Shown here: positions 1 through 64,000 of the stretch, piece after piece
Numbering within the stretch: the stretch's first letter is position 1
How the letters are laid out: every line of letters starts with the position of its first letter
NCBI GenBank assembly: GCA_021604505.1
Contig: BQJC01000001.1
Span: forward strand, 496,001-560,000
Source: Nitrospinaceae bacterium
GTDB lineage: Bacteria; Nitrospinota; Nitrospinia; Nitrospinales; VA-1
Direction: 5' to 3'
Length of the DNA: 64,000 nucleotides
Notes under the pieces: model-generated
Database searches by the model: none
What the model was told of the DNA's origin: nothing
Seen by the model: the letters and a program-made list of their open reading frames with translations, nothing else
Position numbers and translations under genes: made by a program

Positions 1-269
1 TCTCCATAGAGACTCAGGACATTGACTCCCGAAGACGGGTCATGGTTGTCGTTCACCTTCACCATGTCCTGATCGATTCCGTAGAGCCCGTGTTCCGGCG
101 CAAAAATCTTTTTTAAACTGAACCAGCCGTGCGACTTGAAGTGATCGATAGAGTGCCTGTGATCGCCTGCAACGCTGGTCTGGTTGACGATCAGCCCGAC
201 CGATTGCCCGTGCAGGTAACGCTCAGGATCGGTGAGAAGGGTGTCCAGTCCGGTGATGGTTCGTTTCAC
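1..269 (-). CDS. NamZ-like (DUF1343) exo-beta-N-acetylmuramidase, N-terminal part
   Basis: The reading frame runs off the left edge of the window, so only about 89 N-terminal residues are visible. They read KRTITGLDTLLTDPE, then GLIVNQTSV, then FAPEHGLYG, which are the characteristic N-terminal motifs of the DUF1343 family whose founding member NamZ removes terminal MurNAc residues from peptidoglycan fragments. The start is a GTG at 267-269; an in-frame TAA lies four codons upstream, which leaves no other candidate. There is no clear ribosome binding site. The gene follows glgC on the same strand after 95 nt, so it may share its transcript. Family members are often exported, but no signal peptide is seen here. 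The family call is fairly secure; the activity is inferred. Confidence 0.75.
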   Translation of the reverse strand, partial: MKRTITGLDTLLTDPERYLHGQSVGLIVNQTSVAGDHRHSIDHFKSHGWFSLKKIFAPEHGLYGIDQDMVKVNDNHDPSSGVNVLSLYG

Positions 270-312
270 AAGGTCAGCCGTTTAGAGTGCGTTGGAATAG
301 TTTTTTGAAGCC

Positions 313-334
313 AAAAAAATTCAACAGTGAATTT
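313..334 (-). terminator. Weak A/T-rich hairpin with T-run downstream of glgC
   Basis: Read on the minus strand, AAATTCA and TGAATTT form a 7-bp stem around a 4-nt loop, followed directly by a run of seven T. The stem is A/T-rich, so termination would be weak and read-through into the NamZ-like gene is possible. Confidence 0.3.
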
Positions 335-364
335 ATGGAGATGGGCTTTTTGAAAAATACCGGA

Positions 365-1594
365 TCAAGTGAACCGGTAGCCCTTGGGAATCACAATGAT
401 ATTGGATTCCTCATCGACGAAAAACCGGTTTTTATCCTCTTCCAGATTATATCCAATGCTGACTCCATCTGGAATATCCACGTCTTTGTCGATAATTGCC
501 ATGTTAATTTTGCAGTTTTTCCCAACCCGGACCCGGTCCATGATCAGGGAATTGATGATCGCGGCGCCGCTGTCGATATAGACATCCCGCCCGATGACGG
601 AGTCTTGAACGATACCGCCGCTGATGATGCTTCCTTCGGACACGATGCTGTTGACGGCTTGCCCGCGACGGCCGTCTTCGTTAAAAACGAATTTCGCCGG
701 CGGGCCCCCATACTGGGTGGTTCGGATGGGCCAGCGGTTGTTGTAGAGGTTGAACACCGGATTGACGTTTCTCAAGTCCATGTTCGCTTCCCAAAACGCC
801 CGGATGGTTCCCACATCCTTCCAGGCGCCGACTTCCTGGCTGAAACTCCCCGGAATGATATTGGTGCGAAAATCGTAAGCGAATACGCGGTCCTTGGTAA
901 AAACTTTAGGCAGGATGTCCTTGCCGAAATCGTGAGACGAGCTTTCTTCGGCGGCGTCCTCATAGAGATTATTGATCAGAAAATCCGTACTGAAGATATA
1001 GTTTCCCATCGAAGCATACGCTTCGTCCGGTCGCCCTGGAATGTGTTTAGGTTCCGGCGACTTTTCCTGAAAACCGATCACGCGTTGATCGGTTTCGACC
1101 TGAATGACGCCGAATTCCTTGGCATCGTCCAAGGGAACAGGCAGGGCGGAGACGGTCATGTCCGCATTGTTTTGAATATGAAAATCCACCATCTGCCGAA
1201 TATCCATCCGGTAAATGTGGTCCGCGCCAAAGACTGCGACCAGGTCGTAACCGTGGCCTTCGATCAGATTGATGTTCTGATAAATGGCATCTGCGGTTCC
1301 CAGGTACCAGCTTTCGCCCGTCCGTTTCTGAGCGGGAACCGGGAGGATGAAATGATGTGGAAGAATGGAGCTGAACCGCCATCCTTCCTGCAAGTGTTCG
1401 GTCAAGGATTGCGACTTGAACTGGGTGAGAACGTATATGGAATATATTTGTGAATTGAGAAAATTACTGAGAACAAAATCGATCAGCCGGTATTTTCCGC
1501 CAAAGGGAACCGCGGGTTTCGCCCGTTCCCGGGTTAATGGAAAAAGACGGCTCCCTTCTCCACCTGCCATGATCATAACAAGAATATTTTGCAA
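365..1594 (-). CDS. glgC: Glucose-1-phosphate adenylyltransferase (ADP-glucose pyrophosphorylase)
   Basis: Makes ADP-glucose from glucose-1-phosphate and ATP, the committed step of bacterial glycogen synthesis. The nucleotidyltransferase signature GGEGSRLFPLT lies at residues 11-21 and is followed by PFGGKYRLIDF; YLGTADAIYQN, GADHIYRMD and SMGNYIF follow in the usual order, and the C-terminal third has the left-handed beta-helix pattern of the family. The length of 409 residues is normal. The start is a TTG at 1592-1594 with GGAG about 12 nt upstream; an ATG seven codons in is an alternative, but it would cut into the first beta strand. No other glycogen gene is in the window. A good promoter lies upstream. 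Confidence 0.95.
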   Translation of the reverse strand: MQNILVMIMAGGEGSRLFPLTRERAKPAVPFGGKYRLIDFVLSNFLNSQIYSIYVLTQFKSQSLTEHLQEGWRFSSILPHHFILPVPAQKRTGESWYLGTADAIYQNINLIEGHGYDLVAVFGADHIYRMDIRQMVDFHIQNNADMTVSALPVPLDDAKEFGVIQVETDQRVIGFQEKSPEPKHIPGRPDEAYASMGNYIFSTDFLINNLYEDAAEESSSHDFGKDILPKVFTKDRVFAYDFRTNIIPGSFSQEVGAWKDVGTIRAFWEANMDLRNVNPVFNLYNNRWPIRTTQYGGPPAKFVFNEDGRRGQAVNSIVSEGSIISGGIVQDSVIGRDVYIDSGAAIINSLIMDRVRVGKNCKINMAIIDKDVDIPDGVSIGYNLEEDKNRFFVDEESNIIVIPKGYRFT

Positions 1595-1741
1595 GGCCGC
1601 TCACTCCAAATCAATTAATTGGGCCGGATCAACAGGTTCGCTTAAAAACAGCGGCGCCGAGCCAGGTGGAAAAAGAACAAATGGGATTACATTTTTTGAG
1701 CCAAATACCGCGATTGCCCTCCATAACCCATTGAATATTTT

Positions 1742-1770
1742 ATGTTAATTCCATTCTTCCAGGCTGTCAA
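1742..1770 (-). promoter_or_regulatory. Probable sigma70 promoter of glgC
   Basis: On the minus strand TTGACA (1765-1770) is separated by 17 nt from TAACAT (1742-1747). This is a perfect -35 box and a 4/6 match to the -10 box. It would give a leader of roughly 140 nt before glgC. Confidence 0.5.
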
Positions 1771-1810
1771 CGTTTAAAATAGATGGAACAGGACACAGGA
1801 TACCACAATA

Positions 1811-1846
1811 AAAAAACCCCGGCCAATGTGGACCGGGGTTTTCTTT
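1811..1846. terminator. Bidirectional intrinsic terminator after groL
   Basis: CCCCGG (1817-1822) pairs with CCGGGG (1833-1838), extended inward by CCA/TGG. The stem is flanked by an A-run on the left and a T-run on the right, so it can work on either strand. Its likely job is to end the groS-groL transcript, which stops at 1874. Confidence 0.85.
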
Positions 1847-1873
1847 TTCTTAAAAACGGTGATTAAAGGCGGG

Positions 1874-3550
<1,677 letters not shown>

Positions 3551-3612
3551 TTAAAATATTCTCCTTAAATTTATAGAATGTATAAAGTCATAAAAAGGTT
3601 ACCGGTCCGTAA

Positions 3613-3903
3613 TTATTTTTCGATGATTCCCAGAATGTCGTCTTCCCGCATCAATAAAAATTCTTCGCCGTCGACTTTGACTTCGGTTCCGCCGTATTTG
3701 CTGTAAAGGACCTTGTCGCCTACTTTTACGTCTACTGGAATGTGTTTTCCATCGTCTCCAACTTTGCCTTTGCCAACAGCTTTCACGCGCCCCTCAATGG
3801 GTTTTTCCTTAGCCGAATCGGGAATGATGATGCCGCCTTTTTGCACTTCTTTTTCCAGAATGGGTTGAACAAGTATGCGGTCCTGCAGTGGTCGGATTTT
3901 CAT
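3613..3903 (-). CDS. groS: Co-chaperonin GroES (10 kDa)
   Basis: Lid of the GroEL chamber. The 96-residue protein has the standard features: [13 protein letters not shown] at the N-terminus, the mobile loop around [17 protein letters not shown], and [16 protein letters not shown] and [16 protein letters not shown] at the C-terminus. It is the first gene of the groS-groL operon. A perfect CIRCE inverted repeat lies about 160 nt upstream, so repression by HrcA is expected; hrcA itself is not in this window. Confidence 0.98.
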
Positions 3904-4061
3904 GATGACTCCTTGAAATTAATGATAAACTTATGTTTTAGAACTAGTTTCCCTGATTGAGGGAAATTCCCTGACCCTATTTTTGTCTAAGCAGTTGTTT
4001 TTTTTATGTGTTTTGTCTATGCCGAAAGGCTAAAGGTCCGCTCAGGATTAAAAAAGTCGCC

Positions 4062-4088
4062 TTAGCACTCCTCTGTCAAGAGTGCTAA
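4062..4088 (-). promoter_or_regulatory. CIRCE operator (HrcA binding site) of groS-groL
   Basis: TTAGCACTC (4062-4070), nine spacer bases, GAGTGCTAA (4080-4088): an exact match to the CIRCE consensus. It sits where transcription from the promoter at 4093-4120 would begin. It also lies 80 nt upstream of the divergent queF gene. Confidence 0.95.
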
Positions 4089-4092
4089 CAGT

Positions 4093-4120
4093 AAAATAGT
4101 ATCTGAAATTGGAAAAGCAA
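4093..4120 (-). promoter_or_regulatory. Likely promoter of groS-groL
   Basis: On the minus strand TTGCTT (4115-4120), a 16-nt spacer, then TATTTT (4093-4098). The expected start of transcription falls inside the CIRCE element, as is usual for HrcA-controlled operons. A TTGACA also occurs in the CIRCE spacer on the minus strand but has no well-placed -10 box. Confidence 0.4.
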
Positions 4121-4167
4121 GGTCCGATCGAAAAAAAATTAAAAAAATTTTTAAAAAAATTTAATCA

Positions 4168-4539
4168 ATGAAAAAACAATCAGTTAAAGATATTGAAACG
4201 TTTTTGAACCCGCATCCCGACCGGGATTACGAGATCAACATGGAATGCCCGGAGTTCACCTGCCTTTGCCCGAAGACCGGCCAGCCCGATTTCGCGGTGG
4301 TCACCATCAACTATATTCCTGACAAAATCTGCATTGAGCTCAAATCCTTGAAACTTTATCTTTGGTCCTACCGCAATGAAGGCGGGTTCCATGAAAAGGT
4401 AGTCAACCAGATTTGCGACGACATCGCCGCCGCCTGCAAGCCCAGGAAGTTGAAGGTTGTAGGTGATTTCAACGTGCGGGGCGGTATTTACACCACAGTG
4501 ACCGTCGAATACGCCAAGGGTAAGAAAAGAAAAAGTTAA
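4168..4539 (+). CDS. queF: NADPH-dependent 7-cyano-7-deazaguanine reductase (QueF, type I)
   Basis: Reduces the nitrile preQ0 to the amine preQ1 in queuosine synthesis. The unimodular (type I) protein of 123 residues has the QueF motif [12 protein letters not shown], giving catalytic Cys34 and Asp41 with the seven-residue spacing of the Bacillus enzyme, and the NADPH-site motif [20 protein letters not shown]. The start is preceded by an A/T-only leader without a recognisable ribosome binding site. No other queuosine gene is nearby. The downstream gene follows with a TAATG junction, so the two are probably co-transcribed. Confidence 0.95.
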
Positions 4540-4553
4540 TGAAAGGGGATCGT

Positions 4554-4898
4554 ATGTTGAGTCGAGTCGGTGAATGCAATCAATGCGGCGAATGCTGCAA
4601 AACCGTGAATATTACAGCGGTCCGCGACCTGACCCTTGAACAGCACGGAAATACCGAAGAGTTAAAGCGGTACCTGAGCTATCGGGGAATCAAGGTGGTT
4701 GGCGAAGACGTGGAGAAAAACCTGCTCTTTTACACCATCCACATCCCCTGTTCCAAGCTTGGGCCGGACAACGAGTGCCTCGTTCACAACTCTCCCGAAA
4801 AACCCCTTATCTGCCACCGTTACCCCTGGGCCAAAGACGATATTCCCGAATGCAGTTATACCTTTGAACCCACCAACCCTTCCTGGATGCCAAAGTAA
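4554..4898 (+). CDS. YkgJ-family cysteine-cluster protein
   Basis: A 114-residue protein with an N-terminal cluster CNQCGECC (Cys8, 11, 14, 15) and later cysteines in CSKLG, ECLVH, LICHRYPW and ECSY. This is the pattern of the YkgJ/UPF0153 family, thought to bind zinc or an iron-sulfur cluster; the cellular role of the family is not established. An in-frame ATG at 4539 overlaps the queF stop as TAATG. I prefer the ATG at 4554 because AAAGGGG lies 6-12 nt before it; starting at 4539 would add MKGDR. Cytoplasmic; no signal peptide. Confidence 0.8.
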   Translation: MLSRVGECNQCGECCKTVNITAVRDLTLEQHGNTEELKRYLSYRGIKVVGEDVEKNLLFYTIHIPCSKLGPDNECLVHNSPEKPLICHRYPWAKDDIPECSYTFEPTNPSWMPK

Positions 4899-5106
4899 AT
4901 CCTCAGATTACTCATTCTCTCATCATATTTAAGCGATTAATTCCCCTCAGGCAAAATTTTTTTATTTCGTTGGCTTGATGAAAATCCGTAAAGGAATATG
5001 TGCAGATCTTTGTTTCAAAGGGTGCCGTGAATTTTACATCCATTGAATAGAAAGAAACTGAGAAAGCGAGATCAAATGCGTTGTCCTGCATTTGGAATTT
5101 TTTTAT

Positions 5107-5115
5107 GGGAGGAGT
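5107..5115 (+). promoter_or_regulatory. Strong ribosome binding site deciding the start of the S74 surface protein
   Basis: GGGAGGAGT lies 7 nt upstream of the ATG at 5122. It rules out the in-frame TTG at 5092, which precedes it. Confidence 0.75.
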
Positions 5116-5121
5116 CCAATA

Positions 5122-6972
<1,851 letters not shown>

Positions 6973-7032
6973 TTCAAACCTTTCCCTCTCACCCCAGCCC
7001 TTGTGATATCCCTTCCTTAGCTTTCATGCCCC

Positions 7033-7080
7033 GAAGGGGTATTCCCTGGTGGGAAAAGGGATTCTTTCGAGATACCCTTC
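7033..7080 (+). other. Structured intergenic segment
   Basis: GAAGGGGTAT and ATACCCTTC pair with one bulge, enclosing the smaller hairpin TCCC-TGGT-GGGA. No T-run follows. It lies in the 209-nt gap between the S74 protein and the DUF1566 gene and could be a processing or termination structure. Confidence 0.3.
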
Positions 7081-7143
7081 CCGCCTTTTCCTGTGGTAAG
7101 ATAGCAAAAACAATAATATTAAGCGTATGATCTATATTGACGA

Positions 7144-7170
7144 CCGGCTTCTTTTAAAAGGCTGGTTTTT
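7144..7170 (+). terminator. Terminator-like hairpin just before the DUF1566 gene
   Basis: ACCGGCTT pairs with AAGGCTGGT (one wobble pair) and is followed by five T. It ends 12 nt before the ATG at 7182, so it is either the end of an upstream transcript or a leader attenuator. Confidence 0.4.
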
Positions 7171-7181
7171 GGGATTAAGCG

Positions 7182-7649
7182 ATGACCGAACGGTTTACAG
7201 ACAATCAGGATGGCACCATCACCGATAACCAGACCGGGCTCATGTGGCAGGAAACATACGCCTACCCGGAAACCGGAAACTACATCAACTGGTATGACGC
7301 CAATGAGTATGTGCAAAAATTAAATGAGAAGAAACTGGCCGGATATTCGGACTGGCGATTGCCGGATCGGTTGGAAATCCAGAGTTTATACGAGATCGGA
7401 AAACCTTTTAAATCCAGGGGTAAAACGTTTATTCTGCATATCGATCCGGTTTTTGAGTTCAGCTACGGGAGCTGTTTCTGGACCCGCAAAACCCGGCTGT
7501 CCGCCGCGCTGGGATTTGAATTTGATTGCGGGGACATGCACTGGTATCCTCAGGGAAGCGTTTCAGGGTCGGTCCGTGCCGTGCGGCTGGGATTAAACCC
7601 GCGCGTCTTGATTGATCCTGCATGGACCCAGTTACAGGAGATGGGATGA
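7182..7649 (+). CDS. DUF1566 (Lcl C-terminal-like) domain protein
   Basis: A 155-residue protein consisting almost wholly of one DUF1566 domain. It opens FTDNQDGTITDNQTGLMWQ, the hallmark of the family, and continues with YSDWRLPDRLEIQSLY and a closing SGSVRAVRLG. DUF1566 is found at the C-terminus of Legionella collagen-like adhesins and in fimbrial and surface proteins, where it resembles C-type-lectin-like folds. This copy has no signal peptide. The stop codon overlaps the start of the HNH gene as ATGA, so translation of the two is coupled. Its function is unknown. Confidence 0.8.
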   Translation: MTERFTDNQDGTITDNQTGLMWQETYAYPETGNYINWYDANEYVQKLNEKKLAGYSDWRLPDRLEIQSLYEIGKPFKSRGKTFILHIDPVFEFSYGSCFWTRKTRLSAALGFEFDCGDMHWYPQGSVSGSVRAVRLGLNPRVLIDPAWTQLQEMG

Positions 7650-7981
7650 AAACCCGAAGTGGAAAGTCTGCAAGGACCGGCGCTGATGATCGCTCGGCGG
7701 CAGGCGACGAGTTATTCAGAAAAGAAAGGGCCAAGGCCCGTAAACTGCGCAAGTCGCAATGGTGGCTTAAGAAGATCCAGGAAGGGATTTGTCATTATTG
7801 CGGAGGCAAGTTTGTGGCCGATGAATTGACCATGGACCACATCGTGCCGGTTTCGCGCGGCGGCAAAAGCACGAAAGGCAACATCGTCGTTTCCTGTAAA
7901 ACCTGTAACACCAATAAAAAGTATTACACCCCGGCGGAAATCATCCTGCGCGATGATCTGGATAAAGACGTCAGTTTCTGA
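7646..7981 (+). CDS. Small HNH endonuclease-family protein
   Basis: A 111-residue protein with a complete HNH motif: Cys49-x2-Cys52 (CHYC), Asp64-His65 in MDHIVPVSRGG, Asn79 in TKGNIV, Cys84-x2-Cys87 (CKTC) and Asn88. The two CxxC pairs should hold a structural zinc. The N-terminal 45 residues are basic and may bind DNA. I chose the ATG at 7646 because it overlaps the previous stop as ATGA and has CAGGAG 5 nt upstream; an in-frame ATG at 7622 lies inside the DUF1566 gene. No methylase or specificity protein is next to it, so this is not an obvious restriction system. Confidence 0.85.
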   Translation: MKTRSGKSARTGADDRSAAGDELFRKERAKARKLRKSQWWLKKIQEGICHYCGGKFVADELTMDHIVPVSRGGKSTKGNIVVSCKTCNTNKKYYTPAEIILRDDLDKDVSF

Positions 7982-8006
7982 CCTTCCCAAACCCTTCTTA
8001 TTCCTA

Positions 8007-8951
8007 TCAGCCTCCTTTCAGGAACTCATCAATCAGCGCCGCGATTTCTTCAGGCGCATCCTCGTGGCAGTAGTGGCCCACTCCCTCTAAACGGTGAACC
8101 GTGCTGTTCGGAAAAGCCTCGTTGAATAACGGAATAAAATGCTTTGCCTGAAGAGTTTGATCGGCCATCCCCCAGAGCGCCAATGCCGGTTTTCGGGAAA
8201 GCGCCCTTGCTGTATGAGTGTTCGCAGGCTCGAATCGATGCGCGCCTTCTGCAAAACCCTTTGCCCAGCCAATGGCCCCAAGGCAATCTTCAGGCTCCTT
8301 GAACGGAGAGCGATAGGCGCGTAGCCAGGATTCAGATATTCTTTCATTTCGCTCGAAGCCATTTAACTTAAGCGTGCTTAGAATATTGTATTCCAGTTGG
8401 CCGAGAACCTCGTCAAGCGTGCCGTTCGAATACGCCCTGGCGATCCATCGAAACCACGGAGAAGCCGCCGCATTGTTTACGAGAGCGTCACCCAAACCAG
8501 GCTGATTAAGGGGGGTGGGGCCGTTGGTGCTGATAATGCGCTTAATGCGGTCCGGATGCCGAAGGGCCGCCCCCATCCCTGCCGGTCCGCCAAAATCGTG
8601 CATGACGAGCGTGATGTCACGCAGATCGAGATCCAGCATGAATCGTTCCAGGTTGTCGATGTGGTCTTGAAGGAGATAGGTTCTGTCCATCGGCGTTTCG
8701 CTTTTACCGAAGCCCATGTGGTCCGGTACGACCACTCGATACCGCGGGGAAAAGGCCTGAATGAGATCCCGGAACAGGTATCCCCAAGTGGGCTCTCCGT
8801 GAAGGGCCAGAACGGTTTCACCTTGACCTTCGTCCACATAGTGCATGCGAAATCCCGGAGCTTCCGTGTACCGGGCTTTAAAAGGCCACGTGTCGTCGAA
8901 AGTCTCCTCCGCCAAAACGGTGGTAGCTGGTGCTTCAAACATTGTTTTCAT
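8007..8951 (-). CDS. Alpha/beta hydrolase, haloalkane dehalogenase-like
   Basis: A 314-residue alpha/beta hydrolase. It has the oxyanion motif HGEPTWGY (51-58), a nucleophile elbow VMHDFGGP with Asp119 instead of serine, and a C-terminal catalytic His in GVGHYCHEDAP. An aspartate nucleophile and HGEPTW point to haloalkane dehalogenases or epoxide hydrolases. The residue after the nucleophile is Phe, where the dehalogenase DhlA has a halide-binding Trp, so the substrate is uncertain. The start at 8951 has AAGGTGG 6 nt upstream; in-frame starts at 8972 and 9029 are possible, but 9029 overlaps the upstream gene. Last gene of the TetR-led operon. Confidence 0.8.
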   Translation of the reverse strand: MKTMFEAPATTVLAEETFDDTWPFKARYTEAPGFRMHYVDEGQGETVLALHGEPTWGYLFRDLIQAFSPRYRVVVPDHMGFGKSETPMDRTYLLQDHIDNLERFMLDLDLRDITLVMHDFGGPAGMGAALRHPDRIKRIISTNGPTPLNQPGLGDALVNNAAASPWFRWIARAYSNGTLDEVLGQLEYNILSTLKLNGFERNERISESWLRAYRSPFKEPEDCLGAIGWAKGFAEGAHRFEPANTHTARALSRKPALALWGMADQTLQAKHFIPLFNEAFPNSTVHRLEGVGHYCHEDAPEEIAALIDEFLKGG

Positions 8952-8995
8952 GATTTCCACCTTTTCATTCATTCTATTCCGCAAGTTGTTGGGAG

Positions 8996-9682
8996 TTATT
9001 CCGCTGCAACCGTCTCGGTTTGATTCCATTTCGCCTCATTTTGTTCAATGAGATGATCAACCAGTTTGGGAACGGCTCTGTGAGCGTTTTCGACGGATTG
9101 CCTATGTCTCTCGTCTCCAAACTCCTGGTATTCAATTGCGATAAGATGATCTTCTACTGCCCCCAGATATTTCGAACAGGTTCGGATATGAGGTTCCAGA
9201 TGATTCTTATCTTCCCGCACACCCCCCGGCTCAAAGCCGAACTCACCGCGAGAGGAGAGAATAACCAAATGTTTTCCCGACAAAATGGGCTCAAGCGGCT
9301 CATCACCGCGCGTCAAATCGAACGTGAATGTTTTGTTGATACGGATAACCTGGTCAAACCACGCTTTCAGCGCGGACGGCATCCCATAGTTATACATGGG
9401 CACCCCCAGTAAGATGATATCTGCATCTTCAACTTCCTCGATGAGAGTGTCAGAAAGTTGTAGAGTGGCCTGCTGGGTTTTGGTTCTTTCCTTTTCAGGG
9501 GTGAAGGCCGCGGCGATCCAGTTTTCACTGACTGCAGGTGGTGGATTAAGGCCAATATCACGTTGGACGATCTCATCGGCAGGGCGTTGTTTCAGCCATT
9601 CATCGATAAAGCGTTGGGAGAGCCCACGGGTCAGGGACCGTTCTTTCCGTGCACTGACATCGATGCGAAGAATTGTTGTCAT
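8996..9682 (-). CDS. FMN-dependent NAD(P)H quinone/azo reductase (AzoR-like)
   Basis: A flavodoxin-like protein of 228 residues. It begins with the phosphate-loop strand ILRIDVSARKERSLTR, has the FMN-binding PMYNYGMPSALKAWFDQV, and a later SSRGEFG loop, the arrangement of AzoR enzymes, which reduce quinones and azo dyes by two electrons. The ATG at 9682 is preferred because AAGGTG lies 6 nt upstream; a GTG three codons earlier is in frame. It sits 44 nt upstream of the dehalogenase-like gene. Such reductases are often controlled by quinone-responsive TetR or MarR repressors, which fits the operon's first gene. Confidence 0.88.
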   Translation of the reverse strand: MTTILRIDVSARKERSLTRGLSQRFIDEWLKQRPADEIVQRDIGLNPPPAVSENWIAAAFTPEKERTKTQQATLQLSDTLIEEVEDADIILLGVPMYNYGMPSALKAWFDQVIRINKTFTFDLTRGDEPLEPILSGKHLVILSSRGEFGFEPGGVREDKNHLEPHIRTCSKYLGAVEDHLIAIEYQEFGDERHRQSVENAHRAVPKLVDHLIEQNEAKWNQTETVAAE

Positions 9683-9743
9683 GTCACTCACCTTTGATTA
9701 AGGATAAATTATTAAAAATAAGGCCTTCCATTTCTCGTCAACT

Positions 9744-10127
9744 TTATGCTTTAGGAGGATGCATGTGGAAAACCTTGTTCATGATTTTCCACTCGCCGTC
9801 GATTTTTAGTAGCGTGAACAAGTCGGTGAACCGGTGGCCGGTCCAGTTGTCGAGTTCCAGTCGTACGGTGGCGACAGTGTCGACGAGGTCGATGCTGGCA
9901 ACCCAGGCTCGCAGTCCCGTCGCCGGGCCGTTTTCATCATTCCAGTCGTACAGCTTCTGGATGGGACCCGCGATCAGGTCATTACCAACATAACCGAAGA
10001 GGGTCGCGTCCCTGTGAAAGGCGGGTTTCATGTCCTCGCTTTTGCCGGACCGGGCTCCGTCGATGTAATGTTGGATAACCGTGCCGATCACGTCGTATTT
10101 GCTCAAGTATGTGGATGCATGGTTCAT
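9744..10127 (-). CDS. NTF2-like / putative lumazine-binding domain protein
   Basis: A 127-residue protein of the NTF2/SnoaL superfamily, closest in feel to the 'putative lumazine-binding' group: an N-terminal helix with VIQHYIDGARSG, the strand LFGYVGNDLIAG, and C-terminal strands VRLELDNWTGHRFTDLFTLLKIDGEWKIMNKVFH. These small cone-shaped domains bind hydrophobic ligands or act as simple enzymes. It lies between a membrane protein gene and the AzoR-like gene in the TetR-led operon, which suggests a role with the same substrate; the reaction is unknown. Confidence 0.75.
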   Translation of the reverse strand: MNHASTYLSKYDVIGTVIQHYIDGARSGKSEDMKPAFHRDATLFGYVGNDLIAGPIQKLYDWNDENGPATGLRAWVASIDLVDTVATVRLELDNWTGHRFTDLFTLLKIDGEWKIMNKVFHMHPPKA

Positions 10128-10224
10128 GACTTGTCTCCCTCGCTCAAAGTGCGGTTTAAAAACAATAATACCGGTTAGTCAGCTTCCAAAAAACTTCCTT
10201 ACAAAACCGCGTCATTGTTTTGAT

Positions 10225-10626
10225 TTACACAGTGATCGCAGGTGAACGGTGACCTTTCCAATACCGGACGACATCCACCGTATCGATTACCAGCGAAATG
10301 CTATCGAGTACGATGACCGCAAGCAGCCAATAATAAAAAGAACCCCCTTCAATGGTCTGACCCAATCGCGACCAGAGCCAGGGAACCGTGAAAAACCATG
10401 GGATATGGCCCAATCCAAGAAGCTTGACATAGCCAAACTTCGCGAACAGGGTCATCATGATGACCATGCCGACCCCGGCTCCAGCGAGGACCACGGTTGC
10501 TTCCGGTGTGCCCAGAAAGAAAAATGGCAAAACTAGGTTCGCGGCCACCAGAAAAACCATCCATACCTGCCAGGGCTTGGTCATGGTGAGAATACCTTTG
10601 TTAAATCCAATCAGTATCTTGAACAT
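10225..10626 (-). CDS. Small four-helix integral membrane protein
   Basis: A 133-residue protein with about four hydrophobic segments (for example WMVFLVAANLVLPFFFLG, VVLAGAGVGMVIMMTLF, IPWFFTVPWLW and YYWLLAVIVLDSISLVI). No family was recognised. The ATG at 10626 is preceded by AAAGGAGG at ideal spacing, which rejects longer in-frame forms that reach into the upstream gene. It belongs to the TetR-led operon. Confidence 0.75.
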   Translation of the reverse strand: MFKILIGFNKGILTMTKPWQVWMVFLVAANLVLPFFFLGTPEATVVLAGAGVGMVIMMTLFAKFGYVKLLGLGHIPWFFTVPWLWSRLGQTIEGGSFYYWLLAVIVLDSISLVIDTVDVVRYWKGHRSPAITV

Positions 10627-10643
10627 GAGTTGCCTCCTTTTCG

Positions 10644-11228
10644 TCAGAATGAACCTATTAGTTCCTGATCCAATTCCACCCTTCCTTGCTGGATTTCTTC
10701 TTTCGTGTATCTTGGTGTGATGTGTTGCGGACAATTCCAGTCAAATGCCTGGACATTCAAAACAATAATGCGCTCAATAGCCGCCGGGTAATCCGGCATC
10801 GCAACTTTTGCCAGCAGCTCGGGATGATCTTGAGCGTCGAGAACTTCCGCCTCCGCCCAGATTTTTAGCCGTTGCTGTTTGGTGTAATCCATGAGGAAGA
10901 GAACCGTCTTTCTCGTGGCGTTAAAGTTGCCGGTGCTGATGTATTGTCCGTTGCCGCGAAAATCCGCAAAAGCCAGAAGATTTTCATCGAGTGATTTCAA
11001 AAAACCTCTAGGGCCGCCACGGAATTGCATATAGGGCCATCCATTTTCTCCCAAAGAGGCCATATAAAATCCGTCCCTGTTCTGGATGTAGCTTTTTTCC
11101 TGCCAGGTGAGCCTGTTACGGAACGCGTTTTTTTCTTCCATCTTTTGATAAGGCGCACGGGTGCCGTATTTCTCCTGCATTTTTTTGACACTGTCTGTGA
11201 ATGCGTATTCCATAAAATTTTTGGCCAT
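10644..11228 (-). CDS. Pyridoxamine-5'-phosphate-oxidase-like FMN-binding protein
   Basis: A 194-residue protein with the split-barrel flavin-binding fold. Helices come first, then the beta-barrel motif FYMASLGENGWPYMQFRGG, LAFADFRGNGQYISTGN and KTVLFLMDYTKQQRLKIWAEA. This matches the large PNPOx-like group of flavin or F420 reductases and not the vitamin B6 enzyme itself. It probably reduces or binds a small aromatic compound. It is third in the TetR-led operon, 57 nt after the DsrE-like gene. Confidence 0.85.
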   Translation of the reverse strand: MAKNFMEYAFTDSVKKMQEKYGTRAPYQKMEEKNAFRNRLTWQEKSYIQNRDGFYMASLGENGWPYMQFRGGPRGFLKSLDENLLAFADFRGNGQYISTGNFNATRKTVLFLMDYTKQQRLKIWAEAEVLDAQDHPELLAKVAMPDYPAAIERIIVLNVQAFDWNCPQHITPRYTKEEIQQGRVELDQELIGSF

Positions 11229-11285
11229 GATTTGGTTCCTTTCCTTAAATAAGCCCCCCGCATATCGCAGGGGGCCTATGTGATT

Positions 11286-11648
11286 TCAGAATGTGAGGAC
11301 ATTGAACCCCTGTTCCTGCAGGTTTCGAAAACTGGTGAGACCGTTTGTGTTGGGGACCGGGTTGTCCCTGATCAAATCGTACCCGGAAGTGTCTCCGCCA
11401 AAAACATCCGCACAGCCGCAGGAGATGCCCTGAATCTTGTCTTCCACCGCTTTAAACAACTCATGGGCAGGGTGGTCCTCCGCTTGCAGGACTTCCGGCC
11501 ATCGGGTTCCTGCTCCCTGGAAGAGGATCGACACTTCCTCTCCCGCTTGCTTGTAGTCGTAAGCGGCGGCCAGGGCGTTAAAGACACGGCCTAAAGATTC
11601 TTCCGATCCGTTTTTTGGGTCTGAAAAAATAGTGATGGCAGTTTTCAT
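11286..11648 (-). CDS. DsrE/DsrF-like family protein
   Basis: A 120-residue cytoplasmic protein with the DsrE fold: ITIFSDPKNGSEESLGRVFNAL at the N-terminus, the strand VSILFQGAGTRW, and the cysteine motif GISCGCADVFGG. DsrE relatives carry persulfides in sulfur metabolism, but many, like this one beside a TetR repressor, are of unknown role. Its start overlaps the tetR stop as ATGA, so translation is coupled. Confidence 0.85.
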   Translation of the reverse strand: MKTAITIFSDPKNGSEESLGRVFNALAAAYDYKQAGEEVSILFQGAGTRWPEVLQAEDHPAHELFKAVEDKIQGISCGCADVFGGDTSGYDLIRDNPVPNTNGLTSFRNLQEQGFNVLTF

Positions 11649-12241
11649 GATTTGTTACTCCTTTTGGTTTTGGGTTTTTTTGAATCAAACGTTAATAATT
11701 GCGGTAAATTTTGAAGGACCCGCGCAAACGGTTTGGTGTCCCCGTTGGCTCGTGCCATGACCAGGGCTCCCTGGATACCGATCAACGCTTCTTCAGCTCG
11801 TTCCTTTGCAACCGCCGGGCTCAAACCGGCTGCGCGCGCGACACGAACGAGCGCTCCGAGCCAGACGGTGAACGACCTCTCGATATGCTGACGAATGGCG
11901 CCACCCCCGTCTCCCAGCGATAGCGAATCCAGTAGACAGGAACGGCGTCCTCCGCCATAGAAATCGCTGAGCCGTTTCGACATTTCCCGAATGCGGGACG
12001 AGGGATCCCCAGACCCGGTCAGGGGCGCCAGGATGTGAAACTCGAACCAATCGTCGGCGCGTTTAAGAACGGCCCCGGCCATTTCTTCTTTTCCGCCTGG
12101 AAAGCGGTGGTAAAGACTGGCGCGCTTGAGCCCGGTCGCTTCCGCAATCCGGCTGAGGCTGGCGCCTTCGTAGCCGTGCAGACGGAACACTTCCGTCAGC
12201 CGGTCCATCAAGTCATCTTCATCGATTTTTCTGGCGGGCAT
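11645..12241 (-). CDS. TetR-family transcriptional repressor (LmrA/YxaF-like)
   Basis: A 198-residue regulator. The N-terminal helix-turn-helix reads YEGASLSRIAEATGLKRASLYHRFPGGKEEM (residues 24-54, given in part), with the SLYHRFPGGKE signature of the LmrA/YxaF branch. The ligand domain has a single cysteine, Cys102, in RRSCLLDSL. It is the first gene of a seven-gene operon, and a 26-bp near-perfect palindrome covers its promoter, so it very probably represses itself and the operon. The reductases and dehalogenase-like enzyme downstream suggest a quinone or halogenated aromatic as inducer; this is inference. GGAGG precedes the ATG at good spacing. Confidence 0.92.
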   Translation of the reverse strand: MPARKIDEDDLMDRLTEVFRLHGYEGASLSRIAEATGLKRASLYHRFPGGKEEMAGAVLKRADDWFEFHILAPLTGSGDPSSRIREMSKRLSDFYGGGRRSCLLDSLSLGDGGGAIRQHIERSFTVWLGALVRVARAAGLSPAVAKERAEEALIGIQGALVMARANGDTKPFARVLQNLPQLLTFDSKKPKTKRSNKS

Positions 12242-12270
12242 TTTGGATCCTCCAAATTTAAGAATGGAAG

Positions 12271-12300
12271 TATTTTAACGAACGTTCGGTAAAATAGCAA
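12271..12300 (-). promoter_or_regulatory. TetR operator overlapping the operon promoter
   Basis: The halves TATTTTAACGAAC (12271-12283) and GTTCGGTAAAATA (12284-12296) form an inverted repeat with 12 of 13 pairs matched and no spacer. On the minus strand the -35 TTGCTA (12295-12300) and -10 TAAAAT (12272-12277) are exactly 17 nt apart with the palindrome between and over them. A bound repressor would block the polymerase directly. Confidence 0.85.
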
Positions 12301-12410
12301 GCCCTTTTTTCAAAAAAATTCCATCGTCAACAAATCGCGGTTTTTAAATATCCAGCGGTTTGAAATTGTATATAAATGCGGGTGCAGGAGTGCCCGTGGG
12401 AAACAAAAGA

Positions 12411-13010
12411 TCAGGTAGGCACGCCGGGAATCGAAGGGGGTTTCCCCTCGGAGGGTGCTTTTTCCTTGGGAGTGTGGATCTGGCTTTCACAAAGCAACAG
12501 CAGGTGAATTCCCAGTTTGGATTTGAACGGTTCCAGCACCGTGTACTTTTCCGCGTTCATGATTGCGTCGACAAGATCCTGAGTCATGATGTTATCGGTG
12601 ATTTTCATTCCCCGATAGATCCAACCCATATCGCCACCCAGCCTTTTGGTCGTGCAATTGCTGTATTTTTTAGCCAGAGTGGCAAAAAACTTTTCCAGCT
12701 TTTCGCGGTCGTGAAACTCCTTGTCCGGGTCATCGGTGGGCTGGTCTGCAAGCTCCTTTTGAAAATCGAGGAGAGTTTGCCGGATCATTTCCGCGGCCTC
12801 GAGTGACGACAACCGGATATTTCGAACCCGGTGCTCCATCGGCTTGTCGGTTTTAAGGACGGCTTTTTTAGGGACGAATACTTTTTTGGGCTTGATCTTT
12901 GGCCGGACCGCCGGTTTGGGGGCGTCTGCCGGCTTTACGGGTTCTTTCGCGGTTTTGTCGCGTTGGTAGACGGTTTTTTCTGGTTCCTTGGGAGACTGTT
13001 CTTCAGACAT
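12411..13010 (-). CDS. Parvulin-type peptidyl-prolyl isomerase domain protein
   Basis: A 199-residue protein with a Lys/Pro-rich N-terminus (about 1-55, many KP and PK steps) followed by a PpiC/parvulin domain: RVRNIRLSSLEAAEMI, FATLAKKYSNC, GGDMGWIYRG and a closing SKLGIHLLLLCESQ, which aligns with the GDLGWF and GxHLI motifs. No signal peptide or lipobox is seen, so it is probably cytoplasmic, unlike PrsA or SurA. Some usual active-site residues look degenerate (IRLSS in place of ILV), so catalysis is not certain. It is transcribed alone or with the HAD gene upstream. Confidence 0.75.
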   Translation of the reverse strand: MSEEQSPKEPEKTVYQRDKTAKEPVKPADAPKPAVRPKIKPKKVFVPKKAVLKTDKPMEHRVRNIRLSSLEAAEMIRQTLLDFQKELADQPTDDPDKEFHDREKLEKFFATLAKKYSNCTTKRLGGDMGWIYRGMKITDNIMTQDLVDAIMNAEKYTVLEPFKSKLGIHLLLLCESQIHTPKEKAPSEGKPPSIPGVPT

Positions 13011-13032
13011 TTCTTTTCTCTTTATAAGATGA

Positions 13033-13054
13033 AAGAAAGTTAAACAACTTTCTT
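13033..13054. other. Perfect inverted repeat upstream of the parvulin gene
   Basis: AAGAAAGTT and AACTTTCTT form a 9-bp stem around AAAC. A second hairpin, TGGCTGAA/TTCAGCCA, spans 13067-13095. Both lie between the HAD gene (ends 13114) and the parvulin gene (starts 13010), so one may terminate the former or regulate the latter. Confidence 0.35.
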
Positions 13055-13113
13055 AATTGGCTGGGATGGCTGAACAACGCACAATTTTTCAGCCAGTAGT
13101 TTAATGCGATACT

Positions 13114-14037
13114 TTAACTGAAGCCAATCGATTCCAGATATTTGATGACCGAACCATTGTTGTTACTGCCTATGATTTCATGCGCGGCCCGCTTCACTTC
13201 AGGAAGCGCATTGGAGACCGCGATAGCGCGCCCCGCGATTTTAAACATGCCGAGATCGTTGAGGTAATCGCCAAAGACCACCACATTATTCAGGGGATGT
13301 TTTAAATACTGGGCCAACAAGCGTATCATATTTGCCTTATTGGCTTGCTGATGGTACGCCTGGAGCCAGTAATACCCCTTGAGCGAAACATCTTCCGCAA
13401 AATAAAGACTGATGTCATCAGGATATTTCTTTTTTAAAGCCTGGTAAACAGGTTTGAGTGTTTTCTTGTTGTCGATCAGCAGAAAGCCGGACACCCTTTC
13501 GTCATCGGCAAGATTGAAATCGTCAACCTGGCAGAGTCTGCCGTCCCCGTCTAGGCTGGTGAGGTAGGCTTTTTCTCCGGGGTTGACCGCTTTACGATAA
13601 TACACGCGATGCCCTTTGCCATTTGAAAAATAGGAATAGATAAAAGGGTGCAGATCCAGAGGCGTCACAATTTTCAACATTTCTTTGACGATCGACTTGG
13701 TGATAAAGTCGGCAAGAAAAACATTCTGCCCTGTGTTGAAATCGGTGAGGTAAACGCCGTTAAATAAAATAGCCGGAATTTTCAGATTGAGGCCTTTGAG
13801 GATAGGGTGGGCCGAGTCGTAATTCCGGGCGGTGGCAATGGTAAAATTGAGACCGCGGTCGATCATGGAGTTGAGGCGGTCAATGGATTCTTTGGAAAGG
13901 GTTCCGGATGAGGAAAGCAGCGTGCCATCCAGATCCGAAATAAACAACAGATTTTTGGGGTCTGTTGTAGTCCAGGTCAATTTTTGCGATTGAGTTGTTG
14001 AATTTTTAGAGAATAAATTTTTAAAAATACCAATCAT
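13114..14037 (-). CDS. HAD-superfamily (Cof/IIB type) hydrolase
   Basis: A 307-residue phosphatase-like protein. Motif I FISDLDGTLLSS gives nucleophile Asp35 and Asp37; TIATARNYDSA is motif II; Lys in the central part and VVVFGDYLNDLGMF (motif IV, GDxxND) complete the active site. The size and cap arrangement are those of Cof-type HAD IIB phosphatases acting on sugar or cofactor phosphates. The substrate cannot be told from the sequence. The N-terminal 28 residues are an extra low-complexity extension. It is divergent from the DUF547 gene. Confidence 0.88.
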   Translation of the reverse strand: MIGIFKNLFSKNSTTQSQKLTWTTTDPKNLLFISDLDGTLLSSSGTLSKESIDRLNSMIDRGLNFTIATARNYDSAHPILKGLNLKIPAILFNGVYLTDFNTGQNVFLADFITKSIVKEMLKIVTPLDLHPFIYSYFSNGKGHRVYYRKAVNPGEKAYLTSLDGDGRLCQVDDFNLADDERVSGFLLIDNKKTLKPVYQALKKKYPDDISLYFAEDVSLKGYYWLQAYHQQANKANMIRLLAQYLKHPLNNVVVFGDYLNDLGMFKIAGRAIAVSNALPEVKRAAHEIIGSNNNGSVIKYLESIGFS

Positions 14038-14243
14038 TCCTTTGCATGCATCGCCAGCTTTGTAATTTATTAAAAAATAATAAGTTACCGCTTTTATTTT
14101 CTTTTTGTGTTCGAATGGTCAGATTAATTGTAAGCTATCATTATATTAATATACTAATGATTCTAAATGGATTGTCAAGTTTGGCCCCCCTTGGCGGCAC
14201 TTTCGGAAGGGGGCCTGAATTTAGAATGTTAGGGAGCAAGGTC

Positions 14244-15035
14244 ATGTCATTAAAAAATAAGATACGGTTATGGGTTCAAGGCGCTTTTTTTTCGTTTTGC
14301 TTGTTCGGTCAGGTTCTCATGGCAGGAGCCTCCGGTTTTTCCGATTGGGACGTGTTGTTAAAAAAATATGTGGGAACGACAACCGTTCACGGCGTGACTC
14401 TGAATGCATTTCCTTATAAGGATTTGAAGGGCGACCCCGGATTCCAGAAGGTGGTGGATCAGCTCAAATCCGCATCGGTTCAGGATTTAACGACCCGGGA
14501 GCAGAAATTATCTTTCTGGATCAATGTTTACAATATTTTGGCGGCAAAAGTGGTGGTGGACAATTATCCGGTCGAAAGCATCAATGATGTAGGCAGTATT
14601 TTCAAAAGAGTGTGGAAACGCCCGGCAGGTGTCGTGGATGGTAAAATGCGCACCCTGGACGAGGTGGAGCACGAAATCCTCAGAAAAATGGGCGACCCCA
14701 GAATCCATGTGGCGATCGTCTGCGCGTCGGTCAGCTGTCCGGACATCCGAAAAGAGGCCTACACTGCTGAGCGGCTTGATGAACAATTGGACGATCAGGT
14801 GCGAAAATTTCTTGAAAATGTCGAAAAAGGCATGAAGATCGATGAAAAGAGAAAGCGGGTTTATCTCTCTTCAATTTTTAAATGGTTTGAGGAAGATTTT
14901 GAATCTCAGGGCGGCGTGATCTCTTTTGTCAGCCGGTACGCTCCGCCTTCTAAGAAGGAAGGTCTTCAGAAATTTGGAAAAAACGTAAAATACCTGGATT
15001 ACGACTGGGATCTGAACGAACTGACCGCCCGATAA
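14244..15035 (+). CDS. Exported DUF547 protein
   Basis: A 263-residue protein. The signal peptide runs MSLKNKIRLWVQGAFFSFCL... to about AGASG, followed by the DUF547 domain: KLSFWINVYNILAAKVVVDN, RVWKRPAGVVDGKMRTLDEVEHEILR and IHVAIVCASVSCPDIR with its conserved cysteines, then KRVYLSSIFKWFEEDF. DUF547 proteins resemble cysteine-peptidase or transglutaminase-like folds, but the activity is unproven. The start at 14244 has AGGGAG upstream and gives a clean signal peptide; a longer frame back to 14046 lacks one. It converges on ftsZ. Confidence 0.85.
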   Translation: MSLKNKIRLWVQGAFFSFCLFGQVLMAGASGFSDWDVLLKKYVGTTTVHGVTLNAFPYKDLKGDPGFQKVVDQLKSASVQDLTTREQKLSFWINVYNILAAKVVVDNYPVESINDVGSIFKRVWKRPAGVVDGKMRTLDEVEHEILRKMGDPRIHVAIVCASVSCPDIRKEAYTAERLDEQLDDQVRKFLENVEKGMKIDEKRKRVYLSSIFKWFEEDFESQGGVISFVSRYAPPSKKEGLQKFGKNVKYLDYDWDLNELTAR

Positions 15036-15092
15036 ATTCGCCCAGAGCCTTTGGGAAGAGGCCAGGGCCACAAGTCTCCGAAGGGGCCGGTC

Positions 15093-16259
15093 TCAATCCG
15101 CGTGTTTTCTTAAAAAAGTTGGAATATCGAAATTCACCGGCATGGAATCGAATTCCGGATTTTCCTCTTTAATCGCCGAGGCCAGACTTTTTAATTGCGT
15201 GTGCGTCGTTTGATTGGTCGTGCCGTCCCTAAGACCTTCCTCTTGAACCGTTTTCTCCATCGGCACCACCAGATGCGGTTTGGTTTTCCGTTCGTTCTTT
15301 TCCTCAAACCCGGTGGCAATGACGGTCACCCGCATTTTTCCCTGCATGTCCGGGTCGATGACCGCCCCAAAGATAATGTGAGCGTCCTCATGAGCGTTTT
15401 CCTGAACAAGCATGGAAGCTTCATTGACCTCCAGCAGTCCCAGGTCCTCACCGCCGGTGATGTTGATAAGAATTCCCTGCGCTCCATCCACGGAAGCTTC
15501 GTCAAGTAGCGGGCTGGAAATCGCTTTTTGCGCCGCTTCCACGGCCCGGTTCTCACCTTCAGCGGTCCCGCTTCCCATGAGGGCTTTGCCCATATTGCCC
15601 ATAATGGCTTTAACGTCCGCGAAGTCCAGATTGATCAGACCTGGAACCACAATGAGGTCGGAGATACTGCACACCGCCTGCTTGAGGACATCATCCACCA
15701 GACCGAAGGCGCCGGTGAAAGAAGTCTGCTTGCCCACAAAACTCAGCAGTTTTTGATTGGGAATGACGATCAGCGTGTCGACGGAGTTTTTTAACTCCAA
15801 AATCCCGGCTTCCGCTTGTTTGGCGCGTTTTCGGCCTTCAAAGCTGAAAGGTTTGGTCACCACGCCCACGGTCAGAGCCCCGATTTCCCTGGCGATTCGG
15901 GAGATGATGGGAGCCGCACCCGTGCCCGTTCCGCCGCCCATGCCGGCGGTGATGAACACCATGTCCGCGCCGTGCAGTGTGTCCCGGATCTGGTTTTCGC
16001 TTTCCTCCGCCGCGCGTTTTCCCACATCCGGGTTGGATCCAGCGCCCAGCCCGCGGGTCAACTCCGTACCGATCTGGATTTTGTCCGGGCACTTGCAGGA
16101 CTCCAGCGATTGGATATCCGTATTGGCGACACTGAACTCCACGCCACGCAGGTTGTCCTTCACCATGGAGGTCACCGCATTGGTTCCTCCACCGCCAACA
16201 CCGACCACCTTTATTTTGGCTGAGTATTCCACATTATTATCGAATTCAATCAAGCCCAT
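15093..16259 (-). CDS. ftsZ: Cell division protein FtsZ
   Basis: Tubulin-like GTPase that forms the Z-ring. Visible motifs are [14 protein letters not shown] at the N-terminus, the tubulin signature [10 protein letters not shown], and the synergy-loop region around [25 protein letters not shown] linker follows, ending in the C-terminal peptide [12 protein letters not shown], which docks FtsA and ZipA-type partners. Its 388 residues are typical. It is the last gene of the dcw cluster, 13 nt after ftsA. Confidence 0.98.
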
Positions 16260-16272
16260 CGTATCCTCCTTT

Positions 16273-17505
16273 TTAAAAGAACTCTTCCGCCCAGTCTTTC
16301 ATGCGGCTGAATATTTTTTCGAATAAGTTTCTGCCCTGGAGTTCGCGGGTGGTTCCCAGTTTATCAACCCGCATTCCGTACTGGATCAACCCCGTACTCG
16401 TGGAGTACATCGGACTGTTCACCACATCAATGAGACCTCCAAGGCCCGTTGGCGGGCCGACCCGGACGGGACATTGAAAAACGCTTTCCGCAAGTTCCGC
16501 CATGCCTTCCATGGAGGCGGCGCCGCCGGTCAGAACGATCCCCGAGGAGATGATTTCCCGGTATCCCGAATTGGTCAGCTCGTGGTCCAGCATGTCGAAC
16601 ATTTCCTTGGCCCGCGCTTCAATGATTTCACTCAATATCTGGCGGGACACCGTTTTAGGTTCTCTTCCCCCGACACTTGAAACCTCGATGGTTTCATCGG
16701 CTCCTACCAACGGTGAATAGGCGCATCCATAAGCGTGCTTGATTTTTTCCGCCTCTGCGTTGGGTGTGCGAAGGCCGATGGCGATGTCGTTGGTCATTTG
16801 CGATCCGGCAATGGTGAGCACGGACGTGTGTTTGATGGCTCCCTGATAAAAAATGGCCATGTCCGAAGTTCCACCGCCGATATCGATCATCGCCACGCCC
16901 AGTTCCTTTTCGTCGCTGGAGAGAACCGATTCGCAGGATGCCAGTTGCTCCAGCACAATGTCCTGCACTCCGAGTCCGGCTTTGTTGACGCATTTCACAA
17001 TATTCTGCGCCGATGTGACCGCCGCGGTGACAATGTGCACCTTGGCTTCCAGACGAACTCCCGCCATTCCTATCGGGTCCTTGATCCCGTCCTGGTTGTC
17101 CACGATGTATTCCTGCGGAAGGACATGAATGACTTCCCGATCCAGGGGAATGGCGATTGCCTTGGCCGCCTCGATCACCCGGTCCACATCTTTCGGGACG
17201 ATCTCTTTTCCTTTCACGGCGATGATACCGTGGCTGTTGAGGCTGTTGATGTGTCCTCCGGCGATGCCCACGAATACCGAATCGATTTCGCATCCGGCCA
17301 TGAGCTCAGCCTCTTCAACAGCGCTTTTTATCGATTCCACGGTGCTGTCGATGTTGACCACAACCCCTTTTCGAAGCCCTCTGGAAGGATACTGGCCGAG
17401 ACCGATGATGTCGGTGACGCCCTCCGAAGTCCGCTCGCCGATAATGCAACAGATTTTGGTGGTGCCGATATCCAGGCCAACGATATAACTATTTTTTTTG
17501 GACAT
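16273..17505 (-). CDS. ftsA: Cell division protein FtsA
   Basis: Actin-like ATPase that tethers FtsZ to the membrane and recruits later division proteins. It begins with the phosphate-1 loop [17 protein letters not shown], has [16 protein letters not shown] (phosphate 2) and [15 protein letters not shown] (adenosine loop), and ends with an amphipathic helix [17 protein letters not shown] that should insert in the membrane. 410 residues. It lies between ftsQ and ftsZ in the standard order. Confidence 0.97.
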
Positions 17506-17536
17506 GCACTCGCTTCCTTGCTTTTTCTTTCATCCT

Positions 17537-18421
17537 TCAGGAACTCTCTTTTGGATTCACGACAATTTTATCTTTGAACGACAGGTCAATATATTCGATA
17601 TTTTTTCTATCCTTTTCGAGGGTGTCACGCACGATCAGGAAATTTTTAAAATTAGTCGAAATGGTTTCCAGGCTCATGAACACCTTCATATTTTCTTTTC
17701 CGGTGGTGAAGGTGACCCGCGAAGAGCTGTCAATTTCAGCCGTCTTTATCGGGTCGTCCGCGAAAAAAGACAATTGGTTGAAGTAATGCATGGTTTGCAG
17801 ACTGCTGATGACCCCATCGCCGGCGGCATTCTGGCCCAACACCGTTTCCTCTGCGGTCGGCGGGTGAATGACCAGAGGCAGATTGCGATATGCCGGTGTC
17901 TCAGGCGCGAGAAGCACACCGAAGTTGTCCATGACATAGACCTGATCCAGTTTAATACGGGCGTAAGGTTTTCTTTCTTCCACATGGACGATTATTTTTT
18001 GAGGAAAAACTTTTCTCACCGAAACCGTTCGCACCCAGGGGTGGGCGGCAAGTTTCGTGGACAACCCTTCCAGATCCAGTAAGAAAATATTATCGCCGGT
18101 GACAGGGCCCAGCCACTTCAAGAGTTCGTTTTCAGGAAGTTTCTGATCGCCCGAAAGCGTCACCTGGGAGACAGCGAATCTGGGTGAGGTCGTAAAAAAC
18201 TGAATGCCTAAATAGACCGCATACGCACCGGTAGCTACCAGAACAATATTTGTCAGCCATCGGACACCGGTTTTGGTCAGGCCCCAAAGGGTGGAAAAAA
18301 CATTCTGATTCCTGGAGGAGCCGAAAGCCTTCCCACCCTTTTTTTGTTTTTTGCGCTTTTGCGTGCGCAAAATTCTCCAGGAACCGGTCAGGTTTTTATT
18401 TCCAGCGACTGCGTAGGTCAT
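17537..18421 (-). CDS. ftsQ: Cell division protein FtsQ
   Basis: Bitopic divisome protein of 294 residues. It has a basic cytoplasmic N-terminus (about 1-55), one membrane segment near NIVLVATGAYAVYLGIQFF, then the POTRA domain (VSQVTLSGDQKLPENELLKWL) and the FtsQ beta domain with WVRTVSVRKVFPQKIIVHVEER. It bridges early and late divisome proteins by binding FtsL and FtsB. Its ATG overlaps the ddl stop by one base (TAATG). Confidence 0.95.
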   Translation of the reverse strand: MTYAVAGNKNLTGSWRILRTQKRKKQKKGGKAFGSSRNQNVFSTLWGLTKTGVRWLTNIVLVATGAYAVYLGIQFFTTSPRFAVSQVTLSGDQKLPENELLKWLGPVTGDNIFLLDLEGLSTKLAAHPWVRTVSVRKVFPQKIIVHVEERKPYARIKLDQVYVMDNFGVLLAPETPAYRNLPLVIHPPTAEETVLGQNAAGDGVISSLQTMHYFNQLSFFADDPIKTAEIDSSSRVTFTTGKENMKVFMSLETISTNFKNFLIVRDTLEKDRKNIEYIDLSFKDKIVVNPKESS

Positions 18422-19344
18422 TACGGGTAATCCAATTGAGCTGAATTTAAAATTTCAATCACCAATGCATCGAAATCCATTCCTGCCTGCTTGGCCGCCA
18501 TCGGCAGGAGGCTGGTGGGGGTCATGCCGGGGATGGTGTTCATCTCCAGAATGTAAGGTGTTCCCTTGTCATCGACAATGGCGTCCACCCTCGGAACGCC
18601 TCTTCCTTTAAGGGCACGAAATACCCGGACCGCCGTCTCCTCACATCGGGATATTTCCTCCGCACTCAAGTCCCGAGAAGGGCAGACGTATTCTGTTTTC
18701 CCCTTCGTGTATTTGGCCTCGTAATCGTAAAATTCCGATTTAGGTTTGATATGGACGATGGGCAGGGGGCGTTCCCCATTCATTCCGATGGCCACCAAGC
18801 GGCCGTCGATGAATTTTTCAACCACAACCTCATCGGAATAGGTGAAGGCCTTGTCTAAAGCGTTCTGCCAGTCCTTTTCCTCTTTCACGATCGCGATTCC
18901 AATGCTGGACCCCTGGTTGGACGGTTTGACCACCACCGGCAGATCCAGCGTTCGTGAAGTTTCGTTGTTTTGGCCTTTATAAAACACCTGATAGTCCGCT
19001 GAAGGGATGCCATTAAATTTAAAAATCTCTTTCGATTTGACTTTATCGTACGCAATGGAGCTTCCCAGAACTCCGGACCCGGTATAGGGAATTTTTGCAT
19101 ATTCCAGAATTCCCTGAATGGTCCCGTCTTCCCCGTAGGTGCCGTGAAGCGCAATGAACGCCACTTCGATTTTTGTTTGTTCAAGAGCAAGAGCGATTTT
19201 ATGGTCCACATCAAGGGCCACGGCATCCAGCCCGTTTTTTGTGAGTGCTTGAAAGACGGAGTTTCCCGTGGTCAGCGACACCTCCCTCTCCGGTGACAGG
19301 CCGCCCATCAAAACACCGATTTTTTTTCCTCTCAGATTGTTCAA
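18421..19344 (-). CDS. ddl: D-alanine--D-alanine ligase
   Basis: ATP-grasp enzyme that makes the D-Ala-D-Ala dipeptide for peptidoglycan. Motifs: GVLMGGLSPEREVSLTTG, FIALHGTYGEDGTIQG, VVKPSNQGSSIGIAIV, and the metal-binding end VDAIVDDKGTPYILEMNTIPGMTPTSL (in part). 307 residues, normal. The start is TTG at 19342-19344; a TGA lies five codons upstream in frame and the next ATG would remove the first strand, so TTG is the only sensible start. No clear ribosome binding site is seen. A 162-nt gap with a hairpin separates it from murB. Confidence 0.96.
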   Translation of the reverse strand: MNNLRGKKIGVLMGGLSPEREVSLTTGNSVFQALTKNGLDAVALDVDHKIALALEQTKIEVAFIALHGTYGEDGTIQGILEYAKIPYTGSGVLGSSIAYDKVKSKEIFKFNGIPSADYQVFYKGQNNETSRTLDLPVVVKPSNQGSSIGIAIVKEEKDWQNALDKAFTYSDEVVVEKFIDGRLVAIGMNGERPLPIVHIKPKSEFYDYEAKYTKGKTEYVCPSRDLSAEEISRCEETAVRVFRALKGRGVPRVDAIVDDKGTPYILEMNTIPGMTPTSLLPMAAKQAGMDFDALVIEILNSAQLDYP

Positions 19345-19381
19345 ACGGTTGTGCTTTCAATAAATTTAACGAGGTCCGCCC

Positions 19382-19404
19382 CTGGTCTTTGGCTAAAAGA
19401 CCAG
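19382..19404. other. Hairpin in the murB-ddl gap
   Basis: CTGGTCTTT (19382-19390) pairs perfectly with AAAGACCAG (19396-19404) around a 5-nt loop. It lies 38 nt upstream of the TTG start of ddl in the only sizeable gap of the mur part of the cluster. It has no T-run, so it is more likely an mRNA processing or translation-control element than a terminator. Confidence 0.4.
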
Positions 19405-19506
19405 AGACAAAGGAAGGAGGGGACCCTTTGATTGCGGACCTTTTAAGCTTTGGAACCCTGGCCAACCTCCCAGGACAAGATACAGAATCCCTCCTTGGCG
19501 CTGCCA

Positions 19507-20430
19507 TCATCCCCCCAGGATGACGATTTCCGGTTCGAGTTTCACCCCGGATTTTTCTTCAACCACTTCTTGAATGTGGCTGATCAGATTGCGGACATCC
19601 GCCGCGCTGGCGTTGCCCTTATTGACGATAAAATTGGCATGTTTGAGCGACACACCTGCTTGTCCGACACTGACCCCTTTAAGCCCGGCGGCTTCGATCA
19701 ATCTCCCGGCGCTGTCGCCCGGAGGGTTTTTAAAGATCGATCCCGAGTTGGGCACGGTCAGGGGTTGCTTGGAACTTCTTCTGAACAGGTGGCTGTTCAT
19801 GGTTTCATGGATGCTTTTCATGTCCCCTTTTTCCAGTTCCAGCTCCACTTCAACGATGATTCCCCCTTCGGAAGGAAAGATGGTTTTTCGATACATGAAA
19901 TCGATTTCATCACCTTTCAGCACCTCGACCTCTCCACTCGTGGTGACGCGGGTCACGCTTTTGATAAACGGGCCGATCTCCGTACCTTCAGCGCCGGCAT
20001 TCATGATCACCGCACCGCCTAAAGATCCGGGAATTCCGACCAGACGCTCGATTCCGGACAAAGAATATTTGGCGGCATATTTGGCGAGATAGGAAAGTTT
20101 TACTCCTGCGCCGACACGCAAAGTGGCCTTATCCTTCTTGTCGGCAGATTGTGCGAACACTGGAGGATGGATCGACCGAAAACTATCCTTTAGTGAAATG
20201 ACAATTCCGCGGATGCCGTTGTCCGGCACAAGGAGATTGGTCCCTTCACCCAGGGCGCAGACCGGGGTCTCTCCGTGGTATTTGAAAATAGTTTGCAGGT
20301 CGGAGATATCTTCGGGAAGCACGAAGAAATCCGCGGGTCCTCCGATCCGGATCGAAGTATGAGCCATCAGGAGCTCGTCGCGCCTCACTTCGCCTTTAAT
20401 TTTGGTCAACCAGGGAAAAGGATTGGTCAT
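19507..20430 (-). CDS. murB: UDP-N-acetylenolpyruvoylglucosamine reductase
   Basis: FAD/NADPH enzyme that reduces UDP-GlcNAc-enolpyruvate to UDP-MurNAc. Motifs: AHTSIRIGGPADFFVLPE, ALGEGTNLLVPDNGIRG, the FAD-binding GIPGSLGGAVIMNAGAEGTEIG and the proton-donor region VPNSGSIFKNPPGDSAGRLIEAAGLKG (in part). From the ATG at 20430 the protein has 307 residues, the usual size. The frame is open further back to a TTG at 20568 and an ATG at 20562, the latter with GAGAGG upstream and only about 30 nt from murC; an N-terminal extension of ~44 residues is therefore possible. Confidence 0.95.
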   Translation of the reverse strand: MTNPFPWLTKIKGEVRRDELLMAHTSIRIGGPADFFVLPEDISDLQTIFKYHGETPVCALGEGTNLLVPDNGIRGIVISLKDSFRSIHPPVFAQSADKKDKATLRVGAGVKLSYLAKYAAKYSLSGIERLVGIPGSLGGAVIMNAGAEGTEIGPFIKSVTRVTTSGEVEVLKGDEIDFMYRKTIFPSEGGIIVEVELELEKGDMKSIHETMNSHLFRRSSKQPLTVPNSGSIFKNPPGDSAGRLIEAAGLKGVSVGQAGVSLKHANFIVNKGNASAADVRNLISHIQEVVEEKSGVKLEPEIVILGG

Positions 20431-20596
20431 GGTTTTTCTCTGTCGTAATTTACGTCCCAGGACGGTTTTGGGTAATTCCAGCCGGGTTCGGAGTTGAAAC
20501 CTCTCTCCCACGCCGGATTGGGTAAAGTTTATCAATCTCCGTTTCCATGGTTCCCTCAACATATTCAATGATCCTCTCTGGATATTTTATTTTGTA

Positions 20597-21973
20597 TCAA
20601 TTGCAAATGCTTTCAAGCAAACTGCGGTTCAGTTCCCAGACATCACCCGCTCCCAGGGTGATCACCACATCTCCGGGACTCGCAAGACGAAGCAATGCGG
20701 GAACCACCTCGTTGCGGTTTTCAATGAAATCCACATTCTTGTGTCCAAAATCCCTGGCGCCCTCGGCGATCCGTCGCGCATGCACACCGGGGATGGGCGA
20801 TTCCCCCGCCGGATAGATGTCCAATACCACCAAATGATCCGCATCGTTAAAAGCCTGGCAGAATTGTTCCAACAGCGATTGCGTGCGGGAATAGCGATGC
20901 GGCTGAAACACAGCGATCAGCTTGCGGTCGGGCCAGACCTCTTTTGCGGTTTTGAGCGTGGCCTGGATTTCAACAGGGTGATGGCCGTAATCATCCACCA
21001 GGGTCATAGAATCGGATTGATGTACGATCTCAAAGCGGCGTTGCACCCCGGTAAACGCTTTCAAGGCTTCCGCGATGGCGGGAAACTCCAGATTCAGTTC
21101 CATGCCCACCGCCACCGCCGCCAGCGTATTCAAAACATTGTGGCGGCCCAGCGCTCCGGAGTTGATTCGTCCCAACTCTTCACCCTGGTGATAAACCGTG
21201 AAATACGTTTGCAGTCCTTCGACGGATATATTTCGCGCGGTGTAATCCGCTTGCGTTGTCAATCCGTAGGTGATGTAACGTTTCTCCATCCTTGGGATCA
21301 GAGACTGAATGTTGGCATCGTCCAGACAGAGAATGGACGCACCGAAGAACGGCACTTTGTTGATGAAGGTCAAAAATGCGTTTTTAATATTGTCCAGGGT
21401 TTTGAAATGATCCATGTGCTCTTCATCGAGCGTCGTGACCACCGCGAACGTAGGAGACAGTTTGAGAAACGAGCCGTCACTTTCATCCGCTTCCGCGACG
21501 AGATATTCGCTTTGCCCAAGCTTGGCGAGGCCGCTCAGGCTTTTCAGTCTTCCTCCGATCACCACCGTGGGGTCGAGCCCGCCGCCTGCAAGCACGGTTG
21601 CGACCAAAGACGTGGTTGTGGTTTTGCCGTGCGTGCCGGCGATGGCGATTCCGTACTTCATGCGCATCAGTTCCGCGAGCATTTCCGCTCTGGGAATCAC
21701 CGGAATGGCGTTTTCCCGCGCCGCCAGCACTTCGACGTTATCGGGTTGAATGGCGCTGGAGGCGACCACCACCTGGGCGTCTTCGACATTTTTGGCTTGA
21801 TGGCTGTACATGATCGTCGCTCCGATTTTCTCCAGGTGATCGGTGACACGCGTTTGGCCCTTGTCCGAGCCGGTGACTTCGAACCCAAGGTTGATCAGGA
21901 CTTCAGCAATTCCGCTCATACCAGAACCTCCGATTCCTATAAAATGGATTCGTTGAGTTTTTCCTAAAAACAT
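20597..21973 (-). CDS. murC: UDP-N-acetylmuramate--L-alanine ligase
   Basis: Adds the first amino acid, L-Ala, to UDP-MurNAc. The Mur-ligase order is visible: Rossmann start IHFIGIGGSGMSGIAEVL, ATP loop AGTHGKTTTTSLVATVL, DESDGSFLKL, EEHMDHF, and the C-terminal domain DDYGHHPVEIQATLKTAKEVWPDRKLIAVFQPHRYSR (in part). 458 residues, normal. Its start overlaps the end of murG by 10 nt. Confidence 0.97.
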   Translation of the reverse strand: MFLGKTQRIHFIGIGGSGMSGIAEVLINLGFEVTGSDKGQTRVTDHLEKIGATIMYSHQAKNVEDAQVVVASSAIQPDNVEVLAARENAIPVIPRAEMLAELMRMKYGIAIAGTHGKTTTTSLVATVLAGGGLDPTVVIGGRLKSLSGLAKLGQSEYLVAEADESDGSFLKLSPTFAVVTTLDEEHMDHFKTLDNIKNAFLTFINKVPFFGASILCLDDANIQSLIPRMEKRYITYGLTTQADYTARNISVEGLQTYFTVYHQGEELGRINSGALGRHNVLNTLAAVAVGMELNLEFPAIAEALKAFTGVQRRFEIVHQSDSMTLVDDYGHHPVEIQATLKTAKEVWPDRKLIAVFQPHRYSRTQSLLEQFCQAFNDADHLVVLDIYPAGESPIPGVHARRIAEGARDFGHKNVDFIENRNEVVPALLRLASPGDVVITLGAGDVWELNRSLLESICN

Positions 21974-23112
21974 GACAACGCATTTTCCCCATCCGTCGTT
22001 TCATTCCTTTGGGACTGGCCACTGGTGTCACCGAGCAACTCGAGGCTCATTTGCAGAACTTTTTCCGTGGCGTCTCTTTTCCCCAGCGTGTAGCATTTAT
22101 CTTCCATGGCCCGCCTTTTTTCCGGTTGATCCATCGCTTGCAAAATAGAATTCGCCAGCCGTTCACCGGACACCTCTTTATCGAGGATCATTTCCCCGGC
22201 TCCGGCCTCCTCAAGAACCCGCGCATTGTGTTCCTGATGGTTGTGGGTTGCGAAAGGGTAGGGGACCAGGACAGCCATTTTTCCGCAGGCGGTAATTTCC
22301 GCCAAAGTCGAAGCCCCCGCGCGGCAAACGATCAGTGAAGCCTTGCGGTATTGTTCCGCCATATCGTGCATAAAAGGGCGCACATCCGCGGACACGTTTT
22401 TTTCGGCGTATTGAGTTTTCACCCAGTCGCAATCGGTTTCCCCGGTTTGATGCGTGATGTGAAGCCGGTTTTTCTGTTGCGATAAAAAATCGACGGCTTC
22501 CACCATGCCCCGGTTGATGGAATGCGCGCCCTGACTGCCGCCCAACACCAGGATGTTGAACCTGTCGGACGGTTCAGGAACCGACGGTTCCCTGGGACCG
22601 CAGAATTCTTCACGAATCAGATTGCCCGTTTCAACGACTTTGTTTTCAGGGAAATATTTTGTCGATTCTTTAAACGAAACCGCTATTTTGTCCGCTATTT
22701 TTCCGAGCCATCGGTTGGTCATTCCGGGAACCGCGTTCTGTTCCTGAATCAGTATGGGAATGCGCAAAATCGACGCGGATAAAACCAGAGGCCCTGAAAC
22801 GTAACCGCCGACTCCGACCACCAGGCCCGGTCTTTTTCCCAGCAAAAAGCCAAGCGACTGAAGGATGCCCACCGGAATTTTGACCCATGAAAGGATTCTA
22901 TTGAGACCTTTTTTCCCCAGAAGCCCGCCGGAATAAATGGTCTTCAACGGGAACCCTTCCCGTGGAAGGACTTTCGATTCGATTCCCTGTTGGGTGCCGA
23001 CAAATGTGATGTCCATAGTGTTGTCGTGTTTTTTGAGCGCTTTCGCCAACGCGATTCCCGGATAAAGATGCCCTCCGGTTCCGCCGCCGGCTATGACCAC
23101 TCGTTTACGCAT
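21964..23112 (-). CDS. murG: Undecaprenyldiphospho-muramoylpentapeptide beta-N-acetylglucosaminyltransferase
   Basis: Makes lipid II by transferring GlcNAc to lipid I on the inner face of the membrane. GT28 family: VVIAGGGTGGHLYPGIALAKAL at the N-terminus (first G-loop), VVGVGGYVSGPL (second G-loop), QEQNAVPGMTNR, VLGGSQGAHSIN and CRAGASTLAEI in the C-terminal donor-binding domain. 382 residues. It follows ftsW with a 7-nt gap. Confidence 0.97.
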   Translation of the reverse strand: MRKRVVIAGGGTGGHLYPGIALAKALKKHDNTMDITFVGTQQGIESKVLPREGFPLKTIYSGGLLGKKGLNRILSWVKIPVGILQSLGFLLGKRPGLVVGVGGYVSGPLVLSASILRIPILIQEQNAVPGMTNRWLGKIADKIAVSFKESTKYFPENKVVETGNLIREEFCGPREPSVPEPSDRFNILVLGGSQGAHSINRGMVEAVDFLSQQKNRLHITHQTGETDCDWVKTQYAEKNVSADVRPFMHDMAEQYRKASLIVCRAGASTLAEITACGKMAVLVPYPFATHNHQEHNARVLEEAGAGEMILDKEVSGERLANSILQAMDQPEKRRAMEDKCYTLGKRDATEKVLQMSLELLGDTSGQSQRNETTDGENALSCF

Positions 23113-23119
23113 GGGTTGT

Positions 23120-24235
23120 TCATGAGCGTCGAACCGTGTGCTCCGAAATATTTAATAAAACCCCGACGCAAAGCATCGAGACCACCATGGAAGACCCTCC
23201 CATACTGATGAACGGCAGAGTCAATCCCTTGGTCGGAAGAAGACCGGAGGCCACGCCCATGTTGATGAGCGCCTGAAACCCGATCAACAGCGTCACTCCA
23301 ATGGCCAGGTGGGTGCCGAAAGCATCCTTGGCCCGGTAGGCGATCATGAGCCCCCTCCAGATCAGCACGAAAAACAAAAGCACCACAACCATCGCGCCGA
23401 TGAAACCCAACTCTTCGCCAATCACCGAAAAAATAAAATCGGTATGCGCTTCAGGGAGATAAAATAGTTTTTGCGTGCTGTCTCCCAGTCCCAAACCCCA
23501 TGTCCCGCCTCTTCCGAAGGCGTAAAACGATTGGATAGCCTGAAACCCCGTATTGGCAGGGTCCTGCCAGGGGTCGATAAACGCCATGATCCGCCGCGTG
23601 CGGTATTCGGCGCTGAAAATGGCCGTAATAATAAAAGGAATCACCGCCAGGCAGGAAAGAATCAAAAACTTTTTCCGGACGCCCGCGATGAACAACATGG
23701 TGAACGTGACGGCGAAGATAATCATGGCAGTGCCAAAGTCCGGCTGAAACAGGATGGGGATGAAGAAAAAACCCAGCACAATCAAGTTGGGAAGATACCC
23801 GTAGGCAAAGTCCCGTAACTTATCCGCCCGCTTCACCAGCGATTTCGCCATGAACAAAACCAGAGCGAATTTGGCAAGCTCGGAGGGTTGAAAAGTGAAC
23901 CCGCCCAGATCGAGCCAGCGTTGCGCGCCTCCCACTTCCTTTCCCAACCCCGGCATCATCACAGCGATAAGGAGAGCCAGGGTCGCGACCATGATGGGGT
24001 AGGTGAACTGGTCCCACTGATGGTAATTGGCTTTTCTCGCGAACCAAAGCACGCCGCATCCTAAAACCAGCCACAGAAGCTGGCGCTTTAGAAAGTAGTA
24101 AGAGTCGTTGTGTGTTTCCATGGCATAGACCGCGCTTGAACTGAACACCATCACGAGACCGAACAGCACCAGAAACGCAACGGTGATGCAGAGAAGAAAA
24201 TCACATCCATGATGTTTTGAATCGGATAAATTCAA
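23120..24235 (-). CDS. ftsW: Peptidoglycan glycosyltransferase FtsW (SEDS family)
   Basis: Polymerises lipid II at the septum together with FtsI. A polytopic membrane protein of 371 residues with about ten membrane segments. It has SEDS signatures such as GGAQRWLDLGGFTFQPSELAKFALVLFMAK (in part), ADFGTAM-like QPDFGTAMII, HTDFIFSVIGEELGFIG and LPFISMGGSSMVVSMLCVG. The start is TTG at 24233-24235 with GAGG just upstream; no in-frame ATG comes before the first membrane segment. It lies between murD and murG in the usual order. Confidence 0.96.
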   Translation of the reverse strand: MNLSDSKHHGCDFLLCITVAFLVLFGLVMVFSSSAVYAMETHNDSYYFLKRQLLWLVLGCGVLWFARKANYHQWDQFTYPIMVATLALLIAVMMPGLGKEVGGAQRWLDLGGFTFQPSELAKFALVLFMAKSLVKRADKLRDFAYGYLPNLIVLGFFFIPILFQPDFGTAMIIFAVTFTMLFIAGVRKKFLILSCLAVIPFIITAIFSAEYRTRRIMAFIDPWQDPANTGFQAIQSFYAFGRGGTWGLGLGDSTQKLFYLPEAHTDFIFSVIGEELGFIGAMVVVLLFFVLIWRGLMIAYRAKDAFGTHLAIGVTLLIGFQALINMGVASGLLPTKGLTLPFISMGGSSMVVSMLCVGVLLNISEHTVRRS

Positions 24236-24298
24236 GATGCCTCGCGTCTTAAAAAATGTTTGCTTCCGGGTAACTTTGAGTCGTCCCGAATTTCCGTT

Positions 24299-25633
24299 CT
24301 ACAGTTGCCGGACGATGGATTTAAATTGTTCTCCACGATCCGCGTAATCCTTGAACATGTCGAAACTCGCACAGCCGGGCGACAGAAGAACGACATCTCC
24401 GGATGCGGCATTCTTTGCGGCCTGGCGCACGGCCTCCTCCATACTGTTGGCTTCCTCATAACTGAACGACCCGTTGAGGATTTCCCTGAACTTAGGCTTC
24501 GATTCTCCAATCAGGATCAAGTGCTTGACCTTTTGCTTGAACGCGGGTTTTAAAGGTAAAAAATCGCTGTCTTTGTCTTTGCCGCCGGCGATCAGCACAA
24601 TCGGACGCTGGAAGGACTGCAACGATTTTTGCACCGCGCCCACGTTGGTTCCCTTGGAATCGTTCACAAAGTCGACGCCCTGATAAGTCCGCACCCATTC
24701 CATACGGTGTTCCATACCGGTGAACTGTTTGAGGGTTTCGCCAATGATTTCCAGTGGAATGTCGAGGAGGGAACTGGCTAGAGATGCAGCAAGAACGTTC
24801 TCGATCTGCCATTGCATGACCTGGTTCAGATCATCAAGGTTACAGACTTTCTTTTCGGTCGCATTCCCTCGAACCATAAGAGAGTTTTTTGTTAAAAAAG
24901 CGCCTTCCTCCACATCGGTGGTTGCACTGAAAAATAATTTTTTTGCGCGCGAGCTTTGTCCCAGGTTTCTCGTGTTGGGGTCGTCCTGATTTAAAATAAG
25001 AAAGTCAGCGTCAGTCTGATTTTCACTAATCCTTTTTTTGAGCGCGACATACGCATCCAGAGTTTTGTGGCGGTCGAGATGATCGGGTGTGATGTTCAAC
25101 ACCAGGCTGATTTTGGGATGGAATCTTTCCACCGCCTCCAGTTGGAAACTGGAAATTTCCAGAACCAGAAAGTCGGGCGTTTCCCGATCCACCAAACTGA
25201 TGAAAGGTGTTCCGAGGTTGCCTCCGACCCGCACCGATTTTCCCGCCGCCTGTAAAATTTCTCCAATCAAGGTCGTGCAGGTCGATTTTCCATTGGTCCC
25301 GGTCACTGCGATGATCGGAGAGGTGTTGAACCGGCAGGCCAGCTCCACTTCGCTCCAGATGGGAACGCCTCGTTTACGGGACGGCGCCAGATAAGAAGAA
25401 TTTATATCCACACCGGGACTGAGGATGATCAAGTCCTCATCCCCTGCCAGCGTGGAAGATTCGAACCTTGTTTGAACCGCAGGGCTTAATTGCCGGACCG
25501 CTTCCTCCATGTCTTTTCTTTTCTTTTGATCCATGAGCGTCACTTGCGCTTTCCTATTTGCAAGGAAGTTTGCCGCGGCGATTCCGGAGCGCCCCATGCC
25601 GATCACGGTTATTTTTTTATTTTTCAGATCCAT
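24299..25633 (-). CDS. murD: UDP-N-acetylmuramoylalanine--D-glutamate ligase
   Basis: Adds D-Glu to UDP-MurNAc-L-Ala. Motifs: ITVIGMGRSGIAAANFLA, the ATP loop VTGTNGKSTCTTLIGEIL, EISSFQLEAVERFHPKISLVLNITPDHLDRH (in part), NDSKGTNVGAVQKSL, LIAGGKDKDSDF and LSPGCASFDMFKDYADRGEQF (in part). 444 residues, normal. It lies 3 nt downstream of mraY and 63 nt upstream of ftsW. Confidence 0.97.
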   Translation of the reverse strand: MDLKNKKITVIGMGRSGIAAANFLANRKAQVTLMDQKKRKDMEEAVRQLSPAVQTRFESSTLAGDEDLIILSPGVDINSSYLAPSRKRGVPIWSEVELACRFNTSPIIAVTGTNGKSTCTTLIGEILQAAGKSVRVGGNLGTPFISLVDRETPDFLVLEISSFQLEAVERFHPKISLVLNITPDHLDRHKTLDAYVALKKRISENQTDADFLILNQDDPNTRNLGQSSRAKKLFFSATTDVEEGAFLTKNSLMVRGNATEKKVCNLDDLNQVMQWQIENVLAASLASSLLDIPLEIIGETLKQFTGMEHRMEWVRTYQGVDFVNDSKGTNVGAVQKSLQSFQRPIVLIAGGKDKDSDFLPLKPAFKQKVKHLILIGESKPKFREILNGSFSYEEANSMEEAVRQAAKNAASGDVVLLSPGCASFDMFKDYADRGEQFKSIVRQL

Positions 25634-25636
25634 TGC

Positions 25637-26722
25637 TTAACGCAGTTTCAGGGTGCTCAAACTGATCATCGCCAGCACAATCGCGACGATCCAGAATCGG
25701 ACAATGACCTTGGGCTCCGACCAGCCCGACTGTTCAAAATGATGATGCAGAGGCGCCATTTTAAAGACGCGTTTTCCGCCGGAGTATTTGAAATAACCGA
25801 CCTGGATGATGACGGACAGCGCTTCGATCATGAAAATTCCACCGACCAGGATCAAAAGCAGTTCGTGCTTGGCGATCACCGCGATGGTTCCTAAAATGCC
25901 CCCGAGCGACAGAGAGCCGACATCTCCCATGAACACCTGAGCGGGATAGGAGTTGTACCAGAGAAAACCCAGACTGGCCCCGAGAATCCCCGAGCTCAAG
26001 ACGGCGATCTCCCCGGCGTCGCGGATGTATTGAATGTCGAGGTACTCCGCAAACTTGAAATGTCCGCTCAAATAAACGATGCCTGTGTAAGTGAGCGTGG
26101 CGATGATGATGGGGCCGATGGCCAGCCCGTCCAGCCCGTCCGTCAGGTTGACGGCGTTGGAGGTTCCAACGATGATAAAGACAATGAAAAACAGGTAACC
26201 GACTCCCAGGTCCGGTTGCAGTTGCTTGAAGAAAGGCACGTTGAGTTTCGTTGCGTAGTCCGCGCGGATAGGGTCGTAATATACCAGATAAACGGCGATG
26301 ACCACGGCCAGAATCGTTTGCAGTATCAGTTTTGTGCGGACGGTCAAACCTTCTCCGCTTTTGAATTTGGACAGATCGTCATAAAACCCGATCGCTCCAA
26401 AACCCACCGCCGCAAAAATAATGACCCAGATGTAATGGTTGGACAAATTCGCCCACAGCAGGGTGGACAGCAGAAAGGTAAAAAGGATGAGCAGTCCTCC
26501 CATCGTGGGTGTGCCCGATTTGACACTATGCGCCTGCGGCCCGTGCGCCCGGATCTTTTCGCCGATCTGGTATTTTTGCAAAAGGCGGATCATATAAGTT
26601 CCCAGGATCAGACTGAGCACGAGGGCCGTCACTCCGGAATACGCCGACCGGAACGTGATGTAGCGGAACACGTTGAAAATCGAGTAGTCTGAACTGAGTG
26701 GATAGAAAAAATGATAAAACAT
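25637..26722 (-). CDS. mraY: Phospho-N-acetylmuramoyl-pentapeptide transferase
   Basis: Makes lipid I by moving phospho-MurNAc-pentapeptide onto undecaprenyl phosphate in the inner membrane. A ten-segment membrane protein of 361 residues. Conserved parts: HSVKSGTPTMGGLLIL, FYDDLSKFKSGEGLTVRTK, the catalytic NLTDGLDGLAIGP, FMGDVGSLSLGGILGTIAV and the HHHFEQSGWSEPKVIVRFW end. It starts 9 nt after murF. Confidence 0.98.
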   Translation of the reverse strand: MFYHFFYPLSSDYSIFNVFRYITFRSAYSGVTALVLSLILGTYMIRLLQKYQIGEKIRAHGPQAHSVKSGTPTMGGLLILFTFLLSTLLWANLSNHYIWVIIFAAVGFGAIGFYDDLSKFKSGEGLTVRTKLILQTILAVVIAVYLVYYDPIRADYATKLNVPFFKQLQPDLGVGYLFFIVFIIVGTSNAVNLTDGLDGLAIGPIIIATLTYTGIVYLSGHFKFAEYLDIQYIRDAGEIAVLSSGILGASLGFLWYNSYPAQVFMGDVGSLSLGGILGTIAVIAKHELLLILVGGIFMIEALSVIIQVGYFKYSGGKRVFKMAPLHHHFEQSGWSEPKVIVRFWIVAIVLAMISLSTLKLR

Positions 26723-26730
26723 GATGTTTG

Positions 26731-28146
26731 TTAATTGCTTTTTGAGTTAACCAATGCCTGGATAACTTTTTCCATTCCTGCGCCGCGAGAACCCTTGAAC
26801 AACAGGCAGTCTCCCGGGCGGGTATTTTTTATTAAATATTGAGACGCTTCTTCGCGGTTTTCAAAAGCCAGAGCAGAGTCTTCTGCCATGCCTTTCGTGC
26901 GGGCCTCCTGGGTGGCCAGAGAGGCCAGTTCACCGACCGCAACCAAAATGTCAACCGATTGGCCGGCAATTTCTTTTCCGAGATCTTGGTGGGCGGATTG
27001 AGACAAGTCGCCCAGTTCCAGCATGTCTCCGATCACAAATAGTTTCCGTCCGGAGGAATGATAGCCTGTCAGCGTGGTCAAGGCTTCTTTCATCGATTGC
27101 GGATTGGCGTTGTAGGCATCGTTGATGATGATCATCGAACGGTGCTGAAAAATTTCATAGCGCTGAGAAAGCAATTTGCAATGGGCGAGCCCTTCCGCCA
27201 TAGCCGTTGTTGGGATTCCCAAAGAGTGACCCGCCGCCACCGCCGCCAGGGCGTTATAGATATTGCAGAACCCGAGAAAGGGAAGGGTTACGGAAAAAGA
27301 TTTGTCGAACAATGAAACCGTAAAATCGTGTCCGTTTTTTGGATTCGCCTGTATGTTGTCCGCCTTCACATCGGCGGGATGGTCGATTGCGAAAGTCATG
27401 CGTTTGGCCCGCAAGGACAGGGCGAGTTCCAGCACCAGCGGATCATCGGCATTGACGATGGCGGTTGCCTGTTCGTCCAATGCTTCGAACAACTCCCCCT
27501 TGGCCGCCTGCACGTTTTTGAGGGTTTTCAATTGGACCAGATGACCCTCGGAAATATTGGTGATGATTCCGATGTCGGGTTTGGCAATGTCCGCCAGTTG
27601 CCGGATTTCGCCCGCCGCGCTCATCCCCATTTCCAGTACCGCCACTTCGTGCGAAGCATCCAGTTCCAGAACGTTTAAGGGCAGGCCGATGTGGTTGTTC
27701 AGGTTGCCTCTCGTTTTCAAAGTTTTGTAGGTGGTTTCAGAGATGGACGCGATCATTTCCTTAGTGGTCGATTTGCCGTTGGTTCCCGTGACCCCAACAA
27801 TACGGGCCGGCATTTGGCTGCGATGAAAGCGGGCAAGATTCTGCAGGGCCGACAGCGTGTCGTCGACTCGAATCACAAAGGGAGCATCTGCCGGCTTCTT
27901 CTCGGAAGCCAGAGACCACGGCAGTTTTTCCCGTGCAGATAAGATGATCCCCGCCGCGTTTTTATCAATGGCCTGCTGAATGAAACCGTGTCCGTCGAAC
28001 CGGGGGCCCTGGATGCAAAAAAACAGTTGCCCGGCCTTGAGGGTTCTGGTGTCGATAGACACGCCTCGAAAGGTCTGGCTTGCCTGCCCGGACAGGAGAT
28101 CCCCGCGCAAAGCTTTCAGGCATTCTTCTGCTTTACTTTCAATCAA
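26731..28146 (-). CDS. murF: UDP-N-acetylmuramoyl-tripeptide--D-alanyl-D-alanine ligase
   Basis: Adds D-Ala-D-Ala to complete the muramyl pentapeptide. Visible: FRGVSIDTRTLKAGQLFFCI, the ATP loop VTGTNGKSTTKEMIASI, NLNNHIGLPLNVLEL, NISEGHLVQL, NDAYNANPQSMKEALTTL and LFVIGDMLELGDLS. 471 residues. The start is TTG at 28144-28146, overlapping the murE stop by 8 nt (TTGATTGA) with GGATGAAAG upstream. The enzyme downstream in the pathway from Ddl, encoded in the same cluster. Confidence 0.96.
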   Translation of the reverse strand: MIESKAEECLKALRGDLLSGQASQTFRGVSIDTRTLKAGQLFFCIQGPRFDGHGFIQQAIDKNAAGIILSAREKLPWSLASEKKPADAPFVIRVDDTLSALQNLARFHRSQMPARIVGVTGTNGKSTTKEMIASISETTYKTLKTRGNLNNHIGLPLNVLELDASHEVAVLEMGMSAAGEIRQLADIAKPDIGIITNISEGHLVQLKTLKNVQAAKGELFEALDEQATAIVNADDPLVLELALSLRAKRMTFAIDHPADVKADNIQANPKNGHDFTVSLFDKSFSVTLPFLGFCNIYNALAAVAAGHSLGIPTTAMAEGLAHCKLLSQRYEIFQHRSMIIINDAYNANPQSMKEALTTLTGYHSSGRKLFVIGDMLELGDLSQSAHQDLGKEIAGQSVDILVAVGELASLATQEARTKGMAEDSALAFENREEASQYLIKNTRPGDCLLFKGSRGAGMEKVIQALVNSKSN

Positions 28147-29707
28147 CTTTCATCCTTTGGTTGATGGCTTCCGCCGCGATTTCGCGGTCGTCAAAGTGAA
28201 TTTTTTCTGAGCCGAGGATTTGATAATCCTCATGTCCTTTTCCCGCGATCAAAACAAGATCACCCGGCCGGGCCATTGCTACAGCGTATTCGATGGCTTG
28301 CCTCCGGTTCTCAATCACCTTGTAATCCCGGTTTTCTCTGGCCGAAGACGGGACGCCTGCGACAATATCGTCAAGGATGCGTTTCGGGTCTTCGGTCCGG
28401 GGGTTGTCGGAGGTGATGACGGCAAAGTCACCCATTTCCAGCGCGACGCGTCCCATTTCCTTGCGCTTGCCGCGGTCGCGGTCTCCGCCGCACCCGAACA
28501 CGACGATGATGTTGTTTGAAGTTAAAGTCGTGGCGGCGGTCAGTGCGTTTTCCAGGGCTTCATGGGTGTGCGCGTAATCCACCACGACGGAAAAATCCTG
28601 GCCGCAATCGATGGATTCGAATCGTCCCGGAATACATTCGGCGGCTTCCAGCCCCTGTTCGATTTCATCGAGGGAGAACCCTTGGAAATAAGCCGCCGCC
28701 GATCCGCTGAGAAGATTATAAATGTTGTGTTTGCCTAGAAGCGGGGTGTGCATTTCCCGGCTTCCGGAAGGTGTCTTGAGGACGAACCGGCTCCCGGATT
28801 CAGAAAGCACGTAATCCTCCGCTTTGACGTCGGCAGGTTGGTCGATGCCGGTGGTCAATGTCGGGCGGCCGGTTTCGCGGACGATTTCCCGGCCCACCGG
28901 ATCGTCGATATTGATGACTTGTTTTTCCATGGAATGGTCCCGGAAAAACCCCTTCTTGGCGTTTTTGTAATGTTCCATGGTGACGTGAAAATCGAGATGG
29001 TCGCGGCTCAGGTTGGTGAAGACCCCAAGAGAAAAATTAAGAGCGTGCACCCGTTTTAGAGCGAGAGAATGCGATGAAACCTCCAGAAAACAATCCGTGA
29101 TTCCTTTTTCCGCCATGTCCCTGAGCATACGGTTGATGTCCAGAGATTCGGGCGTGGTCACGGAGGCGGGTGCTTCAAAATCCGCATAGCGGTAATTGAT
29201 GGTTCCAATCACACCGGTTTTCACATTGCGGGTCTGGTACAGGGCTTCCAGAATATAGGTCAATGTGGTTTTACCGTTGGTTCCCGTGATACCGATGACT
29301 CCCATGTTCCGTGAAGGGTGTCTATAGTGAATGGCGCTGACCCAGGCAAGAGCTTTGCGGCTGTCCTCAACACAGAGCGCGGTTGTATCTCCTGACTCGA
29401 GCCCCAATTCATTCAATCGATGAACCGGCAATTCCGAGATGAATGCAGACGCCCCGCGTTTGAGGGCATCCTGAATGAACCGGCTGCCGTCCTGCTTCAA
29501 TCCGTGAATGGCGACAAACAGACTTCCAGGCGTCGCCTTTCTGGAATCAAACGTGATCGAGGAAATTTCTTTTTCCAGCGTCCCCACGGCATTGAGGACA
29601 GGAAACCCTTCGATCAGTTGCGACAGTCTGCTGGCTTGTTTCGTACCCACGGTTGTCGGAAGCTTCATTGAAAGTGTTAACAAGTTTTTTTCGGCAGAGG
29701 TTTCCAT
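28139..29707 (-). CDS. murE: UDP-N-acetylmuramoyl-L-alanyl-D-glutamate--2,6-diaminopimelate ligase
   Basis: Adds the third amino acid of the stem peptide. Motifs: SITFDSRKATPGSLFVAI, the ATP loop GITGTNGKTTLTYILEAL, TTPESLDINRML, SSHSLALKRV, NLSRDHLDFH and DYAHTHEALENAL. The specificity motif reads SDNPRTEDP; DNPR is the signature of meso-diaminopimelate ligases, so the wall is of the mDAP type. 522 residues. Its ATG overlaps the ftsI stop by one base (TGATG). Confidence 0.97.
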   Translation of the reverse strand: METSAEKNLLTLSMKLPTTVGTKQASRLSQLIEGFPVLNAVGTLEKEISSITFDSRKATPGSLFVAIHGLKQDGSRFIQDALKRGASAFISELPVHRLNELGLESGDTTALCVEDSRKALAWVSAIHYRHPSRNMGVIGITGTNGKTTLTYILEALYQTRNVKTGVIGTINYRYADFEAPASVTTPESLDINRMLRDMAEKGITDCFLEVSSHSLALKRVHALNFSLGVFTNLSRDHLDFHVTMEHYKNAKKGFFRDHSMEKQVINIDDPVGREIVRETGRPTLTTGIDQPADVKAEDYVLSESGSRFVLKTPSGSREMHTPLLGKHNIYNLLSGSAAAYFQGFSLDEIEQGLEAAECIPGRFESIDCGQDFSVVVDYAHTHEALENALTAATTLTSNNIIVVFGCGGDRDRGKRKEMGRVALEMGDFAVITSDNPRTEDPKRILDDIVAGVPSSARENRDYKVIENRRQAIEYAVAMARPGDLVLIAGKGHEDYQILGSEKIHFDDREIAAEAINQRMKVD

Positions 29708-31452
29708 CAGGCGCGACTGAGAAAGTAGACCCGCTCGTCTTTCGCGGGCACGTTGAGGTATCGCAAAACCTCTTTCGAGATTTTTCTAAAAACCGGCCCC
29801 GCCACTTCGCCTCCCCAGTAAGCTTTGCGTGGGGAGTCGATCATCACCAAAACCACCAACTTAGGAGCGTCCGCGGGAACAAACCCGACAAATGAAGAGA
29901 GATAGTCTTTTTTCGAATAAGCGCCGGAGACCTTGTCGTACTTTTGCGCCGTTCCTGTTTTTCCAGCGGCTTCAAAACCGGTAAGCGCGGCTGGTGTTCC
30001 GGTTCCGGTTTTGACGGTTTTTTTCAAAATCTCAATCATCTGGCGGCTGGTTTTCTCCGAGATGACTCTGCGGACCCCTTTAGGTGTATAGGTTTCTACC
30101 ACTTTACCATTTTTTAGGACCGCTTTTGTAATTCGTGGAAGCATGAGATTTCCACCGTTGGCGATGGCGCTCAACGCCGCGACCATTTGAATGGGGGTGA
30201 CCGCGATTTCATGCCCGAAGGAGATCGAAGCGAGGGACAAATCCGACCATTGAGAAACGTGTTTCAGTTGTCCGGGGGATTCTCCTGGAAGGTCAATCCC
30301 GGTTTTGTCTCCGAAACCAAATTTCCGGATGTAATTGTAAAAGCTTTGATTACCAATTTTTTGCGCGATTTTTATAGCTCCGATGTTGCTGGATTTGACG
30401 ATGATATTCTGCAGGCTCAACCAGCCGAAACGGTGGTTGGAGGCTTCCCCGATAGGGACCCGGCCAATATGGATTTTCCCGTTTTCACAAAAGAAAAGGT
30501 CATTGGGCTTTGCCGCTCCCGAATCGAGAGCCGCGGCGGCGGCGATGGGTTTGAATATAGACCCCGGTTCGAAAGAGCTGGAAATGGCGGGGTTTTTCCA
30601 TTTTTGCGGAGGATAGGCCAGGTACTTATTGGGATTGAAATGCGGAAAATTGGCCAGGGCCAGGATTTCCCCCGTGTAGGGTTCCATGACGATCGCCGTT
30701 CCTGCTTCTGCCTGGTATTTTTCGATTTGTTCCTTTAAATGGCGCTCCGTGATGAATTGAATCACTTCATCCAGGGTCAGCACGACATCCCGGCTTTTTG
30801 TCTTCGATTTGCCCGATTGCCCGATCGCGCCGATGTTTCGCCCGCGCGCGTCCTTTTCTATGACCCGGCGCACGGTTGTTCCCTTGAGGGTGGATTGATA
30901 GTGATGCTCGACTCCGGAAAGGCCCTGATTGTCCAACCCTACAAATCCGGTCACATTGGCGGCCAGTTCGCGCTTGGGGTAAAACCGCTTTTGTTCGGAA
31001 ATAAAGCCGACCCCCGGCAAGTCGAGGCGGCGCAGCTTTTCAGACGCCTTGAGGTCGCATTTGCGCTTGATCCAGACAAAATGTTTTTTGGAAGAGATTT
31101 TGTTATAGACTTTTTTTTGATCCAGTTGGAGATGAGAAGCGAGCGTTCTGGCGGTGTGTTGTTTGTCCACCACTTTGGAGGGGGTGATGTAGACGGATTC
31201 CACCTCAACATTCATGGCCAGTTCATTTTGATTGCGGTCCAGAATGGTTCCCCGCCCGTAAACAATTTTGGTGGTGGCCGCGTATTGTTTTTCGGATTGA
31301 GCGGCCAACGCCTCATGATTGATGATTTGCAGGAAAAACAGCCGCGCACCCAGGGTGGCCCCGTATAGAATAAAAAGACTGGCGATCAAGATCAGGCGAA
31401 ACCGCAGGACCGAACGAAAATCCTTTGATAGAGTCTGGTTTTTTTTACGCAT
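29707..31452 (-). CDS. ftsI: Septal transpeptidase FtsI (class B penicillin-binding protein)
   Basis: Cross-links septal peptidoglycan as partner of FtsW. A 581-residue bitopic protein: a basic cytoplasmic tail, one membrane segment (LILIASLFILYGATLGARLF), the pedestal domain with GRGTILDRNQNELAMN, and the transpeptidase domain. The active-site triad motifs are SxxK in EPGSIFKPI, SxN in VKSSNIGAI and KTGT in AAGKTGTAQKY. There is no PASTA repeat at the C-terminus. It lies between ftsL and murE. Confidence 0.96.
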   Translation of the reverse strand: MRKKNQTLSKDFRSVLRFRLILIASLFILYGATLGARLFFLQIINHEALAAQSEKQYAATTKIVYGRGTILDRNQNELAMNVEVESVYITPSKVVDKQHTARTLASHLQLDQKKVYNKISSKKHFVWIKRKCDLKASEKLRRLDLPGVGFISEQKRFYPKRELAANVTGFVGLDNQGLSGVEHHYQSTLKGTTVRRVIEKDARGRNIGAIGQSGKSKTKSRDVVLTLDEVIQFITERHLKEQIEKYQAEAGTAIVMEPYTGEILALANFPHFNPNKYLAYPPQKWKNPAISSSFEPGSIFKPIAAAAALDSGAAKPNDLFFCENGKIHIGRVPIGEASNHRFGWLSLQNIIVKSSNIGAIKIAQKIGNQSFYNYIRKFGFGDKTGIDLPGESPGQLKHVSQWSDLSLASISFGHEIAVTPIQMVAALSAIANGGNLMLPRITKAVLKNGKVVETYTPKGVRRVISEKTSRQMIEILKKTVKTGTGTPAALTGFEAAGKTGTAQKYDKVSGAYSKKDYLSSFVGFVPADAPKLVVLVMIDSPRKAYWGGEVAGPVFRKISKEVLRYLNVPAKDERVYFLSRA

Positions 31453-31458
31453 GATGCT

Positions 31459-31776
31459 TTACTTTAAAAAGACCGTTACGATCTGCCCTTCTTTCGGAGG
31501 TTGAAGATCGGTGTGTTCTTTTGCAAGGGTGTAAATGCGGTCCAAAGATTGCAAACTTTCCTTTTCCAGCCGTAAAAGTTGATTTTCTTTCATCAACTGT
31601 CGCTGCTCCTGAGCCAAACGCTGATATTCATAGGACATTTTTACCTTTTTTACATTTGGCCAGACAATTCCCATAGCGCCGACCATCAACAAAATGGAAA
31701 CCATCAACATCATCCGGAATTTTCTCGGCGATACGTGGATCCGGGTTTTTGCCATTCGCCGGACCCAGCTAAACAT
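31459..31776 (-). CDS. ftsL: Cell division protein FtsL
   Basis: Small bitopic divisome protein, called from position and architecture: a short basic N-terminus, one membrane segment (MLMVSILLMVGAMGIVWP) and a leucine-zipper-like coiled coil (YQRLAQEQRQLMKENQLLRL and on). FtsL pairs with FtsB and FtsQ. Between rsmH and ftsI is its normal place. The ATG at 31776 overlaps the rsmH stop by 8 nt; a TTG at 31791 is in frame, as is an ATG at 31755. From 31776 it has 105 residues. Confidence 0.85.
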   Translation of the reverse strand: MFSWVRRMAKTRIHVSPRKFRMMLMVSILLMVGAMGIVWPNVKKVKMSYEYQRLAQEQRQLMKENQLLRLEKESLQSLDRIYTLAKEHTDLQPPKEGQIVTVFLK

Positions 31777-32710
31777 AAACCCTTTCGGCAACTCTCATCT
31801 TTGCGCTTGAAGAGCGAGGATTGACAGCCATTTCGTCTTGGCCCGGTTTGATGACCCGTCTGCTGATAACTTTGAGTGTTGGTTTTCTGCCACAGACGCA
31901 CACGGGAATCCTCGGCGGGCAGATACAACCTTTTTCCTCCTGCTGAAAAAAATTTTTTACGATTCGGTCTTCCAGAGAGTGAAATGAAATGGTGACCACA
32001 CGAGCTCCCGCGTTGAGGATTCCCAGGGAATCCTGCAACGCGGATTTGAGATGCATGAGCTCGCGGTTAACAGCAATGCGCAGGGCTTGGAAGGTCCGGG
32101 TTGCGGGATGAATCTTTGCAGGACGCCTTGAAGCTAATGCGCCGGAGAGGATTTTAGATAACTGAAGAGTGGAAACAATAGGGCTGCTTGCCTGCGCTTT
32201 GCGGATCGCCCGTACGATCTTTCGGTAACGGCGTTCTTCGCCGTAATTCTTGATGATGGACTCCAATTCTCCGTCAGGAAGGGTTTCCAGAAGCTTTGCT
32301 GCCGTGACCCCCTGGGAAGTGTCCATCCGCATGTCTAAAGGGCCGTTGCGCATGAAGCTGAATCCGCGCTCCGGACGATCGAGTTGCGGGGAGGAAACTC
32401 CGAGGTCGGTTAGAAAACCATCGACTTTTTCGATGTTGGAATCTTTTAGAATGCTTTGAATTTCGCTGTAGTTGCCGTGGACATAGGTCACTCTGTCTCC
32501 AAACCGGGCCAGGCGTTTTTTGGCTCTTTCCAGGGCGCTGGCATCACGGTCCAAGCCCATCACGCGTAGCCGGGGTCCGGTGTTTTTAAGAATGAATTCT
32601 GTGTGACCTCCGTCTCCTAGAGTGCCATCCACGATCAACCCCTCCTCCTTCTTTCCTATCAGGTACTGAAAGACTTCTTCTTTTAATACCGGTTCGTGGA
32701 ATTTCGCCAT
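31769..32710 (-). CDS. rsmH: 16S rRNA (cytosine1402-N4)-methyltransferase RsmH (MraW)
   Basis: SAM-dependent enzyme that methylates N4 of C1402 in 16S rRNA. The protein starts FHEPVLKEEVFQYL and has the SAM loop IVDGTLGDGGHTEFIL, GFLTDLGVSSPQLDRPERGFSFM (in part), FQALRIAVNREL and TISFHSLEDRIVKNFF. 313 residues, normal. It lies second in the dcw cluster, 59 nt after mraZ. Confidence 0.97.
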   Translation of the reverse strand: MAKFHEPVLKEEVFQYLIGKKEEGLIVDGTLGDGGHTEFILKNTGPRLRVMGLDRDASALERAKKRLARFGDRVTYVHGNYSEIQSILKDSNIEKVDGFLTDLGVSSPQLDRPERGFSFMRNGPLDMRMDTSQGVTAAKLLETLPDGELESIIKNYGEERRYRKIVRAIRKAQASSPIVSTLQLSKILSGALASRRPAKIHPATRTFQALRIAVNRELMHLKSALQDSLGILNAGARVVTISFHSLEDRIVKNFFQQEEKGCICPPRIPVCVCGRKPTLKVISRRVIKPGQDEMAVNPRSSSAKMRVAERVYV

Positions 32711-32769
32711 TGCTTATCCGGATTCCTATGGCGGCGGTTTTTCATGGAAAAACCCTCCGCGATTCCAAA

Positions 32770-33168
32770 TCACCCGGACTCCTTTGCCAAGCGGCCTTTA
32801 GACCAGATTTCAAAGGAGTTCGCCATCCCGATCAGGACGGCCTCTTCTTTCAGCAGAATTCCCACCTTCTCCCGTTGGTTGGCTGGAAGCGATATTTTCC
32901 CGGACTTGATTTCTCCCTCAGTTGCGTTCCGGAAAACCTGCCGCATTTTTCTTCTCTCTTCTTCATTCTGAGAATCCTTGTTGGCCTGCACTTCTTTCTC
33001 AGTTTCAGCCCATTCCTTTTGCGGATAAATCATGAGATAATTTTCCCGGGAACATACAACGATATTGGAGCCATATTTTTCGTCAAAAATGGCTTTGAAT
33101 TTAGCGGGCACATTGAATCGCCCGCTGCCATCAATAACGATAGGATGTTCTCCGAGGAAACTGTTCAT
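32770..33168 (-). CDS. mraZ: Transcriptional regulator MraZ
   Basis: Ring-forming DNA-binding protein that represses its own dcw cluster in the bacteria where it was tested. Two AbrB-like half-domains are visible: IDGSGRFNVPAKFKAIFDEKYG and, later, GKISLPANQREKVGILLKEEAVLIG. The ATG at 33168 gives 132 residues starting MNSFLGEHPIVI, which fits the family; the frame is open to 33288 but the extra part has no family likeness. The ribosome binding site is poor. It is the first gene of the cluster; direct repeats in its leader may be its operator. Confidence 0.93.
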   Translation of the reverse strand: MNSFLGEHPIVIDGSGRFNVPAKFKAIFDEKYGSNIVVCSRENYLMIYPQKEWAETEKEVQANKDSQNEEERRKMRQVFRNATEGEIKSGKISLPANQREKVGILLKEEAVLIGMANSFEIWSKGRLAKESG

Positions 33169-33215
33169 TGTTCTAAAACCACTTTTTAAGCCTTGTTCGC
33201 GACCGTTTATCTTGA

Positions 33216-33259
33216 GACGTTTTAAGACGAAATGCGTATAAACTGCGACGTTTTGAGAC
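33216..33259 (-). repeat. Pair of 13-bp direct repeats in the mraZ leader
   Basis: GACGTTTTAAGAC (33216-33228) and GACGTTTTGAGAC (33247-33259), plus-strand reading, differ by one base and are 31 bp apart, close to three helical turns. They lie directly downstream of the dcw promoter, where a repressor could act. Confidence 0.6.
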
Positions 33260-33260
33260 A

Positions 33261-33288
33261 ATCCTAACACATTCAAAACCGCTGTCAA
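33261..33288 (-). promoter_or_regulatory. Probable promoter of the dcw cluster
   Basis: On the minus strand TTGACA (33283-33288), 16-nt spacer, TAGGAT (33261-33266). It would start transcription near 33255, giving an ~85-nt leader before mraZ. Confidence 0.55.
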
Positions 33289-33593
33289 CAGAAAAGAAAT
33301 GCCTGATTTGGGTTTAACTTATTGAAAAAAACAGAGTTCTGGAAAACCCTTTAAATGCTTGGGTTTTCTTGGGCTGAGACGACCCATGGCAGCGAATTGA
33401 AAATCCGTTTCAATTTATTTGATTTACACCTTAGGTAAATTGGATGGAAACCGGGCTTCCGGCCAAGTGGGAAAGCGGCGGAAATTCCGCGGGGTTTTTT
33501 CAGGGAGTGAAAAGAAAAGGGTTTCCCTTTTGACGGAAGTTAAACGCATCCTTTCATCAGTAAGATCGCGGTGCTGAATAGAATGGAATTGCT

Positions 33594-33623
33594 TTGACAA
33601 GCGTAAATTGCCAATGATAGTAT
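33594..33623 (+). promoter_or_regulatory. Probable promoter of the ccm operon
   Basis: TTGACA (33594-33599), 18-nt spacer, TAGTAT (33618-33623), about 50 nt before ccmE. Confidence 0.5.
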
Positions 33624-33676
33624 TTAGATATTAAGTCGTTATTTTTTCAATTTCTTGTGATAGTTGAGGCGTATTT

Positions 33677-34168
33677 ATGATGCCGAAAAAGACCAAATTT
33701 GTGATTGGCAGTGCTTTTATCGTGATTGCGATCGGGTACCTTATCAGTATGGGGATCAGCACCACTTCTCAATACTTTTTCACGGTGGATGAATTGATGA
33801 GCCAGAAGGTTTCCTATGCAGGTACCGGCTTAAAGGTGAAGGGAAACGTGGTCAACGGTTCCATTGTCCGGGACTCTGACAATTTTTTGAAAATCAATTT
33901 TTCTATCGAGGACAAGAGTTCCAATCTTGATGTCATATACGAAGGAATCATTCCGGATATGTTCAAGGATGGGCAGGAAGTGGTGGTTGAGGGAACGTTA
34001 GCCAAGGATGGGGTGTTTCATGCAAATACGCTGTTGACCAGTTGCCCGTCAAAGTACGAGGCCGAAAAGGAAGCCGGGAAATCGCACCCCGGAACCTTGC
34101 CGAATCTGGATAAATATAAAGACTTAAATCCCAAATCAACAGAATCCTTACCAAAAACCAAGATTTAA
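33677..34168 (+). CDS. ccmE: Cytochrome c maturation protein CcmE, CxxxY variant
   Basis: Periplasmic heme chaperone that carries heme from CcmC to CcmF. The 163-residue protein has an N-terminal membrane anchor (KFVIGSAFIVIAIGYLIS) and the OB-fold strands FFTVDELM, LKVKGNVVNGSIVR, VIYEGIIPDMFKDGQEVVVEG. In the classic protein heme binds a histidine in an HxxxY motif after LxAKH; here the site reads LLTSCPSKYEAEKE, with Cys123 and Tyr127, that is CxxxY. The CxxxY form is known from archaea and some bacteria with a variant System I. The first gene of the ccm operon, GAGG upstream. Confidence 0.93.
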   Translation: MMPKKTKFVIGSAFIVIAIGYLISMGISTTSQYFFTVDELMSQKVSYAGTGLKVKGNVVNGSIVRDSDNFLKINFSIEDKSSNLDVIYEGIIPDMFKDGQEVVVEGTLAKDGVFHANTLLTSCPSKYEAEKEAGKSHPGTLPNLDKYKDLNPKSTESLPKTKI

Positions 34169-34248
34169 TTTCCCTTTCATTATTAACATCTAAATCGTCC
34201 TCGATGTCATTTCTTATAGGCACCGGAGCGGCGGCGGGTGATTTGTAA

Positions 34249-36261
34249 ATGAATGATATCGGCGAATTTATTTTACTGGTAGCGCTTGCCACTGCTCTGT
34301 ATGGCGTCGTTTCCTACGTCATGGCCATCAATGGCAACCGCATTGACCTGTACCTGAGTGCGGATAAGACCCCGGTCATTGTTTGGGGATGTGTGGTCAT
34401 CGCTTCGATTGCCCTTTGGAGGGCTTTTCTAACCGATGACTTCAGCCTGCAGTACGTATGGGCGTATTCCAACCGGGAACTGGATACCTTTTATAAGGTC
34501 TCTTCGTTCTGGGGTGGGCAAAAGGGTTCCCTTCTGTTTTGGACCCTGATTCTGACCACCTACATGACCGTGGTTTATTTCCAGAACCGGAAAAAAAATA
34601 TCCGTGTGATGCCCTACGCGATGACGATCATGCTGCTGATCGTCATCTTTTTTCTCTTTTTACTTAATTTTTCCACCAATCCTTTCGAACGCATCCCCCT
34701 TCCACCGGAAGATGGCCGGGGCTTGAACCCGCTCCTGCAAAATTACTGGATGGTCATTCATCCGCCGACCCTGTATCTCGGTTATGTGGGCTTTACGGTT
34801 CCCTTCGCTTTTGCGATGGCGGCCCTCATCAGCAAAAATCTCGATGACGGCTGGATTCGCCTGACCCGGAAATGGACCCTGCTGGCCTGGTTCTTTCTAT
34901 GTATGGGCAATCTGTTTGGCGCTTCCTGGGCTTATGTGGAACTGGGCTGGGGCGGTTACTGGGCCTGGGACCCGGTGGAAAACGCGGCGTTCATGCCTTT
35001 GCTGGTCGCGACGGCGTTTTTACATTCCATTCAGATCCAGGAAAAAAAGGACATGATGAAGGTCTGGAACATGTCACTTGTCCTGTTGACCTTCGTGATG
35101 ACCATTTTCGGAACCTTCATTACCCGAAGCGGCCTGATTCAATCCGTGCACACCTTTGACGAAGCGACGCTGGGCTATTATTTTCTGGGATTTTTAGGGG
35201 TCATCATTTCCATCTGCGTGACGATGATCATCCTCAGGCTTCCATTATTAAAAAGCAAAAACGAGCTGGATTCTTTTTTGTCCAGAGAGAGCAGTTTTCT
35301 CTTCAATAATCTCGTACTTTTGGGCATCGGATTTGCGACCTTCTGGGGAACGATTTTTCCGATCATCTCGGAAGCGGTCCGTGGCGTGAAAATCACCGTG
35401 GGTCCGCCGTTTTACAATCAGGTCAATGTTCCGATCGGGCTGGTCTTGCTGGCCCTGATAGGTATCGGTCCGGTGATCGCCTGGAAGCGGGCCACCTGGT
35501 CCAACCTGAAGAAAAACTTTCTGATGCCCGTTGCCGCCGCTCTCATTGCCGCCGCCGTGCTGTTTCCCATCGTTCCGTTAAAAGAGCGGGCGGAGATCTT
35601 TACTTACATCACGTTCATCCTTTGCGTTTTTGTGATGACTTGCATCCTGAAGGAATTTTTCAAGGGGGCGCTGGCCCGCCGGGAACAACATGGCGGCACT
35701 TTTATCGGAGAAGTCGCTTCCCTGACCTGGCACAACAAGCGCCGCTACGGAGGCTATATCGTGCATATTGGCGTGGTGCTGATCTTTGCCGGCATCGCCG
35801 GCTCGCAGGCTTATGGAGTCCACGACCAGAGGCATTTGAAGATAGGAGAAAGCATCAAACTCCGCAACTACACGATCACTTATGAGAAACTGAACGCGGT
35901 GGAGGCGACTTCCGTTAAAACCCGTGTCATTGCCCAGATCGGGGTTTACCGTGACAACCAGCGGGTATGGACGGGACGCCCGGAAAAAGAATTTTACAAA
36001 GGGCAGAATCAACCGGTGTCTGAGGTGGACGTGCTTTCCACGATCGTTGAGGATGTCTATTTGATTCTGGCCGATTTCAGAGAAGATGAATCCGCCACTA
36101 TAAAAGTATACATTAATCCAATGGTCAGTTGGTTGTGGACGGGGGGATGGGTCATTGCCTTTGGAACGATGGTCTGCATGTGGCCGGACAGGCTCGAACA
36201 GAGACGAAGACTGTCCAGAATGAAAAAACAGGAAGCCCTGTTTGCCCCGGCTCAGGAGTGA
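34249..36261 (+). CDS. ccmF: Cytochrome c heme lyase subunit CcmF
   Basis: Large membrane protein (670 residues, about 15 membrane segments) that ligates heme to apocytochrome c. The WWD heme-handling motif is GWGGYWAWDPVENAAFMPLL; the flanking histidines are in MVIHPPTLYLGYVG and in AFLHSIQIQ, and FITRSGLIQSVHTF is also conserved. The C-terminal periplasmic part (about 500-620) carries RRYGGYIVHIGVVLIFAGI and a beta-rich region. It comes 80 nt after ccmE and directly before the ccmH-like gene. Confidence 0.96.
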   Translation: MNDIGEFILLVALATALYGVVSYVMAINGNRIDLYLSADKTPVIVWGCVVIASIALWRAFLTDDFSLQYVWAYSNRELDTFYKVSSFWGGQKGSLLFWTLILTTYMTVVYFQNRKKNIRVMPYAMTIMLLIVIFFLFLLNFSTNPFERIPLPPEDGRGLNPLLQNYWMVIHPPTLYLGYVGFTVPFAFAMAALISKNLDDGWIRLTRKWTLLAWFFLCMGNLFGASWAYVELGWGGYWAWDPVENAAFMPLLVATAFLHSIQIQEKKDMMKVWNMSLVLLTFVMTIFGTFITRSGLIQSVHTFDEATLGYYFLGFLGVIISICVTMIILRLPLLKSKNELDSFLSRESSFLFNNLVLLGIGFATFWGTIFPIISEAVRGVKITVGPPFYNQVNVPIGLVLLALIGIGPVIAWKRATWSNLKKNFLMPVAAALIAAAVLFPIVPLKERAEIFTYITFILCVFVMTCILKEFFKGALARREQHGGTFIGEVASLTWHNKRRYGGYIVHIGVVLIFAGIAGSQAYGVHDQRHLKIGESIKLRNYTITYEKLNAVEATSVKTRVIAQIGVYRDNQRVWTGRPEKEFYKGQNQPVSEVDVLSTIVEDVYLILADFREDESATIKVYINPMVSWLWTGGWVIAFGTMVCMWPDRLEQRRRLSRMKKQEALFAPAQE

Positions 36262-36265
36262 TGCC

Positions 36266-36754
36266 ATGATGAAAAAACATTCAACCCTTTTAGGGATCCT
36301 GCTGGCGATGTTTTTACTGGTCGGGTCCGCCGCATTATCCCAGGCCGCAGCGTTACTGGCCGACCTGGAAAATGCGTTGATGTGTAAGTGTGAGGACAAG
36401 TGCGGAAAAGTCCTCATCAACTGCACGTGTGCGACGTCAGACAAAACCAGAGCCGAATTTACCAAACTGCTGGACTCCGGGCTCACGGTGGATCAGATCA
36501 TTGCAGACCAGGTGACCAAGCATGGGGAAACCGTGCTGTCCGCTCCCACAAAAAACGGATTCAACCTCACGGCATGGGTGACCCCGTTTGTCGCTCTCCT
36601 TGCGGGCGGATTCGGTCTGGGTAAAATCATCGAGGCTTGGAAACGTAAAGGAAGCTCAGACAATCAGCAGGTTGAGGCGGAAGAAACCGCAACCCCCATT
36701 CCCAGTAAATATTCGGATCGTCTGCGTGAAGAATTGGACAAAATTGAGTCGTAA
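36266..36754 (+). CDS. CcmH-like thiol protein with five-cysteine motif
   Basis: A 162-residue exported protein: signal peptide (1-28), cysteine cluster Cys40, 42, 46, 53, 55 (ALMCKCEDKCGKVLINCTC), a helical segment AEFTKLLDSGLTVDQIIADQ, the phrase KHGETVLSAPTKNG, a membrane segment (about 101-120) and a charged cytoplasmic tail. The helices, the YGExVLxxP-like phrase and the membrane segment match CcmH, which reduces apocytochrome thiols with an LRCxxC pair. Here that pair is replaced by CxC-x3-C-x6-CxC, closer to a metal or multi-thiol site. The position after ccmF supports a CcmH role. ATG at 36266 has CAGGAG upstream. Confidence 0.75.
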   Translation: MMKKHSTLLGILLAMFLLVGSAALSQAAALLADLENALMCKCEDKCGKVLINCTCATSDKTRAEFTKLLDSGLTVDQIIADQVTKHGETVLSAPTKNGFNLTAWVTPFVALLAGGFGLGKIIEAWKRKGSSDNQQVEAEETATPIPSKYSDRLREELDKIES

Positions 36755-36757
36755 AGG

Positions 36758-37096
36758 ATGAATTTTGTCCAATTCCTACAACTGATTCTTGTATTGGCAA
36801 TTTTAGGCGCGGTGGGATTGCCGCTGTTTCGCGGGCTGTCCAAAGTGAAATTGTTCGCTAAACTGGACAAAGCCGGGGAAGAATACAAGCATCTTCTCGT
36901 CCGCAAAGAAGAAGTCCTTCTTTCGATCAAGGATTTGGAATTCGATTGGAAGACGGATAAGATTTCCGAGGAGGATTACCAGGGCCTTCGCAATAAACTC
37001 GAAAGTGAAGCGGTGGCCCTGCTGGAAAGACTGGAACAATTGGAAAAAGAAAAAAAGAAAGGCAAGAAATCATCCAAGCCCGCCAATGTGGTCTGA
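36758..37096 (+). CDS. Small membrane-anchored coiled-coil protein, CcmI-like
   Basis: A 112-residue protein with one N-terminal membrane segment (FLQLILVLAILGAVGLPLF) and a charged helical body: LLVRKEEVLLSIKDLEFDWKTDKISEEDYQGLRNKLE (in part) and a Lys-rich end. The phrase KDLEFDxxxxKISEEDY is common in CcmI N-terminal regions and in small cytochrome biogenesis proteins. The TPR part of full-length CcmI is missing. It lies between the ccmH-like gene and ccmA, 3 nt after the former, so a role in presenting apocytochrome or in complex assembly is likely but not shown. Confidence 0.65.
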   Translation: MNFVQFLQLILVLAILGAVGLPLFRGLSKVKLFAKLDKAGEEYKHLLVRKEEVLLSIKDLEFDWKTDKISEEDYQGLRNKLESEAVALLERLEQLEKEKKKGKKSSKPANVV

Positions 37097-37141
37097 TTCC
37101 ACCCGCAGTACCGCCCTTTACCCCCATCCGCTTCTCTTGAT

Positions 37142-37882
37142 ATGACAGACTCCGCCTACAATGTCTCGTGCGATCCCGTTATCCAGGTGAAAGACATTCG
37201 AAAAGTCTTCGGTGTTCTGCAGGCCTTGAGTGGAGTCAGCTTTGAATTGCATGCAGGAGAGTTTCTGACCGTTTTTGGTCCCAACGGCGCGGGGAAAACC
37301 ACCTTGATCAAAATCCTGTCCGGGCTGACGCGGCCGACGAGCGGAGTGGCGATGGTGGCGGGATATGATGTGATTGCGGGAGACCCCCGGTTGCGCAGGG
37401 AACTTGGCGTTATCGCCCACGCCTCCTGCCTGTACGCCGATTTGAGCGCTCTCGAGAATCTTGTGTTTTATGCCAATATGTACGGTCTTGAAAATCCCAA
37501 AGAGAAGGCGTCCCAGGCCATAGAGGAGGTTGGGCTCAAGAATCGCATGCACGATCGCATTCGGACTTTTTCCAGAGGCATGCAACAGCGCATTTCCATC
37601 GCCCGCGCAGTCCTTCACGACCCTTCCGTGTTGTTTCTGGATGAGCCGTTCACTGGTCTCGACCCGCATGGTTCCAACATCCTTAAGGAATACCTGCATT
37701 CCCTGCACACAGAAAAACGAACGATCATCATGACCACACACGATCTTTCCTGCGGCTTGGAAATGAGCGATAAAATTGCCGTGCAAGCGAGAGGGCGGTT
37801 TGTATTGTTTGAAAATGTTGACAAATTGGACAAACACCGGTTTGAGGAGCTGTATTTTGATACGATCAACAACAGCAACTGA
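37142..37882 (+). CDS. ccmA: Heme exporter ATP-binding protein CcmA
   Basis: ABC-type ATPase of the CcmABCD complex that frees holo-CcmE from CcmC. Walker A FGPNGAGKTTLIKIL, the ABC signature FSRGMQQRISIARAVL, Walker B SVLFLDEPFTGLD and the switch histidine in IMTTHDLS are all present. 246 residues, a little longer than the ~210 of Escherichia coli. It is followed by ccmB after 72 nt. Confidence 0.92.
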   Translation: MTDSAYNVSCDPVIQVKDIRKVFGVLQALSGVSFELHAGEFLTVFGPNGAGKTTLIKILSGLTRPTSGVAMVAGYDVIAGDPRLRRELGVIAHASCLYADLSALENLVFYANMYGLENPKEKASQAIEEVGLKNRMHDRIRTFSRGMQQRISIARAVLHDPSVLFLDEPFTGLDPHGSNILKEYLHSLHTEKRTIIMTTHDLSCGLEMSDKIAVQARGRFVLFENVDKLDKHRFEELYFDTINNSN

Positions 37883-37954
37883 GGCTTGGTTGAAGGGGAT
37901 GACCGTGTTTGGCCGAAGGGTCGGGCTGGATAAAAACTTTTTGATTGAGGACCC

Positions 37955-38635
37955 ATGCGCCTGTATCTCAATCAGATAAAAACCATCGTCTGGAAGGACC
38001 TTGTCACGGAACTGAAGACAAGGGAGCTTTTCAGCAGCATGTTTGTTTTTGCGGTCCTGGTGATCATCATTTTTATTTTCACCGTCGATTTGAGTATTGT
38101 GAAAGCCAATGAGGTCGGACCGGGCATTCTATGGGTGGCTTTCCTTTTTGCGGGAACTTTGGGTTTAAACCGGTCTTTCATGCTGGAGAAAGAAAACGGC
38201 TGTCTGGAGGGGTTGGTCCTGACACCGGCGGATCGGACCGCCATTTATTTCGGCAAGTTGATAAGCAATCTGATTTTTCTGCTGATCATGGAAGCCTTCA
38301 TTTTGCCCTTATTTATGGTATTTTTTAATGTGGATCTATTGAGTCATCTGGGGCCCCTGCTGCTGGTTATATTAATGGGCACCTTCGGGTTTTGCACCAT
38401 CGGAACCCTGTTGTCCTCCCTGTCGTCCAATTTAAAAACCAGGGAAATCATGCTCCCCATTCTTTTGTATCCTCTGATCATCCCCATTGCGATTGCGGCG
38501 GTGCGGATGACCAGCCAGCTTCTTTCAGGAGAATCATTGGGAACGATGATGAATTGGGTCGGGTTGACCCTGGCGTTTGATATTATATTCCTGGGAGTTT
38601 CCATCATGACGATCGACCATATTTTAGAGGAGTAG
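37955..38635 (+). CDS. ccmB: Heme exporter membrane protein CcmB
   Basis: Six-segment membrane protein of 226 residues, partner of CcmA. It begins with an N-terminal helix IKTIVWKDLVTELKTRELFSSM, the typical start of CcmB, and has GILWVAFLFAGTLGLNRSFMLEKENGCLEGL (in part), where GLxRSFxxEKxxGxLxGL is the family signature. GAGG precedes the ATG. Next comes the tiny ccmD. Confidence 0.95.
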   Translation: MRLYLNQIKTIVWKDLVTELKTRELFSSMFVFAVLVIIIFIFTVDLSIVKANEVGPGILWVAFLFAGTLGLNRSFMLEKENGCLEGLVLTPADRTAIYFGKLISNLIFLLIMEAFILPLFMVFFNVDLLSHLGPLLLVILMGTFGFCTIGTLLSSLSSNLKTREIMLPILLYPLIIPIAIAAVRMTSQLLSGESLGTMMNWVGLTLAFDIIFLGVSIMTIDHILEE

Positions 38636-38639
38636 TTGC

Positions 38640-38789
38640 ATGGAAAACTTTGGATTTTTGTTTGCGGCCAACGCGTTTGTGTGGGCGGGAGTTATTTTTT
38701 ATCTGTTCACCTTGAAAAAACGCAACCATTCCCTTGAAAGAGACCTCCAGCTGTTAAAAGAGGTGGTCGAGAAGGAATCCAAACAATGA
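38640..38789 (+). CDS. ccmD: Heme exporter protein CcmD
   Basis: A 49-residue protein with one membrane segment (FLFAANAFVWAGVIFYLF) followed by a basic, helical tail (LKKRNHSLERDLQLLKEVVEK). This is the classic size and layout of CcmD, which holds holo-CcmE on the CcmABC complex. It starts 4 nt after the ccmB stop and its stop overlaps the ccmC start as ATGA. Confidence 0.88.
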   Translation: MENFGFLFAANAFVWAGVIFYLFTLKKRNHSLERDLQLLKEVVEKESKQ

Positions 38790-39487
38790 AGGAAGAGACG
38801 GCAAAGGAAAACTATTTCCTGTTATGGCTGACCGCGGGAGTTGTTATCGCCGCCATGGCCGCTATTTATCTCTATGCCCCTACGGAACAGACGGAAGGAC
38901 CCATTCAGCGCATCATGTATTTTCATATTCCCAGTGCCTGGCTTTCCTTTTTCGCGTTTTTTGTGGTTTTTATATCCAGTATTTTATTTCTCTGGAAAAA
39001 GGAAAGGGAGTGGGATATCTACGCGCATGCCTCGGCCGAGATCGGAGTGATTTTTTGTTCTCTGGTTCTCATAACCGGGCCTATTTGGGCCAGACCCATT
39101 TGGGGGGCCTGGTGGGTTTGGGATGCGAGGTTGACGTCGACCCTGATCCTCTGGTTGATTTACGTTGCCTATCTCATGCTCCGGTCGCAGACCGAACCGG
39201 GTTCCATGCGGGCCCGATACGCAGCAGTTCTTGGAATTGTTGGATTCCTCGATATCCCACTCATTCACTTTTCGGTTTTGTGGTGGCGGGCGTTTCATCC
39301 TCAGCCCAAAGTGATAACCGCACAAGGGTTTGGTATTGGGCTCGATTCCTCCATGATGGCCACATTGTTAGTTTCCCTCGCGGCGTTTACCTTGCTGTAT
39401 TTTGTGTTGATGGGGCAAAGAATCCGTCAGGAAAAAATGAAAGATGAACTTGACCGACTCAAAAAAGAAAAACTATATTCCCGTTAA
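38786..39487 (+). CDS. ccmC: Heme-handling membrane protein CcmC
   Basis: Transfers heme to CcmE. A 233-residue membrane protein with six segments. The WWD motif is WGAWWVWDARLTSTLILWLIY (in part), with the conserved periplasmic histidines in RIMYFHIPSAWLSF and DIPLIHFSVLWWRAFHPQP. It follows ccmD with an ATGA overlap and overlaps the thioredoxin gene by 44 nt. Confidence 0.96.
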   Translation: MKEETAKENYFLLWLTAGVVIAAMAAIYLYAPTEQTEGPIQRIMYFHIPSAWLSFFAFFVVFISSILFLWKKEREWDIYAHASAEIGVIFCSLVLITGPIWARPIWGAWWVWDARLTSTLILWLIYVAYLMLRSQTEPGSMRARYAAVLGIVGFLDIPLIHFSVLWWRAFHPQPKVITAQGFGIGLDSSMMATLLVSLAAFTLLYFVLMGQRIRQEKMKDELDRLKKEKLYSR

Positions 39488-40046
39488 AAAATACGTCGCT
39501 CTCTATGTCGTTTTGTTCGTCGTGGGTCTGTTGTTTTTTTTCGAGCATTTTTATGAAGAACCCATTTCATTGGGCGACGTGAAAGTTGAAGAAACCTTTG
39601 ACGAAGAAAAATCTTTCGTAGGTTACCTGGCGCCGCAATTCACCTTGCGGAATCTGGACGGCAATCATGTCAGTTTGGACAGTTTCAAAGGCCAGGTGGT
39701 GGTGCTCAATTTTTGGGCCACCTGGTGTGTGCCGTGCCGGGTGGAAATGCCTTCCTTTGAGCATCTTTACCGCCGTTACCGGTCGCAGGGGCTGACCGTT
39801 CTGGCCGTCAGCCTCGACAAAGGAGCGGATCAAAAAGTCCGGGATTTTACTGAAGAGTACAAACTGTCCTTTCCGGTTCTATTGGATACGGAAGGGAAGG
39901 CGGAAAAACTTTATCCCTCGGCGAGCATTCCCTTTACCTTTGTCATCGATAAGACAGGTCGGGTGGTGGCCCGAGTGGATGGCGCCAAGAACTGGGAATC
40001 CGATGAGACGTTTGAGGCCATTGAGTATTTATTGAAAAAATCGTAA
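39444..40046 (+). CDS. Membrane-anchored thioredoxin-like protein (TlpA/ResA/CcmG type)
   Basis: A 200-residue protein with an N-terminal membrane anchor (YVALYVVLFVVGLLFFFEHF) and a periplasmic thioredoxin fold. The active site is Cys95-Val-Pro-Cys98 in FWATWCVPCRVEMP, and the cis-proline loop is ASIPFTFVID. It should pass electrons to the CcmH-like protein or apocytochromes, the job of CcmG. WCVPC is more typical of TlpA/ResA than of CcmG (WCxxC with GVxG). It overlaps ccmC by 44 nt and is the last gene of the ccm operon. Confidence 0.88.
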   Translation: MNLTDSKKKNYIPVKKYVALYVVLFVVGLLFFFEHFYEEPISLGDVKVEETFDEEKSFVGYLAPQFTLRNLDGNHVSLDSFKGQVVVLNFWATWCVPCRVEMPSFEHLYRRYRSQGLTVLAVSLDKGADQKVRDFTEEYKLSFPVLLDTEGKAEKLYPSASIPFTFVIDKTGRVVARVDGAKNWESDETFEAIEYLLKKS

Positions 40047-40113
40047 TAACGTCTTTGAAAATTTGAAAGCGAACTGGAAATTTTTAAGCAGTGTTCGAGT
40101 GGAAAGGAAGAGT

Positions 40114-40530
40114 ATGTCGATCGAGCGTGAGGTGGAGGAGGCCAATCAAAAATTTTATCAGGCGTTCAACAAACGGGATCTGGATTTGATGAAGGCGTTG
40201 TGGCGTCAACACGATTCCACGACCTGTATCCACCCGGGATGGGAGGTCTTGAGAGGTTTCGATGTCATCATTCAATCCTGGGAACGAATCTTTTCAGGGT
40301 CGGAAAACCTGGAGATCAAATTGTCGGATATTTCCATGCGGGGAGATGACGGTTTGTTCTGGGTGGGTTGCCAGGAAAATTTGTTCGCCCTGTCCCAGTC
40401 CGGGGTTCAATTATCCAAAGTGCACGCCACCAACCTTTTTATGAAAGAGGGGGATCATTGGAAAATGGTCTTGCACCACGCCTCTTCCGTTCCCCAGCTT
40501 TCCCGCCAGGATCAAATCAGCACCAATTGA
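40114..40530 (+). CDS. SnoaL/NTF2-like protein
   Basis: A 138-residue cytoplasmic protein with the NTF2-like fold: an N-terminal helix EVEEANQKFYQAFNKRDLDLMKALW, CIHPGWEVLRGFDVIIQSWERIF, and strands ending HWKMVLHHASSVP. HPGW and HHAS are the conserved parts of a widespread SnoaL_3-like family with unknown substrate. The ATG at 40114 has GGAAGAG upstream; an in-frame TTG at 40063 is less likely. It lies 67 nt after the thioredoxin gene and may be read through from the ccm operon. Confidence 0.8.
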   Translation: MSIEREVEEANQKFYQAFNKRDLDLMKALWRQHDSTTCIHPGWEVLRGFDVIIQSWERIFSGSENLEIKLSDISMRGDDGLFWVGCQENLFALSQSGVQLSKVHATNLFMKEGDHWKMVLHHASSVPQLSRQDQISTN

Positions 40531-40710
40531 CCCTTCTTCCTGCCTCATACGGCAATTTCCCCATAATTTCTACCTAATGGGGTTAAAATCATGTAAAATA
40601 CTAAAATAAAAGGTGTTATCATTTTTGAAGTTAACGCGAAGCCATTCCTTTTTCATTTATAGAGTGTCTCGATATCGTTTAACCGGGGAAAGCCCAAACG
40701 GGATCAAGTT

Positions 40711-42600
40711 ATGAATGAAGCCAATATCCCTCAGGATTTAAAATCATTTAAAGAGTGCCTGAAAGATCCTTTCAGCGATCAGCGCGACCAGCCGATCGAG
40801 AATTATGGAATCATAGGCAATATGCGGACAATTGCTCTGGTGGGCATCGACGGGTCCATCGACTGGTTGTGCTACCCGCATTTCGACTCTCCCAGCATAT
40901 TTTCAAAGCTTCTGGACCGGAATAAAGGCGGCTTTTTTAAGATCGCCCCGGTGGGGGAGTTCAAAAAGAAACAGCTTTACCGGCCCGATACCAATGTATT
41001 GGTCACCCGGTTTTTGCATAAGGATGGAGTGGGGGAGGTGACCGATTTCATGCCCATGGGGTTTCGGGGTGATGAGTCCCGTGATGCCCGCAGTTGCCAG
41101 ATCATCCGAATGGTGCGTGTCGTGCGCGGAGAATTAAAATTCCGTATGGAGTGTTTTCCGGCTTTTGATTATGCACGTCAAGAGCATAAAGTTCGTTTAC
41201 GCAAGGAAGGCGCAATTTTTGAGTGCGGCGATACCTTGCTGGCCTTACATTCTCATGTTTCATTGGGAATAGAAGGTTCCGGAGTGACCTCTGAATTTGT
41301 TCTTCGCCCTGGAGAGCCGCAATATTTCTTCATACGAGGGGCGGAAAAGGAAGAGGCGGACTCCGAGAACATTTGCAGATTACAGAGAGACGCCATCGAA
41401 TTGTTCGGGCAAACCTGCGATTACTGGAGAGCCTGGCTTTCCCAGAGTCATTACCGGGGCCGGTGGCGGGAAATGGTTCACCGTTCCGCTCTGACCCTCA
41501 AACTCCTCACCTTCGCTCCGACGGGCGCTATTGTCGCGGCGCCCACCACCAGCCTCCCGGAAGAACTTGAAGGAAAACGAAACTGGGACTACCGTTTCAC
41601 CTGGATTCGCGACGCCAGTTTCACCCTTTACGGTTTGCTGCGTCTCGGCTTTACCGAAGAAGCGGACGCTTTCATGAAATGGTTGGAGGAGCGTTGCAAT
41701 GAACTCAATCCAGACGGATCCTTACAAATCATGTATGGAATCCGGGGAGAACACCATCTTCCCGAAAAGGAATTGAACCACCTTTGCGGCTGGAACAATT
41801 CCCGTCCGGTGCGCATCGGCAATGGCGCCGCAGGCCAACTGCAGTTGGATATCTACGGCGAATTAATGGATTCTGTATATTTGTATAATAAATACGGACA
41901 ACCCATTTCCTACGATTTGTGGATCAATTTACGGCGCTTGCTGGATTGGGTTTGCGATCACTGGATGGAACCGGACGAAGGCATTTGGGAGGTGCGTGGC
42001 GGTCGGCGGCATTTCGTTTATTCCAAGGTCATGTGCTGGGTGGCGTTGGATCGCGGATTGAGACTGGCCCAGAAACGAAGTTTTCCCGCTCCCCATGACC
42101 GATGGCTCAAGGTCCGCGATCAAATTTATGAAGAAGTCATGGAAAAAGGCTGGAATCCTGAAATCAAAAGTTTCGTTCAATTCTACGGATCCCACACGCT
42201 CGATGCCAGCACCCTGATCATGCCGCTGGTGATGTTCATTTCACCCAACGATCCGAGAATGCAATCGACACTCGATCACATCATGAAAAACCTGGTTTCC
42301 GACAGTTTGGTCTACCGCTATAAAAACGACGAAACCTATCATGACGGATTGGAAGGCGAAGAAGGCACGTTTTCCATGTGCACGTTCTGGCTGGTGGAAG
42401 CCTTGACCCGCTCCGGGCGCCTGACAGAGGCCCGTATGATCTTTGAAAAGATGCTGACCTTCGCCAATCCCCTGGGTCTTTATGCGGAAGAGGTGGGGTC
42501 GCACGGCGAACAATTGGGAAATTACCCTCAGGCGTTCACGCACCTCGCCTTGATCAGCGCGGCCTACAACCTGGACAAAGCCTTAGGCGGTGGCTTGTGA
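40711..42600 (+). CDS. Glycoside hydrolase family 15 protein (glucoamylase/trehalase-like)
   Basis: A 629-residue cytoplasmic enzyme. The N-terminal beta domain begins [28 protein letters not shown], characteristic of GH15. The (alpha/alpha)6 barrel has [48 protein letters not shown] (in part; Glu as general acid) and [26 protein letters not shown] (in part; Glu as general base). Bacterial members split glucosides such as maltosides, isomaltosides or trehalose; which one is not clear. There is no signal peptide. The nearest glycogen gene is glgC at the left end, too far away to be an operon partner. Confidence 0.9.
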
Positions 42601-42671
42601 TCATTCCAGGGAAATAATTTCCCAGTAAGTTGCCCGAAGAAACCTATAGAATCAATGCATATCCCGTCTTC

Positions 42672-43331
42672 TCATTTTTTTTCAGGGGTTTTTTCTTTGA
42701 CTTTAGCGTAAGGCCCATGAGGGAAGCCTGGGCCAGGGTATGCAAAGGCTTTTTGGTTGGCTTGTCTTGCTAAAGGGATATAGTTGGGGTTGGCTTTGGT
42801 GATGGCAGCCGCTATAGCCATGGCGATGATGGCGCCAATCGCACCTCCGCCACCTCCTTGGCCTTGGGGAGAATAAACCACAGTTTGCTCATCTTTCCAA
42901 ATTTCTTCCCCGGTAACTCCTTCTTTTAATACATAGGTCAGTTCAACCGTTACCTGAGCGGATATGACAATATATTGCGCCTCCCAACGTTTGATAATTA
43001 TATATAGGGCCGCATCGGCACCGAATAACTCGCAAAGCTTTTCAGTGGAGGCAGAATGAACCAAGTTTGCATCGGATAATCCGTCGTCTTCTAAAACGCG
43101 CTTTACAAGATTTACAGGGAATACGTAGTAGCCGTTTTCCGCAACTGGAATAGGGACTGTGGATAAAAAATAATCCGATGCTGAAACCTCAACGCTGTTG
43201 TTGATGACGGGAACCACCAAAATCGATCTTATTTGAGCGGCGTTAAACTTGGAATAGTCCTTCGGAGGAGGAGGCGTGACGCATCCCGTTATCAGGAGGG
43301 AGAATATGATAATACTTGCGAGTTTCTTCAC
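42672..43331 (-). CDS. DUF799 (GNA1162-like) lipoprotein
   Basis: A 219-residue lipoprotein with lipobox LITGC (Cys17). The body matches the GNA1162/DUF799 family: IRSILVVPVINNSVEVSASDYFLSTVPIPVAENGYYVFPV (in part) and the ADAALYIIIKRWE strand, followed by a Gly-rich hydrophobic stretch GGGGGAIGAIIAMAIAAAI. GNA1162 is a conserved outer-membrane-associated lipoprotein whose fold resembles TolB-like N-domains. The start is GTG overlapping the DUF4810 stop as GTGA. Last gene of the CsgG-type operon. Confidence 0.85.
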   Translation of the reverse strand: MKKLASIIIFSLLITGCVTPPPPKDYSKFNAAQIRSILVVPVINNSVEVSASDYFLSTVPIPVAENGYYVFPVNLVKRVLEDDGLSDANLVHSASTEKLCELFGADAALYIIIKRWEAQYIVISAQVTVELTYVLKEGVTGEEIWKDEQTVVYSPQGQGGGGGAIGAIIAMAIAAAITKANPNYIPLARQANQKAFAYPGPGFPHGPYAKVKEKTPEKK

Positions 43332-43732
43332 GGCGATTTTTCGTTTGTGATTTCCGATTTCACAGGGTTTTTGTTTCCTTGTTTATTTTGCATGTTGGCA
43401 TTGCGGATCATTTTATTCATAAAGACCCTCGACTCTGGCCACACCGCATGCTCTTTTTGAAAATAAATAACTGCTTTGTCGTAGTTTCCTTCCTCATAAA
43501 AAACGTATCCATATTCTGCATATAAACCTGGAGGAATATTACCGTCTTTTTCGGATTCTAAAATGATTTCCTCCAAGGCTTCTACATACTGATTTCTTTC
43601 AGCCGGATTTTTGTAATAGTCGAGCACGGCATCATCATAACCATGCCACGAGTACAATGTTTTTGGGGCACAACTTGCGAGTAAAAATAAAACGACAAGG
43701 TAAAAAGATACCTGGTACTTCATGGTCACCAT
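43328..43732 (-). CDS. DUF4810 lipoprotein
   Basis: A 134-residue lipoprotein with lipobox LLASC and the DUF4810 motif YSWHGYDDAVLDYYKNPAER, then a tetratricopeptide-like helical pair (LYAEYGYVFYEEGNYDKAVIYFQKE, in part). DUF4810 genes usually lie between a csgG-like gene and a DUF799 gene, exactly as here. The ATG at 43732 or the one at 43723 (three codons in) may be used. Confidence 0.85.
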   Translation of the reverse strand: MVTMKYQVSFYLVVLFLLASCAPKTLYSWHGYDDAVLDYYKNPAERNQYVEALEEIILESEKDGNIPPGLYAEYGYVFYEEGNYDKAVIYFQKEHAVWPESRVFMNKMIRNANMQNKQGNKNPVKSEITNEKSP

Positions 43733-43734
43733 GC

Positions 43735-44052
43735 TTATTTTTTTCCGCTAAGAATGATTGTTTTTAATTCACTCTCAACAAAAATCGTTTGATCGTGGAT
43801 GGACTGGCCGGATGAAGTCTTGATGCTGATTTTGTGAGTGCCGGGCAAAATAATCAATATATTGGGGTCTCCATTGTAATCATTTGCCTGACCGACCATC
43901 ACATCATCTACATACAACAAGGATTTTGCTGGAGCCCCTTGAATCGCTAACCGGGGTCGCGAATCAGCTGCCTTGATTCTTGTTTCCGGCATGGAGCTAC
44001 AACCTATGAGCCAGAGGAAAAGCAGTGCTATAGGCCATAGTTTACTTGTCAT
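43735..44052 (-). CDS. Small PEGA-like lipoprotein
   Basis: A 105-residue lipoprotein with lipobox LWLIGC. The rest is one small beta domain: KSLLYVDDVMVGQANDY, LIILPGTHKISIKTSSGQ and a final strand KTIILSG. The pattern 'ligand strand, turn, LPGTHxI' is that of PEGA domains. The ATG at 44052 has GGGGGGAAA upstream and overlaps the csgG-like stop by 11 nt. It is an extra member inserted in the usual CsgG-DUF4810-DUF799 set. Confidence 0.7.
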   Translation of the reverse strand: MTSKLWPIALLFLWLIGCSSMPETRIKAADSRPRLAIQGAPAKSLLYVDDVMVGQANDYNGDPNILIILPGTHKISIKTSSGQSIHDQTIFVESELKTIILSGKK

Positions 44053-45019
44053 GTTTCCCCCCAGATACATAGAGTTTATTGATCATCGATTTGTCTAGAT
44101 TTCCTTCTACCAATAAACAGACAGAGCCCTCATTGGTTTCATTTTCACCGAAAAAACTAACGATTTGGATCGAGGCAACTTTTTTGGGCGGAAGAGAAAT
44201 GTTAAACCCGCTTTGCTGACTTTTAACCTGTTTTCCGTGTGCCATTATTTTGAGTCGGTCGCCTATTTTTAACCCTTGCAGTTTCCCGCCACTGATATAA
44301 ATTTGCTCACCCTCAATTTCTAAAATATCAGTTCGCCACGGTCTTTTTTCTAAATTTGAAACCAGCTTGTCGATCACATCTGAAATAGCGGAAGCGATCA
44401 CCTTATCATTCAGGGTGGCATCGTACTCAGCATTACTCCCGAAACCAAATACTTTTCCAGACTCTGTGGTGGCCTTTCCAGAACCGATGGCAGAATAAAA
44501 TGCGTGGCCGGTACTGACATCAACGAGGCGAATATCGACTTTTGCTTTAGCCACTTGGACTTTCGTTGAACTTAAAAAAGCGGACTTTCCTTCAATCGAT
44601 CTTCCAAACTCCGTCACCGATCCCGTAATCACCGTGTCTACACCTATCAATTTATTGGAATCGGCGGAAATTTCCTTTTCCTTTAATAACTTGTTTAAAT
44701 CTGCTCTTTCAAACACCAGAAACCGTCCCGACTGAATCAAACGGCTGGCTAACATATCCGAAGTTTGTTTTCCTATTTTGTCGAGGTCTTCATCGAGAAG
44801 CAAAGACCTTCCATAATTGGTTTCATTAGAGAACCTGATGATCGCAATTTTTCTTTTATACGTTTTCTCCGCTGGTGCACTGATTTTCTCTTGAGCCTTT
44901 AGTTGCTCAGACTGAGATATGGGACCTTCTTGCGGCTCCAGTTCGTCCGAAACCGTTGCACAACCAAAAAAACCTAAAAGTAAAATACAAATAGCTACCG
45001 CTGAATACATTTGCCTCAT
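44042..45019 (-). CDS. CsgG/HfaB-family lipoprotein
   Basis: A 325-residue lipoprotein with lipobox LGFFGC. The CsgG domain is clear: RKIAIIRFSNETNYG, ASRLIQSGRFLVFERADLNKLLKE (in part), LIGVDTVITGSVTEFGR, VAKAKVDIRLVDVSTGHAFYSAIGSGKATTES (in part). The C-terminal quarter adds a beta domain with GEQIYISGGKLQGLKIGDRL. CsgG forms the curli export pore; relatives in operons with DUF4810 and DUF799 have other, poorly known envelope roles. No curli subunit genes are near. It is the first gene of this four-gene operon. Confidence 0.88.
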   Translation of the reverse strand: MRQMYSAVAICILLLGFFGCATVSDELEPQEGPISQSEQLKAQEKISAPAEKTYKRKIAIIRFSNETNYGRSLLLDEDLDKIGKQTSDMLASRLIQSGRFLVFERADLNKLLKEKEISADSNKLIGVDTVITGSVTEFGRSIEGKSAFLSSTKVQVAKAKVDIRLVDVSTGHAFYSAIGSGKATTESGKVFGFGSNAEYDATLNDKVIASAISDVIDKLVSNLEKRPWRTDILEIEGEQIYISGGKLQGLKIGDRLKIMAHGKQVKSQQSGFNISLPPKKVASIQIVSFFGENETNEGSVCLLVEGNLDKSMINKLYVSGGKHDK

Positions 45020-45064
45020 TAATTAATCCCGAATTGGAGAAGAAAATAGTGTCTGGTATTCAAT

Positions 45065-45080
45065 GTTATTTTTAAATAAC
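45065..45080. promoter_or_regulatory. Perfect palindrome upstream of the csgG-like gene
   Basis: GTTATTT and AAATAAC flank TT, 46 nt upstream of the csgG-like ATG. It may be an operator or part of an A/T-rich promoter. The rest of the 239-nt gap up to oppF shows nothing recognisable. Confidence 0.3.
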
Positions 45081-45258
45081 CCCTATTTTAAAGATTTCCA
45101 TTTATGCGGACATTTATAGAGTAAAGTTTATGTCGAAACAAGGTCTATTATTAGAGGCAGCGCCAGTTTGGGCAATGAGTATTAGTCGAGAGCCATGAAA
45201 ATCAATCGAGTAGAGCATGAGCACTTTTTTTCTTTACTTATTTTTAGGGAAAACCGAA

Positions 45259-46236
45259 TTATTTCAACAAACACGCCACGAAATGTCCCGGTTCCACTTC
45301 TTTAAGTTCCGGGACGGTGGTCTCGCATTGTTTTTCCTTGATCGGACAGCGCGTGTGAAACGCGCATCCTGATGGCGGATTCGCGGCGCTGGGAATGTCT
45401 CCTTTGATCAAAAGCCGCTGTTTCTTTTTTCCGGATTCGATGGTTGGGATGACAGAAAGCAGAGCTTCCGTGTAAGGATGATGAGGACGGTTATAGAGTC
45501 GGTCGCTGGCTGCCATTTCCACGATTTTACCCAGATACATAACGGCCACCCGGTCGCAGAAATGTTCCACAACGGCCATATCATGGGAAATGAACAGGTA
45601 AGAAATGTTCATCATTTCCTTAAGGTTTTGCATGAGGTTGATCACCTGCGCTTGAATCGAGACGTCCAGGGAAGAGACCGGCTCGTCGGCGACGATCAAG
45701 CGGGGGTTCAAAGCGATCGCCCGTGCAATGCCGATGCGTTGCAATTGACCGCCGCTGAATTCATGCGGAAAACGTTGCGCATGCTCAGGTAGGAGTCCGA
45801 CCTTCTCTAAAAGCTGTGTCACTCGTTTTTTTCTCTCATTTGGTTCAATGCGGTGGATCTTGAAAGGTTCTTCGAGAATGCTTCCCACCGGTCTGCGGGG
45901 ATTGAGAGACGCGTTCGGGTCCTGGAAGATGATCTGCATTTCTCGTCTTAAAGGCTGCATTTCCTTGTGAGAAAGAGGGATCAGATCCTTTCCTTTATAG
46001 AGAACCTTTCCCGAAGTCGGTTCAACCAGTTTGAGAATGGCACGGGCGGCTGTGGATTTTCCACACCCGCTTTCGCCGACCAGCCCCAACGTCTCACCTT
46101 CTTTCAGGACGAACGAAATTCCATCCACTGCGCGTACCGTGGCATTTTTCTTATCCGGAAAGGTCCCGCGAACCGCAAAATATTTTTTGAGATTTTCCAC
46201 TTCCAGCAGGGTGGGTTTTTCCGTAGGTGGTGTCAT
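45259..46236 (-). CDS. Oligopeptide/dipeptide ABC transporter ATP-binding protein (OppF/DppF type)
   Basis: 325 residues. Walker [17 protein letters not shown], signature SGGQLQRIGIARAI, Walker B LIVADEPVSSLD, switch histidine in LFISHDMA, and the OppF-type C-terminal extension NPPSGCAFHTRCPIKEKQC, which in some family members holds an iron-sulfur cluster. The ATG at 46236 overlaps the stop of the upstream partner as ATGA. The permeases and binding protein are not in the window. Confidence 0.92.
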   Translation of the reverse strand: MTPPTEKPTLLEVENLKKYFAVRGTFPDKKNATVRAVDGISFVLKEGETLGLVGESGCGKSTAARAILKLVEPTSGKVLYKGKDLIPLSHKEMQPLRREMQIIFQDPNASLNPRRPVGSILEEPFKIHRIEPNERKKRVTQLLEKVGLLPEHAQRFPHEFSGGQLQRIGIARAIALNPRLIVADEPVSSLDVSIQAQVINLMQNLKEMMNISYLFISHDMAVVEHFCDRVAVMYLGKIVEMAASDRLYNRPHHPYTEALLSVIPTIESGKKKQRLLIKGDIPSAANPPSGCAFHTRCPIKEKQCETTVPELKEVEPGHFVACLLK

Positions 46237-47210
46237 GATTTTTTTTCGTGCAGCCAACAACTCACTTCGCGTCCGCCGGAGACTTCCTGCAGCCTGGGTT
46301 TTTCTGTTTTACAGCGTTCCATGACCTCGGGACAGCGGGGGTGAAAGGGGCATCCTGAAGGGAGCGCATTCAAGGAAGGAACATTGCCGGGGATTTCAGT
46401 GAGCAGATCTTTTGACCGGCCCAGTTGCGGAACGGAATTTTTTAAACCGAGTGTATAAGGATGCAGGGGCGTGTGAAACAACGAGTCGGTCGGCCCGGAT
46501 TCGACAATCTCTCCCGCATACATCACTAGCACGCGTTGGGCAATTTCAGTGACCATGCCAAGGTCGTGCGTGATCAGGAGAATCGACATCCCGGTTTGTT
46601 CTTTGACGTTTTGCAGCAAGTCAATGATCTGCGCTTGAATGAGGACGTCGAGCGCGGTCGTGGGTTCGTCCGCGATCAATATCCGGGGAGAGCAGGACAG
46701 AGCCATGCCGATCATCACCCGTTGCCGCATGCCGCCGCTCAACTGATGCGGATATTGATTCATTTTTTCGGCGGGACAAGGGATTTCCACCCAGTTTAAA
46801 ATATTGACGGCTTTTTCCCCGGCCTGCTTTCTGGACAGCGTGGTGTGCCTGAGAAGCGGTTCCATGATTTGATCGCCCAGAGTCAGAACCGGGTTGAGGC
46901 TGGTCATCGGGTCCTGAAAGACCATGGCGATATCCCGGCCCCGAACATCCTGGAGGTCTCTGGAACGTAATTTCAGGAGGTCCCTGGACCCAAAGCGAAT
47001 GCTCCCGGAATCGATTTTTCCGGGAGGCGAGGGGATCAAGCGCAGGATGGAAAGAGCGCTCACCGTTTTCCCGCAACCCGATTCCCCGACAATGGCCAGA
47101 GTTTCTCCACGGTTCAGGTGATAGGAGATTCCGTTTACAGCGGTTAACTCTCCCTTAGGACCGTTAAATGAAACTTTTAAATTTTTTACAGAGAGCTCTG
47201 AATCCGTCAT
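46233..47210 (-). CDS. Oligopeptide/dipeptide ABC transporter ATP-binding protein (OppD/DppD type)
   Basis: 325 residues from the ATG at 47210. Walker [30 protein letters not shown] (Q-loop), signature [15 protein letters not shown], Walker [23 protein letters not shown], and the extension [20 protein letters not shown] (in part) typical of OppD. It is paired with the OppF-like gene downstream. Importers of this class take up di- or oligopeptides, nickel or glycosides; without permeases or a binding protein the substrate cannot be told. The ribosome binding site is weak. Confidence 0.92.
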
Positions 47211-47374
47211 GCGTTTCGATGTTCTTGAATTCGATTTTGCACAGCAGTATATAGCTCCCGGACTTTTGGAAAAACAAAATAAATGCGGTTTCTCCAGTCC
47301 GAGAAGACGGTCAACCCTCCTTCTCATAAATTATTGTTATTTATGGCGAGTATTCGGATTTCCGAATGATTTGC

Positions 47375-47404
47375 TTGACAGAGCCTCGTTTCTCATGGTA
47401 TTTG
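47375..47404 (+). promoter_or_regulatory. Possible promoter of the cold-shock gene
   Basis: TTGACA (47375-47380) with an 18-nt spacer to TATTTG (47399-47404). The -10 match is poor. It would give a leader of about 50 nt. Confidence 0.3.
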
Positions 47405-47461
47405 ACAAATTCTTTGATTTTTCGTGGGCCGTTAATTGTTATCGAGGGGGAGGGGTCAGTT

Positions 47462-47662
47462 ATGTCAGGTGGCAAAGTAAAGTGGTTCAGCGATAAAAAA
47501 GGGTATGGTTTTATTGAGTCCGAAGAAGGTGAAGATATTTTTGTGCACTTTTCGGCGATTCAGGGAGAAGGGTTCAAAACCCTAAAAGAAGGCCAGGAAG
47601 TGGAATTTGAAAAAAATGCCGGTCCGAAAGGTCCGCAGGCCGCAAACGTGATACCAAAGTAG
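47462..47662 (+). CDS. Cold-shock domain protein (CspA family)
   Basis: A 66-residue single-domain RNA/ssDNA-binding protein. RNP1 [11 protein letters not shown] and RNP2 [17 protein letters not shown] are intact; it begins [16 protein letters not shown] and ends GPQAANVIP. The ATG at 47462 follows GGGGGAGGGG, an unusually strong ribosome binding site. An open frame continues upstream to 47366, but the added residues bear no likeness to the family. It may be an RNA chaperone in cold or stationary phase. A strong terminator follows at once. Confidence 0.95.
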
Positions 47663-47679
47663 TTAGAGAATGGAAGATT

Positions 47680-47712
47680 CCGGCAGGACTTTGGTCCTGC
47701 CGGTTTTTTTTT
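47680..47712 (+). terminator. Intrinsic terminator of the cold-shock gene
   Basis: CCGGCAGGAC (47680-47689) pairs perfectly with GTCCTGCCGG (47694-47703) around TTTG, followed by nine T. Confidence 0.95.
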
Positions 47713-47909
47713 CTCTTGCTTAGCCTACGGGCACACTCTTTAACCCTTTACTCCCTTAAAAAACAGCCTGAAGTTAAATTTTCAGCTCCTGGGCTCGCTC
47801 CAACATTCCCCTTGGACTCTCCCCAAACTTCCTTGATTGCAGGTGATGTTGGGGAGGGGACTCAAATCTCTCCTCAAAATGTCGAAACCTGAAATCAAAC
47901 GAATCTATC

Positions 47910-49028
47910 ATGGCCAATAAACGTTCTTTCGGTGTTATGAAAACCCTGGGTTTTTCATTGATACCGCTTATCATACTGGTCATCGTTTTGGAATTGGGGT
48001 TGAGAGTTTTTTTATATCAATTGGAAAGTCCGTATAAGTTGGGCCTCGTGGATGCCTACGCCAGAGTCAAACTCGGAGTGTTAAAATTCCGTGCGCGAAA
48101 AACAGTAGCTGACCTTTCCATCCCGCCTGGATTGGAAGAGGCGTTGTATTCCAAAGAGGGCAAACTCCTTTTTCAGGAATTAAAAAATTCATACGAAACG
48201 CATTTTAAATTGTTGGTGAATGAAACAAAAAAGATCAACTCCAGGTTAATCGTTTTGTACATACCTTCTGACAATTACCGAACCAAAACTTTTAATAAAA
48301 AAACTCGAAATTTTTTCAGGGAACTAACTCAAAAATATACAATTGAATTTTTAGATCTGACGGACGAGTTTTTGAAATGGCCGGTGGATTATCCTACCCT
48401 TCTTCCCGAAAACGGTCATTTGTCCCGGTTTGGAAACAAGCTGGTGGTTGAAGCCCTGGAACCATTGATAACCAGGTATGACGATCATCGTTCTTCTTTT
48501 CAGTTCGAAAATCGGCCCAGGTTATTGGGGGACCTGGTGCCTAATGAAAATAAATTTTGGAAACTCTGGGAAGCGAAACCTTTCAGAGCCATTACAAATT
48601 CCCAGGGATTTCGAATGAGTTACGATTTGAAATTCCCAAAGGAAAAACAGCGAATTTTAATCCTCGGAGATTCCTTCACATACGGTCCCTATATGGGAGA
48701 TCATGAAACTTATCCAGCTATGCTGGACAAAAAATTTCCTGATAAAGAGGTGATTAATGCCGCCGTCCTGGGGTATACCATTCCCGATGAAGTGGACCTT
48801 TTTGTCGACCGGGCAAAATTTGTAGAACCGGATATCACCCTACTCCAGGTTTTAGACAATGATATTATCGGATTATTTTTTCTCAAGAGAAAAGAATTCA
48901 GTCGCAATAAGTTTTTATTTGGGCGGTTGACTGAAGTCATGCAGCCGATATCAGGAGACAAGACCTTCCTCCCTTCAGAGTTGGAACTAGAATTCCTTGA
49001 ATCGATAAACAAAAAGGTCCCCAGGTAA
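47910..49028 (+). CDS. Membrane-anchored SGNH-hydrolase-like protein with rearranged halves
   Basis: 372 residues. An N-terminal membrane segment (FSLIPLIILVIVLELGLRVFLY) is followed by what looks like the C-terminal half of an SGNH domain (LIVLYIPSDNYRT, FLDLTDEF, PENGHLSRFGNKLVVEAL, about 95-185) and then by the N-terminal half of one (ITNSQGFRMSYD, ILILGDSFTYGPYMGDHETYP, DITLLQVLDNDI, about 225-330). The second half has the nucleophile motif GDSFTYG but ends before any DxxH block; the first half has GHLSRFGN but no GDS. Either the two halves make one permuted hydrolase, or the gene is the remnant of a two-domain protein. Start at ATG 47910 chosen for the membrane anchor. Confidence 0.65.
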   Translation: MANKRSFGVMKTLGFSLIPLIILVIVLELGLRVFLYQLESPYKLGLVDAYARVKLGVLKFRARKTVADLSIPPGLEEALYSKEGKLLFQELKNSYETHFKLLVNETKKINSRLIVLYIPSDNYRTKTFNKKTRNFFRELTQKYTIEFLDLTDEFLKWPVDYPTLLPENGHLSRFGNKLVVEALEPLITRYDDHRSSFQFENRPRLLGDLVPNENKFWKLWEAKPFRAITNSQGFRMSYDLKFPKEKQRILILGDSFTYGPYMGDHETYPAMLDKKFPDKEVINAAVLGYTIPDEVDLFVDRAKFVEPDITLLQVLDNDIIGLFFLKRKEFSRNKFLFGRLTEVMQPISGDKTFLPSELELEFLESINKKVPR

Positions 49029-49244
49029 AAACTCCGCTTTATTTCCCGCCAAACCTTCCTTCTTCTAATGTGATCAGATGTGTTTAAGAGGAGGGGAGCC
49101 GATTTTTTAAAAATCTGTCAAATATTGAATAGTTAAAATTTACTCAAGGTAAAGAAGGGTCTAAAATACCCGAATGCTCCCCTCAAAAAACGGGCTTAAC
49201 AGCAAGTAAATCCTTTCAACTTTTTGGATTCTATAAAATTTGCA

Positions 49245-50552
49245 ATGACACCCCCCTCGAACCCTCATCCTAAAATGGTCCAATGCCGCGAACGGGTTTC
49301 GCAATTGGAAACGGTTCTAAATATCACCCCGCTTTTAAATAGCGAGTTAAATCTTAATCAGTTGTTGAGCAAAATCATGAAGATCGCTAAAAAAGTAATG
49401 CGTGCCGAGATTGCTTCTTTGGCGATTCTCGACGAAAAACACGGGGATCTTGTTTTTCAGTTGGCAGTGAGTGGGAAAGGCAGTCTGATTAAAAGCCTGG
49501 GAGAGTTGCAGCGGATGAAGTTAGGATCCGGGATCAATGGAACGGTAGCCCAAACCGGGCAGCCTGTCCTGGTTGAGAATTACCACGACCATCCTTCTGC
49601 AATCAGCCAATATGAAAAACGCACCGGAATTCCCTTCGGTTCCTTCCTGTGTGTTCCTCTAAAAGCCGAAGGAAAAATTTTGGGCTCCTGCTCCGTCATT
49701 CGCCGCAAGGGAAAGGGACTGCCGTTCACCGCCAAGGATCTTTCTTTATTCCAAATGGTCTGCGACAATGCCGCGCTTGCCATCCTCAATGCCAAAACCC
49801 ATCAGGTGTTGCTGGATAATCAGAAATTGGAAACGGACATTGAGTTTTCCCGGTCCGTGCAGGAAAGTTTTTTGCCGGAATCGGTTCCCACCCACAAAAA
49901 ATACTTGTTTGCCGGCAATACACTGCCTTCAAAAGCTGTGGGCGGAGATTTTTTTGATTTCATCCCCCTCGACAAGAACCACATGGGAATTCTCCTGGGT
50001 GACGTTTCTGGAAAAGGGTTTCCTGCGGCCTTGCACATGGCGCGTTTGATGAGCGATTTTCGCCATGTATTTCAATCGAAAAACGAGCCTGAGAAAGTAT
50101 TGATGGAAATCAACAGCATATTGCATGAGCGCGCCCGCCGGCAACCCATGTTCACCACCGCCCTGTTTTTATCTCTCGACTTAAAAAACGACGTGGTGTG
50201 TGCGGCCAATGCAGGGCACCCGCCGTTGATCGTTTCCGAGAAAGGGATGAAATTGCATGAAACGGCTCCCGCAAGCGGGCCGCCTTTAGGGGTTCTCCCC
50301 AAAACGGCTTACCAGCAAACTGAGTTTCCCTTGAAGCCGGGAGATAGTGTCTGTCTTTTTTCGGATGGGCTTCTGGATGCGAAGAACCCGAGGGGCAGGC
50401 TGTTTGGCCTGAAGCGGCTTAAAAAAATATTAAAAACTCAGGACTATAATCCGAAGAGGTTGATCGCCGAATTAATGACTCGGATCGCAGAATTTTCCCA
50501 GGACACGCCTCAACACGACGACGTCACCGTGGTTTCATTTAAGCGGAGATAA
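49245..50552 (+). CDS. GAF-domain PP2C-like (SpoIIE/RsbU-type) phosphatase
   Basis: A 435-residue cytoplasmic signalling protein. A GAF domain (about 20-190; LNLNQLLSKIMKIAKKVMRAEIASLAILDE, in part, and GSFLCVPLKAEGKILGSCSVI) is joined through a helix IEFSRSVQESFLPESVP to a SpoIIE domain: AVGGDFFDFIPLD, GILLGDVSGKGFPAALHMA, NAGHPPLIV, CLFSDGLLDAKN, HDDVTVVSFK. The metal-binding Asp residues are present. Such proteins dephosphorylate anti-sigma antagonists in partner-switching. No STAS or anti-sigma gene is next to it. The start is uncertain: ATG 49245 or 49275, neither with a good ribosome binding site. Confidence 0.88.
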   Translation: MTPPSNPHPKMVQCRERVSQLETVLNITPLLNSELNLNQLLSKIMKIAKKVMRAEIASLAILDEKHGDLVFQLAVSGKGSLIKSLGELQRMKLGSGINGTVAQTGQPVLVENYHDHPSAISQYEKRTGIPFGSFLCVPLKAEGKILGSCSVIRRKGKGLPFTAKDLSLFQMVCDNAALAILNAKTHQVLLDNQKLETDIEFSRSVQESFLPESVPTHKKYLFAGNTLPSKAVGGDFFDFIPLDKNHMGILLGDVSGKGFPAALHMARLMSDFRHVFQSKNEPEKVLMEINSILHERARRQPMFTTALFLSLDLKNDVVCAANAGHPPLIVSEKGMKLHETAPASGPPLGVLPKTAYQQTEFPLKPGDSVCLFSDGLLDAKNPRGRLFGLKRLKKILKTQDYNPKRLIAELMTRIAEFSQDTPQHDDVTVVSFKRR

Positions 50553-50566
50553 ACTTCCAAAAGGAA

Positions 50567-50594
50567 AACCCTCTCCCCAAAAGGGGAGAGGGTT
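50567..50594. terminator. Bidirectional terminator between the phosphatase and aconitase genes
   Basis: AACCCTCTCCCC and GGGGAGAGGGTT form a 12-bp perfect stem around AAAA. On the minus strand it is followed by TTTTCCTTTT, so it best serves the aconitase gene, while also lying 15 nt behind the phosphatase stop. Confidence 0.85.
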
Positions 50595-50630
50595 CCATTG
50601 AAACTTTATAAACGTCCTTTAAAAAGACGG

Positions 50631-52889
50631 TTATTTTTGTTGTCCCACAAAATTGAGCGCGGACCCTGCATGGAACCACCCGATCTCCTTTTCGTTGAGC
50701 GTGTGATTCAGTGACAATTTGTCGGTGGACCCGTCTGCATGTGTGACGGTGGCAGTGATCGGTTTTCCAGGAGCCACCTGATCCAGCGCTTCCAGGGTGA
50801 CCTTGTCTTTTTCGCGGAACTTTTCGTAGTCATCCTTGTTGCTGAAGGTCAAAGCCAACACCGCCTGTTTTTTAAGGTTGGCTTCGAAAATCCGCGCGTA
50901 GGATTTGGCGATGAACGCCAGTCCGCCCATGTGCCGGGGTTCCATAGCCGCGTGTTCCCGGCTCGAACCTTCACCGATATTCTCGTCGGCAACCACCACC
51001 CAGCCAATGCCTTTTTCTTTTAAACTGCGGGCGATCTGGTTGAGCTCAGCGCCTTTTTGATCGCCGTTGACCGGGTTGTTTCCTGTTCCGGTACCATCGG
51101 TGAAAGCGTTGGTGGCGCCGAGGAACATGTTGTTACTGATATTGTCCAGATGGCCGCGAAACTTCAACCACGGGCCTGCCTGTGAAATGTGGTCTGTCGT
51201 ACATTTTCCCTTGGCTTTGAACAAAACGGGCATGTCCTGATAATCCTTAACAGGGTCCTGCTTGGGAAACGGGTCCAGAAACGCCAGCCGTTCACTGGAT
51301 GGACTGATAACCACCTCGCCCGACATGGTGGGCGCTTCGTAGCCGCTGTCCTTGGAAGCGTAGCCCTTGGAAGGGAGCACTTCCCCTGCCGGCGGCTTAA
51401 ACTTGAAATCTTTGCCATTTTTGTCTTTCAAGGTGTCGGTCAGTGGATTGAATTTCATCGAACCCGAAAACGCCATGGCGACAACCAGTTCAGGACTGCT
51501 GATGAAGCCGAGCGTTTCCGGATTGCCGTCGTTTCTTTTGGCAAAATTCCGGTTGTAAGAGGTCAGGATGCTGTTTTTATCACCCTTTTTAATATCGTCG
51601 CGTTTCCATTGGCCGATACAGGGGCCGCAGGCGTTGGCGAGCACGACCGCTCCGACATCCTCAAAGTTTTGTAAAATTCCGTCCCGCTTGATGGTCTCGT
51701 AGACCTGCTCGGAACCCGGCGTCACCATGAAGTTAGACTGAACTTTCAATCCGGCCTCCTTGGCCTGTTCTACCAGGCTGTTGGCGCGGGTCATATCTTC
51801 ATAGCTGGAATTGGTGCACGACCCGATGAGAGCGGCGGAAAGTTTTTCAGGATAATCCTTTTCATCCACCTCACTGCTCATGGACGAAACCGGTCTTCCC
51901 AGATCCGGGGTGTGTGGTCCGACGATGTGCGGTTCCAGGGTAGAAAGATCGATCTCATAAACCTCGTCGTAGTATTTTTCAGGATTGGCTTCCACTTCCG
52001 GATCGGACTTCAGGTATTCCGCGTATTTTTTACAGAGATCGGCGATCGGAGCGCGTCCCGTGGCCCGGAGATACGGGTCCATCTCGTCATCGTAGCCGAA
52101 GATGGAAGTGGTCGCTCCAATTTCCGCTCCCATATTGGTGACGGTTCCTTTGCCGGTGGCGCTCAATGCACGTGCGCCATCTCCAAAATATTCCAGGATT
52201 TTTCCGGTACCGCCTTTAACCGTGAGCATGGTGGCGACTTTTAAGATAATATCCTTGGAGGCGGTCCAACCGCTCATTTTGCCAGTGAGTTTGATGCCGA
52301 CAAGTTTTGGCATTTTGGTCATAAAAGGCTGGCCGGTCATGACATCCACGGCATCCGCGCCGCCGACACCGATGGCGATGGTCCCCATACCGCCGGCATT
52401 GGGGGTGTGGGAATCCGTTCCGATCAGCATGGTCCCGGGAACGGCATAGTTCTCATACACCACCTGGTGGATGATTCCGGAACCGGGTTTCCAGAAGCCC
52501 ATGCCGTATTTCATTGCGGCGGAGCGCAGAAAGTCATAAACTTCCTTGTTTGTTTCTTCAGCGGCTTTTAAATCGGCCATGGACCCGGTATAGGCCTGAA
52601 TCAGGTGGTCGCAATGGACAGTGGTCGGTGCCGCCACTTTGGGCATTTTGGCCGACATGAACTGCAGAATGGCCATTTGTGCGGTGGCATCCTGCATGGC
52701 AACGCGGTCAGGATTCAGATATATATTGGATCCACCCCGTTCCAGCTTGGAGTAGTCGGTGGGTCCCATATGGGAATAAAGAATTTTCTCAACGATCGTG
52801 AGGCCGCGGCCGAGGTTTTTACGCGCATCGGCGTGATTTTTTTCCAGGGACTGAAATAATTTTTCAATGGGTTCGATTTCCAGTAACAT
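50631..52889 (-). CDS. Aconitate hydratase (mitochondrial-type aconitase)
   Basis: Interconverts citrate and isocitrate in the TCA cycle, with a 4Fe-4S cluster. The 752-residue protein has HCDHLIQAYTG, LIGTDSHTPNAGGMGTIAIGVGGADAVDVM (in part), GSCTNSSYED (first cluster Cys) and ANACGPCIGQW (the CxxC pair), and the C-terminal swivel domain with GEGSSREHAAMEPRHMGG and KAKGKCTTDHIS. The length and order are those of the mitochondrial-type aconitase, not of AcnA (~890) or AcnB. AAGGTGAAATCAA precedes the ATG. It is transcribed alone, divergent from the hydrolase gene. Confidence 0.95.
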   Translation of the reverse strand: MLLEIEPIEKLFQSLEKNHADARKNLGRGLTIVEKILYSHMGPTDYSKLERGGSNIYLNPDRVAMQDATAQMAILQFMSAKMPKVAAPTTVHCDHLIQAYTGSMADLKAAEETNKEVYDFLRSAAMKYGMGFWKPGSGIIHQVVYENYAVPGTMLIGTDSHTPNAGGMGTIAIGVGGADAVDVMTGQPFMTKMPKLVGIKLTGKMSGWTASKDIILKVATMLTVKGGTGKILEYFGDGARALSATGKGTVTNMGAEIGATTSIFGYDDEMDPYLRATGRAPIADLCKKYAEYLKSDPEVEANPEKYYDEVYEIDLSTLEPHIVGPHTPDLGRPVSSMSSEVDEKDYPEKLSAALIGSCTNSSYEDMTRANSLVEQAKEAGLKVQSNFMVTPGSEQVYETIKRDGILQNFEDVGAVVLANACGPCIGQWKRDDIKKGDKNSILTSYNRNFAKRNDGNPETLGFISSPELVVAMAFSGSMKFNPLTDTLKDKNGKDFKFKPPAGEVLPSKGYASKDSGYEAPTMSGEVVISPSSERLAFLDPFPKQDPVKDYQDMPVLFKAKGKCTTDHISQAGPWLKFRGHLDNISNNMFLGATNAFTDGTGTGNNPVNGDQKGAELNQIARSLKEKGIGWVVVADENIGEGSSREHAAMEPRHMGGLAFIAKSYARIFEANLKKQAVLALTFSNKDDYEKFREKDKVTLEALDQVAPGKPITATVTHADGSTDKLSLNHTLNEKEIGWFHAGSALNFVGQQK

Positions 52890-53122
52890 TTGATTTCACC
52901 TTCGATTTAAGATTTTATCGGTTACACTTGCACACCGGGACAGCCATCAGGTGTGGTTGTTCTCAAAAAAATGAGTTGAATTTTAGACGAGAACCGTTTT
53001 GGAAGCCGATATTTTTGCATGAAAAAAATTAAAATTCAATCATTTTCGGAAAAGTTACGGCCAAGGGTTAAGTATATTATTATCAATACAATCAATGATA
53101 CAGATCGGTTTGCTATGAGGGT

Positions 53123-53896
53123 ATGATGGGTTCCATATTCGATTCCAGAGAATTTAATGAAAATCTGTTTTTTCCGCGGCAGGATTCAATGTCTCCCCCA
53201 CCGGATGCTGAGGATATATATGTAGAGGTGGAGGAAAACATCCACGTTCATGTCCGGCGTCATGAATCGGCTTTAGCCCGGTTCAGCCTGTTGTTTTTTC
53301 ACGGCAACGGCGAGGTGGTCTCGGATTATGACGGGTTGGCGGGGGCATTCACCGCTTTGGGTGGAGAGATGGTCGTTTGCGATTACCGCGGGTACGGTAA
53401 AAGCGAAGGGAGTCCATCACTCAGGAACACTTTGAAAGACGCATCGGTGATATACAACCATCTAAAGGAGCACAAAAAAATCCTGCCCAGTGTCTGTGTC
53501 ATGGGCCGCTCTTTGGGGAGCGCCCCGGCCATCGAGTTGTGCTCCACCCTGGATGAAATCGCCTGCTGTGTGATCGAAAGCGGATATGCCGACCCCATCC
53601 CGTTGGTGCAACGGCGCGGCTTGCGGATCGATCAAACCACCCCTGAGGAGGATGCGCTGTTTAATAACAGCAAGAAAATTGCAAACATAAAATGCCCTCT
53701 TCTGATCATGCACGGGGAAGATGATTTTCTGATTTCTCCACAAGAAGCGGAACTCAATTACCGGCAGGCGGGAGCAAAAGTCAAAATATTGAAGATTCTG
53801 GAAGGCGTGGGCCACAACGACATGATGATGGCAAGGGACGGTGGTTACTTCACCTGCCTGAAAAATTTTTTGGACAACATATCCTGGAACGATTGA
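53123..53896 (+). CDS. Alpha/beta hydrolase (serine type, BEM46/YqkD-like)
   Basis: 257 residues. The oxyanion motif is FFHGNGEVVSDY, the nucleophile elbow GRSLGSAPA (Ser130), the acid MHGEDDFLIS and the base EGVGHND (His231). The G-N-G and D-YRGYGKSEG motifs are those of the BEM46/YqkD-like group of uncertain substrate. No signal peptide. Either ATG at 53123 or 53126 may be the start; GAGGGT lies just upstream. It stands alone between aconitase and the leucine-rich-repeat gene. Confidence 0.85.
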   Translation: MMGSIFDSREFNENLFFPRQDSMSPPPDAEDIYVEVEENIHVHVRRHESALARFSLLFFHGNGEVVSDYDGLAGAFTALGGEMVVCDYRGYGKSEGSPSLRNTLKDASVIYNHLKEHKKILPSVCVMGRSLGSAPAIELCSTLDEIACCVIESGYADPIPLVQRRGLRIDQTTPEEDALFNNSKKIANIKCPLLIMHGEDDFLISPQEAELNYRQAGAKVKILKILEGVGHNDMMMARDGGYFTCLKNFLDNISWND

Positions 53897-53967
53897 ATGT
53901 TTCCAGGCCTGGTCGGGCTTTGTCCATGAGCGAAACTAATAAACTGAAACCCAACAGGTGTATTTGA

Positions 53968-55158
53968 ATGAAAAAGTTTTACAACATAGAAGGAATCATT
54001 CGCAACGGCTTCAATCTAAGCCGGGATTATACAATTCTTGATTTTAATTTTGTCAAATTAGGCGATGCAGGGGTGCAGGCGCTGGCGAAGTCTAAAACCA
54101 TCAGGCAGATCACCCGTCTGACCCTCAGCGGCAACAAGCTGGGCCCCGAGGCCGCCGAGGCGCTGGGCGCCTCTGAAACCTTGGGAAATCTGCAATCGCT
54201 CAAGCTGTACAAGAATAAAATCGGTGATGAAGGCGTTAAATCCCTTTGTCAGTCCGACAAGTTCCCCAGCCTCACTTCTCTCAGGCTGGCGTGGAACGAA
54301 ATCGGGCCTGAAGGCGCCCGGCATTTTGCGGAAGGCTCAAACTTGCAATCCCTCACTTCGCTCAGTCTGGCTGAAAATAAAATCGGCGATGAAGGCTTAA
54401 AGCACCTGGGGCAGTCCACCAAGCTTTCCAAGCTGGAATATCTCGACATCCGGAAAAACGGCATCACCGACGAAGGCGTTTTGAGTTTTGCAAAAAGCAA
54501 GGAATATGAAAATCTGCAATCGGTGGATCTTTCCGACAACCCGGTCACCGAAGTGGGTAAAAAGGCGTTGGCCGAGTTTCTTGTCTTAAACCGCATCCGC
54601 CACCACTTGAGCGAAGATAAAACCGTGCTTGATCTCAGCAAAATCGGCATCGGCGACGTGGAATGCGAAGCCATCAGCCATTGCGAAGACCTGGAAAGCC
54701 TGAACAAGCTCTATCTGGAGCTCAACCGCATCACGACGGAAGGCATCCGGCACCTGGCGGCGTCACCCTATTTGAAGAACCTCACCCTGCTATCCCTCGA
54801 CCGCAACCGCATCGGCGATGAGGGGTTGAAGCTGATCGCCAGTTCAGAAGTGTTTCGCAACCTGGAAATCCTGATGATCGAATACAGCGGCGCCACCGAT
54901 GAAGGGCTGATCGCCGTCGCCGAATCGGAAATCATGAGCAACCTTCTGCGTCTCTACATCGACGGCAACGAATACAGCGACGACGGGTTCTATGCCCTAG
55001 GCGAATCGGAATTTCTCCTCAAACTCGAGTACCCGGAATTCGAGCGTGAAGAAGTCGAAGAGGAAGATGAAGAAGATGAAGAAGAGTTTGAAGAGATCGA
55101 GGAAATCGTCGAAGTGGACGAGGAAGAAGACCTCGATGACGCCGAATATGAGAAGTGA
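53968..55158 (+). CDS. Leucine-rich-repeat protein (ribonuclease-inhibitor type) with acidic tail
   Basis: 396 residues without signal peptide. About ten repeats of 26-28 residues with the pattern LxxLxLxxNxIGDEGxxxLAxS (for example LTSLSLAENKIGDEGLKHLG and LTLLSLDRNRIGDEGLKLIA), the ribonuclease-inhibitor subtype usual in eukaryotes. A short break (about 195-235) divides two blocks. The last 45 residues are almost all Glu and Asp. It should be a cytoplasmic binding protein with a horseshoe fold; the partner is unknown. AGGTG precedes the ATG. Confidence 0.85.
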   Translation: MKKFYNIEGIIRNGFNLSRDYTILDFNFVKLGDAGVQALAKSKTIRQITRLTLSGNKLGPEAAEALGASETLGNLQSLKLYKNKIGDEGVKSLCQSDKFPSLTSLRLAWNEIGPEGARHFAEGSNLQSLTSLSLAENKIGDEGLKHLGQSTKLSKLEYLDIRKNGITDEGVLSFAKSKEYENLQSVDLSDNPVTEVGKKALAEFLVLNRIRHHLSEDKTVLDLSKIGIGDVECEAISHCEDLESLNKLYLELNRITTEGIRHLAASPYLKNLTLLSLDRNRIGDEGLKLIASSEVFRNLEILMIEYSGATDEGLIAVAESEIMSNLLRLYIDGNEYSDDGFYALGESEFLLKLEYPEFEREEVEEEDEEDEEEFEEIEEIVEVDEEEDLDDAEYEK

Positions 55159-55203
55159 GTTTTTAACTGTAAATAACCAGGGAGCACCTCAAACTAATTT
55201 TAT

Positions 55204-56802
55204 TTAATTCCTTTCCTTATTTTGCGTTTCAGGCAGGGTGATTTGAAAGGTGATTCCATTCGTGGATTGCCTTTTGACCGCAATTTGCCCGCCATGGCGG
55301 GTCACGATTTTCTTGCAAATGGATAGTCCAATGCCAGTCCCTTCATAGGTGCTTCGTCCGTGTAAGCGTTCAAAAGGTTTGAAAATTCGATCAACATGTT
55401 TTTCGTCAATTCCGATTCCATTGTCTGTTACAAAGATCTCCCACCCCCCTTTTTCACTTTTAGCGCTGTCCAGATTGACAACGGGCGGGATTCCGTCTCT
55501 ATAAAATTTAAAAGCGTTTCCAACCAGATTCAGAAACAACTGATGTATTTGCACCGGGTCTCCTTGTATCGTTGGCAGGCTGCTTATATTAACGACCCCC
55601 TTTGATTCCTTGATTCGAGTCTCCAAATCGTCCAGCACATTTTCAATCACTTTTTTAAGATCTATTGAATCAAAAGGCCGGGCTTTAGCCTCTATTTTTG
55701 TGAATTGAAGAAGATCTTCTACCAATGCTCTTAATCTTAGAGCGGAATTCTGCATTCTTTCTAAATAATCATTTCCCTGTTTATCCCTTTCATTAATCTT
55801 GGTTTTTAAACGATCCCCAAAGGTAATTATTTTCCGTAAGGGTTCCTGTAGATCGTGCGCGGCAATGGACGCAAATTCATTCAACGCTTGATTACTCCTT
55901 AATAGTTCCATCTCTACTTTTTCTCTCTGATGGATTTCCTGAGTTAATTTTATGTTTGTAGTTGCAAGGGTTTCATTTTTGCGAAAATTTCGATAACTCA
56001 ATAATGATAATGCGCCACAGAAAATCAGGACCAATATCCCTTCGATGATTAAATAATAGGCCGAATGCCAACCGGTCTTGGGAACCACTGATAATATCCA
56101 TTTACCATTTGGAATAAGGATATCGACAGATACCGGGTTTGCTGAAATATTGCTGCTGGATTTTGCAAAGGCAATGTTTCGGTTGGTTCCTCCATCCACT
56201 CGTGATAGTTCGAAATGGTAATTTTTTGATATCAGTCCGTCACCGTCCACCCCTTCGAGTAGTTTGGACAGTTTGATTAAAACGGTAGTGAATCCCCAGA
56301 ATTCTTCCTTGCCGAGTTTGCTGTTTTGTAGAAATACGGGATATCTCCCTACCACCGCGACCCCCCCTTCTATCAAGTCTTTTGGGCCTTCTAATGTTAG
56401 CTGTTTAGACTGAATAGCGGCTAACGCGTAGGGGTTTTTATTTAAATCATGTCCGATGGCTTTTTGGTGTCCCTCCAAGGGAAAGATTTTGCCGACAATC
56501 CCTTTAGGCGCCAATTCCAGGGTAGAGATTCCGCCATAGCGATCGATCAAATCCTCAGCCAGGGCATCGAAGTCTTTGATCGATTTATCCCGTTTTAGAA
56601 TGGCAGCGAGAGCAAAGGTGGATGACAGGGAGCGGGAAAGTTGTTTTTCAAGAGATTTGGCATGTGAGGTGGCCATGAGAGTGGCTACCGTGCGGGATTC
56701 AAACTCTCGTTTGCTTTCCAGTAAATATATTAAGAAACAACCAAAGCCTAAATATATAAGAAAAACCAATATGACCTGCAAGGATACTTGCTTTGCCACC
56801 AT
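55204..56802 (-). CDS. CHASE-domain sensor histidine kinase
   Basis: 532 residues. First membrane segment (about 8-28), a periplasmic CHASE domain (about 60-240; GGISTLELAPKG, NPYALAAIQSKQLTLEGPKDLIEGGVAVVGRYPVF, in part), second membrane segment (about 248-270), a coiled coil, HisKA with phospho-acceptor His316 in ASIAAHDLQEPLRKI, and HATPase_c with N-box LFLNLVGNAFKFY, DNGIGIDEKHVDRIFKPF and GTGIGLSICKKI. CHASE domains sense small extracellular ligands. No response regulator lies beside it, so it is an orphan kinase. Confidence 0.93.
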   Translation of the reverse strand: MVAKQVSLQVILVFLIYLGFGCFLIYLLESKREFESRTVATLMATSHAKSLEKQLSRSLSSTFALAAILKRDKSIKDFDALAEDLIDRYGGISTLELAPKGIVGKIFPLEGHQKAIGHDLNKNPYALAAIQSKQLTLEGPKDLIEGGVAVVGRYPVFLQNSKLGKEEFWGFTTVLIKLSKLLEGVDGDGLISKNYHFELSRVDGGTNRNIAFAKSSSNISANPVSVDILIPNGKWILSVVPKTGWHSAYYLIIEGILVLIFCGALSLLSYRNFRKNETLATTNIKLTQEIHQREKVEMELLRSNQALNEFASIAAHDLQEPLRKIITFGDRLKTKINERDKQGNDYLERMQNSALRLRALVEDLLQFTKIEAKARPFDSIDLKKVIENVLDDLETRIKESKGVVNISSLPTIQGDPVQIHQLFLNLVGNAFKFYRDGIPPVVNLDSAKSEKGGWEIFVTDNGIGIDEKHVDRIFKPFERLHGRSTYEGTGIGLSICKKIVTRHGGQIAVKRQSTNGITFQITLPETQNKERN

Positions 56803-57020
56803 TCAATAATCCCTAGAATTCGTGAGAAAAAATCAGAAATGATTAACGAAACAAACTGAGGAGAGGTTAAAAATAAAATGCATTCTCACATAATTTTTAA
56901 TGAGACTACAACGACAAATTTTTTGATTATTGAATTCGGTTGAGGGGAAAAATTCGAATTAAAGATTTTTGGAAATTGACTAAAAAGTTTTTTCACCGAT
57001 TAGATGGAGAAACCTGAAAA

Positions 57021-57557
57021 TTACCAAGAACTCATCCAGATATCTTTTTGCGAGCGGGTTTTGAATATTTCGCCGATGCGTTTTGAGAACGCTTCCGGGG
57101 TGAAAGTTTTGTTGTACTGATCCTCCGGGCCGCGAAAGGGATTCCACGACAGCACCAGCCGCTCGATGAACATCTCATCCAGCGGAACCGACTTGATTTT
57201 GACGATCATATCGTTGGTCGAATCGACCAGCACCGCCACCATTTCCGTATCGTCCTTGGCGTAAAGCGCTTCGCAAAACCCCGGCGCTTCCTTTTCCTGC
57301 TGGGTGGGATTGCAGGGGGTTTCCAGAATCCAGTCTTCACTGCCGACGGCGAATATGGGGATGGAAGGAAACTCCGATTCCGTGCACAGCTTGGCCCGCC
57401 ACTTGCCGCCCCACGCTTCGATCTGCGCTTTCGACGGCTCGGGAAACCGGCCTATGAGAAGCATGTCGCCGTTGGGGGAAAAGGACAGCCCGCCCCCGTC
57501 TCCCTCGATTTTTACAGGACAGAGTTTACCTTCTTCAAAGCGAATCGTTTGTTCCAT
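57021..57557 (-). CDS. Protein of unknown function divergent from an MBL-fold gene
   Basis: 178 residues, starting METMEQTIRF or MEQTIRF. I do not recognise a family. It is predicted soluble, with mixed alpha/beta character, three or four cysteines, a Gly-rich GDGGGLSFSPNGDMLLIGRF and a Trp/Pro-rich end. ATG 57557 is chosen because the longer open frame to 57758 lacks a plausible start. It lies 227 nt from, and divergent to, the metallo-beta-lactamase-fold gene. Confidence 0.65.
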   Translation of the reverse strand: MEQTIRFEEGKLCPVKIEGDGGGLSFSPNGDMLLIGRFPEPSKAQIEAWGGKWRAKLCTESEFPSIPIFAVGSEDWILETPCNPTQQEKEAPGFCEALYAKDDTEMVAVLVDSTNDMIVKIKSVPLDEMFIERLVLSWNPFRGPEDQYNKTFTPEAFSKRIGEIFKTRSQKDIWMSSW

Positions 57558-57784
57558 GGTTTCGTTCCGGTGAAGTGAAATTGTGATGTAATTTAAGGCC
57601 TTATAATGTCGTGGACGCTTGGGTCCTGTCAATAAAAAACCCCGAATCCTTTCAATATCGCCGCGAGAATAAATGCGGACGGCCTTTCCTCTTGTTATAC
57701 AACGCAATAGTCCTTGAGTTCTCCCGGTAATTGGGGTAGCTTGACGGATTTTACACACTTAACTTTTCAGCAAGATTTCAGGCC

Positions 57785-59170
57785 ATGAGAACCACTCTGA
57801 TCGGGCATGCGACCCTTTTAATTCAATCGAAAGGCACCACTCTGATTTCCGACCCGGTGCTGTTCGATTTGCATTGGGAAGAACTCAACGTGCATTGCCC
57901 GAGCATCGACCTGGATTTGGACAAGATCCCGCAGGTGGATATCCTTAATCTTTCGCATCGCCATCAGGACCATTTCGATATTCGCACGTTGGCGTACCTC
58001 GCAAAAAATGAAAAAATCTTGTCGCCGGATGTCGTCGTGCTCGCTCCCCAGGATGAAATCCTGCTGGATGTTCTCAAGGAGTTGGAGTTCAAGGACGTGC
58101 GGGTGGTCGCCGATTTCGAAACCATCAAGATCAAGAATTTCACCCTGACGCCGACGCCTTCGCTCAACGAGCAGGATTATTTTCCCGAACACGGTCTGCT
58201 GGTGCATGACGGAGAAGTGACGGTGTGGAACCAGGTGGACACCATTGTGGTTCCAAAGATCATTCAATACATTCACCAGTTGTACGGGCAGGTCGATCTG
58301 GCGCACGTCCGTTACCTGCCGCTATTGGAAGGAAACTTTACCTTTCACAATGCGTTGGAACTCCCCTTTGAAGAGTACAATTCGTTTTTAATGGTGGCGG
58401 CGGCGCTAAGACCCAAGTTTGCCGTTCCCGGTTCCGCCGGCTTTCGCTACAAGGACGAATTCGATTTCCTGAATCGATACTCCTTTCCGGCCACTCAGGA
58501 ACAGTTCCTGCGCGACCTGCGCGAATTTTGTCCGGAAATCGCAAGCAGTACCTTCTATCCGGGCGATGTGGCCGAGATCGCTCCAGATGAAGTGAAGATT
58601 CTCAGACAGGAATCCGATTTCGTCCGCGTGGCTGAAAACGACGAGCACAAAGTGGAATTCAAACCGGTGATGGAAGTTGACCCCTTAAGAACGCTGACGA
58701 CCGACGCCTCCCAGCGGGAAAAAGAAAAACAGACCGTCACCGATTATATCGAAAACAAAATGGTGGATCTTTTGATCCAAAACCAGAATGTGCAGACCTG
58801 GGTGGAATGGAAAACCGTCTATCAACTGGAAGTGTTTGGCCAAAATCGATCGGACATCTGGAGCATCGATTTTGGCGGCGAAGACGCCGTGATCCAGAAG
58901 GGGAGCATCGGCAAGATCAATCTGTATGAAGGGATTGGCTATTCCGAGTTCTATAAATTGATCGAGAAGCAAACAAGCTGGGATTTCGTCGGCGTAGCGG
59001 CGCAATACCGGACCTTCAAGAATATTTACCGGGTGGAGAAGGGGAGTGCCGAATGCTATCCTAAAGACAAAAGGTTCCCGCAGCCGTTGATGGAACTTTT
59101 TCCATCGAATAAAGAAATGGACCGCGAAAAATACATGAAAGACGTCCGCCGGTGGAAAGGCAAAGCCTGA
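57785..59170 (+). CDS. Metallo-beta-lactamase-fold protein
   Basis: 461 residues. The N-terminal half is an MBL domain: IGHATLLIQSKGTTLISDPVLF and the metal motif LSHRHQDHFD (His58, His60, Asp62, His63), with TVWNQVDTIV further on. The start is like UlaG and the CMP-sialic-acid hydroxylase group. The C-terminal ~170 residues have no clear family. It may act on a small phosphorylated or amide compound; I cannot say which. A long protein of this kind with an uncharacterised C-terminal domain is worth a structural look. Confidence 0.8.
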   Translation: MRTTLIGHATLLIQSKGTTLISDPVLFDLHWEELNVHCPSIDLDLDKIPQVDILNLSHRHQDHFDIRTLAYLAKNEKILSPDVVVLAPQDEILLDVLKELEFKDVRVVADFETIKIKNFTLTPTPSLNEQDYFPEHGLLVHDGEVTVWNQVDTIVVPKIIQYIHQLYGQVDLAHVRYLPLLEGNFTFHNALELPFEEYNSFLMVAAALRPKFAVPGSAGFRYKDEFDFLNRYSFPATQEQFLRDLREFCPEIASSTFYPGDVAEIAPDEVKILRQESDFVRVAENDEHKVEFKPVMEVDPLRTLTTDASQREKEKQTVTDYIENKMVDLLIQNQNVQTWVEWKTVYQLEVFGQNRSDIWSIDFGGEDAVIQKGSIGKINLYEGIGYSEFYKLIEKQTSWDFVGVAAQYRTFKNIYRVEKGSAECYPKDKRFPQPLMELFPSNKEMDREKYMKDVRRWKGKA

Positions 59171-59293
59171 ATTATCTAAAATGGTATTTTATTGACAGCA
59201 AAATGAGAAGCAGGTAGACTTTTTTACCCTGCCAAGTAAAATCAATCAGTTATAAAACCCGAGCCGGCGGCTTGGGGGAATGAATACATAAAA

Positions 59294-59370
59294 GGCGGTG
59301 TAGCTCAGCTGGTTAGAGCATACGGCTCATATCCGTAGCGTCCGGGGTTCAAGTCCCTGCACCGCCACCA
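59294..59370 (+). tRNA. tRNA-Met (anticodon CAT)
   Basis: A full cloverleaf of 77 nt with encoded CCA: acceptor GGCGGTG/CACCGCC, D-arm GCTCAGCTGGTTAGAGC, anticodon stem TACGG/CCGTA with loop CTCATAT, T-arm CGGGG-TTCAAGT-CCCTG. The CAT anticodon means elongator tRNA-Met or the lysidine-modified tRNA-Ile2; the overall sequence resembles elongator Met. It is not the initiator, because the acceptor starts with a paired G-C. Confidence 0.93.
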
Positions 59371-59380
59371 AATAATGAGG

Positions 59381-59414
59381 GGGGATACGATTTCAGCCAG
59401 TATCCCCTTTTTTT
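59381..59414 (+). terminator. Intrinsic terminator after the tRNA gene
   Basis: GGGGATAC (59381-59388) pairs with GTATCCCC (59400-59407), followed by seven T. Confidence 0.92.
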
Positions 59415-60405
59415 CAGACTTTTGTGGAAACCTATAACTGCCCCATTCAATAAAAGCTGACCCAGCTCTCCACTATTGAAGAGGCTGGAGGGTTCAATTC
59501 ACATCCGCCGCATGGATGGGGCCGACGAATTCGACTCCATCAACGGTTCTTTATTCCTCTCAAATTTTTTTTGCACTCAGCCTGGTTTTGTTGATGGTTC
59601 CCAATTTGGTTTATTCCTCGCAGGATACGGTTCGCGAAAGCGGTCTCAAATCGGATGCTTCCAATTTACAGTTGGCAGGTAACCGTGAAAGAGACAGGCG
59701 CGGTGGCGACGCTCAAAAACAAGGGAAGCCAGTTGCGGTAATATCGCGATCCTTAAACTTTTTAAAACCACCGCACTCGCCGTTCCAATCTTCATAGGGA
59801 ATATTTTGCCTGTAGAATTTTTCAGGGAGGCGTTATTGACCGTTTCTGTTTTTCCCCGTTAGATACTCGCTTTCTTTCTCTGCTGACATTGCTCACTTCA
59901 TCGGACCAGATTTCGTCCTGTTTTTGCGGCACCCGCAATCTGATAGACGAGCCGCCCCTCTTGCCATGCACCTGTCGTGGAACACGCCAACAATGGGATG
60001 CTCTTTATCGGAAATGACCCCACGGGGAGATGTTCAGCGGTTCAAAAGCCGGCCCCGTGGGCCATAGATGAGATGGTGAAGAATTGAGTGTAAAAAGAGC
60101 CTCACGAGTGGAGAAATCCGCTGTTTGGGAGGATAAACCGGGGCTTCTGCCTTATAAAGTCAGCGCTCAAATTGTCTGAAAAATTATAAAAATAATTGAA
60201 AAACCGACAAAAATTGACAGGTTCGTGGTTTCAAGCAATTGTAAATGATGGAAATTCAAGGCATTTCAAATGGCATCTCATTTGCTTATATAAAAGTCAT
60301 TAATCCAGGAAAATTGCTAATATATAGAAGAAACAGAGCCGATAATCTGCAAGAGGACCTTTTTTGTTGAATTTTTGCTCCTGTTTGCAAACGATGGTGA
60401 GCCGT
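59415..60405. other. About 1 kb with little coding potential; one strong hairpin
   Basis: No convincing gene lies here. A short open frame at 59516-59797 has a hydrophobic stretch (IFFALSLVLLMVPNLV) but no good start, no ribosome binding site and no recognisable body, so it may be a decayed exported protein. The stretch at 60019-60061 folds into a strong two-part hairpin. Otherwise the region shows nothing recognisable; it becomes A/T-rich from about 60170. Confidence 0.6.
60019..60061 (+). ncRNA. Strong imperfect-loop hairpin, candidate structured RNA
   Basis: CCCACGGGG (60019-60027) pairs perfectly with CCCCGTGGG (60053-60061); the 25-nt loop contains a smaller hairpin CGG-TTCAAAAG-CCG. 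No T-run follows, so it is not a simple terminator. It could be part of a small RNA or a repeated extragenic element. Confidence 0.35.
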
Positions 60406-60942
60406 ATGAAAAAACGATTGATTTTGATTTCACTGGGGTTTCTCACGGGTTGCGCTGTGACCCCGCCGCCAATGAGTGTTGAGGAGTTACGCGCGGAAGT
60501 TCGCTCAAATCCTTCCAGGATTCAAGTCGAAGAATATGAAGTGGAGCGTCCCTTTCTTCCTGCATTCAATGCAGTTCAAACAAACGCCGAACGGTGTTTT
60601 GAAGTCACCCTTTCCAAAATACAGGAAAATACCCCGGATGCCCGGCCGGAGTCCCTAAGGTATCGGGCGGAATCCTTCATGACCAGTGAAACGGAGGGAG
60701 AAACCTTTTTGCAACTGGATAAAAAAGCCGCCCAGAGGATGCCGGAAGGCGGCTATTACGTCTTATTGGCGGATATCGAGGCCATCTCGGCTAAAAAAAC
60801 CAGGGTGACGGTTTACCGGGCGATGCGCGGTTACGACACCGTCAACGAGTCCATCGTGGCCTGGGCACAGGGGAAAAGTGACCATTGCCCGAAGTTTCCG
60901 AAGGACGCCCAGGACTGGCGGTTGACAAATCACAATCCATAA
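60406..60942 (+). CDS. Small lipoprotein of unknown function
   Basis: 178 residues starting MKKRLILISLGFLTGCAVTPPP, with lipobox LTGC (Cys16). The mature part holds AFNAVQTNAERCF, SLRYRAESFMTSETEGETFLQL and VTVYRAMRGYDTVNESIVAW, compatible with a small alpha/beta domain; the family was not recognised. The ATG at 60406 has GGTGAG upstream and gives a clean lipoprotein signal. It is followed after 79 nt by another small exported protein. Confidence 0.75.
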   Translation: MKKRLILISLGFLTGCAVTPPPMSVEELRAEVRSNPSRIQVEEYEVERPFLPAFNAVQTNAERCFEVTLSKIQENTPDARPESLRYRAESFMTSETEGETFLQLDKKAAQRMPEGGYYVLLADIEAISAKKTRVTVYRAMRGYDTVNESIVAWAQGKSDHCPKFPKDAQDWRLTNHNP

Positions 60943-61021
60943 GCTCTTTGTTAAAAAAAACCATCCGGACACAGATTTTAGCACGATGAAATTCATGCAA
61001 ACCAATCAGGAGATGCAATCG

Positions 61022-61423
61022 ATGACACCGATCAAAAAAATAATTCCCATCTTGACCGTCGTCTCTTTCATGATCTCAGGTGTTTTCACCCATGCCCTGG
61101 GCCAGGAGTCGCCGCGCGTTGGCGAAAAATCCTCGTGTAAGAATGGAGAAATGAAACGCAGCGTTGAGGTCCAGTATTTTGCACCAGACAGAGCGGTTCC
61201 CTGTGAAGTTCGCTATTACAAAGGTCCCGAAGCGCCGGGCATGGGTCAGGTCCTTTGGCGGGCCGCAAACGAAGTGGGTTTTTGCGAGAAAAAACTGGCC
61301 GTGTTCGTGGAGGATTTGTCCGCGTCCGGGTGGGATTGCGAACAGGCGTCAGACGACTCTTCCAGCGATGATCTTAAGGACGCCCAGGAAGAACACCTGC
61401 CTCCGGATTTATCCTCTCATTGA
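61022..61423 (+). CDS. Small exported protein of unknown function
   Basis: 133 residues with a signal peptide MTPIKKIIPILTVVSFMISG... (cleavage likely near HALGQ). The mature part has four cysteines (CKNGE, PCEVRYY, GFCEKKLAVFVEDL, WDCEQ), likely two disulfides, and an acidic tail. The segment KRSVEVQYFAPDRAVPCEVRYYK suggests a small beta domain. Upstream in-frame ATGs at 60986 and 61013 exist; 61022 fits a GGAG ribosome binding site. Confidence 0.7.
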   Translation: MTPIKKIIPILTVVSFMISGVFTHALGQESPRVGEKSSCKNGEMKRSVEVQYFAPDRAVPCEVRYYKGPEAPGMGQVLWRAANEVGFCEKKLAVFVEDLSASGWDCEQASDDSSSDDLKDAQEEHLPPDLSSH

Positions 61424-61428
61424 CTCTC

Positions 61429-61466
61429 AGTAGCAGGTCAATGATGATTTGATTTGACCTGCTGCT
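61429..61466 (+). terminator. Hairpin after the small exported protein
   Basis: AGTAGCAGGTCAA pairs with TTGACCTGCTGCT (12 of 13) around a 12-nt loop. No T-run follows, so it may act as a rho-dependent stop or an mRNA 3' end rather than a classic terminator. Confidence 0.45.
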
Positions 61467-61653
61467 GATCAACGCTCCCATGGCATCGTTGCCATAACCC
61501 CTGACAGCCGTATAATTTTACCCCTGCCATCTGTTTTTTTTCACGAAATCCCCTAAGCGCTGAGAAAACCCGGCTACACCGCTTCTAAATTTTGATATGT
61601 TAAAATGGCTGGCCTGAAATCCCCACCGCTATCAACAGAAAGGAAAATTTAAT

Positions 61654-63351
61654 TTGAACGACAACGATTCTCCGCATCACTTTATCCACTACATCGTTGA
61701 AGAAGATTTAAAAACAAACAAACTCCAAGGAAAAAAGGTCCATACCCGCTTTCCTCCGGAGCCGAATGGATTCCTGCACATCGGCCATGCAAAATCCATC
61801 TGCCTCAATTTTGGCCTTGCGGCGCAGTTTGGCGGGCTCTGCAATCTCAGGCTCGACGACACCAACCCCATCAAAGAAGAAGACAAATATGCGAAGTCGA
61901 TCCTTGAAGATGTCAAGTGGCTGGGGTTCGACTGGCAGGACCGTTTGTTCTACGCGTCGGATTATTTTGAGCCGCTCTATGATTACGCGGTGCAGTTGAT
62001 CAAAGACGGCAAGGCCTACGTCGACGATCTGAACGCCGATGAGATTCGCGAGTACCGCGGAACCCTGTCCGAACCAGGGAAAAACAGCCCCTACCGTAAC
62101 CGCACGGTTGAAGAAAATCTGGATTTATTTCAACGCATGCGGGCCGGAGAGTTTGAAACCGGGGCCAAAGTCCTGCGCGCCAAAATCGACATGGCTTCCG
62201 GCAACCTCAATTTTCGCGATCCGGTCCTCTACCGCATTCTCAAGGCCCATCATCACCGCACCGGCGATAAATGGTGCATCTATCCCATGTACGACTGGGC
62301 GCATGGGCAGTCCGACTCCCTCGAAGGCGTGACGTATTCCCTCTGCACTCTGGAGTTTGAGGACCATCGTCCCTTGTACGACTGGTTTCTCGAGCAGTTA
62401 AAAATTTATCATCCAAAACAAATTGAGTTTGCCCGTCTCAACCTCAGCTATACGGTACTAAGCAAACGCAAGCTCCTGCAACTGGTGAACGAGAATTATG
62501 TCACAGGGTGGGACGATCCAAGAATGCCGACCCTGTCCGGGCTCAGGCGGCGCGGTTACACCCCGGAATCGATCCGTGAATTCTGCGACCGCATCGGCGT
62601 CGCCAAGGCCAACAGCACGGCCGACCTTGCCCTGCTCGAACATTGTATCCGCGAAGACCTGAACAAACGCGCCGTCAGAGTCATGGCGGTGCTCAAACCC
62701 TTGAAAGTGATCATCGACAATTATCCCGAAGACCAGGTGGAAGAGCTGGAAGCCGAGAACAACCCCGAAGACCCGTCCGCCGGCACGAGGAAGATTCCCT
62801 TTTCCCGCGAGCTATATATCGAACAGGAAGATTTCATGGAAGACCCGCCGAAAAAGTTTTTTAGATTAGGGCCGGGACGCGAAGTCAGGCTCAAGCACGC
62901 CTACATCATCAAATGCGAGCGCGTGATCAAGGATGACCAAACGGGCGAGGTCACCGAACTGCATTGCACCTACGATCCCGACAGCAAGAGCGGCGGCGCT
63001 ACAGCCGGGAGGAAGGTCAAGGGGACGCTTCACTGGGTATCGGTGAAGCACGCCGTCAACGCCGAAGTGAGACTGTACAACACCCTGTTCGATACGCCCG
63101 ATCCCGGCAATGAAAAAGAACACCCCGATTTCACCCAATGCCTCAACCCCGGCTCCTTGGAAGTCTTAAAAGAGTGCAAGCTCGAGCCGCATCTCATCAA
63201 AGCCGTGCCGGGGGACTATTACCAGTTTCTGCGCCTGGCCTATTTCACCGTCGATGCAGTGGATTCCCAACCCGGCGAACCCGTGTTCAACCGCACCGTC
63301 ACCCTGCGCGACGCCTGGGCCAAGATTGTCAAGAAGGGTGGGGGAAAGTAA
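61654..63351 (+). CDS. glnS: Glutaminyl-tRNA synthetase
   Basis: Charges tRNA-Gln directly with glutamine. The 565-residue class I synthetase has the HIGH block [65 protein letters not shown] (in part), the KMSKS equivalent VLSKRKL, and the C-terminal beta-barrel anticodon domain. The start is TTG at 61654 with AAAGGA 9 nt upstream. GlnRS means the organism need not rely only on the Glu-tRNA-Gln amidotransferase route. Confidence 0.97.
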
Positions 63352-63468
63352 AGAAAATTTTCTGAAAATAATGTGTTCACAAAGAGACTTGCCTTTTACT
63401 TTTTATTCTTCCAGGTATTATTCTAATTGTTGGGTATCATTTAATTTTAATATTTAGAGGTAGGGAAA

Positions 63469-64000
63469 TTGACCTTAACAGTATATCTCGATGAGGCAGG
63501 TGATCACTCTCTTGAATCCATAGATCAATATTTCCCCGTTTTCGTCATGGTGATGTTTGTTTGTGACGAAGATATATATATAAATAAAATTATCCCTGCC
63601 GTGTATAAGTTGAAGATAGATTTCTGTGGTCATGAGGGAGCTATACTTCATTCACGAGATATACGAAAAGCCCAAGGAGATTTTGCCTGCCTAGCTGATC
63701 CAGAAAAAAAAGAGGAATTTTTTAACAGGTTAAATGAAATTATGGATGACAATGATTACCATCTAATTTCTGTTGCAATAGATAAAGTAAAACATAAAAA
63801 CAAATACACATACCCAGAAAATCCATATGACTTGAGTTTGACTTTTGCTTTGGAGAGGTTGCTTCCACTCCTAGATGAGAAGGGGCAAACTGAGGTATGC
63901 ATAATTGCGGAAGCCAGAGGGAAAAATGAAGACAATGCATTAAAAGCCACTTTCTTTGATATAAGTTCCAATGGAACTTCCTATCATTCTGCTGAAAAGT
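63469..64000 (+). CDS. DUF3800 protein, N-terminal part
   Basis: The reading frame runs off the right edge; about 177 residues are visible. It begins LTVYLDEAGDHSLESIDQYF, the DUF3800 signature, and continues with HSRDIRKAQGDF, LISVAIDK and an EARG block with IIAEARGKNEDN. DUF3800 is thought to be nuclease-like (RNase-H-like acidic residues D, D, E) and is common in mobile or defence-related islands. The start is TTG 63469 with GAGG and AGGG upstream. The base composition is markedly richer in A/T than glnS next door, which suggests it was acquired. Confidence 0.8.
   Translation, partial: MTLTVYLDEAGDHSLESIDQYFPVFVMVMFVCDEDIYINKIIPAVYKLKIDFCGHEGAILHSRDIRKAQGDFACLADPEKKEEFFNRLNEIMDDNDYHLISVAIDKVKHKNKYTYPENPYDLSLTFALERLLPLLDEKGQTEVCIIAEARGKNEDNALKATFFDISSNGTSYHSAEK

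Follow-up and report, generated by a model that had tools for sequence, protein, structure and literature searches.

A predicted operator in the promoter of a seven-gene, TetR-led operon in a Nitrospinaceae bacterium travels together with its regulator across phyla. We read the operon as an inducible response to electrophiles and oxidants (thiol stress), similar in logic to NemR-nemA-gloA, and give this reading a probability of roughly 55%. We favor it because operator and TetR co-travel, because cysteine C102 of the repressor is invariant at the position of NemR C106, and because the partner genes are of a thiol/electrophile type.

The window is the whole stretch of DNA analyzed, 64,000 nucleotides of GenBank assembly GCA_021604505.1 (contig BQJC01000001.1, positions 496,001 to 560,000, forward strand). 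The host is a relative of marine nitrite-oxidizing bacteria. Seven same-strand genes (12241-8007, minus strand) form one operon, and its features are as follows in order of transcription.

12272-12300 (minus): sigma-70-type promoter TTGCTA-17-TAAAAT from a promoter scan, with the operator occupying its spacer
12271-12296 (no strand assigned): predicted 26-bp operator palindrome, with the conserved 20-bp core TTTACCGAACGTTCGKTAAA at 12274-12293
11645-12241 (minus): TetR-family repressor P0001, 198 aa, TetR_N and TetR_C_13_2 above cut-off
11286-11648 (minus): DsrE-family protein, 120 aa, Pfam DsrE (PF02635) above cut-off, invariant Cys79
11249-11279 (minus): GC-rich RNA hairpin directly after the dsrE stop codon, z = -3.8
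10644-11228 (minus): PNPOx-like split-barrel protein and putative flavoprotein (PPOX), 194 aa, PNPOx_N below cut-off, assigned by predicted fold
10225-10626 (minus): small membrane protein, probably four transmembrane segments by inspection, homologues in sister loci
9744-10127 (minus): NTF2-like/Lumazine_bd_2 protein, Pfam 91.6 bits, PDB relatives 3duk and 3blz
8996-9682 (minus): FMN-dependent NADH-azoreductase/quinone reductase of the AzoR1 type, from Pfam and PDB matches
8007-8951 (minus): alpha/beta hydrolase P0007 with an Asp nucleophile and haloalkane-dehalogenase-like fold, triad D119-D264-H293

A preliminary description had proposed a single unidirectional TetR-led operon with a redox/detoxification theme, and our analysis supports it: all seven ORFs are present on one strand, and the families had been named correctly. 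The ATGA overlap it reported at the tetR/dsrE junction lies at 11645-11648, and the remaining gaps are moderate, as it had stated (about 57, 17, 97, 61, and 44 nt, in order). The promoter scan found no internal minus-strand promoter within the operon.

The repressor, its predicted operator and its single cysteine

The palindrome that had been put forward as an operator filling the 17-nt promoter spacer proved to be real and conserved with tetR; its arms are 94% complementary. The same -35/17-nt spacer/-10 arrangement is found in three other Nitrospinota genomes, with TTGACA or TTGACT paired with TAAATT or TAAAGT. The 20-bp core is far beyond chance, given that TTTACCGAACGTTCGGTAAA, with 0 to 1 mismatch, is present in just 4 of the 77 Nitrospinota genomes, as a single copy that in every case precedes the orthologous tetR. 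The host genome (G000) has no operator besides this one, even allowing 3 mismatches, and control therefore looks local. A genome-wide regulon in the host was rejected on the same count. Sites with 3 mismatches are about as frequent as those of the reversed-pattern control and were counted as background unless they adjoined DsrE or tetR (as in G025). The helix-turn-helix domain, together with an own-promoter palindrome conserved with the gene, points to a TetR autorepressor with a local operator to which binding is predicted.

TetR operators usually diverge fast. In Bacteroidota, the same site adjoins TetRs that are 32-41% identical to this one, and copies with 0 to 2 mismatches occur in Dyadobacter, Leptobacterium, Roseivirga, Mucilaginibacter, and other Cytophagales. 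These sites are often doubled, one before tetR and one before the following gene. Examples of what follows are DsrE-PPOX-CMD-DUF1348, PPOX, and an alpha/beta hydrolase paired with PPOX. Alphaproteobacteria carry degenerate copies, and across these groups the sites frequently neighbor DsrE, PPOX, or hydrolase genes. Variant sites were found in the tetR-DsrE intergenic regions of Sphingomonas and Methylocystis plasmids. In Rhizobiales, only 5 of 17 matches have module genes within 1.5 kb. The sequence ACCGAACGTTCGGT did not appear in the open-licence PMC papers listed for it.

C102 is the sole cysteine of this TetR. It is invariant, along with the recognition-helix core SLYH-FP-GK, across 19 aligned relatives (32-80% identity), and by alignment it falls at the position of the NemR sensor cysteine C106; hhalign connects the repressor to NemR with moderate support (probability 88%). 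A cysteine at this position is not rare among TetR proteins. The repressor falls outside the NemR family proper: YxaF is its nearest solved relative, NemR is a distant profile match, and the operon lacks nemA and gloA. YxaF has no cysteine at the aligned position; 3on4 has one. Some relatives of the repressor have unrelated neighbors, such as a FabF-like gene (L183, L187) or gltX/cysS-like genes (L193-L195).

TetR regulators are mostly ligand-gated. The one studied here has an LmrA/YxaF-like C-terminal Pfam domain, and its closest solved relative by sequence is YxaF. We therefore considered that its pocket could accommodate one particular non-reactive molecule, aromatic or flavonoid-like, as in LmrA/YxaF (QdoR), with the operon detoxifying or modifying that ligand and C102 serving a structural role only. 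We regard this as unlikely: C102 stays constant in all 19 sequences, against a C-terminal domain that is otherwise mostly variable, and the targets vary between genomes while the operator is constant, so a general stress cue fits better than one ligand.

The DsrE-PPOX core and its exchangeable partners

The check on gene-order conservation gave a divided answer, in that the core is kept well outside close relatives but the exact seven-gene set and order was found nowhere else among the loci compared across genomes. The conserved unit is DsrE-PPOX, present in 21 of 22 DsrE loci in the 77 Nitrospinota genomes. The nearest arrangements were seen at L062, where DsrE-PPOX-membrane protein-NTF2-AzoR accompanies a divergent TetR, and at L052, which has TetR-DsrE-YHS-PPOX-NTF2-hydrolase. 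Elsewhere in homologous operons the partners are swapped for SDR, thioredoxin, isochorismatase-fold, YHS, DUF5069, DUF1348, nitroreductase, CMD, and GST proteins. No open-licence PMC paper was found joining a DsrE family protein, pyridoxamine, and TetR, or joining most of CMD, pyridoxamine, DUF1348, LysR, and stress. The pair occurs widely and seems not to have been described as a unit.

Membership of the first protein of the pair in the DsrE/DsrF family is supported by its PF02635 score (29.9 bits versus a cut-off of 22.7) and by the conserved mid-chain cysteine, C79, which is invariant in 18 DsrE relatives from several phyla. The predicted PPOX fold (pLDDT 76) matches PNPOx-like 2htd, HupZ, and Rv2074 (E about 1e-5 to 1e-7; Foldseek best E 3e-7), which argues for a PNPOx-like fold although the Pfam score lies below the gathering cut-off. 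These structural matches bind FMN, F420, or heme. Between dsrE and the PPOX gene lies the hairpin, which was absent from the earlier reading. Of 24 dsrE copies, 20 have a comparably strong hairpin behind them (p = 5e-9 versus other intra-operon gaps), and it may act as a leaky terminator or as a protector of the mRNA 3' end. We make no covariation claim, because the stems consist almost entirely of G-C pairs and were poorly aligned by MAFFT.

In other Nitrospinota loci, the same core is driven by sigma-54 promoters, with a divergent sigma-54 activator and -24/-12 sites. This wiring, the presence of DsrE with its invariant Cys79 in every core locus, and the frequency of thioredoxin as a partner would suit a reactive-sulfur response, in which DsrE is a sulfur carrier, the operon senses or handles persulfide, polysulfide, or sulfane sulfur, and the sister-locus regulator is a FisR-like sulfur sensor. 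However, the recurrent neighbor clusters included no recognizable sulfide:quinone reductase, persulfide dioxygenase, or rhodanese, and the azoreductase, nitroreductase, and hydrolases would have no obvious role, so we hold this explanation to be rather improbable.

The azoreductase combines the Flavodoxin_2 fold with high similarity to solved AzoR (best PDB relatives "FMN-dependent NADH-azoreductase 1" 3keg and 3lt5, E about 1e-44), which supports its predicted assignment to the AzoR family. The membrane protein has no Pfam family and no plasmid match. In the hydrolase, D119, D264, and H293 are invariant, as expected of an Asp-Asp-His triad, but P0007 and four of its close relatives have Phe120 where the halide-binding Trp would stand beside the nucleophile. 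NCBIfam haloalkane-dehalogenase scores are 137-150 bits, far under the cut-offs of 241-466. Alpha/beta epoxide hydrolases have two conserved cap tyrosines; at the level of sequence, the cap region of five relatives shows no invariant Tyr. From the gene set, the preliminary description had suggested that a single compound, quinone-like or a halogenated aromatic, is handled step by step, and the presence of an azoreductase and a haloalkane-dehalogenase-like fold in one operon speaks for this. We reject such a dedicated pathway as highly improbable, because homologous operons keep DsrE and PPOX and swap the rest freely, the hydrolase carries Phe120, and the operon has no ring-cleaving enzyme and no recognizable transporter.

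A proposed electrophile response

Under the thiol-stress reading, a TetR dimer would occupy TTTACCGAACGTTCGKTAAA in the spacer that separates the -35 box from the -10 box, and would repress its own operon. Candidate inducers are a quinone, a dicarbonyl, hypohalous acid, and perhaps reactive sulfur species; the sequence does not fix which. Modification of C102 by the electrophile or oxidant would release the repressor from DNA. The response of NemR to reactive chlorine has been reported to run through Cys106 (PMC7464077), and another TetR, RcrR, is reported to be inactivated through thiol oxidation (PMC9600549). Transcription would start with TetR and DsrE, after which the hairpin may lower or partition downstream expression. 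Judging by their families, DsrE would carry or buffer sulfur or thiols via Cys79, PPOX and the azoreductase would reduce the offending compounds as flavoproteins, and the NTF2-like protein and the hydrolase would process the resulting products. Regulator, DsrE, and PPOX would thus be the core and the other enzymes an exchangeable toolkit. Partners across loci (thioredoxin, nitroreductase, GST, CMD/AhpD-type, azoreductase, and SDR proteins) are of the thiol/electrophile type, and in P. aeruginosa the response to HOCl and HOSCN includes a CMD-family protein, RclX (PMC7950407). We counted against the stress reading that no experiment on any member turned up and that the cysteine position is not rare in TetRs, as well as the moderate NemR link, the unrelated neighbors, and the Rhizobiales count.

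The recurring site, related repressors, and partly shared genes in distant phyla suggest, at the level of sequence, a widely shared and apparently undescribed defense against reactive chemicals. We put at about even odds that these repressors make up an undescribed subfamily of redox-switch TetRs, sharing a single conserved cysteine and a single conserved 20-bp operator, that extends over Nitrospinota and Bacteroidota and, with degenerate sites, into Alphaproteobacteria, and that they control a DsrE-PPOX thiol/flavin stress core plus exchangeable detoxification enzymes. In Nitrospinota, the core elsewhere answers to a sigma-54 activator, so one module would be wired to two unrelated control systems. 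With the site kept across phyla beside repressors of 32-41% identity and partly shared targets, the regulon becomes readable directly from genomes. What the DsrE-PPOX pair does becomes testable in bacteria that can be cultivated, Dyadobacter and Mucilaginibacter among them, and the operon gives an initial idea of the ways in which Nitrospinota may deal with reactive chemicals.

Comparison with known systems

The hydrolase has its best structural match, at about 30% identity, in DhmeA, a haloalkane dehalogenase of subfamily III (8ooh/8ckp), but differs in having Phe120 for Trp beside the nucleophile and HGEP for HGNP. In the Firmicutes quinone-stress regulons (YodB, MhqR/QsrR), azoreductase, hydrolase, and nitroreductase-type genes are induced by quinone-like electrophiles. 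The operon shares azoreductase and hydrolase-type genes with them, whereas their regulators are of the MarR type and they have no DsrE-PPOX core. LmrA/YxaF (QdoR) of B. subtilis is the closest solved TetR by sequence, but YxaF is without the aligned cysteine, and the LmrA/YxaF operator and targets differ from those here.

In the CifR-morB-cif system of Pseudomonas, a TetR repressor controls a flavin oxidoreductase and an Asp-nucleophile epoxide hydrolase. The pairing of a flavoprotein reductase with an Asp-nucleophile alpha/beta hydrolase under a TetR is alike, with CifR only a weak PDB match, but that system is without DsrE, PPOX, and NTF2, and its hydrolase is of a different subfamily. NemR-nemA-gloA of E. 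coli differs in its TetR subfamily, in the six cysteines of NemR versus one here, and in non-orthologous targets (an OYE-type reductase and a glyoxalase versus DsrE, PPOX, azoreductase, and hydrolase). What the two operons have in common is a TetR autorepressor, a cysteine at the aligned position, and a flavin reductase together with detoxification genes in one operon.

Organization of the operon

The preliminary description placed seven genes in one direction, and all of them were found on the minus strand (12241-8007). The gene families it had named were confirmed, the membrane protein excepted, which has no Pfam family. In order of transcription, the products are as follows.

minus strand, TetR repressor (TetR_N and an LmrA/YxaF-like C-terminal domain)
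minus strand, DsrE family protein
minus strand, PNPOx-like protein (PPOX)
10225-10626, minus strand, small membrane protein (no Pfam family)
minus strand, Lumazine_bd_2/NTF2-like protein
minus strand, azoreductase (Flavodoxin_2)
minus strand, alpha/beta hydrolase

The palindrome described within the promoter does lie there; its 26 bp at 12271-12296 occupy the 17-nt spacer of TTGCTA-17-TAAAAT. An HNH gene (7622-7981, plus strand) is convergent with the 3' end of the operon, and a gene for a PPIC-type protein lies upstream. The product of 5092-6972 (plus strand) has a collagen-like Gly-X-Y stretch, repeated NTTG motifs, a long Asp run and an intramolecular-chaperone-like C-terminus; by inspection, it is probably a surface/adhesin protein. 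Elsewhere in the 3.64-Mb host genome (locus L002 278-2382; C1 about 1230837-1232941), a thiolase-like gene sits beside an HDWGG alpha/beta hydrolase, a pair that on inspection only looks like OleA-OleB of the long-chain olefin/beta-lactone pathway.

Operator sites within and beyond Nitrospinota

In three Nitrospinota loci whose TetR is 79-80% identical, TTTACCGAACGTTCGGTAAA was found at the equivalent position, within the promoter TTGACA/T-17-TAAA(T/G)T. A scan of all 77 Nitrospinota genomes for the operator (the conserved 20-bp core of the palindrome) with 0-1 mismatch returned only those three and the window's genome. Two more Nitrospinota loci carry ACCGATCGTTCGGT ahead of DsrE, with a divergent TetR (38-39% identical), and the exact 20-mer precedes tetR-PPOX in Dyadobacter psychrotolerans (L123/L189; TetR 36% identical). 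A wider search covered genomes with PPOX loci and those of 342 Cytophagales. Almost all near-perfect sites there adjoin a member of this TetR subfamily, and the site is doubled in several cases, ahead of tetR and of the next gene. Operator and tetR were followed by DsrE-PPOX-CMD-DUF1348 (L184), hydrolase and PPOX (L180), a hydrolase (L185, L186), PPOX (L181, L189) or a FabF-like beta-ketoacyl synthase (L183, L187); the FabF-like target is out of keeping with the detoxification theme. At L149, the operator lies 368 bp ahead of PPOX with no tetR nearby. Plasmids of Sphingomonas and Methylocystis carry degenerate copies beside tetR and DsrE-PPOX. The TetR subfamily occurred in 15 of 121 Rhizobiales genomes, with PPOX, DUF1348 or GST within 1.5 kb of only 5 of the 17 matches. 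The association is real, though not exclusive. In small alphaproteobacterial genomes (L193, L194, L195; 1.3-1.4 Mb), a subfamily TetR lies between gltX-like and cysS-like genes, and these loci contain no PPOX, DsrE or recognizable operator.

A DsrE-PPOX core with varying partners and control

Near or distant PPOX relatives were present in 46 of the 77 Nitrospinota genomes and DsrE relatives in 22, with PPOX at 21 of the 22 DsrE loci, mostly adjoining DsrE. Other partners at these 22 loci were SDR (9), membrane protein (7), NTF2 (6), thioredoxin (6), DUF5069 (5), isochorismatase-fold protein (4), and hydrolase, azoreductase, YHS and DUF1348 (3 each). The small membrane protein has relatives in L043, L045, L047, L055, L057 and L062, and its family recurrently adjoins PPOX in Nitrospinota. 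PPOX is common beyond the phylum; DsrE lies immediately 5' of it in Acidobacteria, Planctomycetota, Roseiflexaceae, Betaproteobacteria and Bacteroidota and on the Sphingomonas and Methylocystis plasmids, and at other loci it is accompanied by CMD, DUF1348, GST and LysR. The gene order described for the operon was conserved in its DsrE-PPOX core, inside and outside the phylum, but the complete seven-gene set was absent from every other locus compared. The nearest matches were L062 (divergent TetR; DsrE-PPOX-membrane protein-NTF2-AzoR), L043 (TetR-YHS-DsrE-PPOX-membrane protein-DUF5069-SDR-NTF2) and L052 (TetR-DsrE-YHS-PPOX-NTF2-hydrolase). DsrE-PPOX is thus the stable unit, accompanied by an exchangeable toolkit.

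Of 24 dsrE copies, 20 have a strong hairpin immediately behind the stop codon, compared to about one-sixth of other gaps (P = 5e-9). The hairpin lies at 11249-11279 in the window (z = -3.8) and at the same place in L035 and L043-L062, mostly without a good U-tract, and could allow the dsrE product to exceed those of the genes behind it.

Ten Nitrospinota loci (L044, L045, L047, L050, L056-L061) have a -24/-12 sigma-54 promoter (TGGCAC/T-N5-TGCT) about 83-166 nt upstream of DsrE, and a divergent PAS-AAA-type sigma-54 activator adjoins most of them. The PAS region of this activator has a His/Cys-rich stretch (HHSRADG...CPIY). With a TetR operator at some loci and a sigma-54 promoter at others, one core is thus connected to two unrelated systems. 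In L052 and L055, a sigma-54-type cluster (ISOCH-DsrE-TRX) and a TetR-type cluster stand in tandem, yielding two different DsrE paralogues, the second without the hairpin.

Enzymes, the TetR cysteine and proposed regulation

The azoreductase closely resembles structures of FMN-dependent azoreductase 1 (E about 1e-44), and Cys79 of DsrE is kept in 18 sequences. The predicted PPOX structure (pLDDT 76) resembles PNPOx-like barrels, and because its matches span HupZ and Rv2074, an F420-dependent biliverdin reductase, the model does not assign a cofactor. In Leptobacterium, a ferredoxin-type reductase gene follows that of a PPOX-domain protein, a neighborhood that suggests redox chemistry. The hydrolase model is nearest to the subfamily III haloalkane dehalogenase DhmeA and retains D119, D264 and H293. 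Phe replaces the halide-binding Trp of dehalogenases in all five close relatives (Nitrospinota, Rhizobium, Burkholderia, and Embleya). The name dehalogenase should not be applied to this hydrolase. The operator-adjacent hydrolases of Bacteroidota, with an MDYGAP nucleophile motif and 21-25% identity, fall into another subfamily.

The recognition-helix core and C102, the sole cysteine of the operon's TetR, are invariant across 19 aligned TetRs, and C102 is the putative sensor residue. The best account is that the repressor quits the operator in its own promoter upon cysteine modification. TetR would be bound there until modified, and its release would allow expression of the thiol/flavin core with locally chosen enzymes. 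The genes, promoter, operator, conservation, cysteine and hairpin were observed; repressor binding, the class of inducer, the substrates of the enzymes and what the hairpin does are inferred. Alternatively, TetR could be ligand-gated rather than cysteine-modified, or the system could be sulfur-sensing.

TetR-controlled electrophile operons are already known. In the open-licence papers searched, we found no description of this TetR subfamily with its cross-phylum operator or of DsrE-PPOX as its target core, which is weak evidence of absence. One comparison for cysteine modification is NemR, whose Cys106 aligned with C102 in a profile comparison (the NemR sequence used matches PDB 4yze) and is reported to sense reactive chlorine via a bond with Lys175 (PMC7464077). 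Another TetR, RcrR, is reportedly inactivated by thiol oxidation (PMC9600549), by way of different cysteines.
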